Shown here: piece by piece, positions 1-64,000 of the stretch
Numbering within the stretch: position 1 is the stretch's first letter
How the letters are laid out: each line of letters opens with the position of its first letter
Assembly: GCF_003544915.1 (NCBI RefSeq)
Contig: NZ_CP032097.1
Span: 1,054,001-1,118,000 of the forward strand
Direction of reading: 5' to 3'
Origin: Arcobacter ellisii
Lineage (GTDB): Bacteria > Campylobacterota > Campylobacteria > Campylobacterales > Arcobacteraceae
Length of the DNA stretch: 64,000 bases
Translations under genes and position numbers: made by a program
Notes under the pieces: model-generated
The model's input: only the letters and a program-made list of their open reading frames with translations
Database searches by the model: none
What the model was told of the DNA's origin: nothing

Positions 1-686
1 GTTTGATATTTTTTTAAATCAAGTTTTAGCTGTTTTGTAATAGTGTGAGTATAGATTTTAACTTTAATATTTGGATATTTTGAAAATAGTGTAAAAATAG
101 TTTCATCTATATAATTATCAATCAAAATTATTTCATCAACTACACTTTTTAGTAAATCATTTATAAAAACATAAGCATCAAATATTTGTCCATTGTAAAA
201 TATCCCTTGTTTTGGTTTTAGAGTTTTATCATCAAGTGAATTTGAAATATTTTTTACTTTTGATTTTAGCCTCATTACTTCATTTTCAAGCTCTTTAAAT
301 CTTTGATTTGTAATTTTTTCACCATTTATAACATAGTTATTTTGAATATAGTTTTTAAGAATATTTGTTGCCCATTGACGAAATCTTACACCTTTTTGTG
401 ATTTTACACGATAACCAACAGAAATAATAACATCCAAATTATAGTATTCTATATTATATATTTTCCCATCAGAAGCAGTTGTCGCAAAATTTGCGACAAC
501 TGAAAATCTAACAAGTTCACCTTCTTCGAAAATATTGTTAATATGTTTACCAATAGTTTTTACATCTCTTCCAAAAAGTTCAGCTATTTGATTTCTATTT
601 AACCAAACACTCTCTTGCTCAACCGAAACTTTTAATTCTAATTCGCCATCATTGTAAATTATAATATTTGATTTATTTTCTTGCAT
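1..686 (-). CDS. RhuM-family protein (3' end outside window)
   Basis: Partial: about 228 codons are visible and the C-terminus lies beyond position 1. The start is ATG at 686-684 with AAAGG seven bases upstream. Near residues 28-55 is a helix-turn-helix-like stretch (NRNQIAELFGRD, then KTIGKHINNIFEEGEL), and near 85-115 the block YYNLDVIISVGYRVKS followed by FRQWAT. These are hallmarks of the virulence RhuM family, first named from a Salmonella pathogenicity island and common in mobile or defence-associated DNA. After a coiled stretch the visible end reads IILIDNYIDE. Biochemical function is not established for the family. It lies downstream of, and in line with, a HEPN-like gene, with 139 bp between them. 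Family call firm, role unknown. Confidence 0.85.
   Translation of the reverse strand, partial: MQENKSNIIIYNDGELELKVSVEQESVWLNRNQIAELFGRDVKTIGKHINNIFEEGELVRFSVVANFATTASDGKIYNIEYYNLDVIISVGYRVKSQKGVRFRQWATNILKNYIQNNYVINGEKITNQRFKELENEVMRLKSKVKNISNSLDDKTLKPKQGIFYNGQIFDAYVFINDLLKSVVDEIILIDNYIDETIFTLFSKYPNIKVKIYTHTITKQLKLDLKKYQ
476..502. repeat. 27-bp perfect inverted repeat inside the RhuM gene
   Basis: Two 13-base arms, CAGTTGTCGCAAA and its exact reverse complement, flank a single central base. The repeat lies within the RhuM reading frame, where it encodes the SVVANFATTAS segment, and is more GC-rich than its surroundings. It could fold as a hairpin or be a protein-binding or recombination site. 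It could also be a chance product of the conserved protein motif. Confidence 0.6.
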
Positions 687-825
687 TTTTTAGCCTTTGA
701 AATTTATATAAGAAATTATATAAACTTTTTTGATTAATAACTAAAAAAATTGCAATTTGTTATTTTTGATAGATTAATTTAGTATCAAAGAAGTTTTATA
801 TTATGTTTTTTTAGGGATTTGTTCT

Positions 826-2040
826 TTAAAGATATGGAAGACTTTCTTCATCTTTTTTCCATTGTTCAAAATTAGTTTTTTTGGGAGTTACATTTTTTAT
901 ATGATTTTCTAAATTTCTATTTAATATTATTTTAGAATTTTTTTGTAGTTTTTCAATCTTTGTACTTGTTGCTACCTCAAGTAGTTCTAATAAAGTTGTC
1001 CAAAGTTGTAGTACATTTTTTCTATTAGGTATTATCCCATTATGTAAAAGATTATTTCTATCCTCTCTATTGCATTTTAAAACTTGGAATATTTGTTCAT
1101 TTATAATTTTTGTTTCATGTAAAATATCATGTTTTGTTTTTATATTAATATTTTTTGGTAAAGCTCTTTTCAAAATCTTTAATATTGAACTATCTATTTT
1201 AGCTGTATATAAAAAATCTGTTAATTGCTCTATAACTATCCATAAATTACTTAGAGATTCAGCTATCTTACCTTGATTTAGATAATGGTAACCTAGTGCT
1301 AAAAATATAGGTGAAAAATTGATTTTATAGATTATCGTTATACCAAAATTGTAAGCTTCTACAAATTCTTCTACTTGAATATGGTTTGGATGATGTGCTT
1401 TTATTCTTTCTGTTATACTTGCAGATTTATTTCTAAAATCATTATTTGGTGACGGTGTATAAGAAAAATTTGAGCCACCATTCTCAATTATACATCCTTG
1501 CTGTAGTTTAATTAAATCAATAGGTTTAACTAGAATTCCACCTAAAAATAAAGCTCCTATTATTTCATTGAATTTATTTACAGCTTTTTCAGGTGTATTA
1601 TAATTTTCATCTATCGGCAACATAATTGAACCATCAAAAGTGACTAAAATATCCAATTGAGAATTTTCATCATAATTTTTAAGTTTTGCAATAAACTTTG
1701 ATAGTATTCTTGTATCATATAAATTGGTATTAATATCATTTAAGCTAACTACAAAATCGTCTTTGCTTTTAGAGATAATTATAAGTGGTTCAAAAAGAAA
1801 AGTTATCCAAGCAGGGTCATAGCTAGGTATTTTAGAAATAGGCTCTTTATAAGCAATCGGTTTGTTTTTTTCATGAATCCAATCTCCATTATACCAAATA
1901 TGATTATTACTAGGTTTTTCTTTTACTTTGTCTATCAAAGTTTTTGGAATATTTCTATTTGTTTGCATAAGTTTTTCTACATTAACATGATTTTCAAAAG
2001 CATAGATTTGTCCAGTTATTGTATCTTGATAATATTTCAT
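826..2040 (-). CDS. HEPN-like domain protein, 404 aa, possible RNase
   Basis: I do not recognise the full-length family. The C-terminal third is helical and contains DRNNLLHNG, with R328, N329 and H333. That is the R-N-x3-H arrangement used as the active site by HEPN-superfamily RNases, many of which are toxins or phage-defence effectors. The first 70 residues (MKYYQDTITGQIYAFE, then WYNGDWIHE) faintly resemble the start of phage tail-assembly proteins; that is a weak impression. The ATG has AAGGA five bases upstream. The next gene downstream on the same strand encodes a RhuM-family protein, which suits an accessory or defence setting. Being a HEPN RNase is inferred from the motif only. Confidence 0.5.
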   Translation of the reverse strand: MKYYQDTITGQIYAFENHVNVEKLMQTNRNIPKTLIDKVKEKPSNNHIWYNGDWIHEKNKPIAYKEPISKIPSYDPAWITFLFEPLIIISKSKDDFVVSLNDINTNLYDTRILSKFIAKLKNYDENSQLDILVTFDGSIMLPIDENYNTPEKAVNKFNEIIGALFLGGILVKPIDLIKLQQGCIIENGGSNFSYTPSPNNDFRNKSASITERIKAHHPNHIQVEEFVEAYNFGITIIYKINFSPIFLALGYHYLNQGKIAESLSNLWIVIEQLTDFLYTAKIDSSILKILKRALPKNINIKTKHDILHETKIINEQIFQVLKCNREDRNNLLHNGIIPNRKNVLQLWTTLLELLEVATSTKIEKLQKNSKIILNRNLENHIKNVTPKKTNFEQWKKDEESLPYL

Positions 2041-2145
2041 TATTTTCCTTATGTTAGTAAATTATAAAAATAAAACCTTTAGTGATTTTTAAATAATCAT
2101 TCTATCAAAATGAGATAAAAAGTAACTTGATGATAAAATTCTTTT

Positions 2146-2625
2146 ATGAAATTAAAAAGAGTATTAAAAAAAGAGTTTTATATAACACTATTTATCAAGC
2201 AAAACAAATGGCACAGATACGGAGTTTTATTACATACATTTGCTGTTGCTTTTCATATTTTAAAAGCTAAAGAATACAAGATGTTAGCTGCTGCATTTTT
2301 ACATGATATTGGAAAACCATATGTTGCTTACCAAAATGAAAAAGATAAAATAACAAAAGAGTTTTCATTTCATAATCACGAAGAGATAAGTTATCACATC
2401 ATAAAAAAGTGGAAAGTTTCAGAGTACACTAAAAAACTTGTAAGATATCACTACATAATAAGAGGTATGCAAAAAGCAAAAGAGAGAAATCTTTTAGGAG
2501 TTTATAAACGTATGAAAAGAAGCTTTGATAAACTTGATGATAATTTTATAGAAGATTTAAAACTTTTTATGAAGTTTGATGATATGGGAAAAATAAGTTT
2601 TTTAAAAACTAAAGATAATATTTAA
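2146..2625 (+). CDS. HD-domain protein, 159 aa
   Basis: A compact HD-superfamily metal-dependent phosphohydrolase. The ligands are visible in order: H30, the H53-D54 doublet in FLHDIGKP, then H76/H78 and H84 in SFHNHEE and SYHII. There is no partner domain, so this is a stand-alone HD protein of the kind that cleaves nucleotides or phosphoesters. The substrate cannot be read from the sequence. It is divergent from the HEPN-like gene and is followed, after a separate promoter-like sequence, by the 376-aa gene. The ribosome site is weak. Confidence 0.75.
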   Translation: MKLKRVLKKEFYITLFIKQNKWHRYGVLLHTFAVAFHILKAKEYKMLAAAFLHDIGKPYVAYQNEKDKITKEFSFHNHEEISYHIIKKWKVSEYTKKLVRYHYIIRGMQKAKERNLLGVYKRMKRSFDKLDDNFIEDLKLFMKFDDMGKISFLKTKDNI

Positions 2626-2646
2626 GCTATTTAAAATTTTTTTAGA

Positions 2647-2652
2647 TATAAT
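2647..2652 (+). promoter_or_regulatory. -10 box before the 376-aa gene
   Basis: TATAAT in the context TTAGATATAATC, 31 bp before the TTG start. No clear -35 is present, which is normal for sigma-70 promoters of Campylobacterota. Confidence 0.45.
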
Positions 2653-2682
2653 CAAAACTATTATAGAAATAGAAGAGAAGCC

Positions 2683-3813
2683 TTGCAATTTACAATTACA
2701 GATAAAATAAAACAACTAGAAATAGAAGATATAAAAGAGAATCTTTTTCATTATTCATACGACAATAAAAGCTTAAAAGCCTTAGTTAAAAGCAACACTT
2801 CAAAAGAAGATATTTCATACATTTCAGCTTATAGTAGTTTCAAAGGTGAAATTTATGAAAACATCATATATGAATTATTACTTCAATATGTTTTACAAGA
2901 AGATGAAATCACTAGATTTGTTTTAAAAGGTCCATATCAAGATAAAGAGAATATTTTTATAAAAAGTGGACTTTTAATAGATAGTAGTTCTCAAATCGTT
3001 TACAAATCAGCTTACAAAGATATAAGTGAGTTTGATGCTCTATTTTTTACAAAAGATAGTGTTTATTTTGTAGAGATGAGTACATCTAAAAAAACAGCAA
3101 GTTTAAACAAAAGATTAGTAAAAAAATATGCTTTATTAAAGATGATTTTCCCAAGTCTAAATATCAAAGCTTTGATAGTTGTAACAGAAGGTTCAGTAGG
3201 ACTTAAAAACTTTCCTTCCTACGCAACAATTTGGGTAACAAAAGATTTAGATGATGAAGAGTTGATAGAAAAAATAATTTTTGCAAAAAAAGTAAAAAAT
3301 GATGTTCAAACTTTAGAAGTACCAAAAAATAAAAAATATATTGAAGCTTGTAAAATAAAATACAAAAAATTCCAATACTTTCCAACTTTAGAATGGATAT
3401 TAAATACTTCAAGACAAAATCCAAAATTTAGTGTTGATTTAAAATTCTTTTCATCTGCAAAATTGGGTCTTTATTTTGATATATATACAAAACTTTATAT
3501 TGGATATTTGACTACAAAAGAGTTTTTAGAGTTATATAGTGATTTTGACCTAAAAGTTAAAACAGACAGAATTATTACAACTATTGAAAAAGTAAATCAA
3601 ACAGAACTTGATATTGTTTATTACGTAAAAGAGTTGAATGGAAAACTAAAAAGAGTAAGACTTGAAGAAAATAATATTTCCATAAAAGATAAAGAACTTG
3701 ATGGTTTTACAAATGCAGAAGTAAGATTTTTTATGAAAATTTTAGAAGAAAAACATCACTTAACACTAAATGATATAAAACATATACAAAATAATATCTC
3801 TCTAATAAAATAA
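2683..3813 (+). CDS. hypothetical protein, possible PD-(D/E)XK-fold domain, 376 aa
   Basis: Starts with TTG after the purine-rich stretch GAAGAGAAG. I do not recognise the family by name. Residues 50-170 could be a PD-(D/E)XK nuclease-like core: E55 in FKGEIYENIIYELL, D118 in SEFDALFF, then E131 with S133 and K136/K137 in VYFVEMSTSKK. These strands are followed by a helix and another strand (IKALIVVTEG). The usual lysine of E-x-K is shifted, so activity is uncertain. The C-terminal 180 residues show no motif I know. No signal peptide or membrane segment is visible. The fold call is inference; the gene itself is clear. Confidence 0.6.
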   Translation: MQFTITDKIKQLEIEDIKENLFHYSYDNKSLKALVKSNTSKEDISYISAYSSFKGEIYENIIYELLLQYVLQEDEITRFVLKGPYQDKENIFIKSGLLIDSSSQIVYKSAYKDISEFDALFFTKDSVYFVEMSTSKKTASLNKRLVKKYALLKMIFPSLNIKALIVVTEGSVGLKNFPSYATIWVTKDLDDEELIEKIIFAKKVKNDVQTLEVPKNKKYIEACKIKYKKFQYFPTLEWILNTSRQNPKFSVDLKFFSSAKLGLYFDIYTKLYIGYLTTKEFLELYSDFDLKVKTDRIITTIEKVNQTELDIVYYVKELNGKLKRVRLEENNISIKDKELDGFTNAEVRFFMKILEEKHHLTLNDIKHIQNNISLIK

Positions 3814-3821
3814 AAGTATGG

Positions 3822-3827
3822 TATAAT
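3822..3827 (+). promoter_or_regulatory. extended -10 promoter of the first CNNM gene
   Basis: TGGTATAAT at 3819-3827 is an extended -10. A start of transcription near 3834 leaves about 25 nt before the small upstream ORF at 3859. Confidence 0.6.
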
Positions 3828-3858
3828 CCTATTCAAAAATTTTAAAAGGATTAACTTT

Positions 3859-3924
3859 ATGAACTTAAACGACTCCTATCGTAGGTGTGGCTTATTTATT
3901 TCTTACTTAGAGGGTGAAAAATGA
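3859..3924 (+). CDS. 21-codon upstream ORF (leader peptide) overlapping the CNNM start
   Basis: ATG at 3859 has AAAAGGA eight bases upstream, a better ribosome site than most genes here have. The frame begins MNLNDSYRRCG and ends LEGEK. Its stop TGA (3922-3924) overlaps the CNNM ATG (3921-3923) as ATGA. The CNNM start lies in a predicted hairpin: AGAGGGT (3909-3915) can pair with ACCCTTT (3924-3930), hiding both AGAGGG and the AUG. A ribosome translating the leader would open it. The coupling is inferred. Too short for ordinary gene calling. Confidence 0.5.
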   Translation: MNLNDSYRRCGLFISYLEGEK

Positions 3925-5009
3925 CCCTTTTGTTTACTTATCTTTTCGTTGCTTTATTAGTCTCTTTTTTATGTTCAGTGTTAGAAGCTGTTTTACTTTC
4001 AAGTACATCTTCATATATTGAATCATTATCTAAAAAAGAAAATCCATCAAATGCTGTTGAAATGTTAAAAGATTTAAAATCAAATATTGATAAACCAATA
4101 TCTTCTATTTTGATATTAAATACATTTGCACATACAATGGGTGCTGCTGGTGTTGGAGCACAAGCTCAAATACTTTTTGGTCAAGAAATGGAAACTTTAA
4201 TTGCTGTTTTATTAACATTGGCAATTTTATATTTTTCTGAAATCATTCCAAAAACAATTGGTGCAGTATATTGGAAAAAACTTTTAATTCCTTCTGCTTA
4301 TTTGATTAAATTTTTTATAAAAATTACATATCCATTAGTTTGGTTATCTATGTTTATTACTAATTTAATATCAAAAGGTAAAAAAAATGAGTCAAACTTC
4401 TCAAGAGATGAAATTATGGCTGCTGTTACTATGGGAGAAAAAGAGGGTTCAATTCTTTCTAAAGAGAGTGCTTTAATTGAAAATCTTTTCAAATTGAAAA
4501 ATATCAAAACTCATGATATTATGACTCCAAGAAGTGTTGTATTTGCTTTAAAATCAAGTGTTACAGTTGAAGAAGCTATTGAAGATGATAAAATGTATAT
4601 TCACTCAAGAATACCAGTTTATGATGAAACAATAGATGATGTAATAGGTGTTGTATTTAATCAAACTATTTTAGAAGAGAGTGTTGAAGAAAGAGATGAC
4701 ACAATCATAAGAGATATTATGGTTCCTGTTCATAAAATATCAGAAAATGTACCTGTTTCTTCTTTAATTGACCAATTTGTTAATAGAAAAACACACCTTT
4801 TTATAGTTGAAGACAATTATGGACAAACAAGTGGTGTTGTAACTTTAGAAGATGCAATAGAAACTCTTTTAGGAGTTGAAATTGTTGATGAAATGGATGA
4901 AGTTGAAGATATGCAAGTTCTTGCAAAAAATAGATGTAAAATCCAAAATAAAATGTTTATTGATAAAAAAAGAATAGAAAAAAAATTAGACTTGCATAAA
5001 CAAGCCTAA
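3921..5009 (+). CDS. CNNM/CorC-type membrane protein with CBS pair
   Basis: 362 aa. The N-terminal DUF21/CNNM transmembrane domain has about four membrane segments (2-24 and three more before residue 140). A CBS-pair domain follows, about residues 185-310, with HDIMTPRSVVFAL and TSGVVTLEDAIETLLG. A short basic tail stands where longer homologues carry a CorC_HlyC domain. This family (TlyC/hemolysin-like, YfjD/PaeA) is linked to magnesium, cobalt or cadaverine efflux; the substrate here is unknown. A second copy at 11648-12703 shares the same plan. The start is chosen at 3921 because it overlaps the stop of the leader ORF. Confidence 0.9.
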   Translation: MTLLFTYLFVALLVSFLCSVLEAVLLSSTSSYIESLSKKENPSNAVEMLKDLKSNIDKPISSILILNTFAHTMGAAGVGAQAQILFGQEMETLIAVLLTLAILYFSEIIPKTIGAVYWKKLLIPSAYLIKFFIKITYPLVWLSMFITNLISKGKKNESNFSRDEIMAAVTMGEKEGSILSKESALIENLFKLKNIKTHDIMTPRSVVFALKSSVTVEEAIEDDKMYIHSRIPVYDETIDDVIGVVFNQTILEESVEERDDTIIRDIMVPVHKISENVPVSSLIDQFVNRKTHLFIVEDNYGQTSGVVTLEDAIETLLGVEIVDEMDEVEDMQVLAKNRCKIQNKMFIDKKRIEKKLDLHKQA

Positions 5010-5018
5010 TTTTTTGAT

Positions 5019-6794
5019 TTAATATATAAGTTCTTCTTGAATTTTATCGTAGTCGTAAATATCTTCTCTAAATTGTAATTCCCCGTTATCATCAACCCAA
5101 GAAGTTAAATAGATGATATGAACGGGGATTTTTTTACTTAATCCTATCGCTTTTTCTTTTTCAGTTTCTGTTTCTAAAATCTGAGTTACTTTTTCAATAT
5201 TTAGATTTTTATCATCATTTGCAATTGTCATAAGTAATTCATCAGGTCTTGAAAGTCTAATACAACCATGAGAATAAGCACGTCTAGCATTGTTAAATAG
5301 ACTTTTTGCAGGTGTATCATGTAAATAAACTGCATGTTTATTAGGAAACATAAATTTCATTTTTCCAAGAGGATTTTCATCACTTGGACCTTGAGTGAAT
5401 CTAAAATTAGGAACAGCTTCAACATCTTGTAAAATTAAAGTATCTAAAACTTCTGTTGTTTCAACTTTTTCAGAATCTTTATGCCAACCTTGATAAATAT
5501 CTATACCTTTAGAAGCTAAATAATTTGGGTCTTTTAAAAGTTTTGGAAGAATCTCTTTTTTTGCAATACTTTCAGGAATATTCCAATTTGGATTTAAAAC
5601 AATATAAGACATATTATCTGAGAAAATAGGTGTTGGATGTTTTTTCTCTCCAACAACAACAGCCATATTTAGTTTTATGTCATTGTTTTCAACCATTTTT
5701 AGTCTATAATCAGGAATATTGATTAGTAGATATTTTTCTCCAAAATCTCTTGGAAGCCATCTCATTCTCTCTAAATTTACTCTTATTTGTTCTATTTTTT
5801 CTTTAGCACTTTTATTTAAAAATTTTTGTGTTTGAAGACCAACAATTCCATCTGCATATAAACCATGACTTTTTTGGAAAGATATAACTGCATTTTTCAA
5901 ATCTTCATCAAAAATCTCTTCACAAGAGGTGATTACTTTTTCTTCAATCATTTCTTGAGCATTTTCATTTGTTGTTAAACTATTTGTTACTATATTTTGT
6001 GCGTTTATACTATTTTCACAAGTTTTTGTTAACTCTTGACTTTGCATTAATCTTTGTCTTAAAACTTTTACAACTTCTGATTGGTCACCAATTCTAAGAG
6101 TTTTAAATGGAGGTAATTTTATATAATCCCCATTTTGTACAACTTTTTCAAGATTTGAAATAGCATCTATTAATTTATTTGCATTAGGATAATTAAAGTC
6201 TAATTCTTTAAAAGCAACTGATAAATCATTGTTTTCAATGGCAGTTTTTAATAACTCTTTATGATTAATTTTGATTTCATATCTATCCCATTGGGCATTT
6301 ATTTCATCATCTTTTTCAAGTTCAGTAAGTTTTTCTTGGAATGCTTTCCAATTTATTGAACCATTTAATAAATAATAAGAGTATTTGTCATAAAGTTCTG
6401 TCATCAAAAACTCTATTTCTAAAATATCTTTTTTTGAATTTTCTGAATTATTTATCTTTTTTTCGATTTCATCAATTCTAAAAATATTATTGGCAATTGG
6501 TTTTAAAACAGGGTCATTTTTGATTGTCTCTAAAAGAGTTAATGAAATATCTTTAAGTCCATTTTCATCAGTCCAAAAAGTTTTAAATTGATTTAGCGAA
6601 TAATATTCTTTCAAAGTTTTTTTGTTTATAAAAAGGGGAGAGTAGTTTTTATTTAAAAAGTTTTTAATTTCATCTTGTATATTTTGTTCAATAGAGATCT
6701 CTTTTTTAATTTTGTTTTGTTCTTCAATAGTATTTGAAAATAGATAACTATTCATCAAAAACATAGAAACAGCAACAACTTTTAGTCTATTCAT
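5019..6794 (-). CDS. L,D-transpeptidase, YcbB-like
   Basis: 591 aa from ATG 6794, which has GGAG eight bases upstream and opens directly into a signal peptide (MNRLKVVAVSMFLMN). A start at 6827 is possible but has no ribosome site. Domain order: signal peptide, N-terminal helical region, a peptidoglycan-binding domain with FQKSHGLYADGIVGLQT, then a YkuD catalytic domain with YSHGCIRLSRPDELL and nucleophile C511. It forms 3-3 cross-links or remodels peptidoglycan in the periplasm. Its 3' end faces the CNNM gene, only 9 bp away. Confidence 0.92.
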   Translation of the reverse strand: MNRLKVVAVSMFLMNSYLFSNTIEEQNKIKKEISIEQNIQDEIKNFLNKNYSPLFINKKTLKEYYSLNQFKTFWTDENGLKDISLTLLETIKNDPVLKPIANNIFRIDEIEKKINNSENSKKDILEIEFLMTELYDKYSYYLLNGSINWKAFQEKLTELEKDDEINAQWDRYEIKINHKELLKTAIENNDLSVAFKELDFNYPNANKLIDAISNLEKVVQNGDYIKLPPFKTLRIGDQSEVVKVLRQRLMQSQELTKTCENSINAQNIVTNSLTTNENAQEMIEEKVITSCEEIFDEDLKNAVISFQKSHGLYADGIVGLQTQKFLNKSAKEKIEQIRVNLERMRWLPRDFGEKYLLINIPDYRLKMVENNDIKLNMAVVVGEKKHPTPIFSDNMSYIVLNPNWNIPESIAKKEILPKLLKDPNYLASKGIDIYQGWHKDSEKVETTEVLDTLILQDVEAVPNFRFTQGPSDENPLGKMKFMFPNKHAVYLHDTPAKSLFNNARRAYSHGCIRLSRPDELLMTIANDDKNLNIEKVTQILETETEKEKAIGLSKKIPVHIIYLTSWVDDNGELQFREDIYDYDKIQEELIY

Positions 6795-6881
6795 AAAACA
6801 ATCTCCAAGATAATAAGTAATTTTCAAAGTTTGTAAAATACCTAAAAAATCATTAAAAAGATGTAATAAAAATGTTTTTTA

Positions 6882-7547
6882 TTATAAATTTACAAATTTT
6901 TTATAGGGAACTTTAAATCTTATATTATTTTCATCAATTGCACACTTCACTTGATACTCAACCATCTCTTCAAAAGGTTTTAAAAATAGTTCTAAAGAGC
7001 TTTTAGATATATCTTCAATATTTTGATTATTTAGTTGTTCTAAAATACATAAAGTTGATTCAATCGTAGATAAACAGTATTGATTTGGTTGAGTTTTTAT
7101 TTTAAATTGAGATGATTTATCATGTTCAAAACTAACTTTTTTTAGATTTTGTAAATTTTTGCTAAGTCTTAACATCTTTTTTGAACAAGGCCAAGTTGAA
7201 TCAATGATAAAAATCAAAGCTTTTTTTTCACTTGGTAATTTTTGAGTATTTAATTTTATACTATTTGTATCTGGATATAAAACATAAGCTTCATAATTTT
7301 TATCATTTAAAAGTTCATTTACTCTTTTATGATTTGAAAAGTCAATTCCAACGTGTAATTCACAATTTTCTAAAGAGTTATTTGTCATATGACCTGTACC
7401 ATTTTTTGTTTTTCTAAACTCTTTTGGATGCATCAAAATCACAAATTTTGTATTTGTTTTTATTGGATTTATTAGGTGTTCACAAATGCAAGAACTTTTT
7501 GGTCTATAACATTTGTAGCAGATTTCTCTTTGGCTTTCAATTTGCAA
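6882..7547 (-). CDS. DTW-domain tRNA aminocarboxypropyltransferase-like protein
   Basis: 221 aa, TTG start. The N-terminus has four cysteines, CYKC and CIC (C10, C13, C20, C22), probably binding zinc. The DTW signature follows as D116-S-T-W in IIDSTWPCSKKML, with the conserved HPKEFRKTKNGTGHM before it. Characterised members (TapT, DTWD1/2) add the 3-amino-3-carboxypropyl group of S-adenosylmethionine to uridine in tRNA. The family match is good; the modified tRNA position is unknown. It lies just upstream of the L,D-transpeptidase gene on the same strand. Confidence 0.85.
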   Translation of the reverse strand: MQIESQREICYKCYRPKSSCICEHLINPIKTNTKFVILMHPKEFRKTKNGTGHMTNNSLENCELHVGIDFSNHKRVNELLNDKNYEAYVLYPDTNSIKLNTQKLPSEKKALIFIIDSTWPCSKKMLRLSKNLQNLKKVSFEHDKSSQFKIKTQPNQYCLSTIESTLCILEQLNNQNIEDISKSSLELFLKPFEEMVEYQVKCAIDENNIRFKVPYKKFVNL

Positions 7548-7618
7548 TATATATACTTTCTAATGGGCTTTTTTCTATTAATTTGATATTATATTATTAA
7601 AATTTTTAAAGGCTGATT

Positions 7619-8680
7619 TTGGAAAATATACAAAAAGATACAAACTTTGCAAAAGCATTTTATTTTTTCGCTTTTATGTTTTTAGTTGTTTATGCTTTAA
7701 ATAGTTTAAGTGCAATTTTAACTCCTATTGCAATTGCTATACTTATTTGGTTTTTAATAAATGCTTTAGCTTCACAAATTAAAAGATTACCTTTTTTAAG
7801 TCCTAAAGTTGCAGATATTGTAGCTATTCCTTTATCTTTGATATTTATTGTTTATTTTATGATTGAAATAGGAAGTTTTATAACTTCAAGTATGATGAGT
7901 TTAAGTTCTACTATTTCTCAACTTGATGGAAAAGTAAATGCTTTGATTGAAAAATTAACACTTATGACATCTATTGATTTCACAACACCTTTACAAAAGT
8001 TTTTCCAAGAGTTTAGTCTTTCAAGTGTTATAAATAAAGTAATTAGCGCTTTTAGTGCAATCTTTTCAAATCTAATACAAATATTTTTGTATGTACTTTT
8101 TTTATTAATTGACCAACAATTTTTCAAAGCAAAAATAAATGCACTTTTCCCTAAAAAAGAGGCAAAAGAGAAAGCAACACATATTTTAACTTCTATTTCA
8201 AAAGGTGTAAAAACATATATTTTTATAACTACACTAATTAGTTTATTAACAGGATTCCTAACTTTTGTTGTTTGTGAAATATTTTCACTTCAAGGTGCAG
8301 TTTTATGGGGATTTATTGCATTTGTATTAAATTTTATACCAACAATTGGAAGTATCATTGCTGTTTTAATTCCTGCAATTTTTGCTTTAATACAATTTCC
8401 TTTAATCTCAGATGTTTTATTTTTAACTTTATGTTTAGTTCTTATTCAATTTGTAATAGGAAATATAATTTATCCAAAACTTATGGGTGATAAATTAAAT
8501 ATTTCTCAATTTGTTGTTATTTTATCTTTGGTTATTTGGGGTGCGATGTGGGGAACTATTGGGATGTTTTTATCAGTTCCTTTGATGATGATTTTATTGA
8601 TTTCTTTATCTCAATTTGATAGCACTAGAAATTTAGCTATTCTAATTTCAGGAGATGGAAAAATTTTAGATAAAAAATAA
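7619..8680 (+). CDS. AI-2E family transporter
   Basis: 353 aa, TTG start with AAAGG upstream. Several hydrophobic helices lie at 12-55 and 65-90, then a soluble stretch, then membrane segments from about 150 to the end, including GFIAFVLNFIPTIGSIIAVLIP, which is typical of the UPF0118/AI-2E exporter family. Members include TqsA, proposed autoinducer-2 exporter, and Na+/H+ antiporters, so the substrate is open. Divergent from the DTW gene; ends at a strong two-way terminator. Confidence 0.88.
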   Translation: MENIQKDTNFAKAFYFFAFMFLVVYALNSLSAILTPIAIAILIWFLINALASQIKRLPFLSPKVADIVAIPLSLIFIVYFMIEIGSFITSSMMSLSSTISQLDGKVNALIEKLTLMTSIDFTTPLQKFFQEFSLSSVINKVISAFSAIFSNLIQIFLYVLFLLIDQQFFKAKINALFPKKEAKEKATHILTSISKGVKTYIFITTLISLLTGFLTFVVCEIFSLQGAVLWGFIAFVLNFIPTIGSIIAVLIPAIFALIQFPLISDVLFLTLCLVLIQFVIGNIIYPKLMGDKLNISQFVVILSLVIWGAMWGTIGMFLSVPLMMILLISLSQFDSTRNLAILISGDGKILDKK

Positions 8681-8705
8681 AAAGTAGAGTTAATCTCTAC
8701 TTTTT
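8679..8705. terminator. bidirectional terminator
   Basis: Hairpin with arm AAAAAGTAGAG and its exact reverse complement around the loop TTAAT, giving a U-tract on both strands. It separates the convergent AI-2E and HugZ-like genes and contains the stop codon of the latter. Confidence 0.85.
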
Positions 8706-9194
8706 ACCATGTCCGCTATTTGAAGAGTTTCCTCTTTGTAAAAACTCTTCAAAAAACTCTCCACCAAGATTGTAAGCTTTTCCAAAACCAAAAACAGCTT
8801 CACCATAAAAAGGTTTAAATTCAAAAAGATAAAAATCTCCAAGATTTTTAAGCATTGTTATCATCTCATTTCCAAATTTTAAACCAAATTGTTCAAGTAT
8901 CTCTTTTTCTTCATTTGAGTTTTGTTCTAATCTTTTTACTTCACATTGTAAAGTTGCTCTTTTTTTTGCAAAAATATTTTTACAATCCTTTTCATCTTCA
9001 CAAAAAAAGATAGAAGCTTTTGGATTTTGTGTAAGATTATTTGAGTGTTTTGCCATAAGCGAAAGATAAACATAATATTTATGATTAAATTTTACAAATG
9101 GAGCATAAGATGAAAAAGGATTTCCATTTTCGTCAATTGAAGAGATTGTAAGGCTTTTTAAAGGCTCTAAAAATTCATCTAAACTATTTATCAT
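8697..9194 (-). CDS. HugZ/HutZ-like pyridoxamine-oxidase-fold protein
   Basis: 165 aa from ATG 9194, whose ATGA overlaps the stop of the HerA-like gene; AAAGAG lies just upstream. A start 15 bases earlier is possible. The split-barrel flavin/heme fold is recognised from SSYAPFVKFNHKYYVYLS, NPKASIFFCED and the closing VFGFGKAYNL, as in heme-utilisation proteins HugZ and HutZ. Those bind or degrade heme in the cytoplasm. The last residues NSGHGKK carry a histidine, as in HugZ tails. Heme activity is inferred from the family. Confidence 0.8.
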   Translation of the reverse strand: MINSLDEFLEPLKSLTISSIDENGNPFSSYAPFVKFNHKYYVYLSLMAKHSNNLTQNPKASIFFCEDEKDCKNIFAKKRATLQCEVKRLEQNSNEEKEILEQFGLKFGNEMITMLKNLGDFYLFEFKPFYGEAVFGFGKAYNLGGEFFEEFLQRGNSSNSGHGKK

Positions 9195-11557
9195 AATTGC
9201 TCTTTCCATAAAAGTTCTAGTTTTACATTATAAATATCACTTCTTTTTGGTTTTATAAATAACTCTTCAATTGGAAAATTTGAACTTAGATTTGAAGAGT
9301 TGATTTTTTCAATCTCATTTTCAAGAAGAGTTTGAAGTGAATTTTTTTCATTTTCAAGTTGATTTATCTCATTTTCAACCTGTTTTACATCACCTTTTTC
9401 TTTTAATATTTTTGTTGCTCCCCTTGCACCAGTTGCTACTTTTCCTAACGTTGTTGTAGTTGAACTTTTACCAAAAAAAGCTCCTAAAATAGAAGTTCCA
9501 ATAGAAATTAAGGTATCTGTTGTGGTTGAAGTTGCTTGTTGTTGTTCTCGTTCAAGTTTTTCATAAAGTTTTGATAGTTTATTTTCTATTGAATCATTCT
9601 CTTTTTCAAATTTGGCTTTTAATTTTTCAACTTCTAAATCAATTTTTTCATTTAATCTATCTTGTAATCTGATTTTAAAATCACTTAAACTCTCATTTTG
9701 TTTTGAAACAAGTTTTAATTCATCATTTTTGTATAGAGTCAATTTTGAGTTTCTATAAATATAATCGGCAAACTCTTTTTCAATATTTTTTAACTCTTTT
9801 TCACTTTGAATAAAACTTGGAAGTTCATAAAAGTTTGAGTTTGGTCTCTCTTTTGTTTCAAAATTAGAGTTTCCCAAATCCTCTTTTTCATCAAAATTTA
9901 TAGTTTTCATCTCTTCATCTAAATAGATTTTACAACTTTCAGTTGTTTGTAAATCTATACTTTTTGAACTATTTATATAATGAATTTCACAAGAACAAAT
10001 CAAATAAGGTTGTAAATAATAAGCACTATTTTGTGAACCATAAAGATATTTTTCACTTAAATTTGTAGTAATTATTGGTTTAGTAATTCCTTTTTCTATA
10101 TTGATTTTTGGAATTATGTCATCATTTGTCTCTTCATTTTTTAGAGTTTTAGTAACTTTTTTTGAACTCATCAATTTTTTTATTCCCTCTTTTGGAATAG
10201 GACCTTTTAGGTATGATAAAGCCCATCTAGTTTCAAAAACTTTTATTTTATCTTCATTTATATTTTTAAGTATAAAATTTCTTTTTTCAAGATTTGAGAT
10301 TAGATTTGTAACTTCATTTTTATTTAGATTTCCTTCATTTGCACTACTTAATCCATCAATTACTTTTTCAATATCTTGTTTTGTTTGTAATCTTCCAATA
10401 AACCAAGTTCCAATATTTGCTAAACCTTTATAGTCTATATCAACTGGATTTTGAGTAGATAAAATAATTCCAATTCCAAAACTTCTTGCTTGTTTTAGAA
10501 GTGTTAACATGGGTTGTTTTGATGGTGGATTTGAATTTGGTGGAAAATATCCAAAAATCTCATCCATATAAAGTAGGGCTTTTAGTGAAGTTGTTCCCTC
10601 TTGTCTTCTCATCCAAGAAACCATTTGATTTAATAATAGTGAAACAAAAAACATTCGTTGAGAATCATTTAGATGAGCGATTGAGAAAATAGAAACTTTT
10701 GCTTTTCCAGTTTCATCATAAAGTAGATTTGAAATATCTAAAGTTTCACCTTCTATCCAAGTTTTAAAAGATGGATTTGCAATGATATTATTTAGTTTAA
10801 GTGCTAATTTTAGTCTTTCACTTTGGGCAAAAAATGTTTCTAAATCAAAAATTCCAATTTTTGCAAAAGGTGGAGTAACTATCAAAGTAATCAACTCTTC
10901 TAAAGTTAAATCTTTTCCTTGGGTAAAATAGTTCATAAATATTGAAGAGATTAAAATTGACTCTTTTGAAGAGGAATCGTTTTGTTCACCAATCAAAGAT
11001 AAAATTGATGAAACAGTAGAATTTACAAGTGAAACTAATAAATCATTATCTTCTAAAACCTCTTTTGTTGGAGCTTTAAATGAAGATAAAATAGAGATTT
11101 GAACACCAGAATCACTTCCTGGAGTATAAATAGTAAAATCAGCAGAATTTTTTAATTTTTCAATTCTTGAAGTACTTTGAAAATCTTTTTCAAGTCCATT
11201 TTTCCATAAATTTGCTGTATTATTTGCAAACTCTTTTAAAGTTTGTCCATTGTTTATTGCATCTTGTTCTTCAATCCAAGGTTCAAAATCACTTCCATTT
11301 AGATTTGGAAAAGTAAGAAGTAGATTTGTCATATCACCTTTTGGGTCAATTATTATTGATGGAATATTATCAATAGCAGCTTCTTCAAGTAAGGAAATTC
11401 CAAGTCCAGTTTTACCACTTCCTGTCATTCCAATAATTGCAGCGTGAGTTAATAAATCTTTATTTTTATAAACTAAAGGAGTAGAATTTCCTTCAATTTT
11501 TTCTTTACCGATATAAAATAGTTTTAATTTTTCATAATCAATTGTACTATTCATCAT
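9191..11557 (-). CDS. HerA/VirB4-like ATP-binding protein (DUF853 type)
   Basis: 788 aa, start ATGATG at 11557 (the second ATG is equally possible). The Walker A motif is GMTGSGKTG at 43-51 and Walker B is LLYMDEIFGYFPP near 326-338, followed by STQNPVDIDYKGLANIGTWF; this is the layout of HerA-FtsK type pumping ATPases. After residue 600 comes a long charged coiled coil. It is interrupted by a glycine-rich, weakly hydrophobic patch (ISIGTSILGAFFG) flanked by threonine runs. Helicases and translocases of this class move DNA or act on polymers; no nuclease partner (NurA) is nearby. Translationally coupled to the HugZ-like gene, which is an odd partner. Confidence 0.82.
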   Translation of the reverse strand: MMNSTIDYEKLKLFYIGKEKIEGNSTPLVYKNKDLLTHAAIIGMTGSGKTGLGISLLEEAAIDNIPSIIIDPKGDMTNLLLTFPNLNGSDFEPWIEEQDAINNGQTLKEFANNTANLWKNGLEKDFQSTSRIEKLKNSADFTIYTPGSDSGVQISILSSFKAPTKEVLEDNDLLVSLVNSTVSSILSLIGEQNDSSSKESILISSIFMNYFTQGKDLTLEELITLIVTPPFAKIGIFDLETFFAQSERLKLALKLNNIIANPSFKTWIEGETLDISNLLYDETGKAKVSIFSIAHLNDSQRMFFVSLLLNQMVSWMRRQEGTTSLKALLYMDEIFGYFPPNSNPPSKQPMLTLLKQARSFGIGIILSTQNPVDIDYKGLANIGTWFIGRLQTKQDIEKVIDGLSSANEGNLNKNEVTNLISNLEKRNFILKNINEDKIKVFETRWALSYLKGPIPKEGIKKLMSSKKVTKTLKNEETNDDIIPKINIEKGITKPIITTNLSEKYLYGSQNSAYYLQPYLICSCEIHYINSSKSIDLQTTESCKIYLDEEMKTINFDEKEDLGNSNFETKERPNSNFYELPSFIQSEKELKNIEKEFADYIYRNSKLTLYKNDELKLVSKQNESLSDFKIRLQDRLNEKIDLEVEKLKAKFEKENDSIENKLSKLYEKLEREQQQATSTTTDTLISIGTSILGAFFGKSSTTTTLGKVATGARGATKILKEKGDVKQVENEINQLENEKNSLQTLLENEIEKINSSNLSSNFPIEELFIKPKRSDIYNVKLELLWKEQL

Positions 11558-11590
11558 AGACCTTTTGAATTTAAGTTTGTTTAATTATAG

Positions 11591-11626
11591 CAAAAAAAAA
11601 GTGAATGCCAATTTGACATTCACTTT
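11591..11626 (-). terminator. terminator of the second CNNM gene
   Basis: Stem AAAGTGAATG with its exact reverse complement and a 9-nt loop. Read on the minus strand it is followed by nine T residues. It lies between the CNNM stop and the HerA-like gene. Confidence 0.8.
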
Positions 11627-11647
11627 GAAAAAGAGGTAGAAAATTTT

Positions 11648-12703
11648 TTATTTATTATTCTCTTCCGCTTTTTCTTTCTCTTTTCTTTTAGCTTTCATTT
11701 TATTTAAAGCCAATTTTCTCATATCTGCTGTTGTATCTAATTCATCCATAATTTCAAGACCAAGTAAAGTTTCAAGACAATCTTCTAAAGTTACAATACC
11801 TTCTGTTTGATTATATGAATCATGAACTATAAACATATGCTCTTTTTTTTGAATGAACATATTTAAAGCTTTTGCCACATGAATATTATGATGAAGTGAA
11901 AATACAGGTTTCATAATATCTTCAAGATTTTTTTCACCTTCTGTTATTGCTTGTTTGAATATTTTTTTAGTTAAAACAATTCCAACAATATTATCAATAT
12001 TTCCTTCATATACAGGAACTCTTGAGAATTTAAAAGTTCTTTTATCTTCAACAATATCTTTTATTAATGTATTTTTTTCAATTGCATAAACAACTGACCT
12101 TGGAGTTAAAATATCTTTTATTTTAATACTATTTAATTTTAAAGTATTTCCAATAATTTGAGATTCTAAATCTCCAATAATTCCTTCTTCTTCACTTAAA
12201 AGTGTAGATTGAATTAACTCTTCTCTTGATATAGCATCTGTTGTTTCTTTTCCAATTTTTTTTGTAACAAACTGAGTTATTATGATTATTGGATAAGTTA
12301 TAAAAATAAAAAAGTTTATAATTCTTGGTGCATAAGGAGCTAATTGTTTCCAATAAACTGCTCCAATTGTTTTTGGAATAATTTCTGCGAAAAATAGAAT
12401 CATAAACGTAAGTATAATAGAAACAGCCATTACAAATGTGCCATTTTCTCCAAAAACATTTTGAGCTTGAACTCCAATAAGAGTTGCACCTAATGTATTT
12501 GCAATAGTATTTAAAATAAGAATTGATGCAATAGATTTATCAATATCTGTTTTTAGTTTTTTTAACAGTTTACCAGCAATCGGGTTGTTTTTTTCTAAAA
12601 CAGAAATATAAGAAATATTTGTAGATAAAAGAACAGATTCTAAAACAGAACATAAAAATGACGTACCAATAACAGCAACAAATAGTAAGATTAAAATTTC
12701 CAT
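11648..12703 (-). CDS. CNNM/CorC-type membrane protein, second copy
   Basis: 351 aa, the same architecture as the protein at 3921-5009: a membrane domain to about residue 135, then CBS repeats with KDILTPRSVVYAI and TEGIVTLEDCLETLLGLEI, and a lysine/glutamate-rich tail (KMKAKRKEKEKAEENNK). The two copies share long blocks such as FAEIIPKTIGAVYWKQL and so are paralogues. They are probably ion exporters or regulators; the substrate is unknown. The direct ribosome site (GTGAG) is poor, while a small TTG ORF with a strong site overlaps the start. Monocistronic, with its own terminator. Confidence 0.9.
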   Translation of the reverse strand: MEILILLFVAVIGTSFLCSVLESVLLSTNISYISVLEKNNPIAGKLLKKLKTDIDKSIASILILNTIANTLGATLIGVQAQNVFGENGTFVMAVSIILTFMILFFAEIIPKTIGAVYWKQLAPYAPRIINFFIFITYPIIIITQFVTKKIGKETTDAISREELIQSTLLSEEEGIIGDLESQIIGNTLKLNSIKIKDILTPRSVVYAIEKNTLIKDIVEDKRTFKFSRVPVYEGNIDNIVGIVLTKKIFKQAITEGEKNLEDIMKPVFSLHHNIHVAKALNMFIQKKEHMFIVHDSYNQTEGIVTLEDCLETLLGLEIMDELDTTADMRKLALNKMKAKRKEKEKAEENNK

Positions 12704-12750
12704 TTATTCTCACTTTTAACTAAACTTTGCCTCGGGGAATTATCTTCCAA
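12691..12750 (-). CDS. possible 19-codon upstream ORF overlapping second CNNM start
   Basis: TTG at 12750 follows AAAAAGGAG, the strongest ribosome site in this leader. The frame begins MEDNSPRQSLVK and stops at TAA 12691-12693, ten bases inside the CNNM gene in another frame. The sequence is unrelated to the leader peptide of the other CNNM gene, but the arrangement is the same: good site, short ORF, stop overlapping a weakly initiated CNNM start. The leader can also fold (CTTGG with CCGAG). Speculative. Confidence 0.3.
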   Translation of the reverse strand: MEDNSPRQSLVKSENKWKF

Positions 12751-12886
12751 GCAGGACTCCTTTTTATTTTATATAATTTATGGCTAATAATATCAAAATA
12801 AACTTTAATAAATAAATTTTTTGAAAAAAATGTTTTTTTTGTTGTATAATTATCTATAGAAAAGAATTCTCGTAAAGGAGCTTATT

Positions 12887-13255
12887 ATGGAATATGGATT
12901 AATGCCAAAAATAGACCAATATAGTGATAATAAAGCTTTAGAAATACAAAAAGTTCAAGCTTCTTCAAATTCTTCTGAAGTTAAAACAAAAGAGAGTTTA
13001 GAAAAAGTTCAACAACAAGCTATATCAAAAGCAAAAGAAGCTTCTGATATCAAAGAGATAAAAAATGAACAAAACTCTTCTAGTAAATACGAAGTTGTTT
13101 TATCAAATATGAACTTTGGTTATAATGATTCATCTAAAGATTTTTATGTAAAAGTAGAAAGAGGAAATGTTGAAAATCAATATCCAACAGAAGAGATGAT
13201 GAAAATGAAAGCTTATATGTTAAGTTTAAGTGAGAAAGCAGCAACTGCTTCATAA
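12887..13255 (+). CDS. FlaG-family protein
   Basis: 122 aa, ATG with AAAGGAG seven bases upstream and a TATAAT at 12845. The first 70 residues are polar and low-complexity. The C-terminal part has NFGYNDSSKDFYVKVERG followed by QYPTEEMMKMKAYM, matching the FlaG plan in Campylobacter and Helicobacter (FGYN, two strands, then IPxEE and a helix). FlaG affects flagellar filament length. There is no filament gene next to it here. The match rests on the short C-terminal domain. Confidence 0.6.
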   Translation: MEYGLMPKIDQYSDNKALEIQKVQASSNSSEVKTKESLEKVQQQAISKAKEASDIKEIKNEQNSSSKYEVVLSNMNFGYNDSSKDFYVKVERGNVENQYPTEEMMKMKAYMLSLSEKAATAS

Positions 13256-13291
13256 AAAGAATCAAGTAGTTATAAACTACTAGATTCTTTT
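13255..13291. terminator. bidirectional terminator
   Basis: Interrupted stem: AAAAGAATC pairs with GATTCTTTT and AGTAGT with ACTACT around TATAA, with T-runs both ways. It serves the FlaG-like and DUF309 genes, which converge. Confidence 0.8.
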
Positions 13292-13621
13292 ATTTAATTC
13301 AATCAATATTTTTTTTGCTTTGAAATATTTTTCTTTTTCTTCAACATCTACTGTATCTAAAAGAGGAACATATTTTTCAAAAGCAAGCCAAACTTTTTTG
13401 TGACTCTCTGGGCGTTTTTTAATATGATAAAGTGCAAGTGCAGTTGCTCCATTTATTAAACCTTTTAAAACAAGAGCTTTATTTATATCACCTTGTTTTT
13501 TATACATATTCCAATCATCTTCTAATAGTTCATGTGCTTCAACAAAATAACCATTTTCAATTGCGAAGATAAATCTATCAATTGCTGTTTTTTGATTGAA
13601 AATATTATAATCTATTTTCAT
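13280..13621 (-). CDS. DUF309 domain protein
   Basis: 113 aa, all helical. The DUF309 signature is FAIENGYFVEAHELLEDDWN with a following LKGLINGATALALYH. The function of the family is unknown. ATG overlaps the uvrA stop as ATGA (13618-13621), so it is translationally coupled to uvrA and ends at the shared terminator. Confidence 0.85.
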   Translation of the reverse strand: MKIDYNIFNQKTAIDRFIFAIENGYFVEAHELLEDDWNMYKKQGDINKALVLKGLINGATALALYHIKKRPESHKKVWLAFEKYVPLLDTVDVEEKEKYFKAKKILIELNKRI

Positions 13622-16434
13622 TTTCCATTTATCTCTTTATCTAAATAGTATCCAGTATATGAACCTGAATTTTTGTGGTTTAAAGCTAAAAACTCAGGAG
13701 TACCTTCATCTACAATTTTCCCACCTTTACTTCCACCTTCAGGTCCAATATCAATAACCCAATCAGAGTTTTTGATAACATCAAGGTTATGTTCAATTAC
13801 AAGAACAGAGTTTCCAAGTTCTACTAAGTGATGTAATACTTTTGTTAATCTATCAACATCAGCAAAATGTAAACCAGTTGTTGGCTCATCTAAAACATAT
13901 AGAGTATTTCCTGTATCTTTTTTACTTAACTCTTTACTTAATTTAATTCTTTGAGCTTCCCCACCAGAAAGTGTAATTGCATTTTGTCCTAAAGTAATAT
14001 AACCTAGACCTACATCACTTAATGTTTGAAGTTTTGCTTTTAGTTTTGGAACTTTTGCAAAAAATTCTAAAGCTTCATCAACACTCATATTTAAAACATC
14101 AGAGATATTTTTACCTTTGTACATTATCTCTAAAGTTTGAGCGTTATATCTATGACCATGACAAGCATCACATTTCACCATAATATCAGGTAAGAAGTGC
14201 ATTTCGATTTTTATTTCACCTTCACCTTGACATTTCTCACATCTTCCACCTTTTACATTAAAAGAGAATCTTCCTATTTTATAACCTCTAAGCATTGCTT
14301 CTTTAGTTTTTGCAAATAAATCTCTAATATCATCCATAAGACCAGTATAAGTTGCTGGATTTGATCTAGGAGTTCTTCCTATTGGACTTTGGTCAAGATA
14401 GATTACTTTATCAAGTTTTTCTAAACCTTCAATTTCTACACCATCTACTTTTTTTACTTTTCTTGCTCTATTTAAAAGCTCTTTTGCAACTGGAAGTAGA
14501 GTTTGTAAAATAAGTGAAGATTTACCACTTCCACTAACTCCCGTTATTGAAACAAGATTTTTTAGTGGAATTTGTACATCAAGGTCTTTGATGTTATTTA
14601 TATTTACATTTTTTATCTCTATAAACTCTTCTTGAGGTCTGTTGTGAACATAATCAATCTTTTTTGCACCAGTTACATATTTTGCAGTTAGAGTTTTTGC
14701 TTTGTTCATCTCTTTTAAAGTTCCTGCAAAAACAATCTCTCCACCAAATTTACCTGCATTTGGTCCAATATCAACTATATAATCAGCTGCTTGAATAGTC
14801 TCCTTATCATGTTCAACAACTATTACTGTATTTCCTTTTTCTTGTAAGGCTCTTAAAGTTTTGATAAGTTTATTTGTATCTCTTTCATGAAGTCCAATAG
14901 ATGGTTCATCAAGTACATACATAACTCCTGTTAGACCTGAACCAATTTGTGAAGCTACTCTTATTCTTTGAGCTTCTCCACCTGAGATTGTTCTTGCATC
15001 TCTTCCTAAAGTTATATATCCAAGTCCAACATCATATAAAAAGTAAATTCTTTCACGAATTTCTTTTAAAATAGGAGTTGCAATCATTCTGTTTTGTTCA
15101 CTTAAATATTCAAAGTTTTTATCATCTTGGAAAAAAGTATGTGCATCTTCTATTGGAATATTTAAAATATCAGGAATAGTTCTATTTGCTACAAAAACAC
15201 TTTGAGAAGAGGGTTTTAATCTATTACCATTACAAGCATCACACTTCTTTTCAGTCATATATTCGCTCATCTCTTTTTCATCTTTTATCATGTCATAGGC
15301 AAGTTTTACAATACCATCCCATTTTCTTACTAACTTATGTTTTTTCCAGAAAAATTTAACTTCATCAACTGTTCCGTGTAAAATTGCTTTCTTTTGATGT
15401 TCTTCCAAATCTCTAAAAGGTATTTTTGTATTAATACCTGTCTCTTCACAAAAAGCTAAAAGCATTTTAAAATAGAAACCTTTGTTAAAACCATAGATGA
15501 TTTTTATAGCTCCATTTTCAATATCTAAATCTTCATCTATTACTTTTTTCATATCTAAAGCATAACGAATTCCTAAACCATCACAAGATGAACAAGCACC
15601 TTTTGGTGAATTAAAAGAAAAAGATAGAGGTTCAAGTGGTTCAAAAGAGATTTTACAATCAAAACAAGCCATATGTTCTGAATAGTGAATATGTTTTTCA
15701 GTTCCTACTTCTTCATGATTTATAACTTCTATTTCTAACTCTCCAAAGCTCTCTTTTAAACCTTTTTCAACATCTTGTGCAATTCTTTCTTTATTTTCTT
15801 CTTTTACTGTAAGTCTATCTATTACAACTTTGATAGTATGCATTTGAGTTTTAGCTAATTCAATATCTTCATCAAGTCTTACCATAACACCATCAATCAT
15901 TGCTCTTACATAACCTTTATTTTTAAGGCTTTCAAGTAAATCTGCAAAAGAACCTTTTTTTCTATTTATAAGTGGTGCTAAAATCACAATTTTTGATTCA
16001 TTTGGTAAAGATAAAACTTGATTTATAACATCACTAGCACTCATTTGAGAAATTGGTTGTCCACATTGATGACAATGTTGTTTCCCAACTCTTGCATATA
16101 AAAGTCTAAAATAGTCATAAACTTCTGTTATTGTTCCAACTGTTGACCTTGGATTTTTTGAAGTTGTTTTTTGGTCAATTGCAATTGCAGGAGTTAAACC
16201 TTCAATTCTTTCAACATCAGGTTTTCCAACTTTATCCAAGAATTGTCTTGCGTATGAAGACAAAGACTCTATATATCTTCTTTGACCTTCTGCATATAAT
16301 GTATCAAAAGCAAGTGTTGATTTACCACTTCCACTAAGTCCTGTAAATACAATTAGCTTATTTTTAGGGATTTCTAAATTGATATTTTTTAGATTGTTTT
16401 CTTTAGCATTAAATATTTTTATAGTATCTGTCAT
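13618..16434 (-). CDS. uvrA: excinuclease ABC subunit A
   Basis: 938 aa, the usual length. It is the damage-recognition ATPase of nucleotide excision repair, working with UvrB. Two ABC modules are complete: Walker A GLSGSGKSTLAF near 31 and GVSGSGKSSLI near 635, and two signature motifs SGGEAQRI. Zinc-binding cysteines are present as CHQCG, CFDC with CSSC, CDAC, and CEKC with CDACHG. No residue I would expect is missing. The DUF309 gene follows with a 4-base overlap. Confidence 0.98.
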   Translation of the reverse strand: MTDTIKIFNAKENNLKNINLEIPKNKLIVFTGLSGSGKSTLAFDTLYAEGQRRYIESLSSYARQFLDKVGKPDVERIEGLTPAIAIDQKTTSKNPRSTVGTITEVYDYFRLLYARVGKQHCHQCGQPISQMSASDVINQVLSLPNESKIVILAPLINRKKGSFADLLESLKNKGYVRAMIDGVMVRLDEDIELAKTQMHTIKVVIDRLTVKEENKERIAQDVEKGLKESFGELEIEVINHEEVGTEKHIHYSEHMACFDCKISFEPLEPLSFSFNSPKGACSSCDGLGIRYALDMKKVIDEDLDIENGAIKIIYGFNKGFYFKMLLAFCEETGINTKIPFRDLEEHQKKAILHGTVDEVKFFWKKHKLVRKWDGIVKLAYDMIKDEKEMSEYMTEKKCDACNGNRLKPSSQSVFVANRTIPDILNIPIEDAHTFFQDDKNFEYLSEQNRMIATPILKEIRERIYFLYDVGLGYITLGRDARTISGGEAQRIRVASQIGSGLTGVMYVLDEPSIGLHERDTNKLIKTLRALQEKGNTVIVVEHDKETIQAADYIVDIGPNAGKFGGEIVFAGTLKEMNKAKTLTAKYVTGAKKIDYVHNRPQEEFIEIKNVNINNIKDLDVQIPLKNLVSITGVSGSGKSSLILQTLLPVAKELLNRARKVKKVDGVEIEGLEKLDKVIYLDQSPIGRTPRSNPATYTGLMDDIRDLFAKTKEAMLRGYKIGRFSFNVKGGRCEKCQGEGEIKIEMHFLPDIMVKCDACHGHRYNAQTLEIMYKGKNISDVLNMSVDEALEFFAKVPKLKAKLQTLSDVGLGYITLGQNAITLSGGEAQRIKLSKELSKKDTGNTLYVLDEPTTGLHFADVDRLTKVLHHLVELGNSVLVIEHNLDVIKNSDWVIDIGPEGGSKGGKIVDEGTPEFLALNHKNSGSYTGYYLDKEINGK

Positions 16435-16462
16435 AGGTTTGCCTTTAAAATTTAAAACAACT

Positions 16463-16468
16463 ATTATA
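16463..16468 (-). promoter_or_regulatory. -10 box of uvrA
   Basis: TATAAT on the minus strand in the context ATCCTATAATAG, about 30 bp before the uvrA ATG. Confidence 0.45.
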
Positions 16469-16525
16469 GGATAAGATTCGATAATTATTGATTAAGTCAT
16501 TATGTAAAAAAGGGATTTATTAAAA

Positions 16526-18781
16526 TCATTTTTTATTTATAAATTTTAATAACTCATCTTTCTTTAATGGTTTTGAATAATAATAACCTTGAAACAAAGT
16601 TGTTCCATAAGATTCTAATAAATTCTTTTGTTCTAATTCTTCAATTCCTTCTGCAAGAATTACTAAATCTAAATTTTTACCTATTGAGATAATATTTTCA
16701 ATCATTTTTTTTGAACTTGAGTTTACTAAGATATCATCAACAAATGATTTATCAATTTTTAATTCATCAATAGGAAGTTTTTTTAATAAACTCAAAGATG
16801 AATAACCAGTTCCAAAATCATCTAAAGAGATTTTTATTGAGTGTTGTTTGAACTCTTTTAAAAGATTAATAATATAATCAATATCCTCAATACAAACATT
16901 TTCAGTGATTTCTAAAGTCACATTTTTTATATCAAAACCACTTTTTTTAATCATATTTAAAAGTTCAGTATTAAAATCTTTTTCAATAAACTGTTTTACA
17001 GAGATATTTATTGATAATTGAAATTTTTTATTACAAAGTTTTTGTATTTCACAAATCTCTTTTAAAGAGGTATTTATAATAAAATCACCCAATTTTTTCA
17101 TAAATCCTGTTGCTTCTGCAATTTCTATAAATTTATCAGGAGAAACAAAACCTAAATTTTTATTTTCCCATCTAACTAATGCTTCAACTCCATACAAATT
17201 ACCATTTATATCTATTTGTGGTTGATACATCATATACATTTCATTATTTTTTAAAGAACTTTTTAATTCATATTCCATCAATAGTTTTTTAATATATATA
17301 TCTTTTACAGAATCTTCAAAAATAGTATATTTGTTTTTTTCTTTTTTTGATTCATACATTGCAATATCTGCATAACGTTTTATTTCATTAAAATTTTCTG
17401 CATTATCTGGATATCTTGCTATTCCAATACTACAACTTAACGTAAAAGTAACAGAGTTTATATTATAAGGTTGGCGTAATGATTTTAAAATTTTTGAAGC
17501 TAACTCTTTTATATTTTCTAAATTTGTGTCATATACAATAAAAATAAATTCATCTCCACTATATCTAATTAGATAATCATTACTATTTTTAAGTTCTATT
17601 AAACGTAAACTTATCTCTTTTAAAACATCATCTCCATAATTATGTCCATGACTATTATTTACACTTTTAAAATTATCAACATTTATAAAAAAAAGAGAAA
17701 AAGGTTTGTTTTTTTCAATTTTAAATTTTTGAATAATAAATAAACGATTATATAAGTTTGTTAAGTAGTCGTGATAAGCTTGAAATTCTAAAGCTTTTTG
17801 TTTTTTCTCTTCACTATGATTAATTACACTAAATAAATAATATAAAATAAAGTAGATAATAACTAACAAAATAAATAGATAAACTAATTTTTTAAAAAAC
17901 ACTTTATTAACTTCATTTATAGGTATTTGTGTTATTACCCATAATTCATAGGCTTTTAAATATTTTGAAGATACTAATTCTATATCATATGAATTATAAT
18001 TTTTAGATTCAAAAGTTATAACTTCTTCACTATTTTTTATCTCTTCAACTGATTTATTATATTTTTTTTCAACACTTTCTTTTATATTTTCTAAAAGTTC
18101 TTTTGGAACAGGTTTTTCATAAGGATTATTTTTTTCATTAACATTTTCATTTTCATTATAAATTTGATAAAAATAGTCAAATCCTCTAAAAACATGGTGT
18201 TTATATTTTTCATTTTTTGAAGAATATTGGATTTTATTTGCATCAATGATTATAGAAAGTACAAATAATATCTCTCCTTTTTTATCTCTTATAGTTTTTC
18301 TAATTGGTAATATAAATTTTTTTCTAATGTCTGAATAATAAGTTCTTCCTAAAACAATACTATCTTTTTGCATTGTATATTCAAAGGATTTTTTTGTCTC
18401 TTCTTTTTCAAGTAGATTAGGAAAATTTTCATTATTTTTATTATTTGTTAGATATAAATCACCATTTGGTTTAAATAAAGCAAATCCTAAAATATTGTTA
18501 TCATTTATAAGAACTGAATTTAAAACCTTTTCAGAAAGATTAATGGATTGATAATTTTTTTCAATTATTAACTGATTTTCTATTATATTTAGTATAGTTT
18601 CATATTGAGAAAAAATTGCACTTAAAGAATTTGCTTTTATTTTCGTAAGATTCTCTTCTTCGACAATAAAATCTTTTTTGGTTGATATATGTGTATTTAC
18701 AATCAAAAAGATAAAAGTTGATACAATTAAAAAAATTATTATATAAAATAATGTCCATATGTTTTTCTGAGAAGATTCCAT
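16526..18781 (-). CDS. membrane GGDEF/EAL cyclic-di-GMP protein
   Basis: 751 aa. A membrane segment at about 12-32 and a second near 285-305 (FILLVIIYFILYYL) enclose a periplasmic Cache-like sensor region. A GGDEF domain (about 345-505) follows, whose signature reads RYSGDEF near 406. The EAL domain (about 520-745) has EALVRW, ITENVC, DDFGTGYSSL and AEGIEELEQ, all intact. It probably hydrolyses, and perhaps makes, cyclic di-GMP in response to an external signal. The first G of GGDEF is S here, which does not by itself abolish activity. Single gene, divergent from the aconitase-like gene. Confidence 0.93.
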   Translation of the reverse strand: MESSQKNIWTLFYIIIFLIVSTFIFLIVNTHISTKKDFIVEEENLTKIKANSLSAIFSQYETILNIIENQLIIEKNYQSINLSEKVLNSVLINDNNILGFALFKPNGDLYLTNNKNNENFPNLLEKEETKKSFEYTMQKDSIVLGRTYYSDIRKKFILPIRKTIRDKKGEILFVLSIIIDANKIQYSSKNEKYKHHVFRGFDYFYQIYNENENVNEKNNPYEKPVPKELLENIKESVEKKYNKSVEEIKNSEEVITFESKNYNSYDIELVSSKYLKAYELWVITQIPINEVNKVFFKKLVYLFILLVIIYFILYYLFSVINHSEEKKQKALEFQAYHDYLTNLYNRLFIIQKFKIEKNKPFSLFFINVDNFKSVNNSHGHNYGDDVLKEISLRLIELKNSNDYLIRYSGDEFIFIVYDTNLENIKELASKILKSLRQPYNINSVTFTLSCSIGIARYPDNAENFNEIKRYADIAMYESKKEKNKYTIFEDSVKDIYIKKLLMEYELKSSLKNNEMYMMYQPQIDINGNLYGVEALVRWENKNLGFVSPDKFIEIAEATGFMKKLGDFIINTSLKEICEIQKLCNKKFQLSINISVKQFIEKDFNTELLNMIKKSGFDIKNVTLEITENVCIEDIDYIINLLKEFKQHSIKISLDDFGTGYSSLSLLKKLPIDELKIDKSFVDDILVNSSSKKMIENIISIGKNLDLVILAEGIEELEQKNLLESYGTTLFQGYYYSKPLKKDELLKFINKK

Positions 18782-18931
18782 GATTAAACTCTTTTGTGAG
18801 AATTATTTAAAAAAATATTTTGTTATTATATCGTTATTTTTTTAAATGTATATATTTTTTACAATACTTTATTAAATTATTAAAGATAATTTAGATATTT
18901 TTATATTTTGAAATTTTAAAAAGGAATAGTT

Positions 18932-21319
18932 TTGAGTAAGTTTGTAAATAGTTTTGTATTTAATGAAAAAAGCTATCATTACTATGATTTAAAAAGAGTT
19001 TTTGAAAAATATCCTATTTTAAGAAAATTACCAAACTCTTTAAAAATTTTATTAGAAACAAATATAAGAAATGTAAATGAGAGCGAATACAATTACATAT
19101 TAGAAACTTTTTTAAAAAGAGATAATCTTAGAAAAATTGGATTTTTCCCAAATAGAGTTGTTATAAATGATAACTTTGGAATATCAATTTTAAAAGAGTT
19201 TCTTCCTTTGAAAGAAAAATATCAAAATATAAATCCAACTATTACAACAGATTTAATTGTAGTTGATAATAAAGATGAAAAAGAAAAGTCTAATATCTTA
19301 AAATCAGCATTAGCAAGATTTGAAAATTTTTCTGTAATCTCTTCAAATAATCAAGATTTTACACTTATAAATTTAGAATATTTATCAACAATGTTATATT
19401 CAAGACAAAAAGATAATAATATATTTTTATTTCCAGAAACTTTAGTTGGAACTGATACTCAAGTTAGTATGACAAACTCTATAGGAATATTAGGAATAAA
19501 ACTAAATGAGATAGATATAAAATCTGCAATATTAGGTTCACCAATAATTTTAGAGTTTCCAAGTGTTGTAGGAATAGAGTTATTTGGAAATATAACTTTG
19601 GGTGTAAGTATAAGTGATATTGTAAATGCCTTAATAGAGACATTAAAAATAAGTGATATAAAAAACAAGATAGTTGAATTTTATGGAATAGGTTTAAAAA
19701 ATATCAGTATAGAAGATAGAGTTACTCTATCAAATGCAATTATAGAGTTTGGTGCAGTTTGTGGATATTTTGGAATGGATGAAAATACTCTTTCTTATGT
19801 GGAAAAAACAAGAGGAGTTGATGCAACATTGATAAAAGAGTATTTTATCAAACAAGGTATGTATGATAATCAAGATTTAACTTACGATGAATACATAAGA
19901 TTTAATCTTTCAACAATTAAACCCTCAATAGTTTATAAAAAAGGATTTGAAAGAATTGAAGTAAAAGATGTACCTTTAAAACTTGATTCTTTTAAAAAAG
20001 GAAGAGTAGTAAAAGACAATGATATCTTAATAGCAACTATATCATCAAATTCAAGCTTAACACTTTTGATAGAAGCTTGTTTAGTTGCAAAAAAAGCTTA
20101 TGAATTAGATGTAAAGATAAATAAAAACATAAAAATATTTTTTGAATTAAACTCTTTACAAATAAAAGAGTATTTAGAAAAACTAGACTTGTTAAAATAT
20201 TTTGAGTATTTAGGTATAAAAATAGTAATAGAGAGTTCAAAAGAGTTAAATGAAGAACTAATCTTGGACATAGAAGAGTTTAACCTAAATGTTGTATCTA
20301 TATCTTCTTTAGATGAGAATAACATTAATAGTAAAATAAAATCTTCTTGGATTATGTCACCAGCTTTAGTATTAGCGTATAGTTTAAAAGGAAATATAAA
20401 TTTTGATATAACTAAAGATACTATATATCAAGATATTTGTTTAAGTGATATATGGCCTAGTACAAATGAAGTAAATAATAAGTTACTAAGTATAGATTCT
20501 TCTTGTTATCAAAATAAATATAAAGATATCTATATGAAAAAAGAGACTATTGAAAATCTAAAAGATATCTCTTTTGATAAAAAAATATTAGATATGTTTG
20601 AAGAAAAAGAAGAAGAGTACATAAATATAAATGAAGCAAAAATATTGGCAATTTTTGATGAAGAGATAACTACAAAAGATATAGTACCTTATGGAGAGAT
20701 AACGCCATATACTCAAGTTGGATTTTATCTTGAATCAATAGGATTAAAACCAGACCAATTTGGAACTTATGAAAAAAGATATGATGATGTTGAGGTTTTA
20801 AAAAGAGGTCTATTTTCAACAAGTAAAATAAAAAATAAAATAGTATTTCCAAAAGAGGGTGGATACACAAAAGATTTTGAAAATAAAGAGATAGTTACTA
20901 TTTATGAATATGCACAAAAAATGAAAAATCAAAATAAACCATTGGTTATCTTATCAAACAAAAAATTTGCAACTTCATATAATAATATTCAAGCAATTAA
21001 AGGTTTAAAACTTTTAGGTATAAAAGTAATAGTAGCAAAATCATTTGAGAAGAATTTTAAAGAAGATTTGATAAAAGTAGGGATTTTACCTCTTGAATTA
21101 ATCGAAGATGATTTAAAAGAGCTAAAAGGTGATGAATTAATAACTATTAAAACAACAGATTTAAAAATAAATTCAAAATTTGAAATAGAAATAAAAAAAG
21201 CTGATGAGGTAAAATATCTAAAAGTTTTATCAAGACTTGATAATAAACTAGAGCTTTTATATTTTAAATATGGTGGTATATTAAATTATCTAATAAAAAA
21301 ACAATTAGGAAAAATATGA
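18932..21319 (+). CDS. aconitase-A-like protein lacking cluster and catalytic residues
   Basis: 795 aa, TTG start after AAAAAGGA. It aligns by eye with AcnA/IRP aconitases over its whole length: VGTDTQVSMTNSIGILG, EDRVTLSNAIIEFGAVCGYF, IMSPALVLAYSLKGN followed by SDIWPSTNEV, and RGLFSTSKIKNKI followed by FPKEGGYT. The iron-sulfur ligands are gone. The SCTNT segment reads ISSNSS (near 367), and the GCTTCIGNSG segment is replaced by a charged stretch near 430-465. The DSH histidine is Q, and the GSSRDWAAKG segment reads ATSYNNIQAIKG. It cannot be a normal aconitase. The frame is intact and has a coupled downstream gene, so it is probably a functional pseudoenzyme of unknown role. Confidence 0.85.
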   Translation: MSKFVNSFVFNEKSYHYYDLKRVFEKYPILRKLPNSLKILLETNIRNVNESEYNYILETFLKRDNLRKIGFFPNRVVINDNFGISILKEFLPLKEKYQNINPTITTDLIVVDNKDEKEKSNILKSALARFENFSVISSNNQDFTLINLEYLSTMLYSRQKDNNIFLFPETLVGTDTQVSMTNSIGILGIKLNEIDIKSAILGSPIILEFPSVVGIELFGNITLGVSISDIVNALIETLKISDIKNKIVEFYGIGLKNISIEDRVTLSNAIIEFGAVCGYFGMDENTLSYVEKTRGVDATLIKEYFIKQGMYDNQDLTYDEYIRFNLSTIKPSIVYKKGFERIEVKDVPLKLDSFKKGRVVKDNDILIATISSNSSLTLLIEACLVAKKAYELDVKINKNIKIFFELNSLQIKEYLEKLDLLKYFEYLGIKIVIESSKELNEELILDIEEFNLNVVSISSLDENNINSKIKSSWIMSPALVLAYSLKGNINFDITKDTIYQDICLSDIWPSTNEVNNKLLSIDSSCYQNKYKDIYMKKETIENLKDISFDKKILDMFEEKEEEYININEAKILAIFDEEITTKDIVPYGEITPYTQVGFYLESIGLKPDQFGTYEKRYDDVEVLKRGLFSTSKIKNKIVFPKEGGYTKDFENKEIVTIYEYAQKMKNQNKPLVILSNKKFATSYNNIQAIKGLKLLGIKVIVAKSFEKNFKEDLIKVGILPLELIEDDLKELKGDELITIKTTDLKINSKFEIEIKKADEVKYLKVLSRLDNKLELLYFKYGGILNYLIKKQLGKI

Positions 21320-21879
21320 ATTTTAAAATAGCAACAATAGATGATATAGAAAAAGTTTTAGAGTTACATGCAAAATATCAAATAGATACAATAAATGAAG
21401 AAGATAAAAAAGATGGATTTATAACAACTGCTTTTACAAAAGAGCAAATGATTGATTTGATAACAAAAGAGCAAGGTTTATTTATTGCAGTTGAAAATGA
21501 AAGAGTAATTGCATATGTGATGAGTGCATGTTGGGATTTCTGGTCAAGATGGCCAATGTTTGTTTATATGATAGAAGATTTAGAAAATTTAGAATATATA
21601 GGACAAAAATTAACTACAAAAAATTCATACCAATATGGACCAGTTTGTGTGGATAAAGAGTACAGAGGAAAAAAAGTTTTAGAAAAACTTTTTGATTTTG
21701 CAAGAATTAATATGGCAAAAAGATTTCCTATTTTAGTAACTTTCATAAATAAAATAAATCAAAGGTCTTATATAGCTCATACTAAAAAAATAGGACTTGA
21801 AGTTATAAAAGAGTTTTCTTATAACAACAATAACTATTATGAATTGGTTTATGATACTTCTAAAAAACTTTTAGATTAA
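21316..21879 (+). CDS. GNAT-family acetyltransferase-like protein
   Basis: 187 aa. ATG overlaps the stop of the aconitase-like gene (ATGA), so the two are co-translated. The fold is a Gcn5-type N-acetyltransferase: an IDDIEKVLELH start, LFIAVENERVIAYVMS strand pair, and the CoA-binding block YGPVCVDKEYRGKKVLEKLF. The usual R-x-x-G-x-G/A is RGKKVL, so acetyl-CoA binding may be altered. The substrate is unknown. It ends at a strong terminator. Confidence 0.78.
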   Translation: MNFKIATIDDIEKVLELHAKYQIDTINEEDKKDGFITTAFTKEQMIDLITKEQGLFIAVENERVIAYVMSACWDFWSRWPMFVYMIEDLENLEYIGQKLTTKNSYQYGPVCVDKEYRGKKVLEKLFDFARINMAKRFPILVTFINKINQRSYIAHTKKIGLEVIKEFSYNNNNYYELVYDTSKKLLD

Positions 21880-21891
21880 AATTTAAAAAAG

Positions 21892-21923
21892 AAACAAGTA
21901 TTAATTATCTTTAATACTTGTTT
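21892..21923. terminator. bidirectional terminator
   Basis: Perfect 13-bp stem (arm AAACAAGTATTAA) with a 6-nt loop. It sits between the GNAT gene and the convergent zinc-ribbon gene. Confidence 0.85.
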
Positions 21924-22368
21924 TATACTCTTGAGTTCTAACGCGTCTTTCAATCTCTCTTTTTACTGCGTTAATTGCATAGTTTTTATTTCCACCATGT
22001 ATTGTTGAAACGATTTGAGAATTACAATTTTCACATATAAATTCAGTTTTTAGTAATTCAGTTGGTTTTGTGTGTGACGTATCATCATAAACTAAAACTG
22101 CATCACAAGTTGGACAGTAACATTGTAAATCTACAATTTTACCTTTTGACCATTTCCATTTCCATTTTGCATTGTAAATATTATCTTCAATATATTTTAA
22201 ATATTCTATTTTTGAACGATTTTGAAGATAGATAAAAAATTTAAAAATTGAAATTAAAGCTAAAATTGAGATAATCAGTAATAGCCAAACAGGAACATCA
22301 TAAGAAGATAATAAAAATTCATAAACAGAAAATAAACTAAGTTTTATTTGTAAAATGGAGTTTTCGAT
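21901..22368 (-). CDS. membrane protein with zinc ribbon; non-canonical start codon
   Basis: An open frame of about 155 codons with clear protein features but no ATG, GTG or TTG start. The best start is ATC at 22368-22366, with AAAAGG ending seven bases upstream; TTA at 22374 is too close. An in-frame stop closes the frame just above. One membrane segment lies near 26-48. Then comes a tryptophan-rich WKWKWSKG and a ribbon with C83, C85, C88, C112 and C115 (CYCPTCD, CENC), and a basic tail. Family name and function are not recognised. A gene caller would miss or truncate it. Confidence 0.72.
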   Translation of the reverse strand: MENSILQIKLSLFSVYEFLLSSYDVPVWLLLIISILALISIFKFFIYLQNRSKIEYLKYIEDNIYNAKWKWKWSKGKIVDLQCYCPTCDAVLVYDDTSHTKPTELLKTEFICENCNSQIVSTIHGGNKNYAINAVKREIERRVRTQEYKTSIKDN

Positions 22369-22503
22369 TTGTAAGCCTTTTGTAAAATTTTTTTGGAATT
22401 ATATAGTATAGAAACTAAAAGTAAAAATAGAGATTTGATAATCTATCTTCAAACAAAGGTAAATAATCATAAAATTACAAAATTAAAAAAAAGGATTTTT
22501 TAT

Positions 22504-23730
22504 ATGCCATTTTCAGAACTAATCACTTTAGAAGAATTAAACAAAAGTTTAAAAGAGTGTGATTATAGAAATCCAACACCAATTCAAGAAAAAGTTATAC
22601 CTCTTGTTTTACAAAAAAAAGATGTTATGGCTAAAGCTCAAACAGGTAGTGGAAAAACTGCTAGTTTTGTTTTACCTATTTTAGAACTTTTTTCAAAACA
22701 AAATTATGAAGGAAAAGCTAAAGTAAAAGTTTTAGTTTTAACTCCAACAAGAGAACTAGCTTTGCAGATTTCTCAAACTTTTTCTCTGTTTTCTAAATAC
22801 TTAAATAAAAAGCCAAAAATTGTAAGTGTTATTGGAGGAGAGAGTATTTCAACTCAACTTTTAGAGATTCAAAAAGGTTGTGATATAGTTGTTGCAACTA
22901 CTGGAAGATTAGTTGATATATTAGATAAAAAACAGTTAGATTTATCAAAATTAGAGTTTTTGGTTTTAGATGAAGCAGATAAAATGCTTGATTTAGGATT
23001 TGAACAAGAGTTAGATACTCTTTTAGAAATGGTTCCAAAAACTAGACAAAATCTTCTTTTTTCTGCAACTTATCCTTTAAAAGTAAAAAATATCATTTCA
23101 AAGATTACAAAAAAAGCTATTGAAATATCTATTGATGAAACACCAACTGTTCAAAAAATTGAACAAAGGGTAATAACTGTAAATATAGAAAATAGAAGTC
23201 CACTTTTAAGACAGCTTGTATCTACAAATGATTGGGAGCAGATTTTAGTTTTTATGGCAAATAAACGAGCTTGTGACAATATAGCTTCAAAATTTAGAAA
23301 ATATGGATTTAATGCCTCTTCATTTCATGCTGATTTAACTCAAGATGAAAGAAATAAAACAATTGAAGATTTTAAAAATAAAAAAATAAAGATTTTATTT
23401 GCCACAGATATTGCAGCTCGTGGACTTCATGTGGATGATATAAGTTGTGTTGTAAATTATGATTTACCAAGAGCAACAGCTGATTATATACACCGAATTG
23501 GAAGAACAGGGCGAGCAGGAAAAAGTGGAAGTGCTATATCATTTATAGGATTAGAAGATTTTGAACATTTTGCTTTGATAGAAAAAAGATGTAATATAAA
23601 ACTAGAAAAAGAACAAATTGAAGGTTTTGAATTAATTGGAAAACCAATAAAAAAAGAAAAAGGAAATGCTCCTATAAAGGGTAAAAGAAAAAGTAAAAAA
23701 GATAAATTAAGAGAACAAAAAAATTTATAA
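22504..23730 (+). CDS. rhlE: DEAD-box RNA helicase, RhlE-like
   Basis: 408 aa from ATG 22504, which has AAAAAAAGGA upstream and gives the usual RhlE beginning MPFSELITLEELNK. The frame extends 37 codons further upstream but without a family match. The motifs are all present: NPTPIQ, AQTGSGKT, PTRELA, DEAD, SAT and HRIGRTGRAG. The C-terminus is a short lysine-rich tail. ATP-dependent RNA unwinding in ribosome assembly or RNA decay is the family role. The exact subfamily is less certain than the class. Confidence 0.92.
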   Translation: MPFSELITLEELNKSLKECDYRNPTPIQEKVIPLVLQKKDVMAKAQTGSGKTASFVLPILELFSKQNYEGKAKVKVLVLTPTRELALQISQTFSLFSKYLNKKPKIVSVIGGESISTQLLEIQKGCDIVVATTGRLVDILDKKQLDLSKLEFLVLDEADKMLDLGFEQELDTLLEMVPKTRQNLLFSATYPLKVKNIISKITKKAIEISIDETPTVQKIEQRVITVNIENRSPLLRQLVSTNDWEQILVFMANKRACDNIASKFRKYGFNASSFHADLTQDERNKTIEDFKNKKIKILFATDIAARGLHVDDISCVVNYDLPRATADYIHRIGRTGRAGKSGSAISFIGLEDFEHFALIEKRCNIKLEKEQIEGFELIGKPIKKEKGNAPIKGKRKSKKDKLREQKNL

Positions 23731-23750
23731 GACTAAAAAGTCTTATAAAT
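23723..23750. terminator. terminator hairpin, U-tract on the minus strand
   Basis: Perfect 12-bp stem (arm ATTTATAAGACT) with an AAAA loop. Seven T residues follow on the minus strand, so it closes the long leftward operon; it also overlaps the helicase stop. Confidence 0.8.
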
Positions 23751-24467
23751 CATAATTATTAAAACAAAAATATTTAAAAGTAGTACATATTTTTTGTAAG
23801 AAGTAGCTTTTGTCATATCTTTAACTTTTATTCCAAAATATACTCCAATTAGTGAACCAATACCAATAATTGCACCTTCAAAAAATAACATCTCTCCATT
23901 TAATGAAGTAGAAATAAATCCTGCAACTGAAGAAAAAATTACAAAAAATAAGCCAAGAGCAGTTGCTGCTTTTAAATCATATTTTAAAAAACCAACTAAA
24001 ATAGGTGTTAATAAAATAGAACCACCAACTCCAATACTCATAGCAAGAATACCTATACCTGCACCAATTAATAATAATACAAATTTATTAGCTTCTTGTT
24101 TTTGGTTTATTTGAGTAGCTGGTGAATAAAAAATTCTAATAATCGAAAATATTAAAATCGCAATAAAAAGGTATTGAAGTGATTCATTTGATAAATTAGG
24201 AACAATATATCCACTTATCATTCCTCCAATTGAACCACCAATTCCTAAAATAGCCCCATCTTTTATAACATATGCAGCTTTTTTTATATTTAAAAAAGAG
24301 CCATAAATAGAAGAGAAAACCATTTGCATAATTGAAATAGCAACAGCTTCTTTCATAACAAAACCAACCATTAAAAGCATTGGAACTAATATTGTTCCAC
24401 CACCAATTCCAAAAAAACCAGAAGAAAATCCAGTAATAACACCAAAAGCAAATAATTCTAAAGTCAA
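23733..24467 (-). CDS. TSUP (TauE/SafE) family permease
   Basis: 244 aa with about eight hydrophobic segments and repeated glycine-rich motifs: GFSSGFFGIGGGTILVP near the start and GILAMSIGVGGSILLTP in the second half, as in the sulfite/sulfonate exporter TauE/SafE family. The substrate is not determined. It is the last gene of the ubiX-to-TSUP operon, 2 bp after cysE. That link to cysteine synthesis would suit a sulfur compound, but this is inference. Confidence 0.88.
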   Translation of the reverse strand: MTLELFAFGVITGFSSGFFGIGGGTILVPMLLMVGFVMKEAVAISIMQMVFSSIYGSFLNIKKAAYVIKDGAILGIGGSIGGMISGYIVPNLSNESLQYLFIAILIFSIIRIFYSPATQINQKQEANKFVLLLIGAGIGILAMSIGVGGSILLTPILVGFLKYDLKAATALGLFFVIFSSVAGFISTSLNGEMLFFEGAIIGIGSLIGVYFGIKVKDMTKATSYKKYVLLLNIFVLIIMIYKTF

Positions 24468-24469
24468 AA

Positions 24470-25219
24470 TTAGTTCTTTTTAATTGAATTCATAGCTTCA
24501 ATAAAATTGTTATAATCTGATTCTAATTTTTCATCTTTTTCACTAACATCAATTCCATCTTCTTCTTTTAAAGCAACTTCAAGAACATGGATTCTTTCAA
24601 GTAGATATTTGAACATCTCTTTATTGATATCAGGTAAATCTCCATGGGCTAATTTACAATTTTTATTATCTCTTTTTATAATTTTTGCAGGAACTCCAAC
24701 AGCAGTTGAATTTTCAGGAACATCACAAACTACAACTGAATTTGCTCCAATTTTTGAGTTTTGACCAATAGTAATATTTCCTAAAACTTTTGCTCCACTT
24801 CCAATTACAACATTTGATTTAATAGTTGGATGACGTTTACCTTTATTTAAACTAACTCCACCAAGAGTTACTCCTTGATAAATTAAAACATCATCTTCAA
24901 CAATAGCAGTTGCTCCAATAACAACTCCAATTGCATGGTCTATAAATACTCTTCTTCCAATAGTTGCAGCTGGATGAATATCTGTTTTTGTAAAAATTGA
25001 ACCAATTCCTACAAGAGCTCTTGCTAATCTTTTCCAACCACTATTATATAATCTATTTGCAATTCTATGATTTACAATAGCCCAAACACCAGGATAATTA
25101 AAAAATAATTCTACATTTGAATCTAGTGCAGGGTCATTTAATTTTGGAACAGAAAAATCCTCTTTTATCTGTTGCCATAAAGAGATAATTTCTTTATTAT
25201 TTGTTTCATCATTCGTCAT
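24470..25219 (-). CDS. cysE: serine O-acetyltransferase
   Basis: 249 aa from ATG 25219, which has GGAG five bases upstream; an upstream start at 25255 would run deep into speA. It makes O-acetylserine for cysteine synthesis. The N-terminal helices (FFNYPGVWAIVNHRIANRLY) are followed by a left-handed beta helix (DIHPAATIGRRVFIDHAIG, GVTLGG, HPTIKSNVVIGSGAKVLG). The C-terminal tail is longer than in minimal enzymes. It overlaps speA by 11 bases. Confidence 0.95.
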   Translation of the reverse strand: MTNDETNNKEIISLWQQIKEDFSVPKLNDPALDSNVELFFNYPGVWAIVNHRIANRLYNSGWKRLARALVGIGSIFTKTDIHPAATIGRRVFIDHAIGVVIGATAIVEDDVLIYQGVTLGGVSLNKGKRHPTIKSNVVIGSGAKVLGNITIGQNSKIGANSVVVCDVPENSTAVGVPAKIIKRDNKNCKLAHGDLPDINKEMFKYLLERIHVLEVALKEEDGIDVSEKDEKLESDYNNFIEAMNSIKKN

Positions 25220-27020
25220 AATAACTCCATATAGTTTTAAGATAACTATTTTCATTTAGATATTTTTCTAATACTTGATAAATATCTTTTGATAAGTTTT
25301 TACTTAAAATTTTTCTTATTTCATCTGTATCATAATCTATATCTTCTAATATATCTATGATTTTTTGAGACTCAAGTACTTTTTCTAAAATTACTTCATC
25401 ATCTTTAAATACAACATTTACTTCTGTTGGATGAGAGAAAAGGTTATGTTTCATTCCTAAAGTGTCTTGATAAGCTCCAACATTAAAGAATCCAATAAAA
25501 TAATCTTCTTTATTTAGATTTACATCATGCAAATATAAAGGTTTTTTGATATCAAATGGTAATTCACCATCACTATCACAAGTAATATCCCATAAAGAAG
25601 CACTTCTTGTAGGATTTCTATCAAGATGAGTTATTGGCATTATTGGAAACTCTTGGTCAATTCCCCAATAATCAGGAAGTGATTGGAATAAAGAGAAGTT
25701 TAATAGATATTTTTCTTGAATATTTTCATCAAGTTTTTTTAACTCTTCATAATCATCAATTTGAAGTAATGAAATTGCTTTTTTGATAATCTGATGTGTT
25801 AAAATCTCAGCATTTGATCTATCTTGTAAATCAATATAACCTAAATCAAATAGAGTTAAAAGAGATTCCATATGGTCAATACTATCATGCATGAACTCAT
25901 AAGCTGTTTTTTTAGTCATATCTCTAAATAAATCAAATAACTCTTGAATTAAAGGTGGATTTTTCTCTTTTAATTTTAAATGGTCAAGTTCATATTCAGC
26001 AGAGAATAACTCAAGAACAGGAGTAATTAAAACAGTTGAAGCAGCACTAATAAATCTTCCTGATTCAGTGAAAATATTTGGTTCATCAACACCTTTTTGT
26101 TTTGCAATCTCTTTTAATGTAAACACAACATCATTTGCAAACTCTGAAAGTGAGTAGAATCTTGTTCTTTCATAAGCACTATATTCAACAGCTAATCCTC
26201 CACCAATATTAATTGATGTTAAATTCATTGCTCCAAGATTTTTTAACTCTGCATAAATATGTCCAGATTCTCTTAAAGCTTTTTTTAGAGGTTTGATTGA
26301 ATTCATAGCTGAACCAATATGGAAGTGAATCATTGTTAAATATTTTACTAAATCATGTTCTTCCATTAATTCATAAGCTTCTAAAATTTCAGTAGATGTT
26401 AGACCAAACTTAGAGTTAATTCCTCCACTTTTTGCCCATAATCCACTTCCACCACTATGAAGTCTTACTCTTAATCCAATATTTGGTGATTCTAATTTTG
26501 TCTCTTTTGCAACTTCAATAATCATTTCAAGTTCATTTAAACCTTCAATAATAATCGTAATATTATGTCCCATGCTTTTTGCAATGAAACATAAATGAAT
26601 CATCTCTTTATCTTTAAATCCATTAATTGTAATAGGACTTCCCATATTATTATATGTCATAGCAATAATAAGTTCAGCTTTACTTCCAGCTTCTAATCCA
26701 TAATTATATTTTTTTCCTGCACTTACTAAGGGATGAATAAAGTTTGGTAATTGATTAACTTTTAAAGGAAAAACTGCATTGAATTTTCCTTTATAGTCGT
26801 ACTCTTTAATACTCGCATTAAATGTATTAAATAGTGTTTTAATTTGTTTTTTTGTGATATGAGGAAATCTTAATAGTAAAGGTCCTTTAAAATCTTGTTT
26901 TCTTATATCTTTTACAATAGAGATTAATGAAGGTTTACAATCAAAATTAACTTTTGCTACACCATTTTCAATAATAAAATTACCATCACTCCAAATATCT
27001 ATACCATAATTGTTTTTCAC
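25209..27020 (-). CDS. speA: biosynthetic arginine decarboxylase
   Basis: 603 aa, GTG start with GAGGA about nine bases upstream, 2 bp after hisS. This PLP enzyme of fold III makes agmatine, the first step to putrescine. The PLP lysine is in NAVFPLKVNQ. Other blocks are GLEAGSKAEL, LRVRLHSGGSGLWAKSGG, MIHFHIGSAM and TESGRFISAAS. The length matches the shorter form usual in Campylobacterota. Confidence 0.95.
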   Translation of the reverse strand: MKNNYGIDIWSDGNFIIENGVAKVNFDCKPSLISIVKDIRKQDFKGPLLLRFPHITKKQIKTLFNTFNASIKEYDYKGKFNAVFPLKVNQLPNFIHPLVSAGKKYNYGLEAGSKAELIIAMTYNNMGSPITINGFKDKEMIHLCFIAKSMGHNITIIIEGLNELEMIIEVAKETKLESPNIGLRVRLHSGGSGLWAKSGGINSKFGLTSTEILEAYELMEEHDLVKYLTMIHFHIGSAMNSIKPLKKALRESGHIYAELKNLGAMNLTSINIGGGLAVEYSAYERTRFYSLSEFANDVVFTLKEIAKQKGVDEPNIFTESGRFISAASTVLITPVLELFSAEYELDHLKLKEKNPPLIQELFDLFRDMTKKTAYEFMHDSIDHMESLLTLFDLGYIDLQDRSNAEILTHQIIKKAISLLQIDDYEELKKLDENIQEKYLLNFSLFQSLPDYWGIDQEFPIMPITHLDRNPTRSASLWDITCDSDGELPFDIKKPLYLHDVNLNKEDYFIGFFNVGAYQDTLGMKHNLFSHPTEVNVVFKDDEVILEKVLESQKIIDILEDIDYDTDEIRKILSKNLSKDIYQVLEKYLNENSYLKTIWSYYDE

Positions 27021-27022
27021 TG

Positions 27023-28264
27023 TTAAAATTCCTCTAATTTTAAATTTGATTCTTCTTTTGTTTTTAAGTTTTTTATATAAATTGTTCCATTTTTTAGCTC
27101 ATTTTCACCAATTAAAGCAACAATATTTGCTCCTAATTTTTCAGCTATTCCAAAATGTTTTCCAAAACTTCGTGGCGCGTATTCTACTAAAGTTTTTGTT
27201 GTTTTTCTCTTTTGATTTGCAACTTTTAGCACAGTATTTAAAGAATTTTCATCTAGCGCACCAATGTATATCACATCTTGGTTACATTCTGGCATTTTTA
27301 CAAGTTCTAATAATCTTTCAATTCCTATAGCAAATCCAATTCCAGCAGTTGATTTTCCACCTAAAAACTCAACTAATCTATCGTATCTTCCACCACCAGC
27401 TATTGCACTTTGAGCTCCGATTTCATTACTTACAAATTCAAATGCAGTTTTGTTATAATAATCTAATCCTCTAACTAGATTTGAATCAACTTCATAAGAG
27501 ATATTGTTAAAATCTAAAATCTCTTTTAATTTTTCAAAATCACTGTCACAAGAGTTACATAAGCTAGTTGTAATTTTTGGAGCATTGTGTAATAATAATT
27601 GGCATTTTTCATTTTTACAATCTAAAACTCTAATTGGATTAGTTAAAATCCTTCTATTACAGTCTTCACAAAGTTCATCTTTAAAAGTTGTTAAATGTTT
27701 AACTAGATTTTCTTTATACGGAGGCATACACTCTTTACAACCAAGAGAATTAAGTTTTAAAGTAAATCCAATTCCGAAAAATTCAAGGATTTCTTTTATC
27801 ATAATAATAATATTTGCATCTTCATAAACTGAATCTATACCAAATACTTCACAACCAAATTGGTGAAATTCTCTAAGTCTTCCTTTTTGAGGTCTTTCAT
27901 ATCTAAACATTGGACCATAATAATACCATTTATAGTTTCCACCTGCACGGTCAAGTTTTTTCTCAACAAAGTGTCTTACAACTCCTGCTGTTCCTTCTGG
28001 TCTTAAACAAACGTCATTTTCACCTTTATCGATGAATTGATACATCTCTTTATTTACAATATCAGAGCTTTCTCCAACACTTCTTTTAAATAAAGCTGTT
28101 TCCTCTAAAAGGGGAGTTTCGATATACGAAAATCCATAATTTTTTGCAATTCTTGAAGCATTTTCTACAAAATATGTAAATAAAGAACTCTCTTCATTTA
28201 CTATATCTTTCATACCTCTTAGACTTTGAATAGTTTTTATATTTTTTGTTTCATTAGTTGGCAT
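27023..28264 (-). CDS. hisS: histidyl-tRNA synthetase
   Basis: 413 aa class II synthetase. Visible are the RGMKDI start, RPEGTAGVVRHFVEKKL (motif 2 region), RGLDYYNKTAFEF, GGGRYDRLVEFLGG and the motif 3 block GIGFAIGIERLLEL, then the anticodon-binding domain. A CKEC ... CEDC, CQLL and CNSC pattern in the insertion could bind zinc. The start overlaps the end of tmk by 11 bases. Confidence 0.97.
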   Translation of the reverse strand: MPTNETKNIKTIQSLRGMKDIVNEESSLFTYFVENASRIAKNYGFSYIETPLLEETALFKRSVGESSDIVNKEMYQFIDKGENDVCLRPEGTAGVVRHFVEKKLDRAGGNYKWYYYGPMFRYERPQKGRLREFHQFGCEVFGIDSVYEDANIIIMIKEILEFFGIGFTLKLNSLGCKECMPPYKENLVKHLTTFKDELCEDCNRRILTNPIRVLDCKNEKCQLLLHNAPKITTSLCNSCDSDFEKLKEILDFNNISYEVDSNLVRGLDYYNKTAFEFVSNEIGAQSAIAGGGRYDRLVEFLGGKSTAGIGFAIGIERLLELVKMPECNQDVIYIGALDENSLNTVLKVANQKRKTTKTLVEYAPRSFGKHFGIAEKLGANIVALIGENELKNGTIYIKNLKTKEESNLKLEEF

Positions 28265-28823
28265 TTATAAAATCCTCTATCTTTTTCTCTATTTCTTCAA
28301 TTTTTAAACTTGCATCTATAAAAATATGATTTATATTTAGTTTTTTTATTGTTTCTTTCATTCTATTTTGAATGTTTATCAAATAATCAATTCCTCTTAA
28401 TTCTATTGAATCATTATCTTTTAAAGATAATCTATATTTTAGTTCTTTTGGAGTTAATTCAAGTAAAATAACATGAGTAGGTAGTGTATTATCTGTTGCT
28501 ATTAAATTTAATTCTACTAATTTATCAATATCAAGTTGATTTGCATAAGCAATTCCTGAAATCATTGATCTATCAGAAATTACTATTTTATTTTCATTAT
28601 TTTTTATAACTTCTTCAATATGCTCTGCACGATCTGCTAAAAATAAAAACATCTCTGCAATTTTTGATTTTGCTTCACCACCAAGTGCCATTTCTCTTAG
28701 TTTTATTCCAATTGGAGTTCCACCTGGTTCTTTTGTAAATGTTGCTTTTGGAAATTTCTTTTTTAATAATTCAAGTTGTGTAGATTTTCCAGCTGTATCA
28801 ATACCTTCTATAACGACATACAT
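28254..28823 (-). CDS. tmk: thymidylate kinase
   Basis: 189 aa. It phosphorylates dTMP to dTDP. The P-loop is EGIDTAGKSTQ at 6-16, with FTKEPGGTPIG (the DR/EPGG region) and SDRSMISGIAYAN following. The length is slightly short, as in related bacteria. It overlaps the coaD end by 16 bases. Confidence 0.96.
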   Translation of the reverse strand: MYVVIEGIDTAGKSTQLELLKKKFPKATFTKEPGGTPIGIKLREMALGGEAKSKIAEMFLFLADRAEHIEEVIKNNENKIVISDRSMISGIAYANQLDIDKLVELNLIATDNTLPTHVILLELTPKELKYRLSLKDNDSIELRGIDYLINIQNRMKETIKKLNINHIFIDASLKIEEIEKKIEDFINAN

Positions 28824-29308
28824 TCTACAACTCTTGGTGGAACTAAATGTTCAAATTTTCCATTAAATCTTATAATTTCTCTTACAATTGTTGAACTAAC
28901 AAAAGCATTTTCTAAAGTTGGCATAAGATATAAAGTTTCAATTTTTTTATTTATTGATGAATTTGCATAACCCATTTGTAATTCAAATTCAAAATCTGAA
29001 ACAGCTCTTAATCCTCTAATAATAGTATTTACTTTTAAATCTATCGCTAAATCTACAAGTAAAGTATCAAAACCTAAAACACTAACACCTTGAATATTTT
29101 CAGTTGCAGCTTTTACAAATTGAACTCTTTGTTCATGGGAAAACATAGGTTTTTTTAGCTCACTTTTTGCAACAGCAATAATCACTTCATCAAAGATATT
29201 TGCTGCCCTTTTTATGATGTCTAAATGCCCATTTGTAATAGGATCGAAAGTACCACTGTATATGGCTTTTTTATATGAATTCATAGTAGTATTAACCTCT
29301 TTTGACAT
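28808..29308 (-). CDS. coaD: phosphopantetheine adenylyltransferase
   Basis: 166 aa from ATG 29308, 3 bp after ubiX, with GGA eight bases upstream. ATG 29284 (158 aa) has GAGG eleven bases upstream and is an alternative. It performs the fourth step of coenzyme A synthesis. Nucleotidyltransferase motifs are YSGTFDPITNGHLDII, IIRGLRAVSDFEFELQ and the SSTIVREI region. Confidence 0.95.
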   Translation of the reverse strand: MSKEVNTTMNSYKKAIYSGTFDPITNGHLDIIKRAANIFDEVIIAVAKSELKKPMFSHEQRVQFVKAATENIQGVSVLGFDTLLVDLAIDLKVNTIIRGLRAVSDFEFELQMGYANSSINKKIETLYLMPTLENAFVSSTIVREIIRFNGKFEHLVPPRVVECMSL

Positions 29309-29311
29309 TTC

Positions 29312-29866
29312 TTATTTCCATCTTTTATATAAATTATTTTCAATTTTTAATAAATCAAACCATTTTCCAATTAAAAATTTTTCCATATCTTCTAAACTTT
29401 GTTGACTACTATAGTAACCCAAAATTGGAGGTGCAATAGTAACTCCTAGTTTAGAAAGTGTTAACATATTTTTTAATGCAATAGTGCTTAATGGCATCTC
29501 TCTTGGTGCAATGACAATATCTCTTTTTTCTTTTAACATAACTGTAAAAGCTCTTGTAATTAGTGAATCAGAAATTCCTACAGCACATTTTGCTAATGTA
29601 TTCATAGAACAAGGAAGAATGATCATTTTATCAACTCTGAATGAGCCTGATGCAATACTTGCACCAATATTTGAATCTTTAAAGACTGTAATATTTTCAT
29701 TCTCTTTAAATAATTCATTTATTGAGATATTATTTTCAAGTTTTAAAGCTCTTTTTGCACTTTTTGAGAATACAACAAACACCTCAATCTCTTTGGGTAA
29801 ATATTTGATGAAATTTAAACCAAGATTAGTACCACTAGCCCCAGAAATAGCTACAGTTATTCTCAA
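29312..29866 (-). CDS. ubiX: flavin prenyltransferase
   Basis: 184 aa, TTG start with AAAGG eight bases upstream. It prenylates FMN to give the cofactor of UbiD-type decarboxylases. Motifs: ISGASGTNLGL at the start, GASIASGSFRVDKMIILPCSMNTLAKCAVG, and VIAPREMPLS. It is the first gene of the seven-gene leftward operon ending at the TSUP gene. Confidence 0.93.
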   Translation of the reverse strand: MRITVAISGASGTNLGLNFIKYLPKEIEVFVVFSKSAKRALKLENNISINELFKENENITVFKDSNIGASIASGSFRVDKMIILPCSMNTLAKCAVGISDSLITRAFTVMLKEKRDIVIAPREMPLSTIALKNMLTLSKLGVTIAPPILGYYSSQQSLEDMEKFLIGKWFDLLKIENNLYKRWK

Positions 29867-30004
29867 GAAAAACCTTTAATTTTAATATATGAGGATTGAT
29901 AATAGCAAAAAAAAACTTTTAATTCAATCGTACTTTTAATAGTTGATTTTTATAGTTATTTATAAGTTGAAATTAATCTTACAAGTGATAACATTTTGTA
30001 TAAA

Positions 30005-30010
30005 TATAAT
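30005..30010 (+). promoter_or_regulatory. -10 box of the recombinase-like gene
   Basis: TATAAT, with the palindrome at 30020-30036 placed over the expected start of transcription. Confidence 0.45.
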
Positions 30011-30019
30011 ATATAAAAA

Positions 30020-30036
30020 TTAAACAGATTGTTTAA
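30020..30036. promoter_or_regulatory. 17-bp palindrome over the transcription start, likely operator
   Basis: TTAAACA, three bases, then TGTTTAA: perfect 7-base arms beginning ten bases after the -10 box. The position fits a repressor site, possibly for the product of the gene it precedes, which keeps a helix-turn-helix. The binding protein is inferred. Confidence 0.45.
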
Positions 30037-30077
30037 TATAAAATATTTTTAATTTACTTTATGTAAAAGGATTTTTT

Positions 30078-30710
30078 ATGTCAAAAATTTTTACTTATGT
30101 AAGAAAAAATGAAAATAATGAAAAATATACTCAAGAACAAATTGAGTTGATAGAAAAATATGTAACTAAACAAAATCTACAAGTTTTTAAGAATATTGAA
30201 ATAACTATCAGTACTCCAAGTGAAGAAAAAAATATTTTAGAACTTCTTAAAAATTGTGAAAAAAATTCAACAATAATTGTTTCAAATCTAAATGTTTTTG
30301 GAAGAACAATTGAAACAATATTAGAAATTGTAAAATTTTTATTAACAAATAAAATCAGAATTATTATAGTTGAACAGAATCTTGATTTATTAGATGATAA
30401 AGATATGTTAACTCAAATGATTTTAGGAGTTATTTCAATGACAGTAAGTTTAGAAAAAGAGTTGATGAGTTTAAGAACCAAAGAAGCATTAACTGCAAAA
30501 AAACTTGATGGAATGGCTTTAGGAAAACCAAAAGGAACAATCCAAAAATCTAAATTTGATTTACAAAGAGATAAAATTGAAGAGCTTTTAAGTGTTGGAT
30601 TAAGTGTACGTAAAATTTCAAAATTATTAGGTTATAACAATCATATAGGATTGAATAATTATGTTAAAAAAAGAAAAATAAAAACAAATTTAAAAGCTAA
30701 AGAGCTGTAA
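30078..30710 (+). CDS. serine-recombinase homologue without catalytic residues
   Basis: 210 aa, ATG with AAAAGGA upstream. The resolvase/invertase fold is recognisable: a TYVRKNENNE start, IIVSNLNVFGRTIETILEIV, a long helix SMTVSLEKELMSLRTKEAL, GKPKGT and a C-terminal HTH GLSVRKISKLLGYNN. The nucleophile serine of the usual Y-x-R-x-S is asparagine here. The LDRLGRS segment reads LNVFGRT, so the conserved Asp and the first Arg are lost too. It is probably a DNA-binding protein, not a recombinase. There are no inverted repeats or mobile DNA around it; rplI follows. Confidence 0.8.
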   Translation: MSKIFTYVRKNENNEKYTQEQIELIEKYVTKQNLQVFKNIEITISTPSEEKNILELLKNCEKNSTIIVSNLNVFGRTIETILEIVKFLLTNKIRIIIVEQNLDLLDDKDMLTQMILGVISMTVSLEKELMSLRTKEALTAKKLDGMALGKPKGTIQKSKFDLQRDKIEELLSVGLSVRKISKLLGYNNHIGLNNYVKKRKIKTNLKAKEL

Positions 30711-30780
30711 AAATTGTTCTTTAGAAGCATTTAAAAAAAATATAGTAAAATAAAATTAATTAAAATAGAATGGAGTTATT

Positions 30781-31227
30781 GTGAAAGTATTATTAACAAA
30801 AGATGTAAAAAGTTTAGGAAAAGCTGGAGAGATTAAAGAAGTAGCTGATGGATATGGAAAAAATTTTTTAATTGGAAAAGGCTTAGCTTTACATGCAACT
30901 ACAGAAGTACTAAATAGATGGAAATCAGAACAAAAAAAATTAGCTTTAAAAGAAGAACAAGAAATAGCAAACGCAAAAGAGTTAGCTGAAAAATTAAATG
31001 CAACTAAATTAACTATTAAACATAAACTTGGAGCAAATGGAAATTTAATTGGTTCAGTTACAAACAAAGAAGTTAGTGAAGAGTTAGAAAAACAATTTTC
31101 TATCATATTAGATAAAAAAAATATCTCTTTAGATAAAAAAATTAAAACTATTGGAATTTATGAAATAGATTGTAAATTAGGACACGCAATTCATGCAACT
31201 TTAAAAGTTGACATAATTGGAGAATAA
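30781..31227 (+). CDS. rplI: 50S ribosomal protein L9
   Basis: 148 aa, GTG start with GGAG upstream. The N-terminal domain is [29 protein letters not shown], the classic L9 beginning, then the long connecting helix and the C-terminal domain ([16 protein letters not shown]). It is a large-subunit protein at the base of the L1 stalk. First of the rplI-hslV-hslU run, 3 bp before hslV. Confidence 0.97.
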
Positions 31228-31230
31228 TTA

Positions 31231-31767
31231 ATGTTTGATGCTACAACGATACTTGCATACAAAGGTAAAAATAAAGCAGTAATTGGTGGAGATGGTCAAG
31301 TTACTTTTGGAAATACAGTTTTAAAAGGTAATGCCACAAAAATTAGAACTTTATATAAAGACCAAATTCTTGCAGGATTTGCAGGAAGTACAGCTGATGC
31401 TTTTAATCTTTTTGATATGTTTGAAGGACATTTAGAAGCTTGCAAAGGAGATTTACTAAAATCTGTAATTGCTTTTTCAAAAGAGTGGAGAAAAGACAAA
31501 GTTCTTAGACGTCTTGAAGCTATGATGATAGTTTTAAATAAAGAAAAAATATTTATCTTAAGTGGAAATGGTGATGTTGTTGAACCAGAAGATGGTAGCA
31601 TAGCTTCAATTGGAAGTGGTGGAAATTTTGCAATTAGTGCAGCTCGTGCTTTAGCAAAACATTCTACTTTAGATGAAGAAGAACTTGTAAGAGAGTCTTT
31701 AATGATTGCTGGTGAACTTTGTATTTATACAAATCAAAATATAAAAATATTGAAATTAGAGGATTAA
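31231..31767 (+). CDS. hslV: ATP-dependent protease proteolytic subunit
   Basis: 178 aa. The peptidase subunit of HslVU. The mature threonine nucleophile follows a four-residue start M-F-D-A, then [32 protein letters not shown] and [15 protein letters not shown] are all conserved. Hexamer rings dock on HslU. Confidence 0.97.
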
Positions 31768-31773
31768 TAAAAT

Positions 31774-33102
31774 ATGGATATGACACCAAAGCAGATAGTT
31801 GCTTATTTAGATGATTATATCATTGGGCAAAAAAATGCAAAAAAAACAATAGCATTGGCTCTTAGAAATAGATATAGAAGAATGATGGTTGAACCAAAAC
31901 TTCAAGAAGAGATAATGCCTAAAAATATTTTAATGATTGGAAGTACTGGAGTTGGTAAAACTGAAATAGCAAGAAGACTTGCAAAAATGATGGGATTACC
32001 TTTTGTTAAAGTGGAAGCTAGTAAATATACTGAAGTTGGGTTTGTAGGTCGAGATGTTGAATCTATGATTAGAGATTTAGTATATGAAGGAATCAATTTA
32101 GTTACAAGAGAATTTGAAGAAAAAATCAAAGATAAAATTGATGAGGAAGTAAATAGAAAAATAATTGAAAAATTAGTTCCTCCACTTCCTGAAACTGCAA
32201 GTGAAAGTGCAAAAGAGTCATTTATTAAAACTTATAACACAATGGAAAAGAAACTTCTTGATGGTTCTTTAGATGATAAAAAAATTGAAATTGAAATTCC
32301 TAAAAAAGCACATATTGAAATTTTAGATTCATCAATGCCTTTTGATATGAGTTCTATGCAAGAAAGCCTTAATAAAATGCTTGGTGGATTAAATAAAGAT
32401 ACAGTTAAAAAAGAAGTTTTAATTAAAGATGCAAAAGTTTTATTAAGAAGCGTAGCAAGTGAAAGTTTACTTGATACAGAAGCTATAAAAGTTGAAGCTT
32501 TAAAAAGATGTGAAAATGGTGGAATTATTTTCTTAGATGAAATAGATAAAATTGCTTCAGGTAAAAAAAATAATGGTCAAGATCCATCAAAAGAGGGAGT
32601 TCAAAGAGATTTACTTCCAATAGTTGAAGGAAGTAGCGTTCAAACAAAATTTGGACAAATAAAAACAGACCATATTTTATTTATTGCTGCTGGGGCTTTT
32701 CATGTTTCAAAACCAAGTGATTTAATTCCTGAACTTCAAGGAAGATTTCCTTTAAGAGTGGAATTAGAATCTTTAGATGAAGATGCTTTATATAAAATAT
32801 TAACAAATACTAAAAATTCACTTCTAAGACAGTATCAAGCTCTTTTAGAAGTTGAAGGTGTAGAGTTAGAATTTGATGATGAAGCAATAAGAGCATTTGC
32901 TAAATATTCAGTTACAGCAAATGAAAAAACTGAAGATATAGGTGCTAGAAGATTACATACAGTTATTGAAAAAGTTATTGAAGATATCTCTTTTGAAGCT
33001 GATGAAAAAAAAGGTACAAAAGTAATTGTTACTAAAGAGTTAGTTTCAAATAAATTAGATGATATAGTTGATAATGTTGATACAGCAAGGTATATCTTAT
33101 AA
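31774..33102 (+). CDS. hslU: ATP-dependent protease ATPase subunit
   Basis: 442 aa AAA+ unfoldase of HslVU. Walker A is GSTGVGKTEIARR near 57, with the pore motif region VEASKYTEVGFVGRDVE after it. Walker B is IIFLDEIDKIA. The sensor 2 region is EDIGARRLHT. The C-terminus ends in the expected Y-I-L that activates HslV. It sits 6 bp after hslV. Confidence 0.98.
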   Translation: MDMTPKQIVAYLDDYIIGQKNAKKTIALALRNRYRRMMVEPKLQEEIMPKNILMIGSTGVGKTEIARRLAKMMGLPFVKVEASKYTEVGFVGRDVESMIRDLVYEGINLVTREFEEKIKDKIDEEVNRKIIEKLVPPLPETASESAKESFIKTYNTMEKKLLDGSLDDKKIEIEIPKKAHIEILDSSMPFDMSSMQESLNKMLGGLNKDTVKKEVLIKDAKVLLRSVASESLLDTEAIKVEALKRCENGGIIFLDEIDKIASGKKNNGQDPSKEGVQRDLLPIVEGSSVQTKFGQIKTDHILFIAAGAFHVSKPSDLIPELQGRFPLRVELESLDEDALYKILTNTKNSLLRQYQALLEVEGVELEFDDEAIRAFAKYSVTANEKTEDIGARRLHTVIEKVIEDISFEADEKKGTKVIVTKELVSNKLDDIVDNVDTARYIL

Positions 33103-33152
33103 TTTAATAATCTTTTAGATAGAATAATTAATTAAAATACGAAGGTGGTAAT

Positions 33153-33458
33153 ATGAAAATTGTGACATTCTGTGAAGTTGATGAATCTTTGTTTAATCCT
33201 GAATTTACTGTTGAGTATTTTCATACAGGTACAAGTGGTGAAGCTGATATTGTAATTTTAAATATAGACTCAATATTTGAATTTGAAGAGAATAAGTCAA
33301 AAATTTGTAAAGAAAAATTTGTATCAATTGCTGTTATTGAAGATGAGAGTGATTATGATGCATTTAAAAATTTTGGAATTGATGCTTGGATTAAATCAAG
33401 TGATATTTCACAAATAAATAATATTATTAACTTAGTAAATAAAAGATTTTTATCGTAA
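33153..33458 (+). CDS. receiver-like small protein without phosphorylatable Asp
   Basis: 101 aa, ATG with AAGGTGG upstream. I do not know a named family. The pattern resembles a response-regulator receiver: ADIVILNIDSIF where receivers have a DLVLLD strand, then VSIAVIEDESDYDAFKNFGIDAWIKSS, which parallels the receiver end with its conserved lysine, then helix INNIINLVNKRF. The phospho-acceptor aspartate position reads N. It is shorter than a full receiver (about 120). Lies between hslU and tatD. Confidence 0.5.
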   Translation: MKIVTFCEVDESLFNPEFTVEYFHTGTSGEADIVILNIDSIFEFEENKSKICKEKFVSIAVIEDESDYDAFKNFGIDAWIKSSDISQINNIINLVNKRFLS

Positions 33459-33471
33459 TTAAGGATTAAAA

Positions 33472-34260
33472 ATAATTATAGATACTCATTGTCATTTAGA
33501 CAACAAACAATATTATGAAGATATAGATAGTGTAATTTTAAATGCATTAAACCACGGTGTAAAGGGATTTTTAATCCCTGGAGCTGATTTTAATGACTTA
33601 CCAAAAGCAGTTGAATTAGCTGAAAAATATGATGAAGTTTTTTTTGCTGTTGGAATTCATCCTTATGATATAGATATGTACAATGAAGAGATGATGGAAA
33701 AATATGTAACTCATCCAAAATGTATCGCTATTGGTGAATGTGGATTAGATTATTTTAGACTGCCTGAAGACGAAGAAAAAAAACTTGCAAACATAAAAAA
33801 ACAAAAAGAGGTTTTTATAGCTCAAATAGAGTTTGCAAAAAAAGTAAAAAAACCTTTAATTATTCATATTCGTGATGCTTCAAATGATTCAAGACAAATT
33901 TTGATGGATTATAATGCAAAAGAAGTAGGTGGTGTTTTACACTGTTTTAATGCAAGTGAACATTTATTACCTTTAGCTGAACATAACTTTTATTTTGGAA
34001 TAGGTGGAGTTCTTACTTTTAAAAATGCAAAAAAATTAGTAGAAATTTTGCCTAAAATTCCAAAAGATAAATTATTGATTGAAACTGATGCTCCATATCT
34101 TACTCCACATCCTCACAGAGGTGAAAGAAATGAGCCTTTTTATACAGTTTTTGTATCAAAAAAGATCTCTGAATTATTAGAAATTAGTGATGAAGAGATT
34201 CAAAATTTAACTACAAATAATGCTAAAAAATTATTTAAAGAGTTTTCTAGTCTTTCTTAG
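33472..34260 (+). CDS. tatD: TatD-family metal-dependent hydrolase, non-canonical start
   Basis: 262 aa if started at ATA 33472; ATT 33475 and ATA 33478 are the other options. No ATG, GTG or TTG lies near. AAGGA at 33461-33465 is six bases before ATA 33472. The conserved first motif IIDTHCHLD must be translated, because its two histidines bind metal; an ATG start at 33676 would delete it. Other ligands: IGECGLDY, IHIRDA, LHCFN and IETDAPYLTPHPHRG. A TIM-barrel 3'-5' DNase/deoxyribonuclease family. Followed by mltD and rlpA, as in Helicobacter. Confidence 0.88.
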   Translation: MIIDTHCHLDNKQYYEDIDSVILNALNHGVKGFLIPGADFNDLPKAVELAEKYDEVFFAVGIHPYDIDMYNEEMMEKYVTHPKCIAIGECGLDYFRLPEDEEKKLANIKKQKEVFIAQIEFAKKVKKPLIIHIRDASNDSRQILMDYNAKEVGGVLHCFNASEHLLPLAEHNFYFGIGGVLTFKNAKKLVEILPKIPKDKLLIETDAPYLTPHPHRGERNEPFYTVFVSKKISELLEISDEEIQNLTTNNAKKLFKEFSSLS

Positions 34261-34261
34261 A

Positions 34262-34267
34262 TATAAT
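34262..34267 (+). promoter_or_regulatory. -10 box before the mltD-to-engB run
   Basis: TATAAT immediately after the tatD stop, about 30 bp before the mltD TTG. It probably drives the envelope gene run downstream. Confidence 0.45.
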
Positions 34268-34295
34268 CTAGCTTATATTAAGAAAAGAGGACTTT

Positions 34296-35567
34296 TTGAA
34301 TAAAATTTTTTTTATAATACTTATTTTAATAAATAATCTCTTAGCAAATTTTACAGAAGAAACAGATTTAAAAGTTTTAAAAGATTTAGATATAGAAACT
34401 TCTTTTATAAATGAACCATCTTTTCAATCAATATTAAAAGAGTATTCATCAAACCAAAATATAACTTATTACAATAATATCTTAAAAAAATCATCTTTAA
34501 ATGCTCAAATTGTACGTGAAGAGATTGAAAATGAAAACTTACCTCAATCAGTTTTTTTTATACCAATGCTTGAATCAAGTTTTTCAAATCAAATCAATGG
34601 TAAAAAAAATCCTGCTGGAATTTGGCAAATAATGCCACAAACAGCAACTAATCTTAAACTAAGAAATGATGAGTTTATTGATGAAAGATTAGATTTAGTA
34701 AAATCAACAACTGCTGCAAGTAGTTATTTAAAAAGATATTATAAAAAATTAGATAAATGGTATTTAGCACTTTTGGCATATAACTGTGGAGAAGGAAGAG
34801 TTATCTATGGAATGGCAAAAGCATCTTTAGATAAATATTTAGAAGAAAATCCAAGCAAATCGGAAGATTCAACAATAAGAATCTATAAAAATTATCTAGC
34901 AGAATATAAAAAAAATAAAAGTGGTTTAAGTGATTTATATGAAATATATAATCAATTAGGAAAAAGAAATGGTAATTTGGGTTTCTCTTATATAGTTAAA
35001 AATAATAAAGCTAACGATTATATTCCTGATTCTAGTTTAGTATATATTCAAAAAATAATTGCATTTTCAATGATAGCAAATAGAGATTTATTTAAAAGTA
35101 TAGATAAAAAAAGTAAATATCAATTAGAAAAAGTAAAAGCTCATAAAGGTTTACAATTAAAATCATTGGCAAATATCATTGGAATGAATTATAATGAATT
35201 TAGAAGTATTAATAAACATATAAAAAAAGAGGCTTTGCCAACTGATTCAAAACTTTATAATATTTATATACCACATGATAAAGTAGAAATTTATAATCAA
35301 AAAATAATGATGGTTAAAGCACCAGTTGTAAATGAAGTAAAAAAAGAAGTTAAAACAAATGTAACTACAAAAGAGAAGCAAAAAAAAGAGCAACAAACAA
35401 AAAAAGTTACAACAAAAAAAGAACCAATAATTTATTCTGTTAAAAAAGGAGACTCTTTTTTATCAATAGCAAAAAAATATAATATTGATGCTAAAAAGTT
35501 AAAAGCTGACAATAATAAAAAGAGTAATTTGATAAAAGTAGGAGAGAAAATTGAAATTTATAAGTAG
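34296..35567 (+). CDS. mltD: membrane-bound lytic transglycosylase with LysM
   Basis: 423 aa, TTG start after AAGAGGA. The signal peptide is NKIFFIILILINNLLA. The SLT domain has the catalytic Glu in FIPMLESSFSN, then GIWQIMPQTATNL and LLAYNCGEGRV. A lysine-rich linker leads to a C-terminal LysM repeat (YSVKKGDSFLSIAKKYNI). It cleaves peptidoglycan strands, forming 1,6-anhydro ends. Only one clear LysM is seen at the end, fewer than in E. coli MltD. Confidence 0.9.
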   Translation: MNKIFFIILILINNLLANFTEETDLKVLKDLDIETSFINEPSFQSILKEYSSNQNITYYNNILKKSSLNAQIVREEIENENLPQSVFFIPMLESSFSNQINGKKNPAGIWQIMPQTATNLKLRNDEFIDERLDLVKSTTAASSYLKRYYKKLDKWYLALLAYNCGEGRVIYGMAKASLDKYLEENPSKSEDSTIRIYKNYLAEYKKNKSGLSDLYEIYNQLGKRNGNLGFSYIVKNNKANDYIPDSSLVYIQKIIAFSMIANRDLFKSIDKKSKYQLEKVKAHKGLQLKSLANIIGMNYNEFRSINKHIKKEALPTDSKLYNIYIPHDKVEIYNQKIMMVKAPVVNEVKKEVKTNVTTKEKQKKEQQTKKVTTKKEPIIYSVKKGDSFLSIAKKYNIDAKKLKADNNKKSNLIKVGEKIEIYK

Positions 35568-36537
35568 TGTGAAATATAGTTTGTTTTTTGGATTCTCAAC
35601 TCTATTTTTGTTTACGGGTTGTTCGCAAAAAAATTATAGTGATGATTATATGAAATTTTATAAAGATACGAAAAATTCAAAAATAAATAATTCAAAAGAG
35701 ATGCATAAATATACAATGAGACCATATAGTGTATTTGGTATAAAATATTATCCATTTATTGCAAATATTGGAGATAGATTTGAAGGGATTGCATCTTGGT
35801 ATGGACCTGATTTTCATTCTAAAAAAACTTCAAATGGAGAAGTTTATAATATGTATGATATGACAGCAGCTCATAAAACTTTACCTATGAATACAGTTTT
35901 AAGAGTTGAAAACTTAGATAATGGAAAATCAATTATTGTAAGAGTAAATGATAGAGGACCTTTTGTTAAAGGAAGAATTATTGATTTATCAAATAAAGCA
36001 GCAAATGAAATTGATATGGTAAGAAAGGGAACTGCAAATGTAAGAATCACAGTTCTTGGATATAATGGTGAAATTGAAAATAAAAATGCACCTTATACAG
36101 AACTTGCCCAAAATGAAGTAAAACCTTCAAACCAAGTAGAAAAAATAGATGTACTTGAACCTTTAGATATAAAAGAGGATAAAATTACAACAACAAATGT
36201 TACAATTCCAACAGTAGGAACACCTGTTGTTGCAAAAACAACAGTAAAAACACCAATTGTAAATAAAGCACCTGTTGTAAACAATAAACCTAAAACCACT
36301 CCTCTTTCAACTGGAATTTACAGTCTTCAAGTTGGAGCATTTAGTAAAATAGAAGGTGCTCAAAAAACAGTAAGTGATTACCAAAGGAAGTTTAGTTCAA
36401 ACAAAGTTGAGAGTGAAAAAGTATTTGTAAATGGGAAAACTTTATATAAAGTATTTATAAAAGGTTTCAAAAGTTATGATGAAGCTCAAAGATTTAAAAA
36501 TTCTAATGGTTTAACTAATGCAATGGTTATTAAATAG
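35551..36537 (+). CDS. rlpA: RlpA-like septal ring lytic transglycosylase, lipoprotein
   Basis: 328 aa, TTG with AGGAGAG four bases upstream, overlapping mltD by 17 bases; GTG 35569 is an alternative. A lipobox (LFLFTGC) makes it a lipoprotein. The double-psi beta barrel has GIASWYGPDFHSKKTSNGE and VRVNDRGPFVKGRIIDLS, with the catalytic Asp. A valine/threonine/proline linker precedes a C-terminal SPOR domain (YSLQVGAFSKIEGAQK) that binds denuded septal glycan. Confidence 0.92.
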   Translation: MKFISSVKYSLFFGFSTLFLFTGCSQKNYSDDYMKFYKDTKNSKINNSKEMHKYTMRPYSVFGIKYYPFIANIGDRFEGIASWYGPDFHSKKTSNGEVYNMYDMTAAHKTLPMNTVLRVENLDNGKSIIVRVNDRGPFVKGRIIDLSNKAANEIDMVRKGTANVRITVLGYNGEIENKNAPYTELAQNEVKPSNQVEKIDVLEPLDIKEDKITTTNVTIPTVGTPVVAKTTVKTPIVNKAPVVNNKPKTTPLSTGIYSLQVGAFSKIEGAQKTVSDYQRKFSSNKVESEKVFVNGKTLYKVFIKGFKSYDEAQRFKNSNGLTNAMVIK

Positions 36538-36546
36538 GAAATTAAA

Positions 36547-37119
36547 ATGGTAGAAATTAATAGAAAAACAAAAGAAACAGATATTAAATGTAAAATACAA
36601 ATAGACGGTTGTGGTAAATCTAATATCAAAACAGGTGTTGGATTTTTTGATCATATGTTAGAAGCTTTATCAAAACATAGTGGAATTGATATTGAACTAA
36701 GCTGTGAAGGTGATTTACACATAGATGCTCACCACACTGTTGAAGATTGTGGAATAGTTTTAGGTCAAGCTTTAAAAAAAGCAATTTTTCCAATTACTGC
36801 CGTTGAAAGATATGGAAATGCAACAGTTGTTATGGATGAAGCAGCTACAACTTGTGCTTTAGATTTATCAAATAGACCATATTTAGTTTATGAAGTAAAT
36901 GTAAGTGGAAAAGTAGGGGAGTTTGATGTTGAACTTGTTGAAGAATTTTTTCATGCACTTGTAGGAAATGCAGGAATTACAGCACATATTATACAAGATA
37001 GAGGAAGAAATAAACACCATATTTTAGAAGCTTCTTTTAAAGCTTTTGCTGTTGCATTACGACGAGCATTAGTAAAAAATGAAAAACTAGGAATTCCAAG
37101 TACAAAAGGTGTTTTATGA
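36547..37119 (+). CDS. hisB: imidazoleglycerol-phosphate dehydratase
   Basis: 190 aa, mono-functional form, histidine biosynthesis. Metal-binding motifs: GVGFFDHMLEALSKHSG, DAHHTVEDCGI, FFHALVGNAGITAH and NKHHILEASFKA. The stop overlaps the kdsC start (ATGA). Confidence 0.97.
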   Translation: MVEINRKTKETDIKCKIQIDGCGKSNIKTGVGFFDHMLEALSKHSGIDIELSCEGDLHIDAHHTVEDCGIVLGQALKKAIFPITAVERYGNATVVMDEAATTCALDLSNRPYLVYEVNVSGKVGEFDVELVEEFFHALVGNAGITAHIIQDRGRNKHHILEASFKAFAVALRRALVKNEKLGIPSTKGVL

Positions 37120-37613
37120 TTGAATTAATTGTTTTAGATGTTGATGGAACTTTAACAGATGGTAAAATCTCTTATACTTCAACAGGTGAAGAGACAAAAT
37201 CATTTGATGTTGCTGATGGTTTAGCAATAGCTGTTTGGACAAAAAACTTTGGTAAAAAGGCTGCAATAATCACAGGAAGAAACTCTTCTATTGTAGAAAA
37301 AAGAGCAAAAGAGTTAAATATAACTCATTTACATCAAGGTGTTAAAAATAAACAAGAAGTTTTAGAAAAAATCCTTGAAAAAGAGGGCTTAACTTGGAAT
37401 CAAGTTGCTGCTATTGGTGATGACTTAAATGATTATAATATGCTAAAAAAAGTGGGACTTTCATTTACGCCTGCAAATGGAACACACTATTTAAAAGATT
37501 TTGTACATGTAGTTTGTAAAAATAGTGGTGGAAATGGAGCAGTAAGAGAAATGCTTGAATACATTTTTAAAGAAGATGGATTAGAAGAGGACTTTTTAAA
37601 CGCATGGGTATAA
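37116..37613 (+). CDS. kdsC: KDO-8-phosphate phosphatase
   Basis: 165 aa HAD phosphatase of lipopolysaccharide core synthesis. LDVDGTLTDG carries the nucleophile and acid Asp. IITGRNSSIVEKRAKEL and AAIGDDLNDYNML complete the site. It overlaps lptC by 10 bases; with lptC and lptA it forms the same LPS cluster as in other Gram-negatives. Confidence 0.95.
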   Translation: MIELIVLDVDGTLTDGKISYTSTGEETKSFDVADGLAIAVWTKNFGKKAAIITGRNSSIVEKRAKELNITHLHQGVKNKQEVLEKILEKEGLTWNQVAAIGDDLNDYNMLKKVGLSFTPANGTHYLKDFVHVVCKNSGGNGAVREMLEYIFKEDGLEEDFLNAWV

Positions 37614-38149
37614 AATCTTTTGTAATTGCTCTTTTATTTATAGCAACGGTTTCATATTTTATTCCAGTTAATAATTTAAAAAAGAATACAGCTGAAAAGG
37701 ATTTACCTTTAGTTGTTTTTGAAAAACCAATAATGTATACATTAGATGATAAAAGTGTACATAGAATTATTATTGCAGACCAAGCAGTTAAATATGAAAA
37801 AAGAGATGAAATGTTTAATGCTAATATTACTTTAAAAAATCAAGACCCTACAAAAGATTTTAACAGTGAAAATTTAAAAGCTGATTTAATTGTAAAAAAA
37901 GGCGATGTTTATACTTTAACAAACAATGTAAAATATAAAAGAGATAATTTTATAAAAGTTGATACAAATGAGTTAATTTATGACGATATAAAGAAAATTG
38001 CAAAAAATAGTAAACCTTTTGAAAGTATATATAATACACATTTTTTTAAAGGTACAAATTTATATTTAGATATAAATAATGATTATATTACTGCAAAAAA
38101 TGCACATTTTGAAATAGATGTTGATAAAAATTTAAAAGGAAAAAAATGA
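37604..38149 (+). CDS. lptC: LPS export protein LptC
   Basis: 181 aa. A single N-terminal membrane anchor (FVIALLFIATVSYFI) is followed by a periplasmic beta-rich region with FEKPIMYTLDDKSVHRIIIADQ and YKRDNFIKVDTNELIYD. It bridges LptBFG to LptA. Sequence is divergent, but position between kdsC and lptA supports it. Confidence 0.85.
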   Translation: MGIKSFVIALLFIATVSYFIPVNNLKKNTAEKDLPLVVFEKPIMYTLDDKSVHRIIIADQAVKYEKRDEMFNANITLKNQDPTKDFNSENLKADLIVKKGDVYTLTNNVKYKRDNFIKVDTNELIYDDIKKIAKNSKPFESIYNTHFFKGTNLYLDINNDYITAKNAHFEIDVDKNLKGKK

Positions 38150-38640
38150 AATATTTAATTGGAACTCTATTATGTTCTACACTTTTATTTGCACAAACTG
38201 AAACTTTAGTAATTGATGCGCAAGATTTTCAAGCAGATGATAAAAAAGGAATCTCAATTTTTACAGGAAATGTAAAAATAAAAATGGGACAAGATAAATT
38301 AAATGCAAATAAAGTTGATGTATATTTTACTACAGATAAAGATAATAAAAAAGTACCATTAAAATATGAAGCTACAGGTAAAGCTGATTTTGAGATTGTT
38401 ACTAAAGATAAACACTATATTGGTAATGGTGACAAAATAATTTATTCTCCTCAAAAACAAGAATATACAATTATTGGAAATGGATTTTTACAAGAAAAAA
38501 ATGATGATAGAAAAGTTTACGGTGATACAATTTATGTAAATCAAATAAGTGGTGAAGCTAAAGTAAAAGGTAGTGAAAACAAACCAGTTAGATTTATAAT
38601 AAATGTTGACCGTGGCGAAGATAAAGGAACAAATCAATGA
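38146..38640 (+). CDS. lptA: LPS transport periplasmic protein LptA
   Basis: 164 aa. Signal peptide MKYLIGTLLCSTLLFA. The OstA/LptA beta-jellyroll begins with LVIDAQDFQADDKKGISIF and TGNVKIKMGQDKLNANKVDVYF. It forms the bridge across the periplasm for LPS. Overlaps lptC and engB by four bases each. Confidence 0.92.
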   Translation: MKYLIGTLLCSTLLFAQTETLVIDAQDFQADDKKGISIFTGNVKIKMGQDKLNANKVDVYFTTDKDNKKVPLKYEATGKADFEIVTKDKHYIGNGDKIIYSPQKQEYTIIGNGFLQEKNDDRKVYGDTIYVNQISGEAKVKGSENKPVRFIINVDRGEDKGTNQ

Positions 38641-39239
38641 AAATAGTTGATGCAAAGTTTTTGCAATCTGCACAAAGTGTAAATGATTCTCCAGCTCCAA
38701 ATGTAGCAGAAGTTGCATTTTTAGGGCGTTCAAATGTGGGGAAATCTTCACTTTTAAATACATTAACAAATAGAAGTGGTTTAGCTAAATCTTCTTCTAC
38801 ACCAGGAAAAACACAGTTAATAAACTATTTTGAGATTAAATTTAAAACAGATAATGAAGAGATGCCTTATATTTATTCAAGATTTGTAGATTTACCAGGA
38901 TTTGGTTATGCAAAAGTTGCAAAAAGTTTAAAAGCTCAATGGAATAGAAATTTAACTGAATATTTACAGTTAAGACCAAATTTACAGATTTTTGTACATT
39001 TAATAGATGCAAGACATCCAGAACTTGAGATTGATAAAAATGTTGATGAATTTTTAAATGAGATTAAAAGAGGTGACCAAATAATTGTTCATGCTTTTAC
39101 AAAAACAGATAAATTAAAACAAAATGATTTAGCTCAATTAAAAAGAGTTTATCCAGAGGGTATTTTTATATCAAACCTTAAAAAAAGAGGTATAATGGAC
39201 CTTCAAAATAAAATTACAGGATATTTATTTGGAAATTAG
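38637..39239 (+). CDS. engB: ribosome biogenesis GTPase EngB/YsxC
   Basis: 200 aa. G1 is FLGRSNVGKSSLLN, G2 SSTPGKTQLIN, G3 VDLPGFGYA, G4 TKTDK and G5 FISN. It acts in large-subunit assembly. The stop lies inside the start of the next gene (11-base overlap). Confidence 0.96.
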   Translation: MKIVDAKFLQSAQSVNDSPAPNVAEVAFLGRSNVGKSSLLNTLTNRSGLAKSSSTPGKTQLINYFEIKFKTDNEEMPYIYSRFVDLPGFGYAKVAKSLKAQWNRNLTEYLQLRPNLQIFVHLIDARHPELEIDKNVDEFLNEIKRGDQIIVHAFTKTDKLKQNDLAQLKRVYPEGIFISNLKKRGIMDLQNKITGYLFGN

Positions 39240-39690
39240 ATTTTATAAACCAACTGTAGCTGATATACCTCTAATGCAAGCATTAGTAAAAGAAGAGGTT
39301 GAAAAAGGAAAAATTTTACTTAGAACTGAAGATGAAATGGCAACAACAATTCGTTCTTATACGGTTGTTGAAGTTGATGGAAAATTAGCAGGTTTTACAG
39401 CAACTCATATTCATTCTCCAAGACTAGCAGAAGTAAGAAGTTTAGTTGTTGGAAAAGAGTTTCGAGGTTTAAAACTTGGGAAAAAACTTGTAGAAGCCTG
39501 TATAAATGAAGCAAAAGAGTATGGAATAAAACAACTTTTATCTTTAACTTATGAAAAAGGTTTTTTTGAAAGTTGTGGTTTTAGAGAAATTTCAAAAGAA
39601 GAGATACCTGAGCATAAAATCTGGGCAGATTGTATTAGATGTAAACATTTCCCAATTTGTGATGAAATCGCGATGGTAATTGATTTATAA
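39229..39690 (+). CDS. GNAT acetyltransferase, probable short N-acetylglutamate synthase
   Basis: 153 aa, TTG start with AGGA upstream, inside the engB end. The GNAT core has EVRSLVVGKEFRGLKLGKKLVEACINEA with the CoA loop. The tail DCIRCKHFPICDEIAMVIDL has a cysteine cluster common to short ArgA-like enzymes of this phylum. It probably acetylates glutamate for arginine synthesis. argC lies convergently next door, which supports this. Confidence 0.75.
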   Translation: MEIRFYKPTVADIPLMQALVKEEVEKGKILLRTEDEMATTIRSYTVVEVDGKLAGFTATHIHSPRLAEVRSLVVGKEFRGLKLGKKLVEACINEAKEYGIKQLLSLTYEKGFFESCGFREISKEEIPEHKIWADCIRCKHFPICDEIAMVIDL

Positions 39691-39698
39691 ATTAGATA

Positions 39699-39726
39699 AA
39701 AACTAGAAGTTTTAACTTCTAGTTTT
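39699..39726. terminator. bidirectional terminator
   Basis: An 11-bp stem (arm AAAACTAGAAG) around TTTTAA, with T-runs on both strands, between the acetyltransferase gene and argC. Confidence 0.85.
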
Positions 39727-40672
39727 TTCTTGAGTTTAAACCTTTAGATTCTTCAAGTCCTAACATAATGTTCATACATTGAACAGCAGCTCCACTTGCA
39801 CCTTTACCAAGATTATCAAGTCTTGAAATAACTACCATATCAGTAGCGTTTTCATAAACAGAAATCTCTAAACTGTTTGTATTGTTACATTTCATTGGAT
39901 TTAAAAGTCCTGCATCAAGATATGAATCATTATCTTCAATTATCTTTACAAAAGTTTCATCTTTATAATAATCTTTATATAAATCTAAAATCTCTTTTTT
40001 TGAAACAGCTTTTTTGAACTCTTTTTTAACTAAATAACTCATTACAAGCATACCTTGTTTGAAGTTTCCAACACTTGGAGTAAATAGTGGAGCTTCTTCT
40101 AATTCTAAAACATATTTCATTTCAGGAAGATGTTTATGATTAAGAGCAAGTCCATAAGGTCTTTGACCTCCAATATCTTCAAATTTTCCATTTTCATAAT
40201 CATCAATCATAGCTTTCCCTCCACCACTAAAACCTGTAATTGAGTGGCAAATTAGTTTATGAGAGTTTGCTAAAATACCATTTACGATTAGAGGTTTCAT
40301 AGCAATAATTAATCCACTTGCATGACATCCAGGAACACAAACTCTTTTTGAATTTTTGATTTTTTCTCTTTGAGTTGGTGTTATTTCAGGAATTCCATAA
40401 GTCCAAGCAGGATTAGTTCTAAAAGCTGTACTTGCATCTATTACTTTTACATTATCATTTGTGATTAAACTAACTGATTCAATAGAAGCAGCATCAGGAA
40501 GACATAAAAAAACTAAATCAGCATTATTTAAAAGCTCTTTTCTTTTGTTTAAATCTTTTTTTTCTTCCTCTTTTATACTTAATAGTTCTATTTCTTCTCT
40601 TCCTTCTAACATCTCATGGATTTTTAATCCAGTAGTTCCGTGTTGTCCATCTACAAATATTTTATATTTCAT
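39719..40672 (-). CDS. argC: N-acetyl-gamma-glutamyl-phosphate reductase, type 2
   Basis: 317 aa, the shorter type 2 form. NADP-binding start FVDGQHGTTGLKIHEML, catalytic Cys in VCVPGCHASGL, then HSITGFSGGGKAMI and NHKHLPEM. Third step of arginine synthesis. It follows the MocR regulator gene by 7 bp on the same strand. Confidence 0.95.
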   Translation of the reverse strand: MKYKIFVDGQHGTTGLKIHEMLEGREEIELLSIKEEEKKDLNKRKELLNNADLVFLCLPDAASIESVSLITNDNVKVIDASTAFRTNPAWTYGIPEITPTQREKIKNSKRVCVPGCHASGLIIAMKPLIVNGILANSHKLICHSITGFSGGGKAMIDDYENGKFEDIGGQRPYGLALNHKHLPEMKYVLELEEAPLFTPSVGNFKQGMLVMSYLVKKEFKKAVSKKEILDLYKDYYKDETFVKIIEDNDSYLDAGLLNPMKCNNTNSLEISVYENATDMVVISRLDNLGKGASGAAVQCMNIMLGLEESKGLNSRKN

Positions 40673-40679
40673 TCTTCCC

Positions 40680-42086
40680 TCAAAATTTATTAGAATTATT
40701 TTTCGATAGTTTATCTAAAAGGTTCTTTTTTTTAGTTTCAAACCAAATTTCACTAAAAGTTTTTATTGCATTTTTTATCTCAAACTCTTCAAAACCACCA
40801 AATCCTAAAGCTATTACTTTTTCTAAATTAAAAAATTCTTTAAAATATATTTTTACTCCTTTTTGTTTGGCAATTTTTTCAAGTATTTCTAAATCAAGAG
40901 TTATAAGTGGTTTTATCAGAAGATTTAATCCACTTCCTTCTCTTAAAATTTCTATTTCATCTTTTAAATACTCTTTTAAATACTCTTTCATTTGATTATG
41001 TTTTTTTCTATTTGAATTTCTTATTTTTCTTAAGTGTTTTTCCCAATATCCCTCTTTTAAAAATAGTGTTAAAGTTTTTTGAATATCAATAGGAACTTGT
41101 GAAAATCTGAAATTAAAGTTTTGATGATAAATCTCTAATAATTGTTTTGGTAAAACAATATATGATATTCTTAAAGCAGGAGACAAAGCCTTTGAAAAAG
41201 TACCAAGATAAATTACATTATTGTTTTCCAATCCTTGTAAAGATGGAATAGGGCGATTATAATAACTTAGTTCACTATCATAATCATCTTCTATAATAAA
41301 AGCATTACTCTTTTTTGCCCAATTTAAAAGTTTTAATCTATTTGAAATAGGCATTGTAACACCTGTTGGAAATTGATGGGAAGGTGTTATATATATGGCT
41401 TTTGAAGAACTTTTTTCTAAAAAGGATAAATCTAAACCATTTGTATTTACTGGAATTCTTTCTATTTCAAAAGAAAAAAGTTCAAAAATCTCTTTTGCAA
41501 CATTATAACAAGGAGCTTCTATTGCTATTTTATTTGAAAGTTTTTTTAAAATAGTTGATACTAAAAATAGACTATCACTAAATCCACTTGTAATAATGAT
41601 TTGTTCTTGGTTACATAAAACAGCTCTTGAAGAAGATAGATATTTTTGTAACTCTTCTCTTAATTGAATAATCCCTTGTTTTTCAAAATATACTCCATAA
41701 TTAATATCTTCTTTTACCACTTTATTATAAAGTTTTAGCCAAATTTTTTTAGGGAAAGAGTTTATATCAAGGCTTGCAGGAAAAAAATCTATTTTATAAT
41801 TACTATTTTCTTTTATTTCTTCTTTTTCATTTTCTAGTTTAGTATCAAATTTTTCAAAAATCTCTTCACAAACAAAATAACCACTTTTTTCTCTACTTTG
41901 TATATATCCTTCTGCGTAGAGTTGATTATAGGCAGTTTGAACAGTTGTTTTACTAAGTTTATAATCACTTGATATTTTTCTAATTGAAGGAAGTTTTTCA
42001 CCAGCTTTTAATTTTGTTTTGATTTCATCTTTTAATTGTTCATAAAGTTGAATATAAAGGGGTGAATAATTGTTAAATTTATACAT
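40680..42086 (-). CDS. MocR/PdxR-type regulator (GntR HTH + aminotransferase domain)
   Basis: 468 aa. A winged helix at 1-75 (YIQLYEQLKDEIKTKLKAGEKLPSIR, in parts) has RKISSDYKLSKTTVQTAYNQL. It is joined to a fold I aminotransferase-like domain with PSHQFPTGVTMP, IIEDDYDSELSY and the PLP lysine in YLGTFSKALSPALR. Such proteins sense PLP or amino compounds and activate or repress a divergent gene, here the flavin-binding protein at 42176. A 22-bp palindrome lies between them. Confidence 0.92.
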   Translation of the reverse strand: MYKFNNYSPLYIQLYEQLKDEIKTKLKAGEKLPSIRKISSDYKLSKTTVQTAYNQLYAEGYIQSREKSGYFVCEEIFEKFDTKLENEKEEIKENSNYKIDFFPASLDINSFPKKIWLKLYNKVVKEDINYGVYFEKQGIIQLREELQKYLSSSRAVLCNQEQIIITSGFSDSLFLVSTILKKLSNKIAIEAPCYNVAKEIFELFSFEIERIPVNTNGLDLSFLEKSSSKAIYITPSHQFPTGVTMPISNRLKLLNWAKKSNAFIIEDDYDSELSYYNRPIPSLQGLENNNVIYLGTFSKALSPALRISYIVLPKQLLEIYHQNFNFRFSQVPIDIQKTLTLFLKEGYWEKHLRKIRNSNRKKHNQMKEYLKEYLKDEIEILREGSGLNLLIKPLITLDLEILEKIAKQKGVKIYFKEFFNLEKVIALGFGGFEEFEIKNAIKTFSEIWFETKKKNLLDKLSKNNSNKF

Positions 42087-42112
42087 AACTGTCCTTATAA
42101 AAAAAGTAAAAA

Positions 42113-42134
42113 TTGTATCTTTTTAAAGGTACAA
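42113..42134. promoter_or_regulatory. 22-bp near-palindrome, candidate MocR operator
   Basis: Arms TTGTATCTTT and AAAGGTACAA, separated by two bases, differ from perfect symmetry at one pair. The site lies in the 89-bp gap between the MocR gene and its divergent neighbour, upstream of a TATTATAC -10-like box. That is the expected place for its operator. Confidence 0.55.
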
Positions 42135-42175
42135 AATATTGATATTATACGAATAATTACTTAAAAAGGAAAAAA

Positions 42176-42775
42176 ATGAGAAGAAAAGAGTTTGATGTAA
42201 AAGATGAAAATAGCATAAATGAGATTCTACAAACTTGTGAATATGGAACTTTAAGTCTTATAAGTGAGGGGAAACCTTATGTTGTAGCTTTGAATTTTGT
42301 ATTTTTTGAAAACTCGATTTTCTTTCATGGAGCAAAAGAAGGGAAAAAAATTGAGGCTATAAACTCAAATCCGAATGCAGCTTTTTTAGTAGTAAAACCT
42401 TACTCATTTATCCCTTCATATTTTAGTGATACGATGGCTGCTTGTCCTGCAACTCAGTTTTTTGCTTCAGTTTTAATTGAAGGGAAATTAAAATTTATAG
42501 AAGATGGATATAAAAAAGCAGAAGTTTTAAATGCTTTGATGAAAAAGTTTCAAAAAGAAGATAGTTTTGAAGAAATTGCTTATGATAAAGCAATGTATAC
42601 AAAAATGCTTGATAAAACAACAATTATAGAGTTAAAGATTGAAACTCAAAGTTGTAAGATAAAAGTAGGGCAAAACTTAAATGAAGAGAGAAAAAATAAA
42701 GTTATGGAAAAGCTAAAAAACAGAAATTTACAAATAGATGAGGAGACTATAAAACAGATGAAGTTGTACAGTTAA
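42176..42775 (+). CDS. pyridoxamine-oxidase-fold flavin-binding protein
   Basis: 199 aa, ATG with AAAAAGGA upstream. The split-barrel domain is recognised from YGTLSLISEGKPYVVALNFVF, IFFHGAKEGKKIEAI and NPNAAFLVVKPYSFIPSYF, as in the PNPOx-like family 5-nitroimidazole/flavin-binding group. The exact reaction is unknown. Divergent from, and probably controlled by, the MocR regulator. Confidence 0.85.
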   Translation: MRRKEFDVKDENSINEILQTCEYGTLSLISEGKPYVVALNFVFFENSIFFHGAKEGKKIEAINSNPNAAFLVVKPYSFIPSYFSDTMAACPATQFFASVLIEGKLKFIEDGYKKAEVLNALMKKFQKEDSFEEIAYDKAMYTKMLDKTTIIELKIETQSCKIKVGQNLNEERKNKVMEKLKNRNLQIDEETIKQMKLYS

Positions 42776-42802
42776 AAAAGATTATAAAATCTTTTTTAAC
42801 TG
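42769..42802. terminator. bidirectional terminator
   Basis: Perfect 14-bp stem (arm CAGTTAAAAAAGAT) with a TATAAA loop between two convergent genes. Confidence 0.85.
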
Positions 42803-44437
42803 ATTTTTTATAATAACTGGTACAAAAAACATAGAAACTACATAAGAGATTAAAGTCCCACCTATTAATGCAACTCCAAGTCCTCCAAATACAGCATCAT
42901 TTGCTATTAATGCACTTGCAAATACCATTGTTAAAACTGTTAGAATAATAGGTTTAGACCTTGTTGCCGTTGCTTTTGCAATTGCTTCGTTTATTCCTAA
43001 ACCTTTTTCTTCAACTAATTGTTTTGAAAAATCTATAATTAGAGTTGAATTTCTTGAGTTTATTCCAATAAGTCCTATAAATCCAATAAGTGAAGTTGCT
43101 GTTAAATAAAAAGTATCTGTTGTTATTAAATCCATAATTATATGAGCAATTATAACTCCAATAATTGAGATAAAACTAGATAAAACAATTCCTCCTGAAA
43201 TAGCAAAACTTTTATAATACATAACCATCAAAAAGAAGATTAATACAAGTGCTATAATAAATGCTCCACCTAAATCAATAAAAGTGTCAATAGTTACTTT
43301 TAATTCTCCATCAAATACTAAATCAAATCTTTCGTTTGTTTTTTTATCAATAAATGCAAGATTTAAAAGATTTGTTTTTATAACTTCATAATCATTTGAT
43401 AAACTCTCTAACATCTCATCTCTTGCATTTAAAAGAGGGTAAATTTGACTATCTTTTGAAGTCTCTGCAATTACATTTATCATAGGATTTAGATTTTTTG
43501 AGGTAATTGTTGGTTCTTTTAAACTCTCTTTTATAGTAACTAATTCAGAAATATTTATCATATTTCCTTCTGTATTCATAAGTTTTAAGTTTTCAAGTTT
43601 TGTTTTTAAAGCCTCTTTTGATGAGTTATTTAAAGTTCTTGAGTCATTTAATCTTAAAAATATTGGAATTTGACTTTGAGCATTTTTGTCATTTATAACA
43701 GCTACATTCATTCCTTCAAAGGCTAAATATAAGATGTTTTTTAATTGGTCTAAATCAATTTTACTCATAATAACTTTGCTACTATTCACTTCTAATTCGT
43801 ACATTAAAAAATCATCATCAGCTAAAATATCAATATCAACTAATGTTGCTTGATTTTTTAAAATTTGTGCAATTTTTAAAGCAAAATCTCTTCTACTTTC
43901 AAAAGTTTTTCCACCATAAATTTCAGTTACTATTGAAGCAAGTACAGGAGGACCAGCTGGAAGTTCTATAAACTTGATATTTGCATCATATAAAGAACAA
44001 TTTTTTTGTACATCATCTCTTAGTTTTGTTACAAGATTATAACTTGTAATATCTCTATCTTCTTGTTTTTTGATATTTACCATTAATTCAGCTTGTGATT
44101 CTTTATTTTTTAAAGCACTTTGTTTTACTAAAGCTGCAAAATCAAGAGGTTGACCAACTCCCATAAAAGCTGAAATATTTGTAATATTTTCATCATTTTG
44201 AATATTTTTTACTATACATTGAACAACTTGTTTTGTTTGATTTATACTTGAACCATCTTTTAAATCCACATAAATTGAAAAGGTATCTGAATCTTTACTT
44301 GGAAGCATTTTTGCTTTTGTAATATGTGTTGGAAAAGTTAAAACACTCAAAACAAATAGAATAAAAGTTATTAGATAAACTAAAAATGATTTTTGTTTAC
44401 TCTGTAAAATACTGAATATAAATTTTTCTAATTTCAT
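42782..44437 (-). CDS. RND efflux permease, C-terminal half
   Basis: 551 aa, about half the length of an RND pump (about 1040). It begins at the helix corresponding to TM7 (FLVYLITFILFVLSVLTF). It contains the second periplasmic loops and TM8-12, with LIGINSRNSTLIIDFSKQ (the TM10 region, with Arg where AcrB has Lys940) and ATRSKPIILTVLTM. ATG 44437 has AAGG seven bases upstream. It is in the same frame as the N-terminal half; only TAA plus three codons separate them. Confidence 0.88.
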   Translation of the reverse strand: MKLEKFIFSILQSKQKSFLVYLITFILFVLSVLTFPTHITKAKMLPSKDSDTFSIYVDLKDGSSINQTKQVVQCIVKNIQNDENITNISAFMGVGQPLDFAALVKQSALKNKESQAELMVNIKKQEDRDITSYNLVTKLRDDVQKNCSLYDANIKFIELPAGPPVLASIVTEIYGGKTFESRRDFALKIAQILKNQATLVDIDILADDDFLMYELEVNSSKVIMSKIDLDQLKNILYLAFEGMNVAVINDKNAQSQIPIFLRLNDSRTLNNSSKEALKTKLENLKLMNTEGNMINISELVTIKESLKEPTITSKNLNPMINVIAETSKDSQIYPLLNARDEMLESLSNDYEVIKTNLLNLAFIDKKTNERFDLVFDGELKVTIDTFIDLGGAFIIALVLIFFLMVMYYKSFAISGGIVLSSFISIIGVIIAHIIMDLITTDTFYLTATSLIGFIGLIGINSRNSTLIIDFSKQLVEEKGLGINEAIAKATATRSKPIILTVLTMVFASALIANDAVFGGLGVALIGGTLISYVVSMFFVPVIIKNQLKKIL

Positions 44438-44446
44438 TTTAATACC

Positions 44447-46006
44447 TTACAAAAATTTTTTTACAAAATATGGAGTAAACGCATAAGCAACAAATAAAGA
44501 AACAGCTAAAGAAATAGGTACAAAAACTGGAAGTGGATGCATAAATTGTCCCATCATTCCACCAACAAAAAACATTGGAATAAAAGTCATAATAATTGCA
44601 ATTGTAGCTATATTTGTTGCATTTCCTATCTCATTTGTGGCATTTATAGTTAAAGGTGTTATATCCATCGTTGGTGATTCATTTTTATGTCTGTGAATGT
44701 TTTCAATTACAATAATAGCTGCATCAACAAGCATTCCTAATGATACAATCAAAGCAAAAAGAGTAATTCTATTTACCGTTTCACCTAACATAAATCCAAT
44801 AAAAAGTGTAAGTGATAAAATCATTGGAACAGCTAAAGAGACAATCATTGCTTCTTTAAATCCTAATGTAAAAATCAAAAGAATGGCAATTATAACAATT
44901 GAGATTAATAAACTAAATACAAGTTCATTTACAGCTTTATTTGCTGTATATCCATCATCTCTTGTTATTATATATTTTATATTTTTAGCTAATAATTCAT
45001 CTTTTATTGAATCCATATAAGAAAAAATCTCTTTATTTATAGTAACTGAATTAGCACCTTTTAGTTTTGAAGCACTTAGGGTTACTTGATTTGATTCTTC
45101 AAAATCATTAGCCGTATTTCTTGTATAAATCAAAGCCTCTTCTTTATTTTGTATATCATAAGATTTTTCGATTGTTGCAATATCTTTTAGATAAATTGGT
45201 GTTTGAGAATTATAAGAGATGATTAGATTTTTTAAATCATTTTCATTTTCAATTGCTTGTTTTATCCCAAAAACTACAATAGAAGAATCAGTTGTATTTG
45301 TTGTGATATTTGGAGTTTTATAAGATAATGCTTGAATTTGTTTCATAACTTGTCCTAAAGATAAGTTATAACTTGAAAGTCTATTTGAATCAACTAAAAC
45401 ATTAAATTGTTCTTTATGTTCCCCTTTTAAATCAACAAGAGCAACATTTTTTATTTTATTTATCTCTTTTGAAATACGACTTACTTCATTATAAAGTTCA
45501 GTTTTTGAAATCAAATCTTTGTTATTTTCTTTTGCACTATAAAATGCAATTGTTGCTATTGGAATATCTGTATCAATATCCATAGTTTTAATTATTGGTT
45601 GCATTGCACCTTGTGGCATCATATCCATATTTCTCATTACTTGGTCATAAAGTTTTAAATTTGATTTTTCTTTATCTTCTCCAATATAATATTGAACTTG
45701 AACAATTCCCACAGAATCTTTAGCATATGAGTAGATATGTTCAACCCCTTTTATTTCTCTAATTTTCTTTTCAAGTGGTTCGATTATTACTTTTTGAATT
45801 TCACTAGGAAGCGCACCTGGAAGTGCAACAATAACAACTCCACCACTTACTTTTATTTGAGGATTCTCTTCTCTTGGCATAAAAACTAATGAGATATAAC
45901 CTAATACTAAAATAAAAATTCCAAAAATTAGCGTTAGTGGATGATTTATAAAAGCTAATGATAATTTTCCCGCAATATTAAGTTTTTTATCTATTTTACT
46001 ATTCAT
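44447..46006 (-). CDS. RND efflux permease, N-terminal half
   Basis: 519 aa: TM1 (LIFGIFILVLGYISLVFM), the first porter loops (GALPSEIQKVIIEPLE) and TM2-6, ending FTPYFVKKFL. The TM4 motif reads GMLVDAAIIVIENIHRH, with one of the two AcrB aspartates replaced by Ala. Ends exactly between TM6 and TM7 at TAA 44447-44449. The two halves may assemble as two chains, or the stop may be a mutation in one gene. Third gene of the TolC-adaptor-RND operon. Confidence 0.88.
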   Translation of the reverse strand: MNSKIDKKLNIAGKLSLAFINHPLTLIFGIFILVLGYISLVFMPREENPQIKVSGGVVIVALPGALPSEIQKVIIEPLEKKIREIKGVEHIYSYAKDSVGIVQVQYYIGEDKEKSNLKLYDQVMRNMDMMPQGAMQPIIKTMDIDTDIPIATIAFYSAKENNKDLISKTELYNEVSRISKEINKIKNVALVDLKGEHKEQFNVLVDSNRLSSYNLSLGQVMKQIQALSYKTPNITTNTTDSSIVVFGIKQAIENENDLKNLIISYNSQTPIYLKDIATIEKSYDIQNKEEALIYTRNTANDFEESNQVTLSASKLKGANSVTINKEIFSYMDSIKDELLAKNIKYIITRDDGYTANKAVNELVFSLLISIVIIAILLIFTLGFKEAMIVSLAVPMILSLTLFIGFMLGETVNRITLFALIVSLGMLVDAAIIVIENIHRHKNESPTMDITPLTINATNEIGNATNIATIAIIMTFIPMFFVGGMMGQFMHPLPVFVPISLAVSLFVAYAFTPYFVKKFL

Positions 46007-46016
46007 TCACAAATTC

Positions 46017-46775
46017 CTAATTCTCTAAATTTAGTAAAATTTTAGAGTACATTCCAGGATAGATATTAAAATCTTTTTTATCAAAAGAGATTTTTAATAC
46101 AAAAGAGTGTGTTAAATCAACTGTATTTGGAATAATTGCACTTATAGTTCCTTGGGTTTTAAAATTTTGTGAACTTATCTCAATATCTACTTTTTGACCA
46201 ATTTTTATATTATTTAGATTTGATTCAGAAATATTTGTTTTAATTAAAAGTGTTGATAAATCAGTTAAAACAAATGCAGGCATTCCAGGTATTGACATTT
46301 CACCAGCTTTTATTGATTTTTTTATAATCAATCCATCATTTGGTGCTTTTATTTTTAGATAATCATATTGAGTATTTATCTCTTTTAATTTTGCTTTTGT
46401 TATATCTATCATATTTTTTGTATTTGTTAGATTTAGTTCCATTTGTTCAACTTCATAAAGTGAAACTAAATCTTGAGCTAATAGATTTTTATATCTTTTT
46501 AGATTTACTTCTATGTTGTTTTTTTGATTTTGTAAAATTTGAAGATTTAATTCAATCTCTTTTTTATTTGAATCCATATTTGATGAATCAATTTCATATA
46601 AAATATCACCTTTTTTTACATTTGAACCTTCTTTTACGTAAACCTCTTTTATATAACCCATATTTCTACTTGTGATTATTTTTTCATTATCTGATTCTAC
46701 TGTTCCTGATAACTCTATTTGAGTTCCTGCAAATAAATTTATACAAAAAAGTGTTGTTAATAGTGCCTTTATCAT
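46017..46775 (-). CDS. RND periplasmic adaptor (HlyD-like)
   Basis: 252 aa, shorter than typical adaptors (350-400). Signal peptide MIKALLTTLFCINLFAG. The lipoyl half-motifs GYIKEVYVKEGSNVKKGD and YLKIKAPNDGLIIKKSIKAGEM flank a coiled hairpin. Then comes a beta-barrel region. Links the inner pump to TolC. Start overlaps the stop of the TolC-like gene by one base. Confidence 0.9.
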   Translation of the reverse strand: MIKALLTTLFCINLFAGTQIELSGTVESDNEKIITSRNMGYIKEVYVKEGSNVKKGDILYEIDSSNMDSNKKEIELNLQILQNQKNNIEVNLKRYKNLLAQDLVSLYEVEQMELNLTNTKNMIDITKAKLKEINTQYDYLKIKAPNDGLIIKKSIKAGEMSIPGMPAFVLTDLSTLLIKTNISESNLNNIKIGQKVDIEISSQNFKTQGTISAIIPNTVDLTHSFVLKISFDKKDFNIYPGMYSKILLNLEN

Positions 46776-48130
46776 TAGTTATTTTCCTCTTTGATATTTT
46801 GTCCTAAAATAAGATTTATGTTTGCTAAAGCAAGAGCTTTTTCATATCTTGCTTGAATTAGCATAGATTCATTTTTTCTATAATTTGCCTCTTGCAAAAG
46901 TAAATTGGTCATAGAAATTAGTCTATTTTGATACTGTAATTTTGCTTGTTCAAGGATATTGTTAGCTAAATTTTTAGCTTCGATTTTTTCTTTTAAAATA
47001 GCCTCTTTTGCTTCTAAATTTAAAATCGCTTTTTTTAGTTCAAGTTTAATAGCATCTTTTAATTTTTCTTGATTTAAAGTTGCTTTTACGTACTCTATTT
47101 TAGATTTTTCTTTTTCTACATCACGTGTTCCATCAAATAAAGTAAGTGATAAACCAACTAAAGCTATATAATAATTTTTATCATCATCAATAGTTAATTT
47201 ATCATCATTATAACCATACTCTAAATGAGAATAAAGAGTTGGATAATAAGCACTTTTTGCTATTTCAATACTCTTTTTATTTGCATTTACTTGAATATCT
47301 TGTATTTTAATTTCATCTCTATTCTCTAAAGCAATTTTATAAAGTTCTTCTTCGTTTGGAAAATGAAAATATCTATTTTCAAGCTCTTGTACATCACTTA
47401 TTTCATCATTTGAACTTAAAAATCTAAGATATGCTAAAGCTAATTGAAAATTGTTTTTTGCTTCAATAAGTGTTGAGTTTATATTAAGCTCATAAACTTT
47501 AGCTTCATTTACATCAATTTTTGTAACAAATCCCTCTTTGTGAAAAGCATCTGCACTTTCAACAATTTTAGAAACAGCAATTTTTGCTTTTTCTAAAGCT
47601 TGAACAAAATCTTTTGCAACTACTGCACTATTGTAAGCTTTTAAAACCTCAAACTCTAAAGTTTTTTTATCAAGATTATATTTTAATTCATTTGCTTTTT
47701 CTTGAAGTTTTAAAATATCCTTTTGATTTGAGAGTTTAAAACCTGTAAAAAGTGGAATATCATAAGTGATTTTTGTATTAAAATTGTTTCTATCATCTGG
47801 ATAGTTTAAATCTGTTGGTTGAATGTCAAAATTACTCATATCTCCAACTTGAGCAAATCCAAAATCTCTAAAACTTGCTTCCCTTGAAGAGAGTTTTGAA
47901 TTAAAAACATATCCTGCATGATTTGTTCTATTAAACTCTTCACTAATAGAGAGTTTCCCATAATTTATGTAGTCAATCATTTTTGAATCAAGTTTTGATG
48001 AATCAATATTAAGTTGTTGTTGTTGTAAATCTTTACTATTTTTAATTGTCATTTCTAAAACTTCTTCGAAGTTTATACTTTGAGCATAGGTAAAAGAAAC
48101 AATAAGTAAAGATAAATAAATCTTATGCAT
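46775..48130 (-). CDS. TolC-family outer membrane efflux protein
   Basis: 451 aa. Signal peptide KIYLSLLIVSFTYAQ. Two OEP repeats with long helices: INFEEVLEMTIKNSKDLQQQ and, in the second repeat, AYYPTLYSHLEYGY with LLQEANYRKNESMLIQARYEKALALANINLILG. Forms the trimeric outer-membrane duct for the pump encoded downstream. ATG has AGGA upstream. Confidence 0.9.
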   Translation of the reverse strand: MHKIYLSLLIVSFTYAQSINFEEVLEMTIKNSKDLQQQQLNIDSSKLDSKMIDYINYGKLSISEEFNRTNHAGYVFNSKLSSREASFRDFGFAQVGDMSNFDIQPTDLNYPDDRNNFNTKITYDIPLFTGFKLSNQKDILKLQEKANELKYNLDKKTLEFEVLKAYNSAVVAKDFVQALEKAKIAVSKIVESADAFHKEGFVTKIDVNEAKVYELNINSTLIEAKNNFQLALAYLRFLSSNDEISDVQELENRYFHFPNEEELYKIALENRDEIKIQDIQVNANKKSIEIAKSAYYPTLYSHLEYGYNDDKLTIDDDKNYYIALVGLSLTLFDGTRDVEKEKSKIEYVKATLNQEKLKDAIKLELKKAILNLEAKEAILKEKIEAKNLANNILEQAKLQYQNRLISMTNLLLQEANYRKNESMLIQARYEKALALANINLILGQNIKEENN

Positions 48131-48163
48131 ATAAATAAATCCTATGTATATTAAAATTTTGTG

Positions 48164-48169
48164 ATTATA
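48164..48169 (-). promoter_or_regulatory. -10 box of the TolC-adaptor-RND operon
   Basis: TATAAT on the minus strand in TAGTATAATCAC, about 34 bp before the TolC ATG. Confidence 0.45.
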
Positions 48170-48270
48170 CTATAAAAAAGCCATCTTTTTTAGAACAAAT
48201 ATAAAATTTATTTATAATATAAAATTAAATTCTTATTATTATAAATTTTAATTATTAAAGAAATAAATTG

Positions 48271-48317
48271 ATATAATCACTTTTAAAAAATATATAATCA
48301 TTTTAAACATATGTTTA
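48271..48317. promoter_or_regulatory. direct repeat and palindrome before the sulfurtransferase gene
   Basis: ATATAATCACTTTTAAA at 48271 recurs nearly exactly at 48292, 21 bp (two helical turns) away. Each copy carries a TATAAT box. The second runs into the perfect 14-bp palindrome TAAACATATGTTTA at 48304-48317. Looks like a regulated promoter with tandem or alternative starts. The 235-bp gap 48131-48365 otherwise holds only AT-rich sequence. Confidence 0.4.
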
Positions 48318-48365
48318 TCTATTTTGTCTTAAAATTTTCGAGTTTTGTGTCTAAAAAGGACTATA

Positions 48366-49234
48366 ATGAAAAAAGTATTTAAAATACCTTTTGTTTTTTT
48401 TCTTCTGATTTCTTCTTTATTTTCAAATCCAATTGAAAACAAATTCCTTCAATAACACCTATAGATTGGCTAAAAGCAAATATAAATAACCCAAACTTAG
48501 TAATTGTTGATTTACGATTGTACGAAGATTATCAAAAAGGGCATTTAAAAAATGCAGTAAATATCCCTGGTTTAGAATCTTTATTTGATGATAACTTTTT
48601 TATGCCAAAACTTGATATTTTAAAAGAGTTATTTAGTAAAGCAGGAATTGATTCAAATAAATTAGTAGTTGCTTATGACAATGGAGATTTTATTTGGGCT
48701 GCTAGGTTTTATTGGATATTACAAACTTTAGGGCATGAAAATGTGGGAATTTCAAAAGTTGCTTATGGAAAAGAGTTGATGGACAACTTTGAAATCTCTA
48801 CAGTTGATTTTATTGCAAATAGAAGTGAGTTTATCCCAAGAATTGATAATTCAAAAATAGAGACAAAGTTAAGTACACTTCTTTCTATTGGAAATAAAAC
48901 TATTATTGATGGAAGACAAGAAGAACATTATGATGGTAAAAAATCAATTGCAAAAAGATTTGGACATATTCCAACAGCTAAAAATTATGCTTGTACACAA
49001 AATTTCCAAGTAAATGAAGCTGGGAATAAAATGAGAGAATTTTCAGAGTTAAAAGAGATATATAAAGATATTCCAAAAGATAAAAAAGTTCTTTTATATT
49101 GTGATGGTGGGGCAGATTCAGCTTTAAATTATATTGTTTTACAAGAATTAGGTTATAAAACAGCTGTTTATGATGGTTCTTGGGCAGAGTGGGGCAATGA
49201 TGAATCAGTTCCAATTGAAAATCCATCAAAATAA
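48366..49234 (+). pseudogene. periplasmic thiosulfate-sulfurtransferase gene with a -1 frameshift
   Basis: ATG 48366 opens a signal peptide (MKKVFKIPFVFFLLISSLFS), but this frame stops at TAA 48453. The mature protein continues in another frame from about 48437: IPSITPIDWLKANINNP, then first rhodanese domain VIVDLRLYEDYQKGHLKNA and a second domain with the active-site loop YCDGGADSA. One missing A in the run AAAA at 48436-48439 explains it; restoring it gives NPIEKQIPSITPIDW. An internal start at 48518 would make 238 aa without signal or full first domain. It could be a true mutation, phase variation or a sequencing error. Confidence 0.8.
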
Positions 49235-49246
49235 GCAGTTTAAAAT

Positions 49247-51040
49247 ATGAAAGGTTCTATAAAAAGTAAATTAACTTTTATTATTTTAGCTGTAACAACA
49301 ATTACAAGTGCAATAGGTTATATCGGTTTTATCTCTTGGTATATGAATGAACAATATAAAAAAACAATAGAATTATCAAATACAATTGGTATAGTTATTT
49401 CTCAAGATGTAGGAAAACTTATACTTTTAGATGATGTATCAGCAGCAGCTGATATTTCAACTCAATTAAAATCTTTTACAAATCTTCAAAAATTAGTTTT
49501 ATATAAAAAAGATGGAAAGCCTATTTTACAGTATAACATTGATAATAAAAGTTTTGATGTTCCAAAAATTGATTTTAAAAATATAGATGAAATTTCAAAA
49601 AATGAAAATCTAATTACAATTTATCACAAAGCAAATTATCAAGATACATATTTAGGAGTTGTTTTTTTTGAGTTTAAAGTAGAATCTTTAAGTGATATTA
49701 TAAAAAAAGATATTTTTGTAATAATCCTAATTTTTATGTATGTTTTAGGAATTTCATTTATTCTTGCAAAAACATTTGCAACAAAGTTTACAGAACCAGT
49801 TTTAAAATTAGTCTCTTTTCTTGAAAGAATTGATAAAACAGAATCTTTAAGTAAAAGAGTAATAACAAGTGAAAAAAATGAGTTTGGTAAGTTGTATAAA
49901 GAAGTTAATACAATGCTAGAACGAATTGAAAACTCTTATTATATTTTAAAAGTTGCATCAGCTGCATTTGAAACTCAAAGTGGAATGATAATTACAGATG
50001 CAAATCAAAAAATTCTTCAAGTAAATAAATCTTTTTCAAAAATTACAGGTTATACTCTTGATGAAGTTATAGGTAAAAAACCAGCTCTTTTTAAATCAGG
50101 ATTACATAATAAAGAGTTTTATGACAAGATGTTTGATTCATTAAGAAAGAATAATTTTTGGATGGGTGAAATTACGAATATAAAAAAAGATGGTTCACTT
50201 ATAAATGAGCATTTGATTATTCAATCTGTTTTAAATGAAAAGAATGAAGTAATTTATTATGTTGCCTCTTTTTTAGATACAACAAAACAAAAAGAGATTG
50301 AAAATCAATTGGAAATAAATCAACAAATTTTATTACAACAAGCAAAACTTGCAGCAATGGGAGAGATGCTAGAAAATATTGCTCATCAATGGAAACAGCC
50401 TTTATCTATAATCACAACTTTGACTTCTGGAATTCTTTTAAATAAAGAGTTGAATATATTAACCGATGAGTTTTTAAAAGATGGACTTAATAACATAACA
50501 AATTCAGTTAAATATATGTCAAAAACAATTGATGATTTTAGAAATTTTTATAATAACAAATTAGAAAAAAAAGAGTTTTCTATTAAAAATTCTATTGAAA
50601 AATCTTTAGTATTACTTTCATCTAAATTGATGAAAAATAATGTAATTATTGTTAAAAATATTGAAGATATTGAAATTTTAGGTAATGAAAATGAACTTAT
50701 TCAGGTTTATATGAATATTTTGAATAATGCTATGGATTCATTGGAAAATTTAAAAGATGAAATTAAAATCATAAAAATAACTGGAAGAATTGAAGGAAAT
50801 AAAGCATATATTGAGTTTTTAGATAATGCTGGTGGAATAAATGAAGAGATTATTGATAAAATTTTTGATAGTCATTTTACAACAAAAGATGCGACAAAAG
50901 GAACAGGAATTGGTTTATATATGTCAAGAATTATTATATCAAAGGCAAAAGGAGAATTAAATGTTTTTAATAAAACATTTGATTTTAAAGAAAAAAGCTA
51001 CAAAGGTGCAAATTTTATAATAACTTTGCCTCTTAAATAA
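49247..51040 (+). CDS. PAS-domain sensor histidine kinase
   Basis: 597 aa. Two membrane segments (about 8-30 and 152-175) enclose a periplasmic sensor. A HAMP-like linker follows, then a PAS domain (AAFETQSGMIITDANQK, KITGYTLDEVIGKKP), the HisKA region AAMGEMLENIAHQWKQPL with the phospho-His, and the HATPase with N box NILNNAMDSL, DNAGGI and GTGIGLYMSR. No response regulator is adjacent. Begins 12 bp after the sulfurtransferase gene, so probably co-transcribed with it. Confidence 0.93.
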   Translation: MKGSIKSKLTFIILAVTTITSAIGYIGFISWYMNEQYKKTIELSNTIGIVISQDVGKLILLDDVSAAADISTQLKSFTNLQKLVLYKKDGKPILQYNIDNKSFDVPKIDFKNIDEISKNENLITIYHKANYQDTYLGVVFFEFKVESLSDIIKKDIFVIILIFMYVLGISFILAKTFATKFTEPVLKLVSFLERIDKTESLSKRVITSEKNEFGKLYKEVNTMLERIENSYYILKVASAAFETQSGMIITDANQKILQVNKSFSKITGYTLDEVIGKKPALFKSGLHNKEFYDKMFDSLRKNNFWMGEITNIKKDGSLINEHLIIQSVLNEKNEVIYYVASFLDTTKQKEIENQLEINQQILLQQAKLAAMGEMLENIAHQWKQPLSIITTLTSGILLNKELNILTDEFLKDGLNNITNSVKYMSKTIDDFRNFYNNKLEKKEFSIKNSIEKSLVLLSSKLMKNNVIIVKNIEDIEILGNENELIQVYMNILNNAMDSLENLKDEIKIIKITGRIEGNKAYIEFLDNAGGINEEIIDKIFDSHFTTKDATKGTGIGLYMSRIIISKAKGELNVFNKTFDFKEKSYKGANFIITLPLK

Positions 51041-51043
51041 AAG

Positions 51044-51772
51044 CTATTTAAAGGATTGTGCTAGATTTCCAATTATTAATTGCCATCCATCTATTATGAT
51101 GAAAAAGATGATTTTAATAGGTAGTGAAATCATAACTGGTGGTAACATCATCATCCCTAGACTCATAAGAATTGAAGCAACGATAATATCAATTACTAGA
51201 AATGGTAAAAAGATTAAAAATCCTATTTCAAATGCTGTTCTTAATTCACTAACAATAAATGCAGGCATTAAAAGAGTTAATGGTACATCATCAATATTTT
51301 TAGGATTTGGTTCTTTTTTTATTCTGTAAAATAGTGCTAAATCAGCTTCTCTTGTATTTTTAATCATAAACTCTTTAAAAGGTTTAACACCTTTTTCAAA
51401 AGCTTCTTCATATCCAATTTTTTCATCCATATAAGGAACAATTCCCTCTTCCCAAGATTTCTTAGCATAAGGTTCCATAATAAAAATAGTTAATATAAGT
51501 GCTAGAGAAATTACAATTTGAGTTGGTGGAGTTTGTTGTAAACCCATTGCTTGTCTTAAAAGTGAAAATACAATTACAATTCTAGTAAATGAAGTAACCA
51601 TAAGTATTAGTGTTGGTGCAAGCACCATTAAAGTTAAAATAACTGCAATATTTATTGTTTTTACAAATTGGGCAGGTTCATTTAATGCAGCAACAGAAAG
51701 ATTTACAATAGGAGCTGTATCTTCTGCAAAGGCTAAAATAGAAAAAAGTAAAAAAGAAATTATAATTTTCAA
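51044..51772 (-). CDS. fliP: flagellar export apparatus protein FliP
   Basis: 242 aa, TTG start with AGGA six bases upstream. A cleavable signal peptide (IISFLLFSILAFA), then four membrane segments; TSFTRIVIVFSLLRQAMGLQQTPP, MPAFIVSELRTAFEIGFLIFLPFLVID and MMLPPVMISLPIKI are FliP hallmarks. Forms the export gate with FliQ and FliR. Last gene of the leftward block after mrdA. Confidence 0.96.
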   Translation of the reverse strand: MKIIISFLLFSILAFAEDTAPIVNLSVAALNEPAQFVKTINIAVILTLMVLAPTLILMVTSFTRIVIVFSLLRQAMGLQQTPPTQIVISLALILTIFIMEPYAKKSWEEGIVPYMDEKIGYEEAFEKGVKPFKEFMIKNTREADLALFYRIKKEPNPKNIDDVPLTLLMPAFIVSELRTAFEIGFLIFLPFLVIDIIVASILMSLGMMMLPPVMISLPIKIIFFIIIDGWQLIIGNLAQSFK

Positions 51773-51833
51773 AGAAAATCCTATTTAAAAAATGAAGCCA
51801 ATATTATCTAAAAAAGCTTTAAAAGGGCTATAA

Positions 51834-53627
51834 TCACTTTTGTGTTGTCTCTGTAGGAACAGTGATATATCCTAAATCATATAACTTATCATAGATTTTA
51901 CTAGCAATATCTCCTGCTGCTTCTCCTCCATGTCCTCCATGTTCTTCTATAACAGTTACAACGTATTGAGGATTTTCAAATGGACCATAAGTTGTAATCC
52001 AAGCGTGTGACCTTTGGAAATATTTTAATTCACTCTCTTTCATCCTAACTTTTTCAGATTGAGGAATAGATACAACTTGTGCTGTTCCCGTTTTTGAAGC
52101 AATTGCAATTTTTGAATTTATATGTCTACTTGCAGTTCCTTTTGGAGCATAAGAAACATCATACATACCTTTTCTCATAACATCTAAATATTTAGCTGGG
52201 ATATCAACTTCTTTTGGTTCTTCATAATTTGCTTTAAAAAAGTGAGGTTTTGGAAGTTTACCGGTTGCTATATATGCTGTATATCTTGCTACTTGTAAAG
52301 GAGTTACAAGCATATTTCCTTGACCAATAGATGTAATTACAGTTTCTCCCACATACCAAGGTTGATTAAATCTTTTCTCTTTCCACTCTTTATTTGGATT
52401 TACTCCCACAAATTCATTTATTTGATCTACTCCAGTAACTTGTCCAAAACCTAATTTATCTAAGGTATGAGATATTTTATTTATCCCCATTTTTAGACTT
52501 CCTTTGTAAAAGAAGTCATCACAACTCTCTGCAATAGCTTTTCTAAAGTTCACACTTCCATGTCCAGTTGATTTCCAGCATCTAAAATTTCTATTTCCAA
52601 TAGGTAAAGAACCAGAGCAATTTATTGTGTAATTTTCTCCAATACCATTTTCTAAAAATGATAATCCAACACCCATTTTTATAACAGAACCAGGAGGATA
52701 TAAACCATTTATGATTTTATTTGTAAAAGGATGATTAAAATCATTTCTCATCTCATTCCACTCTTTTACAGAAATTCCTCTTGCAAAAATATTATTATCA
52801 AATTCAGGAAAAGATGCAGCAGCAAGCATTTCCCCATTTCGTGCATCCATTACAATAACAGCACCACTTTTTCCTGTAAATATTTCTTGAATATATTTTT
52901 GTAGTTTTACATCAAGTGAGATTCTAATATTATTATCAATTGAAGCCTCTTTTTCATAAAGAACTTCAATCTCTTTATTTAAGGCATTAACTTTTACATC
53001 TTTGAAACCCATTTCACCTTGAAGTTTTGAGTTATAAACTTTTTCTAAACCATTTTTCCCAATGATTCCATTGTAAGAAGATAATTCATTGTTTAAAATA
53101 TCAAGTTTTGAAGCTTTCCCTACATAACCAATAATATGTGAAGCTACCTCTTTTTGGGGATAAGCTCTTTTTGATGAAGATTCAATTTTTATATCATCTT
53201 CAGAAGCTAAGATTGTATATTTTGGGAAAAATTCATCATAAGGAATATAATCAATAACCTGAATAAAATCATGATTATATGATGAATCATTCTTTTTATA
53301 CTCTTTTATTAGTTTATCTTTTTCATATTCAGGAAGATGTTTTACAATTGTGTCAATTATTTTTTCTAGGTGTTCTTTATTTTTATAAGAACTTAAATGA
53401 GGTTTTACTAAAACAGAAAATCCCATTTCATTGATAGCTAATTTTTCACCATTTCTATCTTCGATAACTCCACGAACTGGAATTTTATTTATTCTATTAA
53501 TATAATTATTTTTTGATAACTCTTCATAATATGTGTTTGATTTTATACTTAAAAAATATACCCTTGATAAAAGAGTAATTCCAATACCTAAAATAATTAA
53601 AAAAACTATATTTAATCTTATGTTCAA
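51834..53627 (-). CDS. mrdA: penicillin-binding protein 2
   Basis: 597 aa. One N-terminal membrane anchor, a dimerisation domain (RGVIEDRNGEKLAINEMGFSV, IIGYVGKAS), and a transpeptidase domain with SxxK in PPGSVIKMG, SxN as ESCDDFFY and KTG in IASKTGTAQ. SHAWITTYGPF and EEHGGHGGEAAG follow. Elongation-specific class B PBP. Its ATGA overlaps the end of the MreD-like gene. Confidence 0.95.
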   Translation of the reverse strand: MNIRLNIVFLIILGIGITLLSRVYFLSIKSNTYYEELSKNNYINRINKIPVRGVIEDRNGEKLAINEMGFSVLVKPHLSSYKNKEHLEKIIDTIVKHLPEYEKDKLIKEYKKNDSSYNHDFIQVIDYIPYDEFFPKYTILASEDDIKIESSSKRAYPQKEVASHIIGYVGKASKLDILNNELSSYNGIIGKNGLEKVYNSKLQGEMGFKDVKVNALNKEIEVLYEKEASIDNNIRISLDVKLQKYIQEIFTGKSGAVIVMDARNGEMLAAASFPEFDNNIFARGISVKEWNEMRNDFNHPFTNKIINGLYPPGSVIKMGVGLSFLENGIGENYTINCSGSLPIGNRNFRCWKSTGHGSVNFRKAIAESCDDFFYKGSLKMGINKISHTLDKLGFGQVTGVDQINEFVGVNPNKEWKEKRFNQPWYVGETVITSIGQGNMLVTPLQVARYTAYIATGKLPKPHFFKANYEEPKEVDIPAKYLDVMRKGMYDVSYAPKGTASRHINSKIAIASKTGTAQVVSIPQSEKVRMKESELKYFQRSHAWITTYGPFENPQYVVTVIEEHGGHGGEAAGDIASKIYDKLYDLGYITVPTETTQK

Positions 53628-54064
53628 AGAAATACTCCAAAAAATAATAAATCAATTATTAAATTTACAATTAGTGATAAAAATATTCTTTCATCCATTC
53701 CAAATGATAAAGCCCACATAATCGTTAAACCTATATAGAAAAACATTATGTATATATAGCTGTTTATTAAATTAAATGAAGTTGAATTATCGACTTTTGG
53801 AAGAATAAAAATATATATAAATAAAGATAAAAGACTCAATGAAAAAGGTTTTAAACCACTATTAATTTCAATAAATAAAAAAGCTAAAATAACTAAAGCA
53901 AGTGAATATAAATATCTTTTTCTAAGACATCTATAAAATGCTGTAAATATAATACCAGAAAGCATAATAAGTAAAAAATGTATAGAAGCAATAGTATTTA
54001 TAGTAATTGCAATTATTAATACAATAAATAAAAAAAGTGGATTATCTAAATTGTTTCTTGTCAT
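53624..54064 (-). CDS. MreD-like membrane protein
   Basis: 146 aa with five or six hydrophobic segments (LFLFIVLIIAITINTIASI, LYSLALVILAFLFIEI). No strong motif, but directly upstream of and overlapping mrdA, the place where mreD stands in many bacteria, and of MreD-like size. The name is therefore based mainly on context. Confidence 0.6.
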   Translation of the reverse strand: MTRNNLDNPLFLFIVLIIAITINTIASIHFLLIMLSGIIFTAFYRCLRKRYLYSLALVILAFLFIEINSGLKPFSLSLLSLFIYIFILPKVDNSTSFNLINSYIYIMFFYIGLTIMWALSFGMDERIFLSLIVNLIIDLLFFGVFL

Positions 54065-54095
54065 ATAATTTGTGCTTTAGTTTTGATTGAGTCAG

Positions 54096-54106
54096 GATTA
54101 TATTAT
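54096..54106 (-). promoter_or_regulatory. overlapping -10 boxes before the MreD-like gene
   Basis: TATAATATAAT on the minus strand, about 32 bp before the MreD-like ATG. It suggests mrdA can be transcribed independently of fliK. Confidence 0.4.
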
Positions 54107-54125
54107 AAAAACTCTTATACAAATC

Positions 54126-54449
54126 TCAAAGTTTATTTAGTGTTTTATCTTTTAGTTTTTCATCAATATCTTTTTTGTTATTTGATAAATCGTAAATAAA
54201 AGAAAATATCTCAGCAACTGCTCTATACATCGAACTTGGAATCTCTTTATCTATGTCAATTTGTGATAATAATTCTATTAAATCTTCATCTTTTTTTATT
54301 GGTATATTATTCTCTTTTGCAATTTTAATAATATTTGATGCTGTTTCACCTTTTCCTTTTGCAGTTATTTTTGGAGCATTATCTTTTTCTATATCATATT
54401 TAAGTGCAACAGCTTTTTGGGTTAAATTTTTATTTATATTTTCTTGCAT
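54126..54449 (-). CDS. FlhB C-terminal-domain-like protein (FhlB type)
   Basis: 107 aa. It corresponds to the cytoplasmic domain of FlhB without its membrane part: AVALKYDIEKDNAPKITAKG, GETASNIIKIAKENNIPI and MYRAVAEIFSFIYDL. The NPTH autocleavage motif of true FlhB is absent. Such stand-alone proteins can replace the cleaved FlhB domain in export switching. It follows fliK, its expected partner in hook-length control, by one base. Confidence 0.82.
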   Translation of the reverse strand: MQENINKNLTQKAVALKYDIEKDNAPKITAKGKGETASNIIKIAKENNIPIKKDEDLIELLSQIDIDKEIPSSMYRAVAEIFSFIYDLSNNKKDIDEKLKDKTLNKL

Positions 54450-54450
54450 T

Positions 54451-56115
54451 TTAAACTCTTATATCTATACCTGAACTAATATTTTGATTATAGGCATTGT
54501 TCATGTAAACTTGTGTTGGTTTATTTTCTTCTTTATTCTCTTCTTTCATATCAAGAAGTTTAATATTTACAGGAATTAAATCTACATTATTTAGTGCTAT
54601 TTTTAGTTTTTGCATATTGTCTCTAATTGCAACTTTGAAATGTTCCCTTTGTGCATAAACTGTTAAATCAAGTTTATTTTTATCATATAAAGCAAGCATT
54701 AAATCAACTTTCCCAAAATCTTTTAAAGTAAGATTTATTTGACAAAAAAACTTCTCTTCTTCAGTTTTTTTCATACTTATATTTCCATCTTCTAACATTT
54801 CCCAAAAGAATGGAAGATAAACATAGTTTGAATTAGAAGTTAAAGAAGTTAGTTGTTGATACTCAATTTGAGTTAATAATTTATCCACTTGTTTAGCTAA
54901 ATCTTGTGATTTTGGGTCAGTTTTAGAAGCTAATTCATCTTGCATTTGTAATAAAACAGATTTCATATCATCACTAATTTTTGCTTCATTTTTTGGATTA
55001 TTTATCATATCTTGAATTAGGTGTTCAACTTTATCTACCAATTTTGTTAGATGATTTTGTATATTAAAATTTTGTGGATTTAAACTCTCTAAATTCTCTT
55101 TTAAACTATTTAAAAGTGGAGTTAAGTTTGAAGCAAAATTATTAGAAAAGGTGCTTAAATTATTATTTGAAAAAAAAGTTTGTAAACTATCTGCTTTTGT
55201 AAATAAATCGGGCATTTTTAATAGATTATCAATTATTGGTAAAATATTTTTATTTTGTAAAATAGGATTTTGAATAATCTCATTTTTAATTTGAACTAAT
55301 AACTCTTTTGTCTGTAAATTAATATTCTCTTTTATCAAAGGGTTTACGATCTCTTTTGTTTGAGCAGTTTGTACAGTCGTTAACTCTTTTTGTGGTAAAT
55401 TTTGTGTGTTTTCTATCTTTGATTCAATTAAACTACCACTATTTATAAAATCTTTTAATTGAGTTGTTAGATTTGACAAATTTTGTGTTTGAGTTGGTGT
55501 TAAAGAACTATTCAAATTTTGTAAAGCTGTAGTTAAGGATTTTAGATTATTACTAAACTCTTGATTATTTGTGGTATTTTGAGTTGTTATTGGTGTTTGT
55601 AAAAGTTTATTTATAAGTTCATTTACCTGTTTTGCTTGGGGAGTATTTATATCTTTTACCAAGTTTTGTATTTGAGTTAAAATATTTTCAAGTTTTGTAT
55701 TTGAATTTAAAGATAGTTTAGATTCTAAAAAAACACCTGAATTTTTTAGTTGTTCTTTTAGTGTATTTGCATCCATATCTTTTATATTTTTTAAAAAATT
55801 CTCAATTAAAGGTTTGAATTTTTGTAAGTTTTCATCCCCTGAAATATTTTCAAGTAAATTTGATAAATTGTTAGAGACATTTCCCAAATCTTTAAAAATA
55901 TTTGAGTTTTTTAAAATATTTTCAATTGTTGTATTTGATTTTGTTCCATTTTTTATATTGTCAAATAACTCTTTTAATACATCATTTACTGATGTTGAAT
56001 TGTTTTTAATCATCTGTTCTAAGCTTTTTGTATCAGCTTCTTTTAGAACATCTTTTAAAACCTTATTATCATTTGGCAAAAGTATATTTAATAAAGTGTT
56101 ATTTGAAACTATCAT
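54451..56115 (-). CDS. FliK-like flagellar hook-length control protein
   Basis: 554 aa from ATG 56115; the ATG at 56130 would lie in the -10 box. A long asparagine/leucine/glutamine-rich region with many short amphipathic helices (about 1-420). The C-terminal domain has NLTLKDFGKVDLMLALYDKN and LKIALNNVDLIPVNIKLLD, matching the Flg_hook/FliK C-terminal fold. Sets hook length with the FlhB domain, here encoded next. Divergent from the Tat-exported protein. Confidence 0.75.
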   Translation of the reverse strand: MIVSNNTLLNILLPNDNKVLKDVLKEADTKSLEQMIKNNSTSVNDVLKELFDNIKNGTKSNTTIENILKNSNIFKDLGNVSNNLSNLLENISGDENLQKFKPLIENFLKNIKDMDANTLKEQLKNSGVFLESKLSLNSNTKLENILTQIQNLVKDINTPQAKQVNELINKLLQTPITTQNTTNNQEFSNNLKSLTTALQNLNSSLTPTQTQNLSNLTTQLKDFINSGSLIESKIENTQNLPQKELTTVQTAQTKEIVNPLIKENINLQTKELLVQIKNEIIQNPILQNKNILPIIDNLLKMPDLFTKADSLQTFFSNNNLSTFSNNFASNLTPLLNSLKENLESLNPQNFNIQNHLTKLVDKVEHLIQDMINNPKNEAKISDDMKSVLLQMQDELASKTDPKSQDLAKQVDKLLTQIEYQQLTSLTSNSNYVYLPFFWEMLEDGNISMKKTEEEKFFCQINLTLKDFGKVDLMLALYDKNKLDLTVYAQREHFKVAIRDNMQKLKIALNNVDLIPVNIKLLDMKEENKEENKPTQVYMNNAYNQNISSGIDIRV

Positions 56116-56117
56116 AC

Positions 56118-56169
56118 AAAAGTATAACATATCTACATATTATCTACACATTTTTTTAGTTATACTTTT
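56118..56169. promoter_or_regulatory. symmetric divergent promoters, both apparently leaderless
   Basis: AAAAGTATAAC (56118-56128) and its exact reverse complement (56159-56169) each carry a -10 TATACT, one per direction. Each ATG (56115 minus, 56173 plus) begins five or six bases after its -10, so transcripts would start at the AUG. Neither gene has a ribosome site. Between them TATCTACA or ATCTACA occurs twice. Confidence 0.5.
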
Positions 56170-56172
56170 TTT

Positions 56173-56667
56173 ATGAAAAGAAGAAACTTTATAAAATTTA
56201 GTGCTACTTTAGCACTTTTATTCTCATCAAATGTTGCAATAGCAAGAACTATTTCAAAAGAAAAATTAGTAATTTTAGATGAAATTTTTAATATTATTTT
56301 CCCAAAAACTTCTACAATGCCAAGTGCAAAAGAGTTTAAAGCTTTAAATTATTTAGTTCAAAATATTTCCCATAAAACTTTTGATGATGATGACAAAGTT
56401 TTGATTGTCGATGGAACAAAAGATTTTAGCGAGAGTTTTCCAGAGTTTTTAACTCTAAAAGATGAAGAAAAAAAAGAGTTGATTTTTAGAATTATAAAAA
56501 GTAGTTCTTATGCAAAATCTTGGATTTCAAAACTTACATATTATGGAATTGAAGCTATGTTTAGTGACCCAATTTATGGTGGAAATTTTGAACAAATTGG
56601 CTGGAATAGTGTAAAACATAATATTGGTTATCCAAGACCTTTAAAAACCTATGGACAAAAAATATGA
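56173..56667 (+). CDS. gluconate 2-dehydrogenase subunit 3-like protein (Tat signal)
   Basis: 164 aa. MKRRNFIKFSATLALLF is a twin-arginine signal, so the folded complex is exported to the periplasm. The body (ILDEIFNIIFPKTSTMPSAKEF, TYYGIEAMFSDPIYGGN) matches the small gamma subunit of membrane GMC dehydrogenases. It presumably carries the FAD subunit, encoded immediately downstream with an ATGA overlap, through the Tat system. No cytochrome c subunit is adjacent. Confidence 0.83.
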   Translation: MKRRNFIKFSATLALLFSSNVAIARTISKEKLVILDEIFNIIFPKTSTMPSAKEFKALNYLVQNISHKTFDDDDKVLIVDGTKDFSESFPEFLTLKDEEKKELIFRIIKSSSYAKSWISKLTYYGIEAMFSDPIYGGNFEQIGWNSVKHNIGYPRPLKTYGQKI

Positions 56668-58319
56668 TATATGATGTTTGTGTAGTTGGAAGTGGAGCAG
56701 GTGCTGGTCCTATAATTTATGAATTAAGTCGTGCAGGTTTAAAAGTTTGTGTTTTGGAAAAAGGCGACATTTACAATGAAAAAGATTTTTCAAAAGATGA
56801 AATTGTTGTACGCCGTGATATTTATACACCAAATTTAAAAGAAGAGTATCACACTATTGAAGAGTTTGTAGATGGTTCTTGGGAAAAATTTCCAACTTAT
56901 GAAACTGGTTGGAGTTTTTGGAATGGTTCAATTCTTGGTGGTTCTTCAAATTTTATGAGTGGATATTTTCACAGACTCAAACCAAATGATTTTAAACTAG
57001 CTTCAACTTATGAAGTTCCCCAAGATTCAAATATCGTAGATTGGCCAATAAGTTATGAAGATTTAGAGCCATATTATACAAAGGTTGAAGAAGTTGTTGG
57101 AGTTTCAGGAAAGGTTCAAAAATATGCTTTTTTAGAGCCAAGAAGTACAAAAGATTTTATTTATCCACCATTAAATGAAAATAAAATAGTTGATTTGATT
57201 GATAAGGCTTGTTTGGATTTAAACTATACAAGTATAAAAACTCCAAGAGCAATTATTTCAAAACAAAAAGATGATAGAAATCCTTGTTATTACTCAAATT
57301 ATTGTGGTTCTTATGCTTGTTCTAGTGGAGCAAAAGGAAGTTCAAGGGCAAGTTTAATAAAAGATGCACTAAAAACTAACAATGTTGAAATATTAGCAAA
57401 CTCTTTTGTCATAAAACTAAATACAGATAAAAATAAAAAAATAAAAAGCGCCACATATTTAACAAAAAATGGAACTAAAAAAGAGGTTTTTGCAAAACTT
57501 TTTGTTTTAGCAGCTCAAGCTGTTGAAACTTCAAGGCTTTTATTAAATTCAAAAGATGAAAACTTTCCAAATGGAGTTGCAAACAATAGTGGAAATGTAG
57601 GTAAAAACTTCCTTTCAACAAGTGGTGGAATAATAAGTGCTACATTTGATGAATCACATCTTCCTTTAAAAGATTTACACGCATCAGGACTTTTTGTTAA
57701 TAGGTCGATTATGGATTGGTATTATACAAAAGAGTTCAAAGGTGGAGTTATTGATGTACTTTTTGAACATCAAAATCCAATAAGAAGAGCTTCAAGTTTA
57801 AGATGGGATGAAAATGCAGATTTAAGAATAGGGGAAGAGTTACAAAACTCTATTTTTGAAACCTTTACAAAAACAAGAACTTTAAATATGGAAATATTCC
57901 TTGATTGGACGCCAACTGATAATTCATTTATAAGTGTTGATGAAAAATATAAAGATAAATATGGCATCCCTGTTGCAAATATACGAATTGGAAGTCATGA
58001 AAGAGATTTAAAAATAGCAAATTTCGTAAAAGAAAAAGCAGTTAAAGTTTTTGAAAAAATGGGTGGTAAAAATATAGTTTCTGATATCTCAGCACTTCCA
58101 TCTTCAAATTTACAAGCTGGTGGTTGTAGATTTGGAGATAATCCAAAAATTTCAGTTTTAAATAAAAATTGTCAAGCTCACGAAGTTTCAAATCTATTTG
58201 TAACAGATGGAAGTTTTATGCCAACAGGTGGAAGTGTTCCTTATACTTTTACAATTTATGCAAATTCCTTTAGAGTTGCAGATTTTTTAAAAGATAATTA
58301 TAAAAAGATAATAAATTAA
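56664..58319 (+). CDS. GMC-family FAD oxidoreductase (sugar/alcohol dehydrogenase-like)
   Basis: 551 aa. FAD-binding start CVVGSGAGAGPIIYELSRAG, GSILGGSSNFMSGYFHRL and C-terminal LFVTDGSFMPTGGSVPYTFT are GMC hallmarks. A cysteine group (NPCYYSNYCGSYACSSGAKG) may bind a 3Fe-4S cluster, as in FAD-dependent glucose dehydrogenase. Has no signal of its own; probably exported with the gamma subunit. Substrate unknown. Confidence 0.9.
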   Translation: MIYDVCVVGSGAGAGPIIYELSRAGLKVCVLEKGDIYNEKDFSKDEIVVRRDIYTPNLKEEYHTIEEFVDGSWEKFPTYETGWSFWNGSILGGSSNFMSGYFHRLKPNDFKLASTYEVPQDSNIVDWPISYEDLEPYYTKVEEVVGVSGKVQKYAFLEPRSTKDFIYPPLNENKIVDLIDKACLDLNYTSIKTPRAIISKQKDDRNPCYYSNYCGSYACSSGAKGSSRASLIKDALKTNNVEILANSFVIKLNTDKNKKIKSATYLTKNGTKKEVFAKLFVLAAQAVETSRLLLNSKDENFPNGVANNSGNVGKNFLSTSGGIISATFDESHLPLKDLHASGLFVNRSIMDWYYTKEFKGGVIDVLFEHQNPIRRASSLRWDENADLRIGEELQNSIFETFTKTRTLNMEIFLDWTPTDNSFISVDEKYKDKYGIPVANIRIGSHERDLKIANFVKEKAVKVFEKMGGKNIVSDISALPSSNLQAGGCRFGDNPKISVLNKNCQAHEVSNLFVTDGSFMPTGGSVPYTFTIYANSFRVADFLKDNYKKIIN

Positions 58320-58379
58320 ATCATTTTTTAATAAAAACTTCGCTAAATTGCACCTTTTAATTGTAAAGAGGAAATATTA

Positions 58380-59243
58380 GTGAAAAAAATAATAATAGTA
58401 ATATCAACTTTAGTCTTAAGTTTATTTAGTGATGATTATATTCCTTTAAGTAATCTATCAGATAAACAAAAAGAGGAATACAACTTTATAAATAAAAATA
58501 GTATAGAAAAAATTGAAGAAGATAGTTATAAAAAAGTTAAAGATATAAAAATTTTAAATAATCAAACTAAAGAAGAAAAACAAGAACTATCAAAACCAAT
58601 AAATAATGAATTTGTTAAAGAATATAAAAAAGATAATATTTTAAAAGATGAGAGAAAAATAAGCCAAAATAGTTTTAGTGAAGATTTTTCAATAATTCCA
58701 AAAATTTCATATATGAATGTTTCAACAGATATTGAAAAAGAGAGTATAGAAAAAACACATGAAGTTATACCTGAGATTTTGTTTACTTATAAAAATCATA
58801 ATTTAAAATTTGATTATTTAAGTTCAAATGTAAAAACTAATTTATTATCTAATCTAAATTGGGCAGATTTTAATTTAGATACAAAATGGTATAGATTAGC
58901 ATATTTATATAGTTTTTATAATGTAAATATTGGACTTGCATATAATTATTTAGATATAAATTTTGGTTTATTAGGAATAAATGCTAAAGATAATCAAAAA
59001 TTTGCTTCTATTGAAGCTCACTTAAAAAATAGTGAAGATAATTTTATAGTTGAATATGGTGGATTTTATGGGAAAAATGATGATATAAAAAATGCCTATG
59101 AATATTATCTAACTTTAGGATATAAAATATTTAGTAATGATAATTTAATTTTCAATGCAGGCTATAAAAATAGAACAATTGAGGATAGCGATTTAAAAAT
59201 AGAGTATAAAGGTCCAATTATAGGAATTAGTAGTAAGTTTTAG
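58380..59243 (+). CDS. hypothetical exported protein, possible outer-membrane barrel
   Basis: 287 aa, GTG start with AGAGGAAA upstream. Signal peptide KKIIIVISTLVLSLFS. Residues 20-110 are charged and helical. From about 125 to the end alternating strands (ISYMNVSTDIEKE, IGLAYNYLDINFGLLGI, EYYLTLGYKIF) finish on phenylalanine (IGISSKF), typical of outer-membrane beta-barrels. I do not recognise the family. Confidence 0.6.
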   Translation: MKKIIIVISTLVLSLFSDDYIPLSNLSDKQKEEYNFINKNSIEKIEEDSYKKVKDIKILNNQTKEEKQELSKPINNEFVKEYKKDNILKDERKISQNSFSEDFSIIPKISYMNVSTDIEKESIEKTHEVIPEILFTYKNHNLKFDYLSSNVKTNLLSNLNWADFNLDTKWYRLAYLYSFYNVNIGLAYNYLDINFGLLGINAKDNQKFASIEAHLKNSEDNFIVEYGGFYGKNDDIKNAYEYYLTLGYKIFSNDNLIFNAGYKNRTIEDSDLKIEYKGPIIGISSKF

Positions 59244-59247
59244 TTTG

Positions 59248-59270
59248 AAATATTACAATTTGTAATATTT
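59248..59270. repeat. 23-bp perfect palindrome between the barrel gene and arsC-like gene
   Basis: Arms AAATATTACAA and exact complement around one base, just after the barrel gene stop and just before the promoter region of the arsC-like gene. Lacks a good T-run, so an operator is about as likely as a terminator. Confidence 0.5.
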
Positions 59271-59294
59271 ATCTTGTGTAAAAAAAGTTTTGGA

Positions 59295-59300
59295 TATAAT
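59295..59300 (+). promoter_or_regulatory. -10 box of the arsC-like gene
   Basis: TATAAT in GGATATAATAAAC, 30 bp before ATG 59331; TTGTGT at 59274 could serve as a weak -35. Confidence 0.45.
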
Positions 59301-59330
59301 AAACATTATTACGATAAAAAGGTTTATTTT

Positions 59331-59681
59331 ATGCAAAACATTAAAATCTGGCATAATCCAAAATGTTCAAAATCAAGAAATGCAATGACACTTTTAGAAG
59401 AAAAAGGTATAAGTGCTGATGTTGTAAAATATCTAGAAACAACACCTTCAAAAGAAGAGTTAAAAGATGTACTAAAAAAATTAAATATGAAAGCTAGTGA
59501 ACTATTAAGAACTGGTGAAGATATTTATAAAGAGTTAAATCTTAAAAATGTAAATGATGAAGAAAAACTTATAGAAATTATGGTTGAAAATCCTATTTTA
59601 ATTGAAAGACCAATTATTATAAAAGGCGATATTGCTGTTATTGCTAGACCAATTGAAAACTTGGAAGAACTACTTAAATGA
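59331..59681 (+). CDS. ArsC/Spx-family thioredoxin-fold reductase
   Basis: 116 aa from ATG 59331, which follows AAAAAGG; the longer frame from 59274 runs through the promoter. IKIWHNPKCSKSRNAMTLLEEKG carries the active Cys of the glutaredoxin-dependent arsenate reductase family. LLRTGEDIYKEL, PILIERPIIIKGD and IARPIENL complete it. Could be an arsenate reductase or a YfgD-type housekeeping homologue; no ars genes are near. Overlaps the next gene (ATGA). Confidence 0.88.
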   Translation: MQNIKIWHNPKCSKSRNAMTLLEEKGISADVVKYLETTPSKEELKDVLKKLNMKASELLRTGEDIYKELNLKNVNDEEKLIEIMVENPILIERPIIIKGDIAVIARPIENLEELLK

Positions 59682-60043
59682 CTTATGAACTAAACGAAAA
59701 ACAACAAAGAATTAAATATATCAGAGTTTTAGAAAAATTTTTTACAAGAACAATCTCTTTATTAAAATTAGAAAATTTTGATAAAGATTTATTTAAACAA
59801 AGAACTAAAAAAAATTATGATGATATGAAAAAAACTCAAGAAGTTGATTTATATTCAGAATATTATGCAGGATTAAAAGATTTTATAAATAAAACCATGT
59901 TTTATGTAGAAACACATACTGAATCTTTTGAAGAGGAAAGAGCAAATCTTTTAAAAGATGCAAATTTACTTCAAAAAGAAAAAAATAAAAGTAACTATAA
60001 AAAAGATAAACACAAAAAACAAACATTTAATGATGGCTATTAA
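59678..60043 (+). CDS. hypothetical protein, 121 aa
   Basis: A helical, charged protein with no motif I recognise. N-terminal half amphipathic helices (QRIKYIRVLEKFFTRTISLL), then a strongly lysine-rich C-terminus (KNKSNYKKDKHKKQ), suggesting nucleic acid contact. Tightly placed between the arsC-like gene (4-base overlap) and the RecD2-type helicase (TAATG, 1-base overlap). Co-translation with the helicase hints at a shared task, which is inference. Confidence 0.7.
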   Translation: MTYELNEKQQRIKYIRVLEKFFTRTISLLKLENFDKDLFKQRTKKNYDDMKKTQEVDLYSEYYAGLKDFINKTMFYVETHTESFEEERANLLKDANLLQKEKNKSNYKKDKHKKQTFNDGY

Positions 60044-62373
60044 TGGAAGAAGTTGAGTATAAAAGTTTCAAATTATCTGGAATTATAAAAAAAGTTTTAT
60101 ATAAAAATGACGAAACAAAATACATAATAGCAGTTTTAGAAAATAATCAAAAAGTTTGTGGAACATATTTTGATACTGATATTGAAAAAATTGTAGGTGA
60201 AGAGGTAGTTTTAAAAGGAAATTGGACAACTCATAAAAAATATGGAGTTCAATTTGAGTTTGATACTTTGGAACTTAAAGAAGCGGAAATATTCTTTTTT
60301 CTTACAAAAATTGTAAAAGGTGTAGGAAAAAAATTTGCCCACGAACTTTTAGAAAAATACTCAGAAGAAGAGTTAGTTGAAATTTTAAATGAAAGACCAA
60401 ATGAACTTTTAGATTTCAAAGGAATAAAAGATAAAAAACTTGAAACCATCGTTACTTCTTGGCAAAAATTCAAACACTTAAGAGAACTTGGCTCTTTTTT
60501 AGGAAAGTTTGGAGTTACTTCAAATCTTATTACAAAAATCTATTCAAGTTTGGGTGAAGTTGAAAATCTTATAGATAAAATCAAAGAAAATCCATATATT
60601 TTGATAAATATAAAAGGAATTGGATTTAAAAGAGCTGATGAAATAGCAAAATCACTTGGAATTGACCCAAAATCTGAGTTTAGAATAATGGCTTGTTTGA
60701 ACTATACTTTAAGAGAATATTGTGATAATAATGGAAACTCTTCAATAGATAAATTTCATTTATATAAACTTTTAGATGAAAGTTTACGATTTTCAAACGA
60801 AGAACTTTTATATGAGCAAGCAATTTCAAAAATGTTAGTTGAAGAAAATATTTTTGTAACAAGTGAAAATAGATTAGCTCTTTCAATGCTTTATTATTCA
60901 GAAAAAAGAATTTTGGAATTTTTTGCAAGAAGAAAAGATGAAAAAAATAGAAAAATCATTGCTACTTTTGATGAATATTTAGTAAAAAAACAACAAACTT
61001 TAGGTTTTGAGTTAAGTGAAGAACAAAAAAAAGCAGTTGAACTTATAAATAGTGGTGAAAAAACTCTATTTTTGATTGGTTACGCAGGAACTGGAAAATC
61101 AACTTCAAGTAGGGCAATACTTGAACTTCTTGAAGAGATAATGAGTTATGATGACATTATGACTATTGCACTTTCTGGAATTGCGTCTCAAAGAATAAGT
61201 GATACAACAGGTTATAACTCTTCAACAATTCAAAGTTTACTCGTAAAACATAAAGAAAAAGATTTTTTCCCATATAAAGCCATTTTACTTGATGAAGCTT
61301 CAATGGTAAATTCAGTAACTTTTTATCAAATTATTTCAAAAATATCTGATGATACGATTTTTATAATTGTTGGAGATGATGGGCAGTTACCAGCAATTGG
61401 TGCAGGGAATGTATTAGCTGATGCTATAAAATATGAATTAGCTCCCATTTGTAAACTTACTAAAATATATAGACAAAATGAAAATCAAGCAATTGCTGTA
61501 ATTGCAAATGATATTAGACGTGGGGAAGTTCCAGCTTATAAAGAAGAGTATGAAGATTTTAAATTTATTGATGTTTCTATTTCAAACTATTATTCAAAAA
61601 AGAATTCTGTCTCTTCAAATGATTTTGCCGATTTAAGGGGAGAAAATAGTGAATATATTTTGAATAATATTTTAAATATCTCTTCAACTTATATACAAGA
61701 TTATTATGATTTCATAAAAAAGAAAAAAATATCAAATGCTTTAACACTTTTTCAAGTAATAACCCCAATGAAAGGTGGAATTTTAGGAGTTGATAATCTA
61801 AATATGCAACTTCAAAAACTTTTTAATCATACAAAAGGAAAAGCTTTTGTTTCAAAAGTTTATGAGTATAAATTAACTGATAAAGTTATTCATATAAAAA
61901 ATGAAAATATGCGAGCTCAAACTATGAGTATGTACAAAAGTGGTTCAACAGATTTTTTAGAAAGAAGAGTTTATAATGGTCAATTAGGACTTATAATAAA
62001 ACTTGATTTTGATGAAGAAAAATGTATTGTTTTATATCCAAATGATGATATGGTCGTGTTTTATGACTTTGAAACAGTTCATAGTCTGTTATCTTTAGCT
62101 TATTGTTTAACTATTCACAAAACTCAAGGTATGGAGTATGAAAATGCTTTAATTCCTATGAGTTTTTCCCATTATATTATGCATAATACAAAACTTTTAT
62201 ACACAGCAATCACAAGAGCTAAAAAAATGTGTTTTATTGTTGGGGAAGAAGAAGCTTTTAAAAGTGCTTGTAAAAAATTAGAAATAACAATTAGAGAATC
62301 TGTAATAAATGATTTATTAAGTAAAAAAGAGCCGAATATTGAGTCTTTTAATGAAGAAATGATTATTATTTAA
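60043..62373 (+). CDS. RecD2-like ATP-dependent DNA helicase
   Basis: 776 aa. N-terminal OB/helix-hairpin-helix region (FLTKIVKGVGKKFAHELLE, NIKGIGFKRADEIAKSLGI), then SF1B helicase motifs: Walker A GYAGTGKSTSS near 347, Walker B LLDEASMVN, IVGDDGQLPAIGAGNVL, KIYRQNE and C-terminal TIHKTQGMEYENALI and LLYTAITRAKK. The layout is RecD2, which acts without RecBC, on 5'-3' unwinding in repair. Slightly longer than usual, with a polar insert near 500-560. Confidence 0.9.
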   Translation: MEEVEYKSFKLSGIIKKVLYKNDETKYIIAVLENNQKVCGTYFDTDIEKIVGEEVVLKGNWTTHKKYGVQFEFDTLELKEAEIFFFLTKIVKGVGKKFAHELLEKYSEEELVEILNERPNELLDFKGIKDKKLETIVTSWQKFKHLRELGSFLGKFGVTSNLITKIYSSLGEVENLIDKIKENPYILINIKGIGFKRADEIAKSLGIDPKSEFRIMACLNYTLREYCDNNGNSSIDKFHLYKLLDESLRFSNEELLYEQAISKMLVEENIFVTSENRLALSMLYYSEKRILEFFARRKDEKNRKIIATFDEYLVKKQQTLGFELSEEQKKAVELINSGEKTLFLIGYAGTGKSTSSRAILELLEEIMSYDDIMTIALSGIASQRISDTTGYNSSTIQSLLVKHKEKDFFPYKAILLDEASMVNSVTFYQIISKISDDTIFIIVGDDGQLPAIGAGNVLADAIKYELAPICKLTKIYRQNENQAIAVIANDIRRGEVPAYKEEYEDFKFIDVSISNYYSKKNSVSSNDFADLRGENSEYILNNILNISSTYIQDYYDFIKKKKISNALTLFQVITPMKGGILGVDNLNMQLQKLFNHTKGKAFVSKVYEYKLTDKVIHIKNENMRAQTMSMYKSGSTDFLERRVYNGQLGLIIKLDFDEEKCIVLYPNDDMVVFYDFETVHSLLSLAYCLTIHKTQGMEYENALIPMSFSHYIMHNTKLLYTAITRAKKMCFIVGEEEAFKSACKKLEITIRESVINDLLSKKEPNIESFNEEMIII

Positions 62374-62431
62374 CAAACATAAAAGCAACTTTTTTGTATT
62401 ATCTCTAAAATTTTTAAGAGGATTATATTTT

Positions 62432-63895
62432 ATGATTACTTGGATGCAAAGACATAAAAAGTGGTTAGTAATTACTATTTGGATAAGTACAATTGCATTC
62501 GTTGGAGCTGGATTTGTTGGTTGGGGTTCTTACGAGTATGGGAAACAAGGTGGTGCAGTAGCTGTTGTTGGAGATAGAGAAGTTTCTGTTGAAGAGTATC
62601 AACAAGAGTATTCAAACCTTTATGACCAATATTCAAGAATGTTTGGCTCAATGTTTAATAACGAATTAGCTGAACAATTAAAATTAAAAGATGTAGCTTA
62701 TAGACAAGTTTTACAAAAAAATCTAATTATGGCTTATGGTGATTCTTTAGGATTAGATGTTACTGATGAAGAAGTTGCAAGAGAATTAATAAAATATCAA
62801 GCTTTTGCTAAAGATGGAAAATTTGATAAAGAGACTTATATCAAAGTTTTAGCTCAAAATAAAATGACACCAAAAGATTTTGAAGCTTCTTTAAAAAGAA
62901 ATCTTTTATTACAAAAAGTTCAAACTCTATTCCAAGTAAATCCTACTTCAAATGAGATAGAGAATATTAGTAAATTATTATTCTTAGAAGATGATATAAC
63001 AATCAAAATATTATCAATCAATGATATTAATGTTGAATTAAAAGATGATGAACTAAAAAAATATTGGGAAGAAAATAAAAACTCTTATATGTCTGAAGTT
63101 TCATATGATTTACAAATTAAAGAAATCCCTTTAATCAATTCAAATTCAAGTGAAGATGATATAAAATCTCATTATGAAAAATTCAAAATTGATTATAAAC
63201 ATGAAGATGGAAAAATCAAATCTTTAGAAGAAGCAAGAGAACAAATAATCAAAGATTTAGATGAGAAGTTTACAAAAACTGAAGCTTTAAAAATCTATTT
63301 AAAACTTAAAAAAGATGAAGAGAAATTTGAAATTAATCAAACTTTTACAGAATCAGCTCTTCCATACTCTTCTGAAAACAGTACAAAAATTCAAGAGTTA
63401 AAAGAAACAGAAATAGTAAAACCATTTTTTGAAAATAATAAATACTATATAGTTAAATTAGTTAAGAAAAATCCTTCTACAGTTTTAGCTTATGAAAATG
63501 CTTTATCTCAAGTTAAAATAGATTTTGAAAAAGTTTTAAAAACTAAAAAATTAGAAGAAACAGCAAATACATCACTAAAAGATTTTAAAGGTGAAGAGAT
63601 TTCTGGAATTACTAGAGAATCAGTTACTAAAATTTCTGGTTTAGAACAACAAGAAGCTGCTAAATTTTTAAATCAATTATTTTCTGCTACAACTAAAGAG
63701 GGAATAATTAAATTAGACAATAAAGTTGTACTTTATAGAATAAATAATTCAAAAATGGGTGATTACAATAAAACTAAAGATGATGTTGTAAAAGAAACAA
63801 TAATCCAACTTCAAGAAGAAGAATTAATGTTAAATCTATTAAAAAGATTAGAAAATACTTTTGCAATTCAATCTTCAATCCAAGAGAAGGAGTAA
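62432..63895 (+). CDS. PpiD/SurA-like periplasmic folding protein
   Basis: 487 aa, ATG with AGAGGA upstream. One N-terminal anchor (WLVITIWISTIAFVGAGFVGWG) then a SurA_N_3/PpiD chaperone region (AVVGDREVSVEEYQQEYSNL, ALKR-like helices). The central segment where a parvulin PPIase would sit shows no clear parvulin motif, so it may be chaperone only. Stands directly before ftsA, as in Campylobacter. Confidence 0.85.
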   Translation: MITWMQRHKKWLVITIWISTIAFVGAGFVGWGSYEYGKQGGAVAVVGDREVSVEEYQQEYSNLYDQYSRMFGSMFNNELAEQLKLKDVAYRQVLQKNLIMAYGDSLGLDVTDEEVARELIKYQAFAKDGKFDKETYIKVLAQNKMTPKDFEASLKRNLLLQKVQTLFQVNPTSNEIENISKLLFLEDDITIKILSINDINVELKDDELKKYWEENKNSYMSEVSYDLQIKEIPLINSNSSEDDIKSHYEKFKIDYKHEDGKIKSLEEAREQIIKDLDEKFTKTEALKIYLKLKKDEEKFEINQTFTESALPYSSENSTKIQELKETEIVKPFFENNKYYIVKLVKKNPSTVLAYENALSQVKIDFEKVLKTKKLEETANTSLKDFKGEEISGITRESVTKISGLEQQEAAKFLNQLFSATTKEGIIKLDNKVVLYRINNSKMGDYNKTKDDVVKETIIQLQEEELMLNLLKRLENTFAIQSSIQEKE

Positions 63896-63898
63896 TAA

Positions 63899-64000
63899 TT
63901 GAATAATACTTTTTTAGCAATAGATATAGGTTCTTCAGCTGTAACTGCAGTTATTGCAAAACATGATTTAGATAATAATATAAATATTTTAGGTACGGGT
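63899..64000 (+). CDS. ftsA: cell division protein FtsA (5' end only)
   Basis: 34 codons before the window ends. TTG start at 63899 with AAGGAG six bases upstream. NNTFLAIDIGSSAVTAVIA is the phosphate-1 motif of the actin-like ATPase fold; its place after the PpiD-like gene agrees with ftsA of other Campylobacterota. Anchors FtsZ to the membrane. Confidence 0.85.
   Translation, partial: MNNTFLAIDIGSSAVTAVIAKHDLDNNINILGTG

Follow-up and report, generated by a model that had tools for sequence, protein, structure and literature searches.

Can the regulatory role of an apo-aconitase exist in a bacterium apart from any enzyme function? This question is raised by a frame in a stretch of 64,000 nucleotides of Arcobacter ellisii DNA (hereafter the window), which reads as an AcnA-type aconitase over its full length and has lost its cluster ligands and most of its active site. 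We name the clade to which its product belongs AcnP. As detailed below, we think it probable, although by no means assured, that AcnP is a maintained, AcnA-derived pseudoenzyme that rests in an open shape and whose cleft binds another macromolecule.

A full-length AcnA homolog and its active site

The open reading frame at 18932-21319 begins with TTG and continues over 795 codons without a stop. Its product matches Pfam Aconitase (3.8e-50) and Aconitase_C (2.3e-14) as one full-length chain, both above the Pfam cut-offs, the AcnA model PRK09277 covers it from end to end (6e-143), and its best relatives of solved structure are human IRP2 and IRP1 (1e-73 to 1e-76). These results agree with a first-pass annotation of the window, which had described an uninterrupted, full-length AcnA homolog. 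The scores stay below the cut-offs of the AcnA models, at 477 versus 686 bits for PRK09277, 450 versus 945 for TIGR01341, and 439 versus 905 for PRK12881, and the cut-off of the AcnD model TIGR02333 was missed as well (245 versus 1420 bits). The features of the locus, and three from related genomes that are used below, are as follows, with domain limits of AcnP taken from the domain-3 deletions of relatives and from superposition on IRP1:

16526-18781, minus strand: GGDEF-EAL protein of 751 aa, between uvrA and AcnP
18860-18931, plus strand: region 5′ of AcnP, with a promoter-like ATTAAAG..ATTTAGATA and an AAGGAA ribosome-binding-type site ahead of the TTG
18932-21319, plus strand: AcnP, 795 aa, TTG start; a cluster-free AcnA homolog, predicted to be catalytically dead
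18932-19921, plus strand: AcnP domains 1-2, residues 1-330, as placed by the alignment; DSH replaced by DTQ
19922-20521, plus strand: AcnP domain 3 (approximate residues 331-530); SCTNT replaced and GCTTCIGNSG deleted
20612-21316, plus strand: AcnP domain 4 (approximate residues 561-795); SYNNIQAIKG in place of GSSRDWAAKG; Pfam Aconitase_C at residues 599-723
21316-21879, plus strand: GNAT-like acetyltransferase frame of 187 aa, with a 4-base overlap with the AcnP stop
L161, 755-2770, minus strand: AcnP relative of 671 aa without domain 3 (in-frame loss of about 200 aa)
L162, 7147-9015, plus strand: AcnP relative of 622 aa without domain 3 (in-frame loss of about 200 aa)
L114, 7989-10637, plus strand: AcnA with an intact active site in genome G061, which also encodes AcnP and AcnB; few genomes of the family appear to have such a gene

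We scored 20 active-site residues (e.g., S642, R644, R447, R452, D100-H101, and D165-S166-H167, with R580 left out) in an alignment of the window protein, its relatives, and nine active aconitases, using the residues and numbering of pig aconitase. Three of the 20 residues are kept in the window protein. Gaps stand at all three cluster cysteines (C358, C421, and C424), a short SNSS stretch takes the place of SCTNT, the GCTTCIGNSG site is deleted, D165-S166-H167 reads D-T-Q, and GSSRDWAAKG reads SYNNIQAIKG. The loss of the three [4Fe-4S] cysteines and the GCTTCIGNSG block, and that of the DSH histidine and the GSSRDWAAKG loop, had all been noted in the first-pass annotation, and they persist in a proper alignment, which recovers none of the cysteines. 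Misalignment that hides cysteines is ruled out by the inclusion of intermediates that retain them.

Across the 32 full-length AcnP members, no complete active site is present. S642 is retained in 1, R452 in 4, and D568 in 5 of the 32, while D165 is retained in 26 and R616 is invariant. For the cluster cysteines, the corresponding counts are 4 for C424, 12 for C421, and 20 for C358, and all three are present in L094, L099, and L100, which may still hold a cluster. The cysteines were lost several times independently within the clade: A Dollo count, which assumes no regain, gives 8 separate losses of C358, 6 of C421, and 4 of C424, and counts that allow regain give 8, 6, and 3 changes. Retention is lower at active-site positions than at other positions that are invariant in the reference aconitases (0.39 versus 0.59; p = 0.005). 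We infer from these residues that AcnP catalyzes no reaction.

Distribution, genomic setting, and selection

Close relatives of the window gene occur in 33 of 104 Arcobacteraceae genomes, spread over 8 of 20 genera (carriers by name include Poseidonibacter lekithochrous and P. ostreae), and AcnP is missing from most of the family. Intact genes number 32, at about 780-860 codons, and the copy in G122 has internal stops. In a tree of 47 rows, all 32 full-length members group together in a single clade (support 100/100) that is separate from AcnD and from bacterial AcnA, within which the long branch of the window protein (0.77) leaves its exact position unsure. When 397 genomes of the phylum were searched with L100 as the query, the matches listed were known carriers and, elsewhere, sequences that scored near 600 bits, as does the AcnD of the window genome. 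A scan of genome contigs with the single window protein as the query gave no matches, and the same scan with an alignment as the query gave 24 loci, the nearest being of the Arcobacter/Poseidonibacter type and the rest more distant aconitases.

In nearly all carriers, AcnP lies between a divergent uvrA and a convergent tauE-cysE-speA-hisS, often with inserted genes, and this single conserved site points to vertical inheritance. The inserts in the window encode a GGDEF/EAL protein, a GNAT-like protein, and a DEAD-box helicase. The GGDEF-EAL protein is unmatched among the neighbors of other carriers, and the overlap of AcnP with the GNAT-like frame was seen, among the loci read, in the window genome only. 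This overlap had been taken as a coupling that indicates maintenance; it is real, but, being specific to one genome, it provides no evidence that AcnP is maintained, and a conserved operon of the two genes was rejected on the same count. Upstream, ATTAAAG..ATTT(A/G)G(A/G)TA recurs about 40 bases before the AcnP start, even beside differing upstream genes, and both this promoter-like element and the ribosome-binding-type site are putatively functional. The start codon is TTG in 25 of the 32 genes (at 18932 in the window, and in relatives from L082 to L112), which may reflect weak, controlled translation. Our search for a conserved partner gene or target of AcnP found none.

We also read the uvrA-tauE site in 20 genomes without a full AcnP match. 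In several of them, uvrA and tauE are immediate neighbors; in most of the remainder, different genes occupy the site and no AcnP trace is present. G114 contains a C-terminal AcnP piece only, and the site in G113 is cut by a contig end. G090 and G092 have frames of 671 and 622 aa in which domains 1-2 and 4 are kept and only domain 3 is missing. Given that AcnP is absent, broken (G122), or reduced (G114) in these genomes, it is dispensable in many lineages.

Where AcnP is present, its sequence is constrained. Quoting NG86 estimates (YN00 was unusable for many divergent pairs), dN/dS of AcnP was 0.06-0.19 in pairs at least 82% identical and reached up to 0.31 in farther pairs with neighbor controls, as compared to about 0.02-0.17 for uvrA, tauE, cysE, speA, and hisS in the same pairs, and dN of AcnP was about two to eight times that of most neighbors. 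The low dN/dS of the close pairs thus shows that AcnP genes are under purifying selection, although looser than that on their neighbors. Values for domains 1, 2, 3, and 4 were fairly even (0.12-0.17), with no sign of a constraint that is confined to one domain. Because dS of the window gene is saturated, the case for selection on it rests on codon-position bias and in-frame indels: Changes at sites conserved among relatives amount to 0.158, 0.089, and 0.263 at codon positions 1, 2, and 3, and all 11 of the 11 indels relative to the nearest relative are in frame. The first-pass annotation had suggested that the frame is maintained, and with family values of 0.06-0.31, far from 1, relaxed selection is not borne out; dN/dS, in-frame indels, and synteny also rule out a recently broken gene. 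AcnP hence combines the loss of catalytic residues with a frame under purifying selection, the two marks by which we define a pseudoenzyme.

The window genome (one contig of 2.8 Mb) also encodes AcnB, the separate aconitase that the earlier reading had proposed to look for, as well as AcnD. AcnD, an Fe/S-dependent 2-methylisocitrate dehydratase, is the nearest catalytic AcnA-type paralog of AcnP in this genome (about 25-28% identity), but it lies next to prpF and prpC and keeps all cysteines and 19 of the 20 scored residues. In Arcobacter butzleri, AcnB was read as the aconitase of the tricarboxylic acid (TCA) cycle and AcnD as the enzyme of the methylcitrate cycle (PMC2147049). With AcnB and AcnD both present, AcnP is not needed as an aconitase. 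We accordingly rejected a housekeeping aconitase, given AcnB, and a methylcitrate-cycle enzyme, given AcnD and the position of AcnP outside the AcnD clade. A link between AcnP and isocitrate lyase was rejected as well, since the matches are frames of about 297 aa, many of them close to acnD, and probably represent PrpB. As a side observation, such a short match is present in 32 of the 33 AcnP carriers and lacking in many noncarriers, a distribution in which relatedness and genome size are uncontrolled.

Predicted shape of the window protein

We modeled the window protein, as one member of AcnP, with template-free AlphaFold and a family alignment (pLDDT 85.8, pTM 0.83). The predicted structure is of the open type, in which domain 4 is swung away: It fits the RNA-bound, open form of IRP1 (3snp) with Z = 40.9 and an rmsd of 3.3 Å over 770 residues (TM 0.85), versus 10.0 Å (TM 0.61) for closed holo IRP1 (2b3x) and about 10 Å for mitochondrial aconitase. 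As a control, the true AcnA of a relative (L114) was modeled, likewise template-free, from 23 sequences. This control came out closed, at 2.6 Å from 2b3x over 864 residues (TM 0.91) and 10.6 Å from 3snp (TM 0.64), where the contrast is one between two predictions from alignments of differing depth, with both IRP1 states public before AlphaFold2 training. The modeling suggests that AcnP may be a pseudo-aconitase that stays open at all times and serves to bind a partner; the open shape is probably real, and the cleft would accommodate a protein or RNA.

The probable course of events starts from an ancestral AcnA-type gene that would have resided between uvrA and tauE in Arcobacteraceae. Catalysis would have been lost early, as nearly the whole clade lacks S642 and R452, a loss that was probably permitted by AcnB, which acts in the TCA cycle, and AcnD, which acts in the methylcitrate cycle. 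Without catalysis to keep, separate lineages would then have shed the [4Fe-4S] cysteines independently, with purifying selection keeping the four-domain aconitase scaffold. Once the cluster was gone, domain 4 would be unclamped from the core, yielding an open, apo-IRP1-like resting shape, and this shape would expose the cleft and allow another macromolecule to be bound.

Rival readings and known systems

RNA is one candidate for this macromolecule. Losing any single cluster cysteine turns IRP1 into a constitutive RNA binder (PMC7181819), IRP2 is described as lacking both an iron-sulfur cluster and aconitase activity (PMC4056636), and two further reports describe mRNA binding by apo E. coli AcnB and a post-transcriptional action of mycobacterial apo-AcnA (PMC4150767, PMC7527780). 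By analogy with apo-IRP1, IRP2, and the apo bacterial aconitases, AcnP could be a constitutive post-transcriptional regulator that holds structured RNA in its open cleft, consistent with the fit of the window model to RNA-bound IRP1 instead of closed aconitase, with the closed AcnA control, and with the retention of W782 in 30 and S681 in 25 of the 32 members. The window protein itself, however, has neither of these two residues. Among the IRP1 contacts that we scored (listed from PMC4184891 and PMC7181819), P682 is its sole identical residue, the positions of R269 and K379 are taken by basic residues, and R536, R541, S681, R713, R780, D781, and W782 are gone; across the clade, N439, R536, R541, R713, and R780 are retained in just 4-9 of the 32 members. 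The window protein is moreover acidic (pI 5.6, net −7), so its charge gives no hint of RNA binding, and the two relatives that lack domain 3, which in IRP1 helps to grip the RNA, could hardly use an IRP1-type clamp. With the contacts mostly gone, an acidic protein, and such relatives, RNA binding is only one option among several, and we regard an RNA regulator as rather unlikely. The proposal of the first-pass annotation therefore divides: A maintained, cluster-free relative stands, in view of selection, synteny, phylogeny, the separate AcnB, and the open model, whereas its specific role as an RNA-binding regulator is not supported by the contacts, the charge, and the domain-3 deletions.

Other readings dispense with a macromolecular partner. 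If AcnP were a decaying leftover, heading for loss and tolerated in some lineages, then one would understand the parallel erosion of catalytic residues, the evolution that is faster than in the neighbors, the broken copy, the fragment, the domain-3 deletions, and the clean absences. We nevertheless consider decay improbable, because 32 intact frames persist across deep divergence, dN/dS stays at 0.06-0.31 with every domain constrained, the indels of the window gene are all in frame, synteny is stable, and the upstream element is common to relatives. The retained aconitase fold, the invariant R616, and D165 in 26 of the 32 members would suit a cluster-independent activity or a sensor of a small molecule (e.g., citrate) in a remodeled cleft, but most substrate-binding residues are lost, with differences between members, which leaves no sign of a new active site shared by the clade, and this reading strikes us as quite improbable. 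That AcnP is an aconitase or an AcnD-like dehydratase with an unusual site is scarcely credible: The homology scores and the three members with all three cysteines speak for it, yet the scores fall far under the AcnA and AcnD cut-offs given above, cluster ligands are absent from the window protein, and AcnB and AcnD are present.

The reading that we prefer, a maintained and open pseudoenzyme, has several parallels in known systems. IRP2 and apo-IRP1 of animals share with AcnP a full-length AcnA-type fold without aconitase activity (for AcnP, presumably so), and the open, RNA-bound form of IRP1 fits the window model. Unlike these proteins, AcnP lacks most of the IRP1 RNA-contact residues and, in the window protein, the cluster cysteines; no IRP2 insert was observed, and AcnP, a bacterial clade, seems to be of separate origin. 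E. coli AcnB and Mycobacterium AcnA have the same scaffold, with an apo form as a possible regulatory state (PMC4150767, PMC7527780), but they switch between enzyme and regulator, whereas AcnP would have no enzyme state left, and AcnB is a separate gene in the window genome. Aconitase X (AcnX) shares a distant aconitase-superfamily fold (Z = 7.9), although the structural match is weak and partial and the AcnX family is absent from the sequence matches of AcnP.

Pseudoenzymes and IRP2-like cluster-free aconitases are a known kind, while a bacterial AcnP-like family with a graded series of losses is unreported in the literature that we searched. AcnP might be a bacterial counterpart of IRP2, i.e., a dedicated, permanently open, cluster-free regulator that acts via RNA or protein and derives from a dead AcnA of Arcobacteraceae with repeatedly lost cluster ligands and, in some lineages, a cluster domain that is gone altogether; we offer this more specific reading as possible but doubtful. 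The related genomes contain a graded natural series at one locus, with three cysteines, one or two, none, or domain 3 missing, and the question of a stand-alone apo role is thereby testable by a comparison of members. For annotation, labeling every AcnA homolog as “aconitase” would be wrong in the genomes that carry AcnP.
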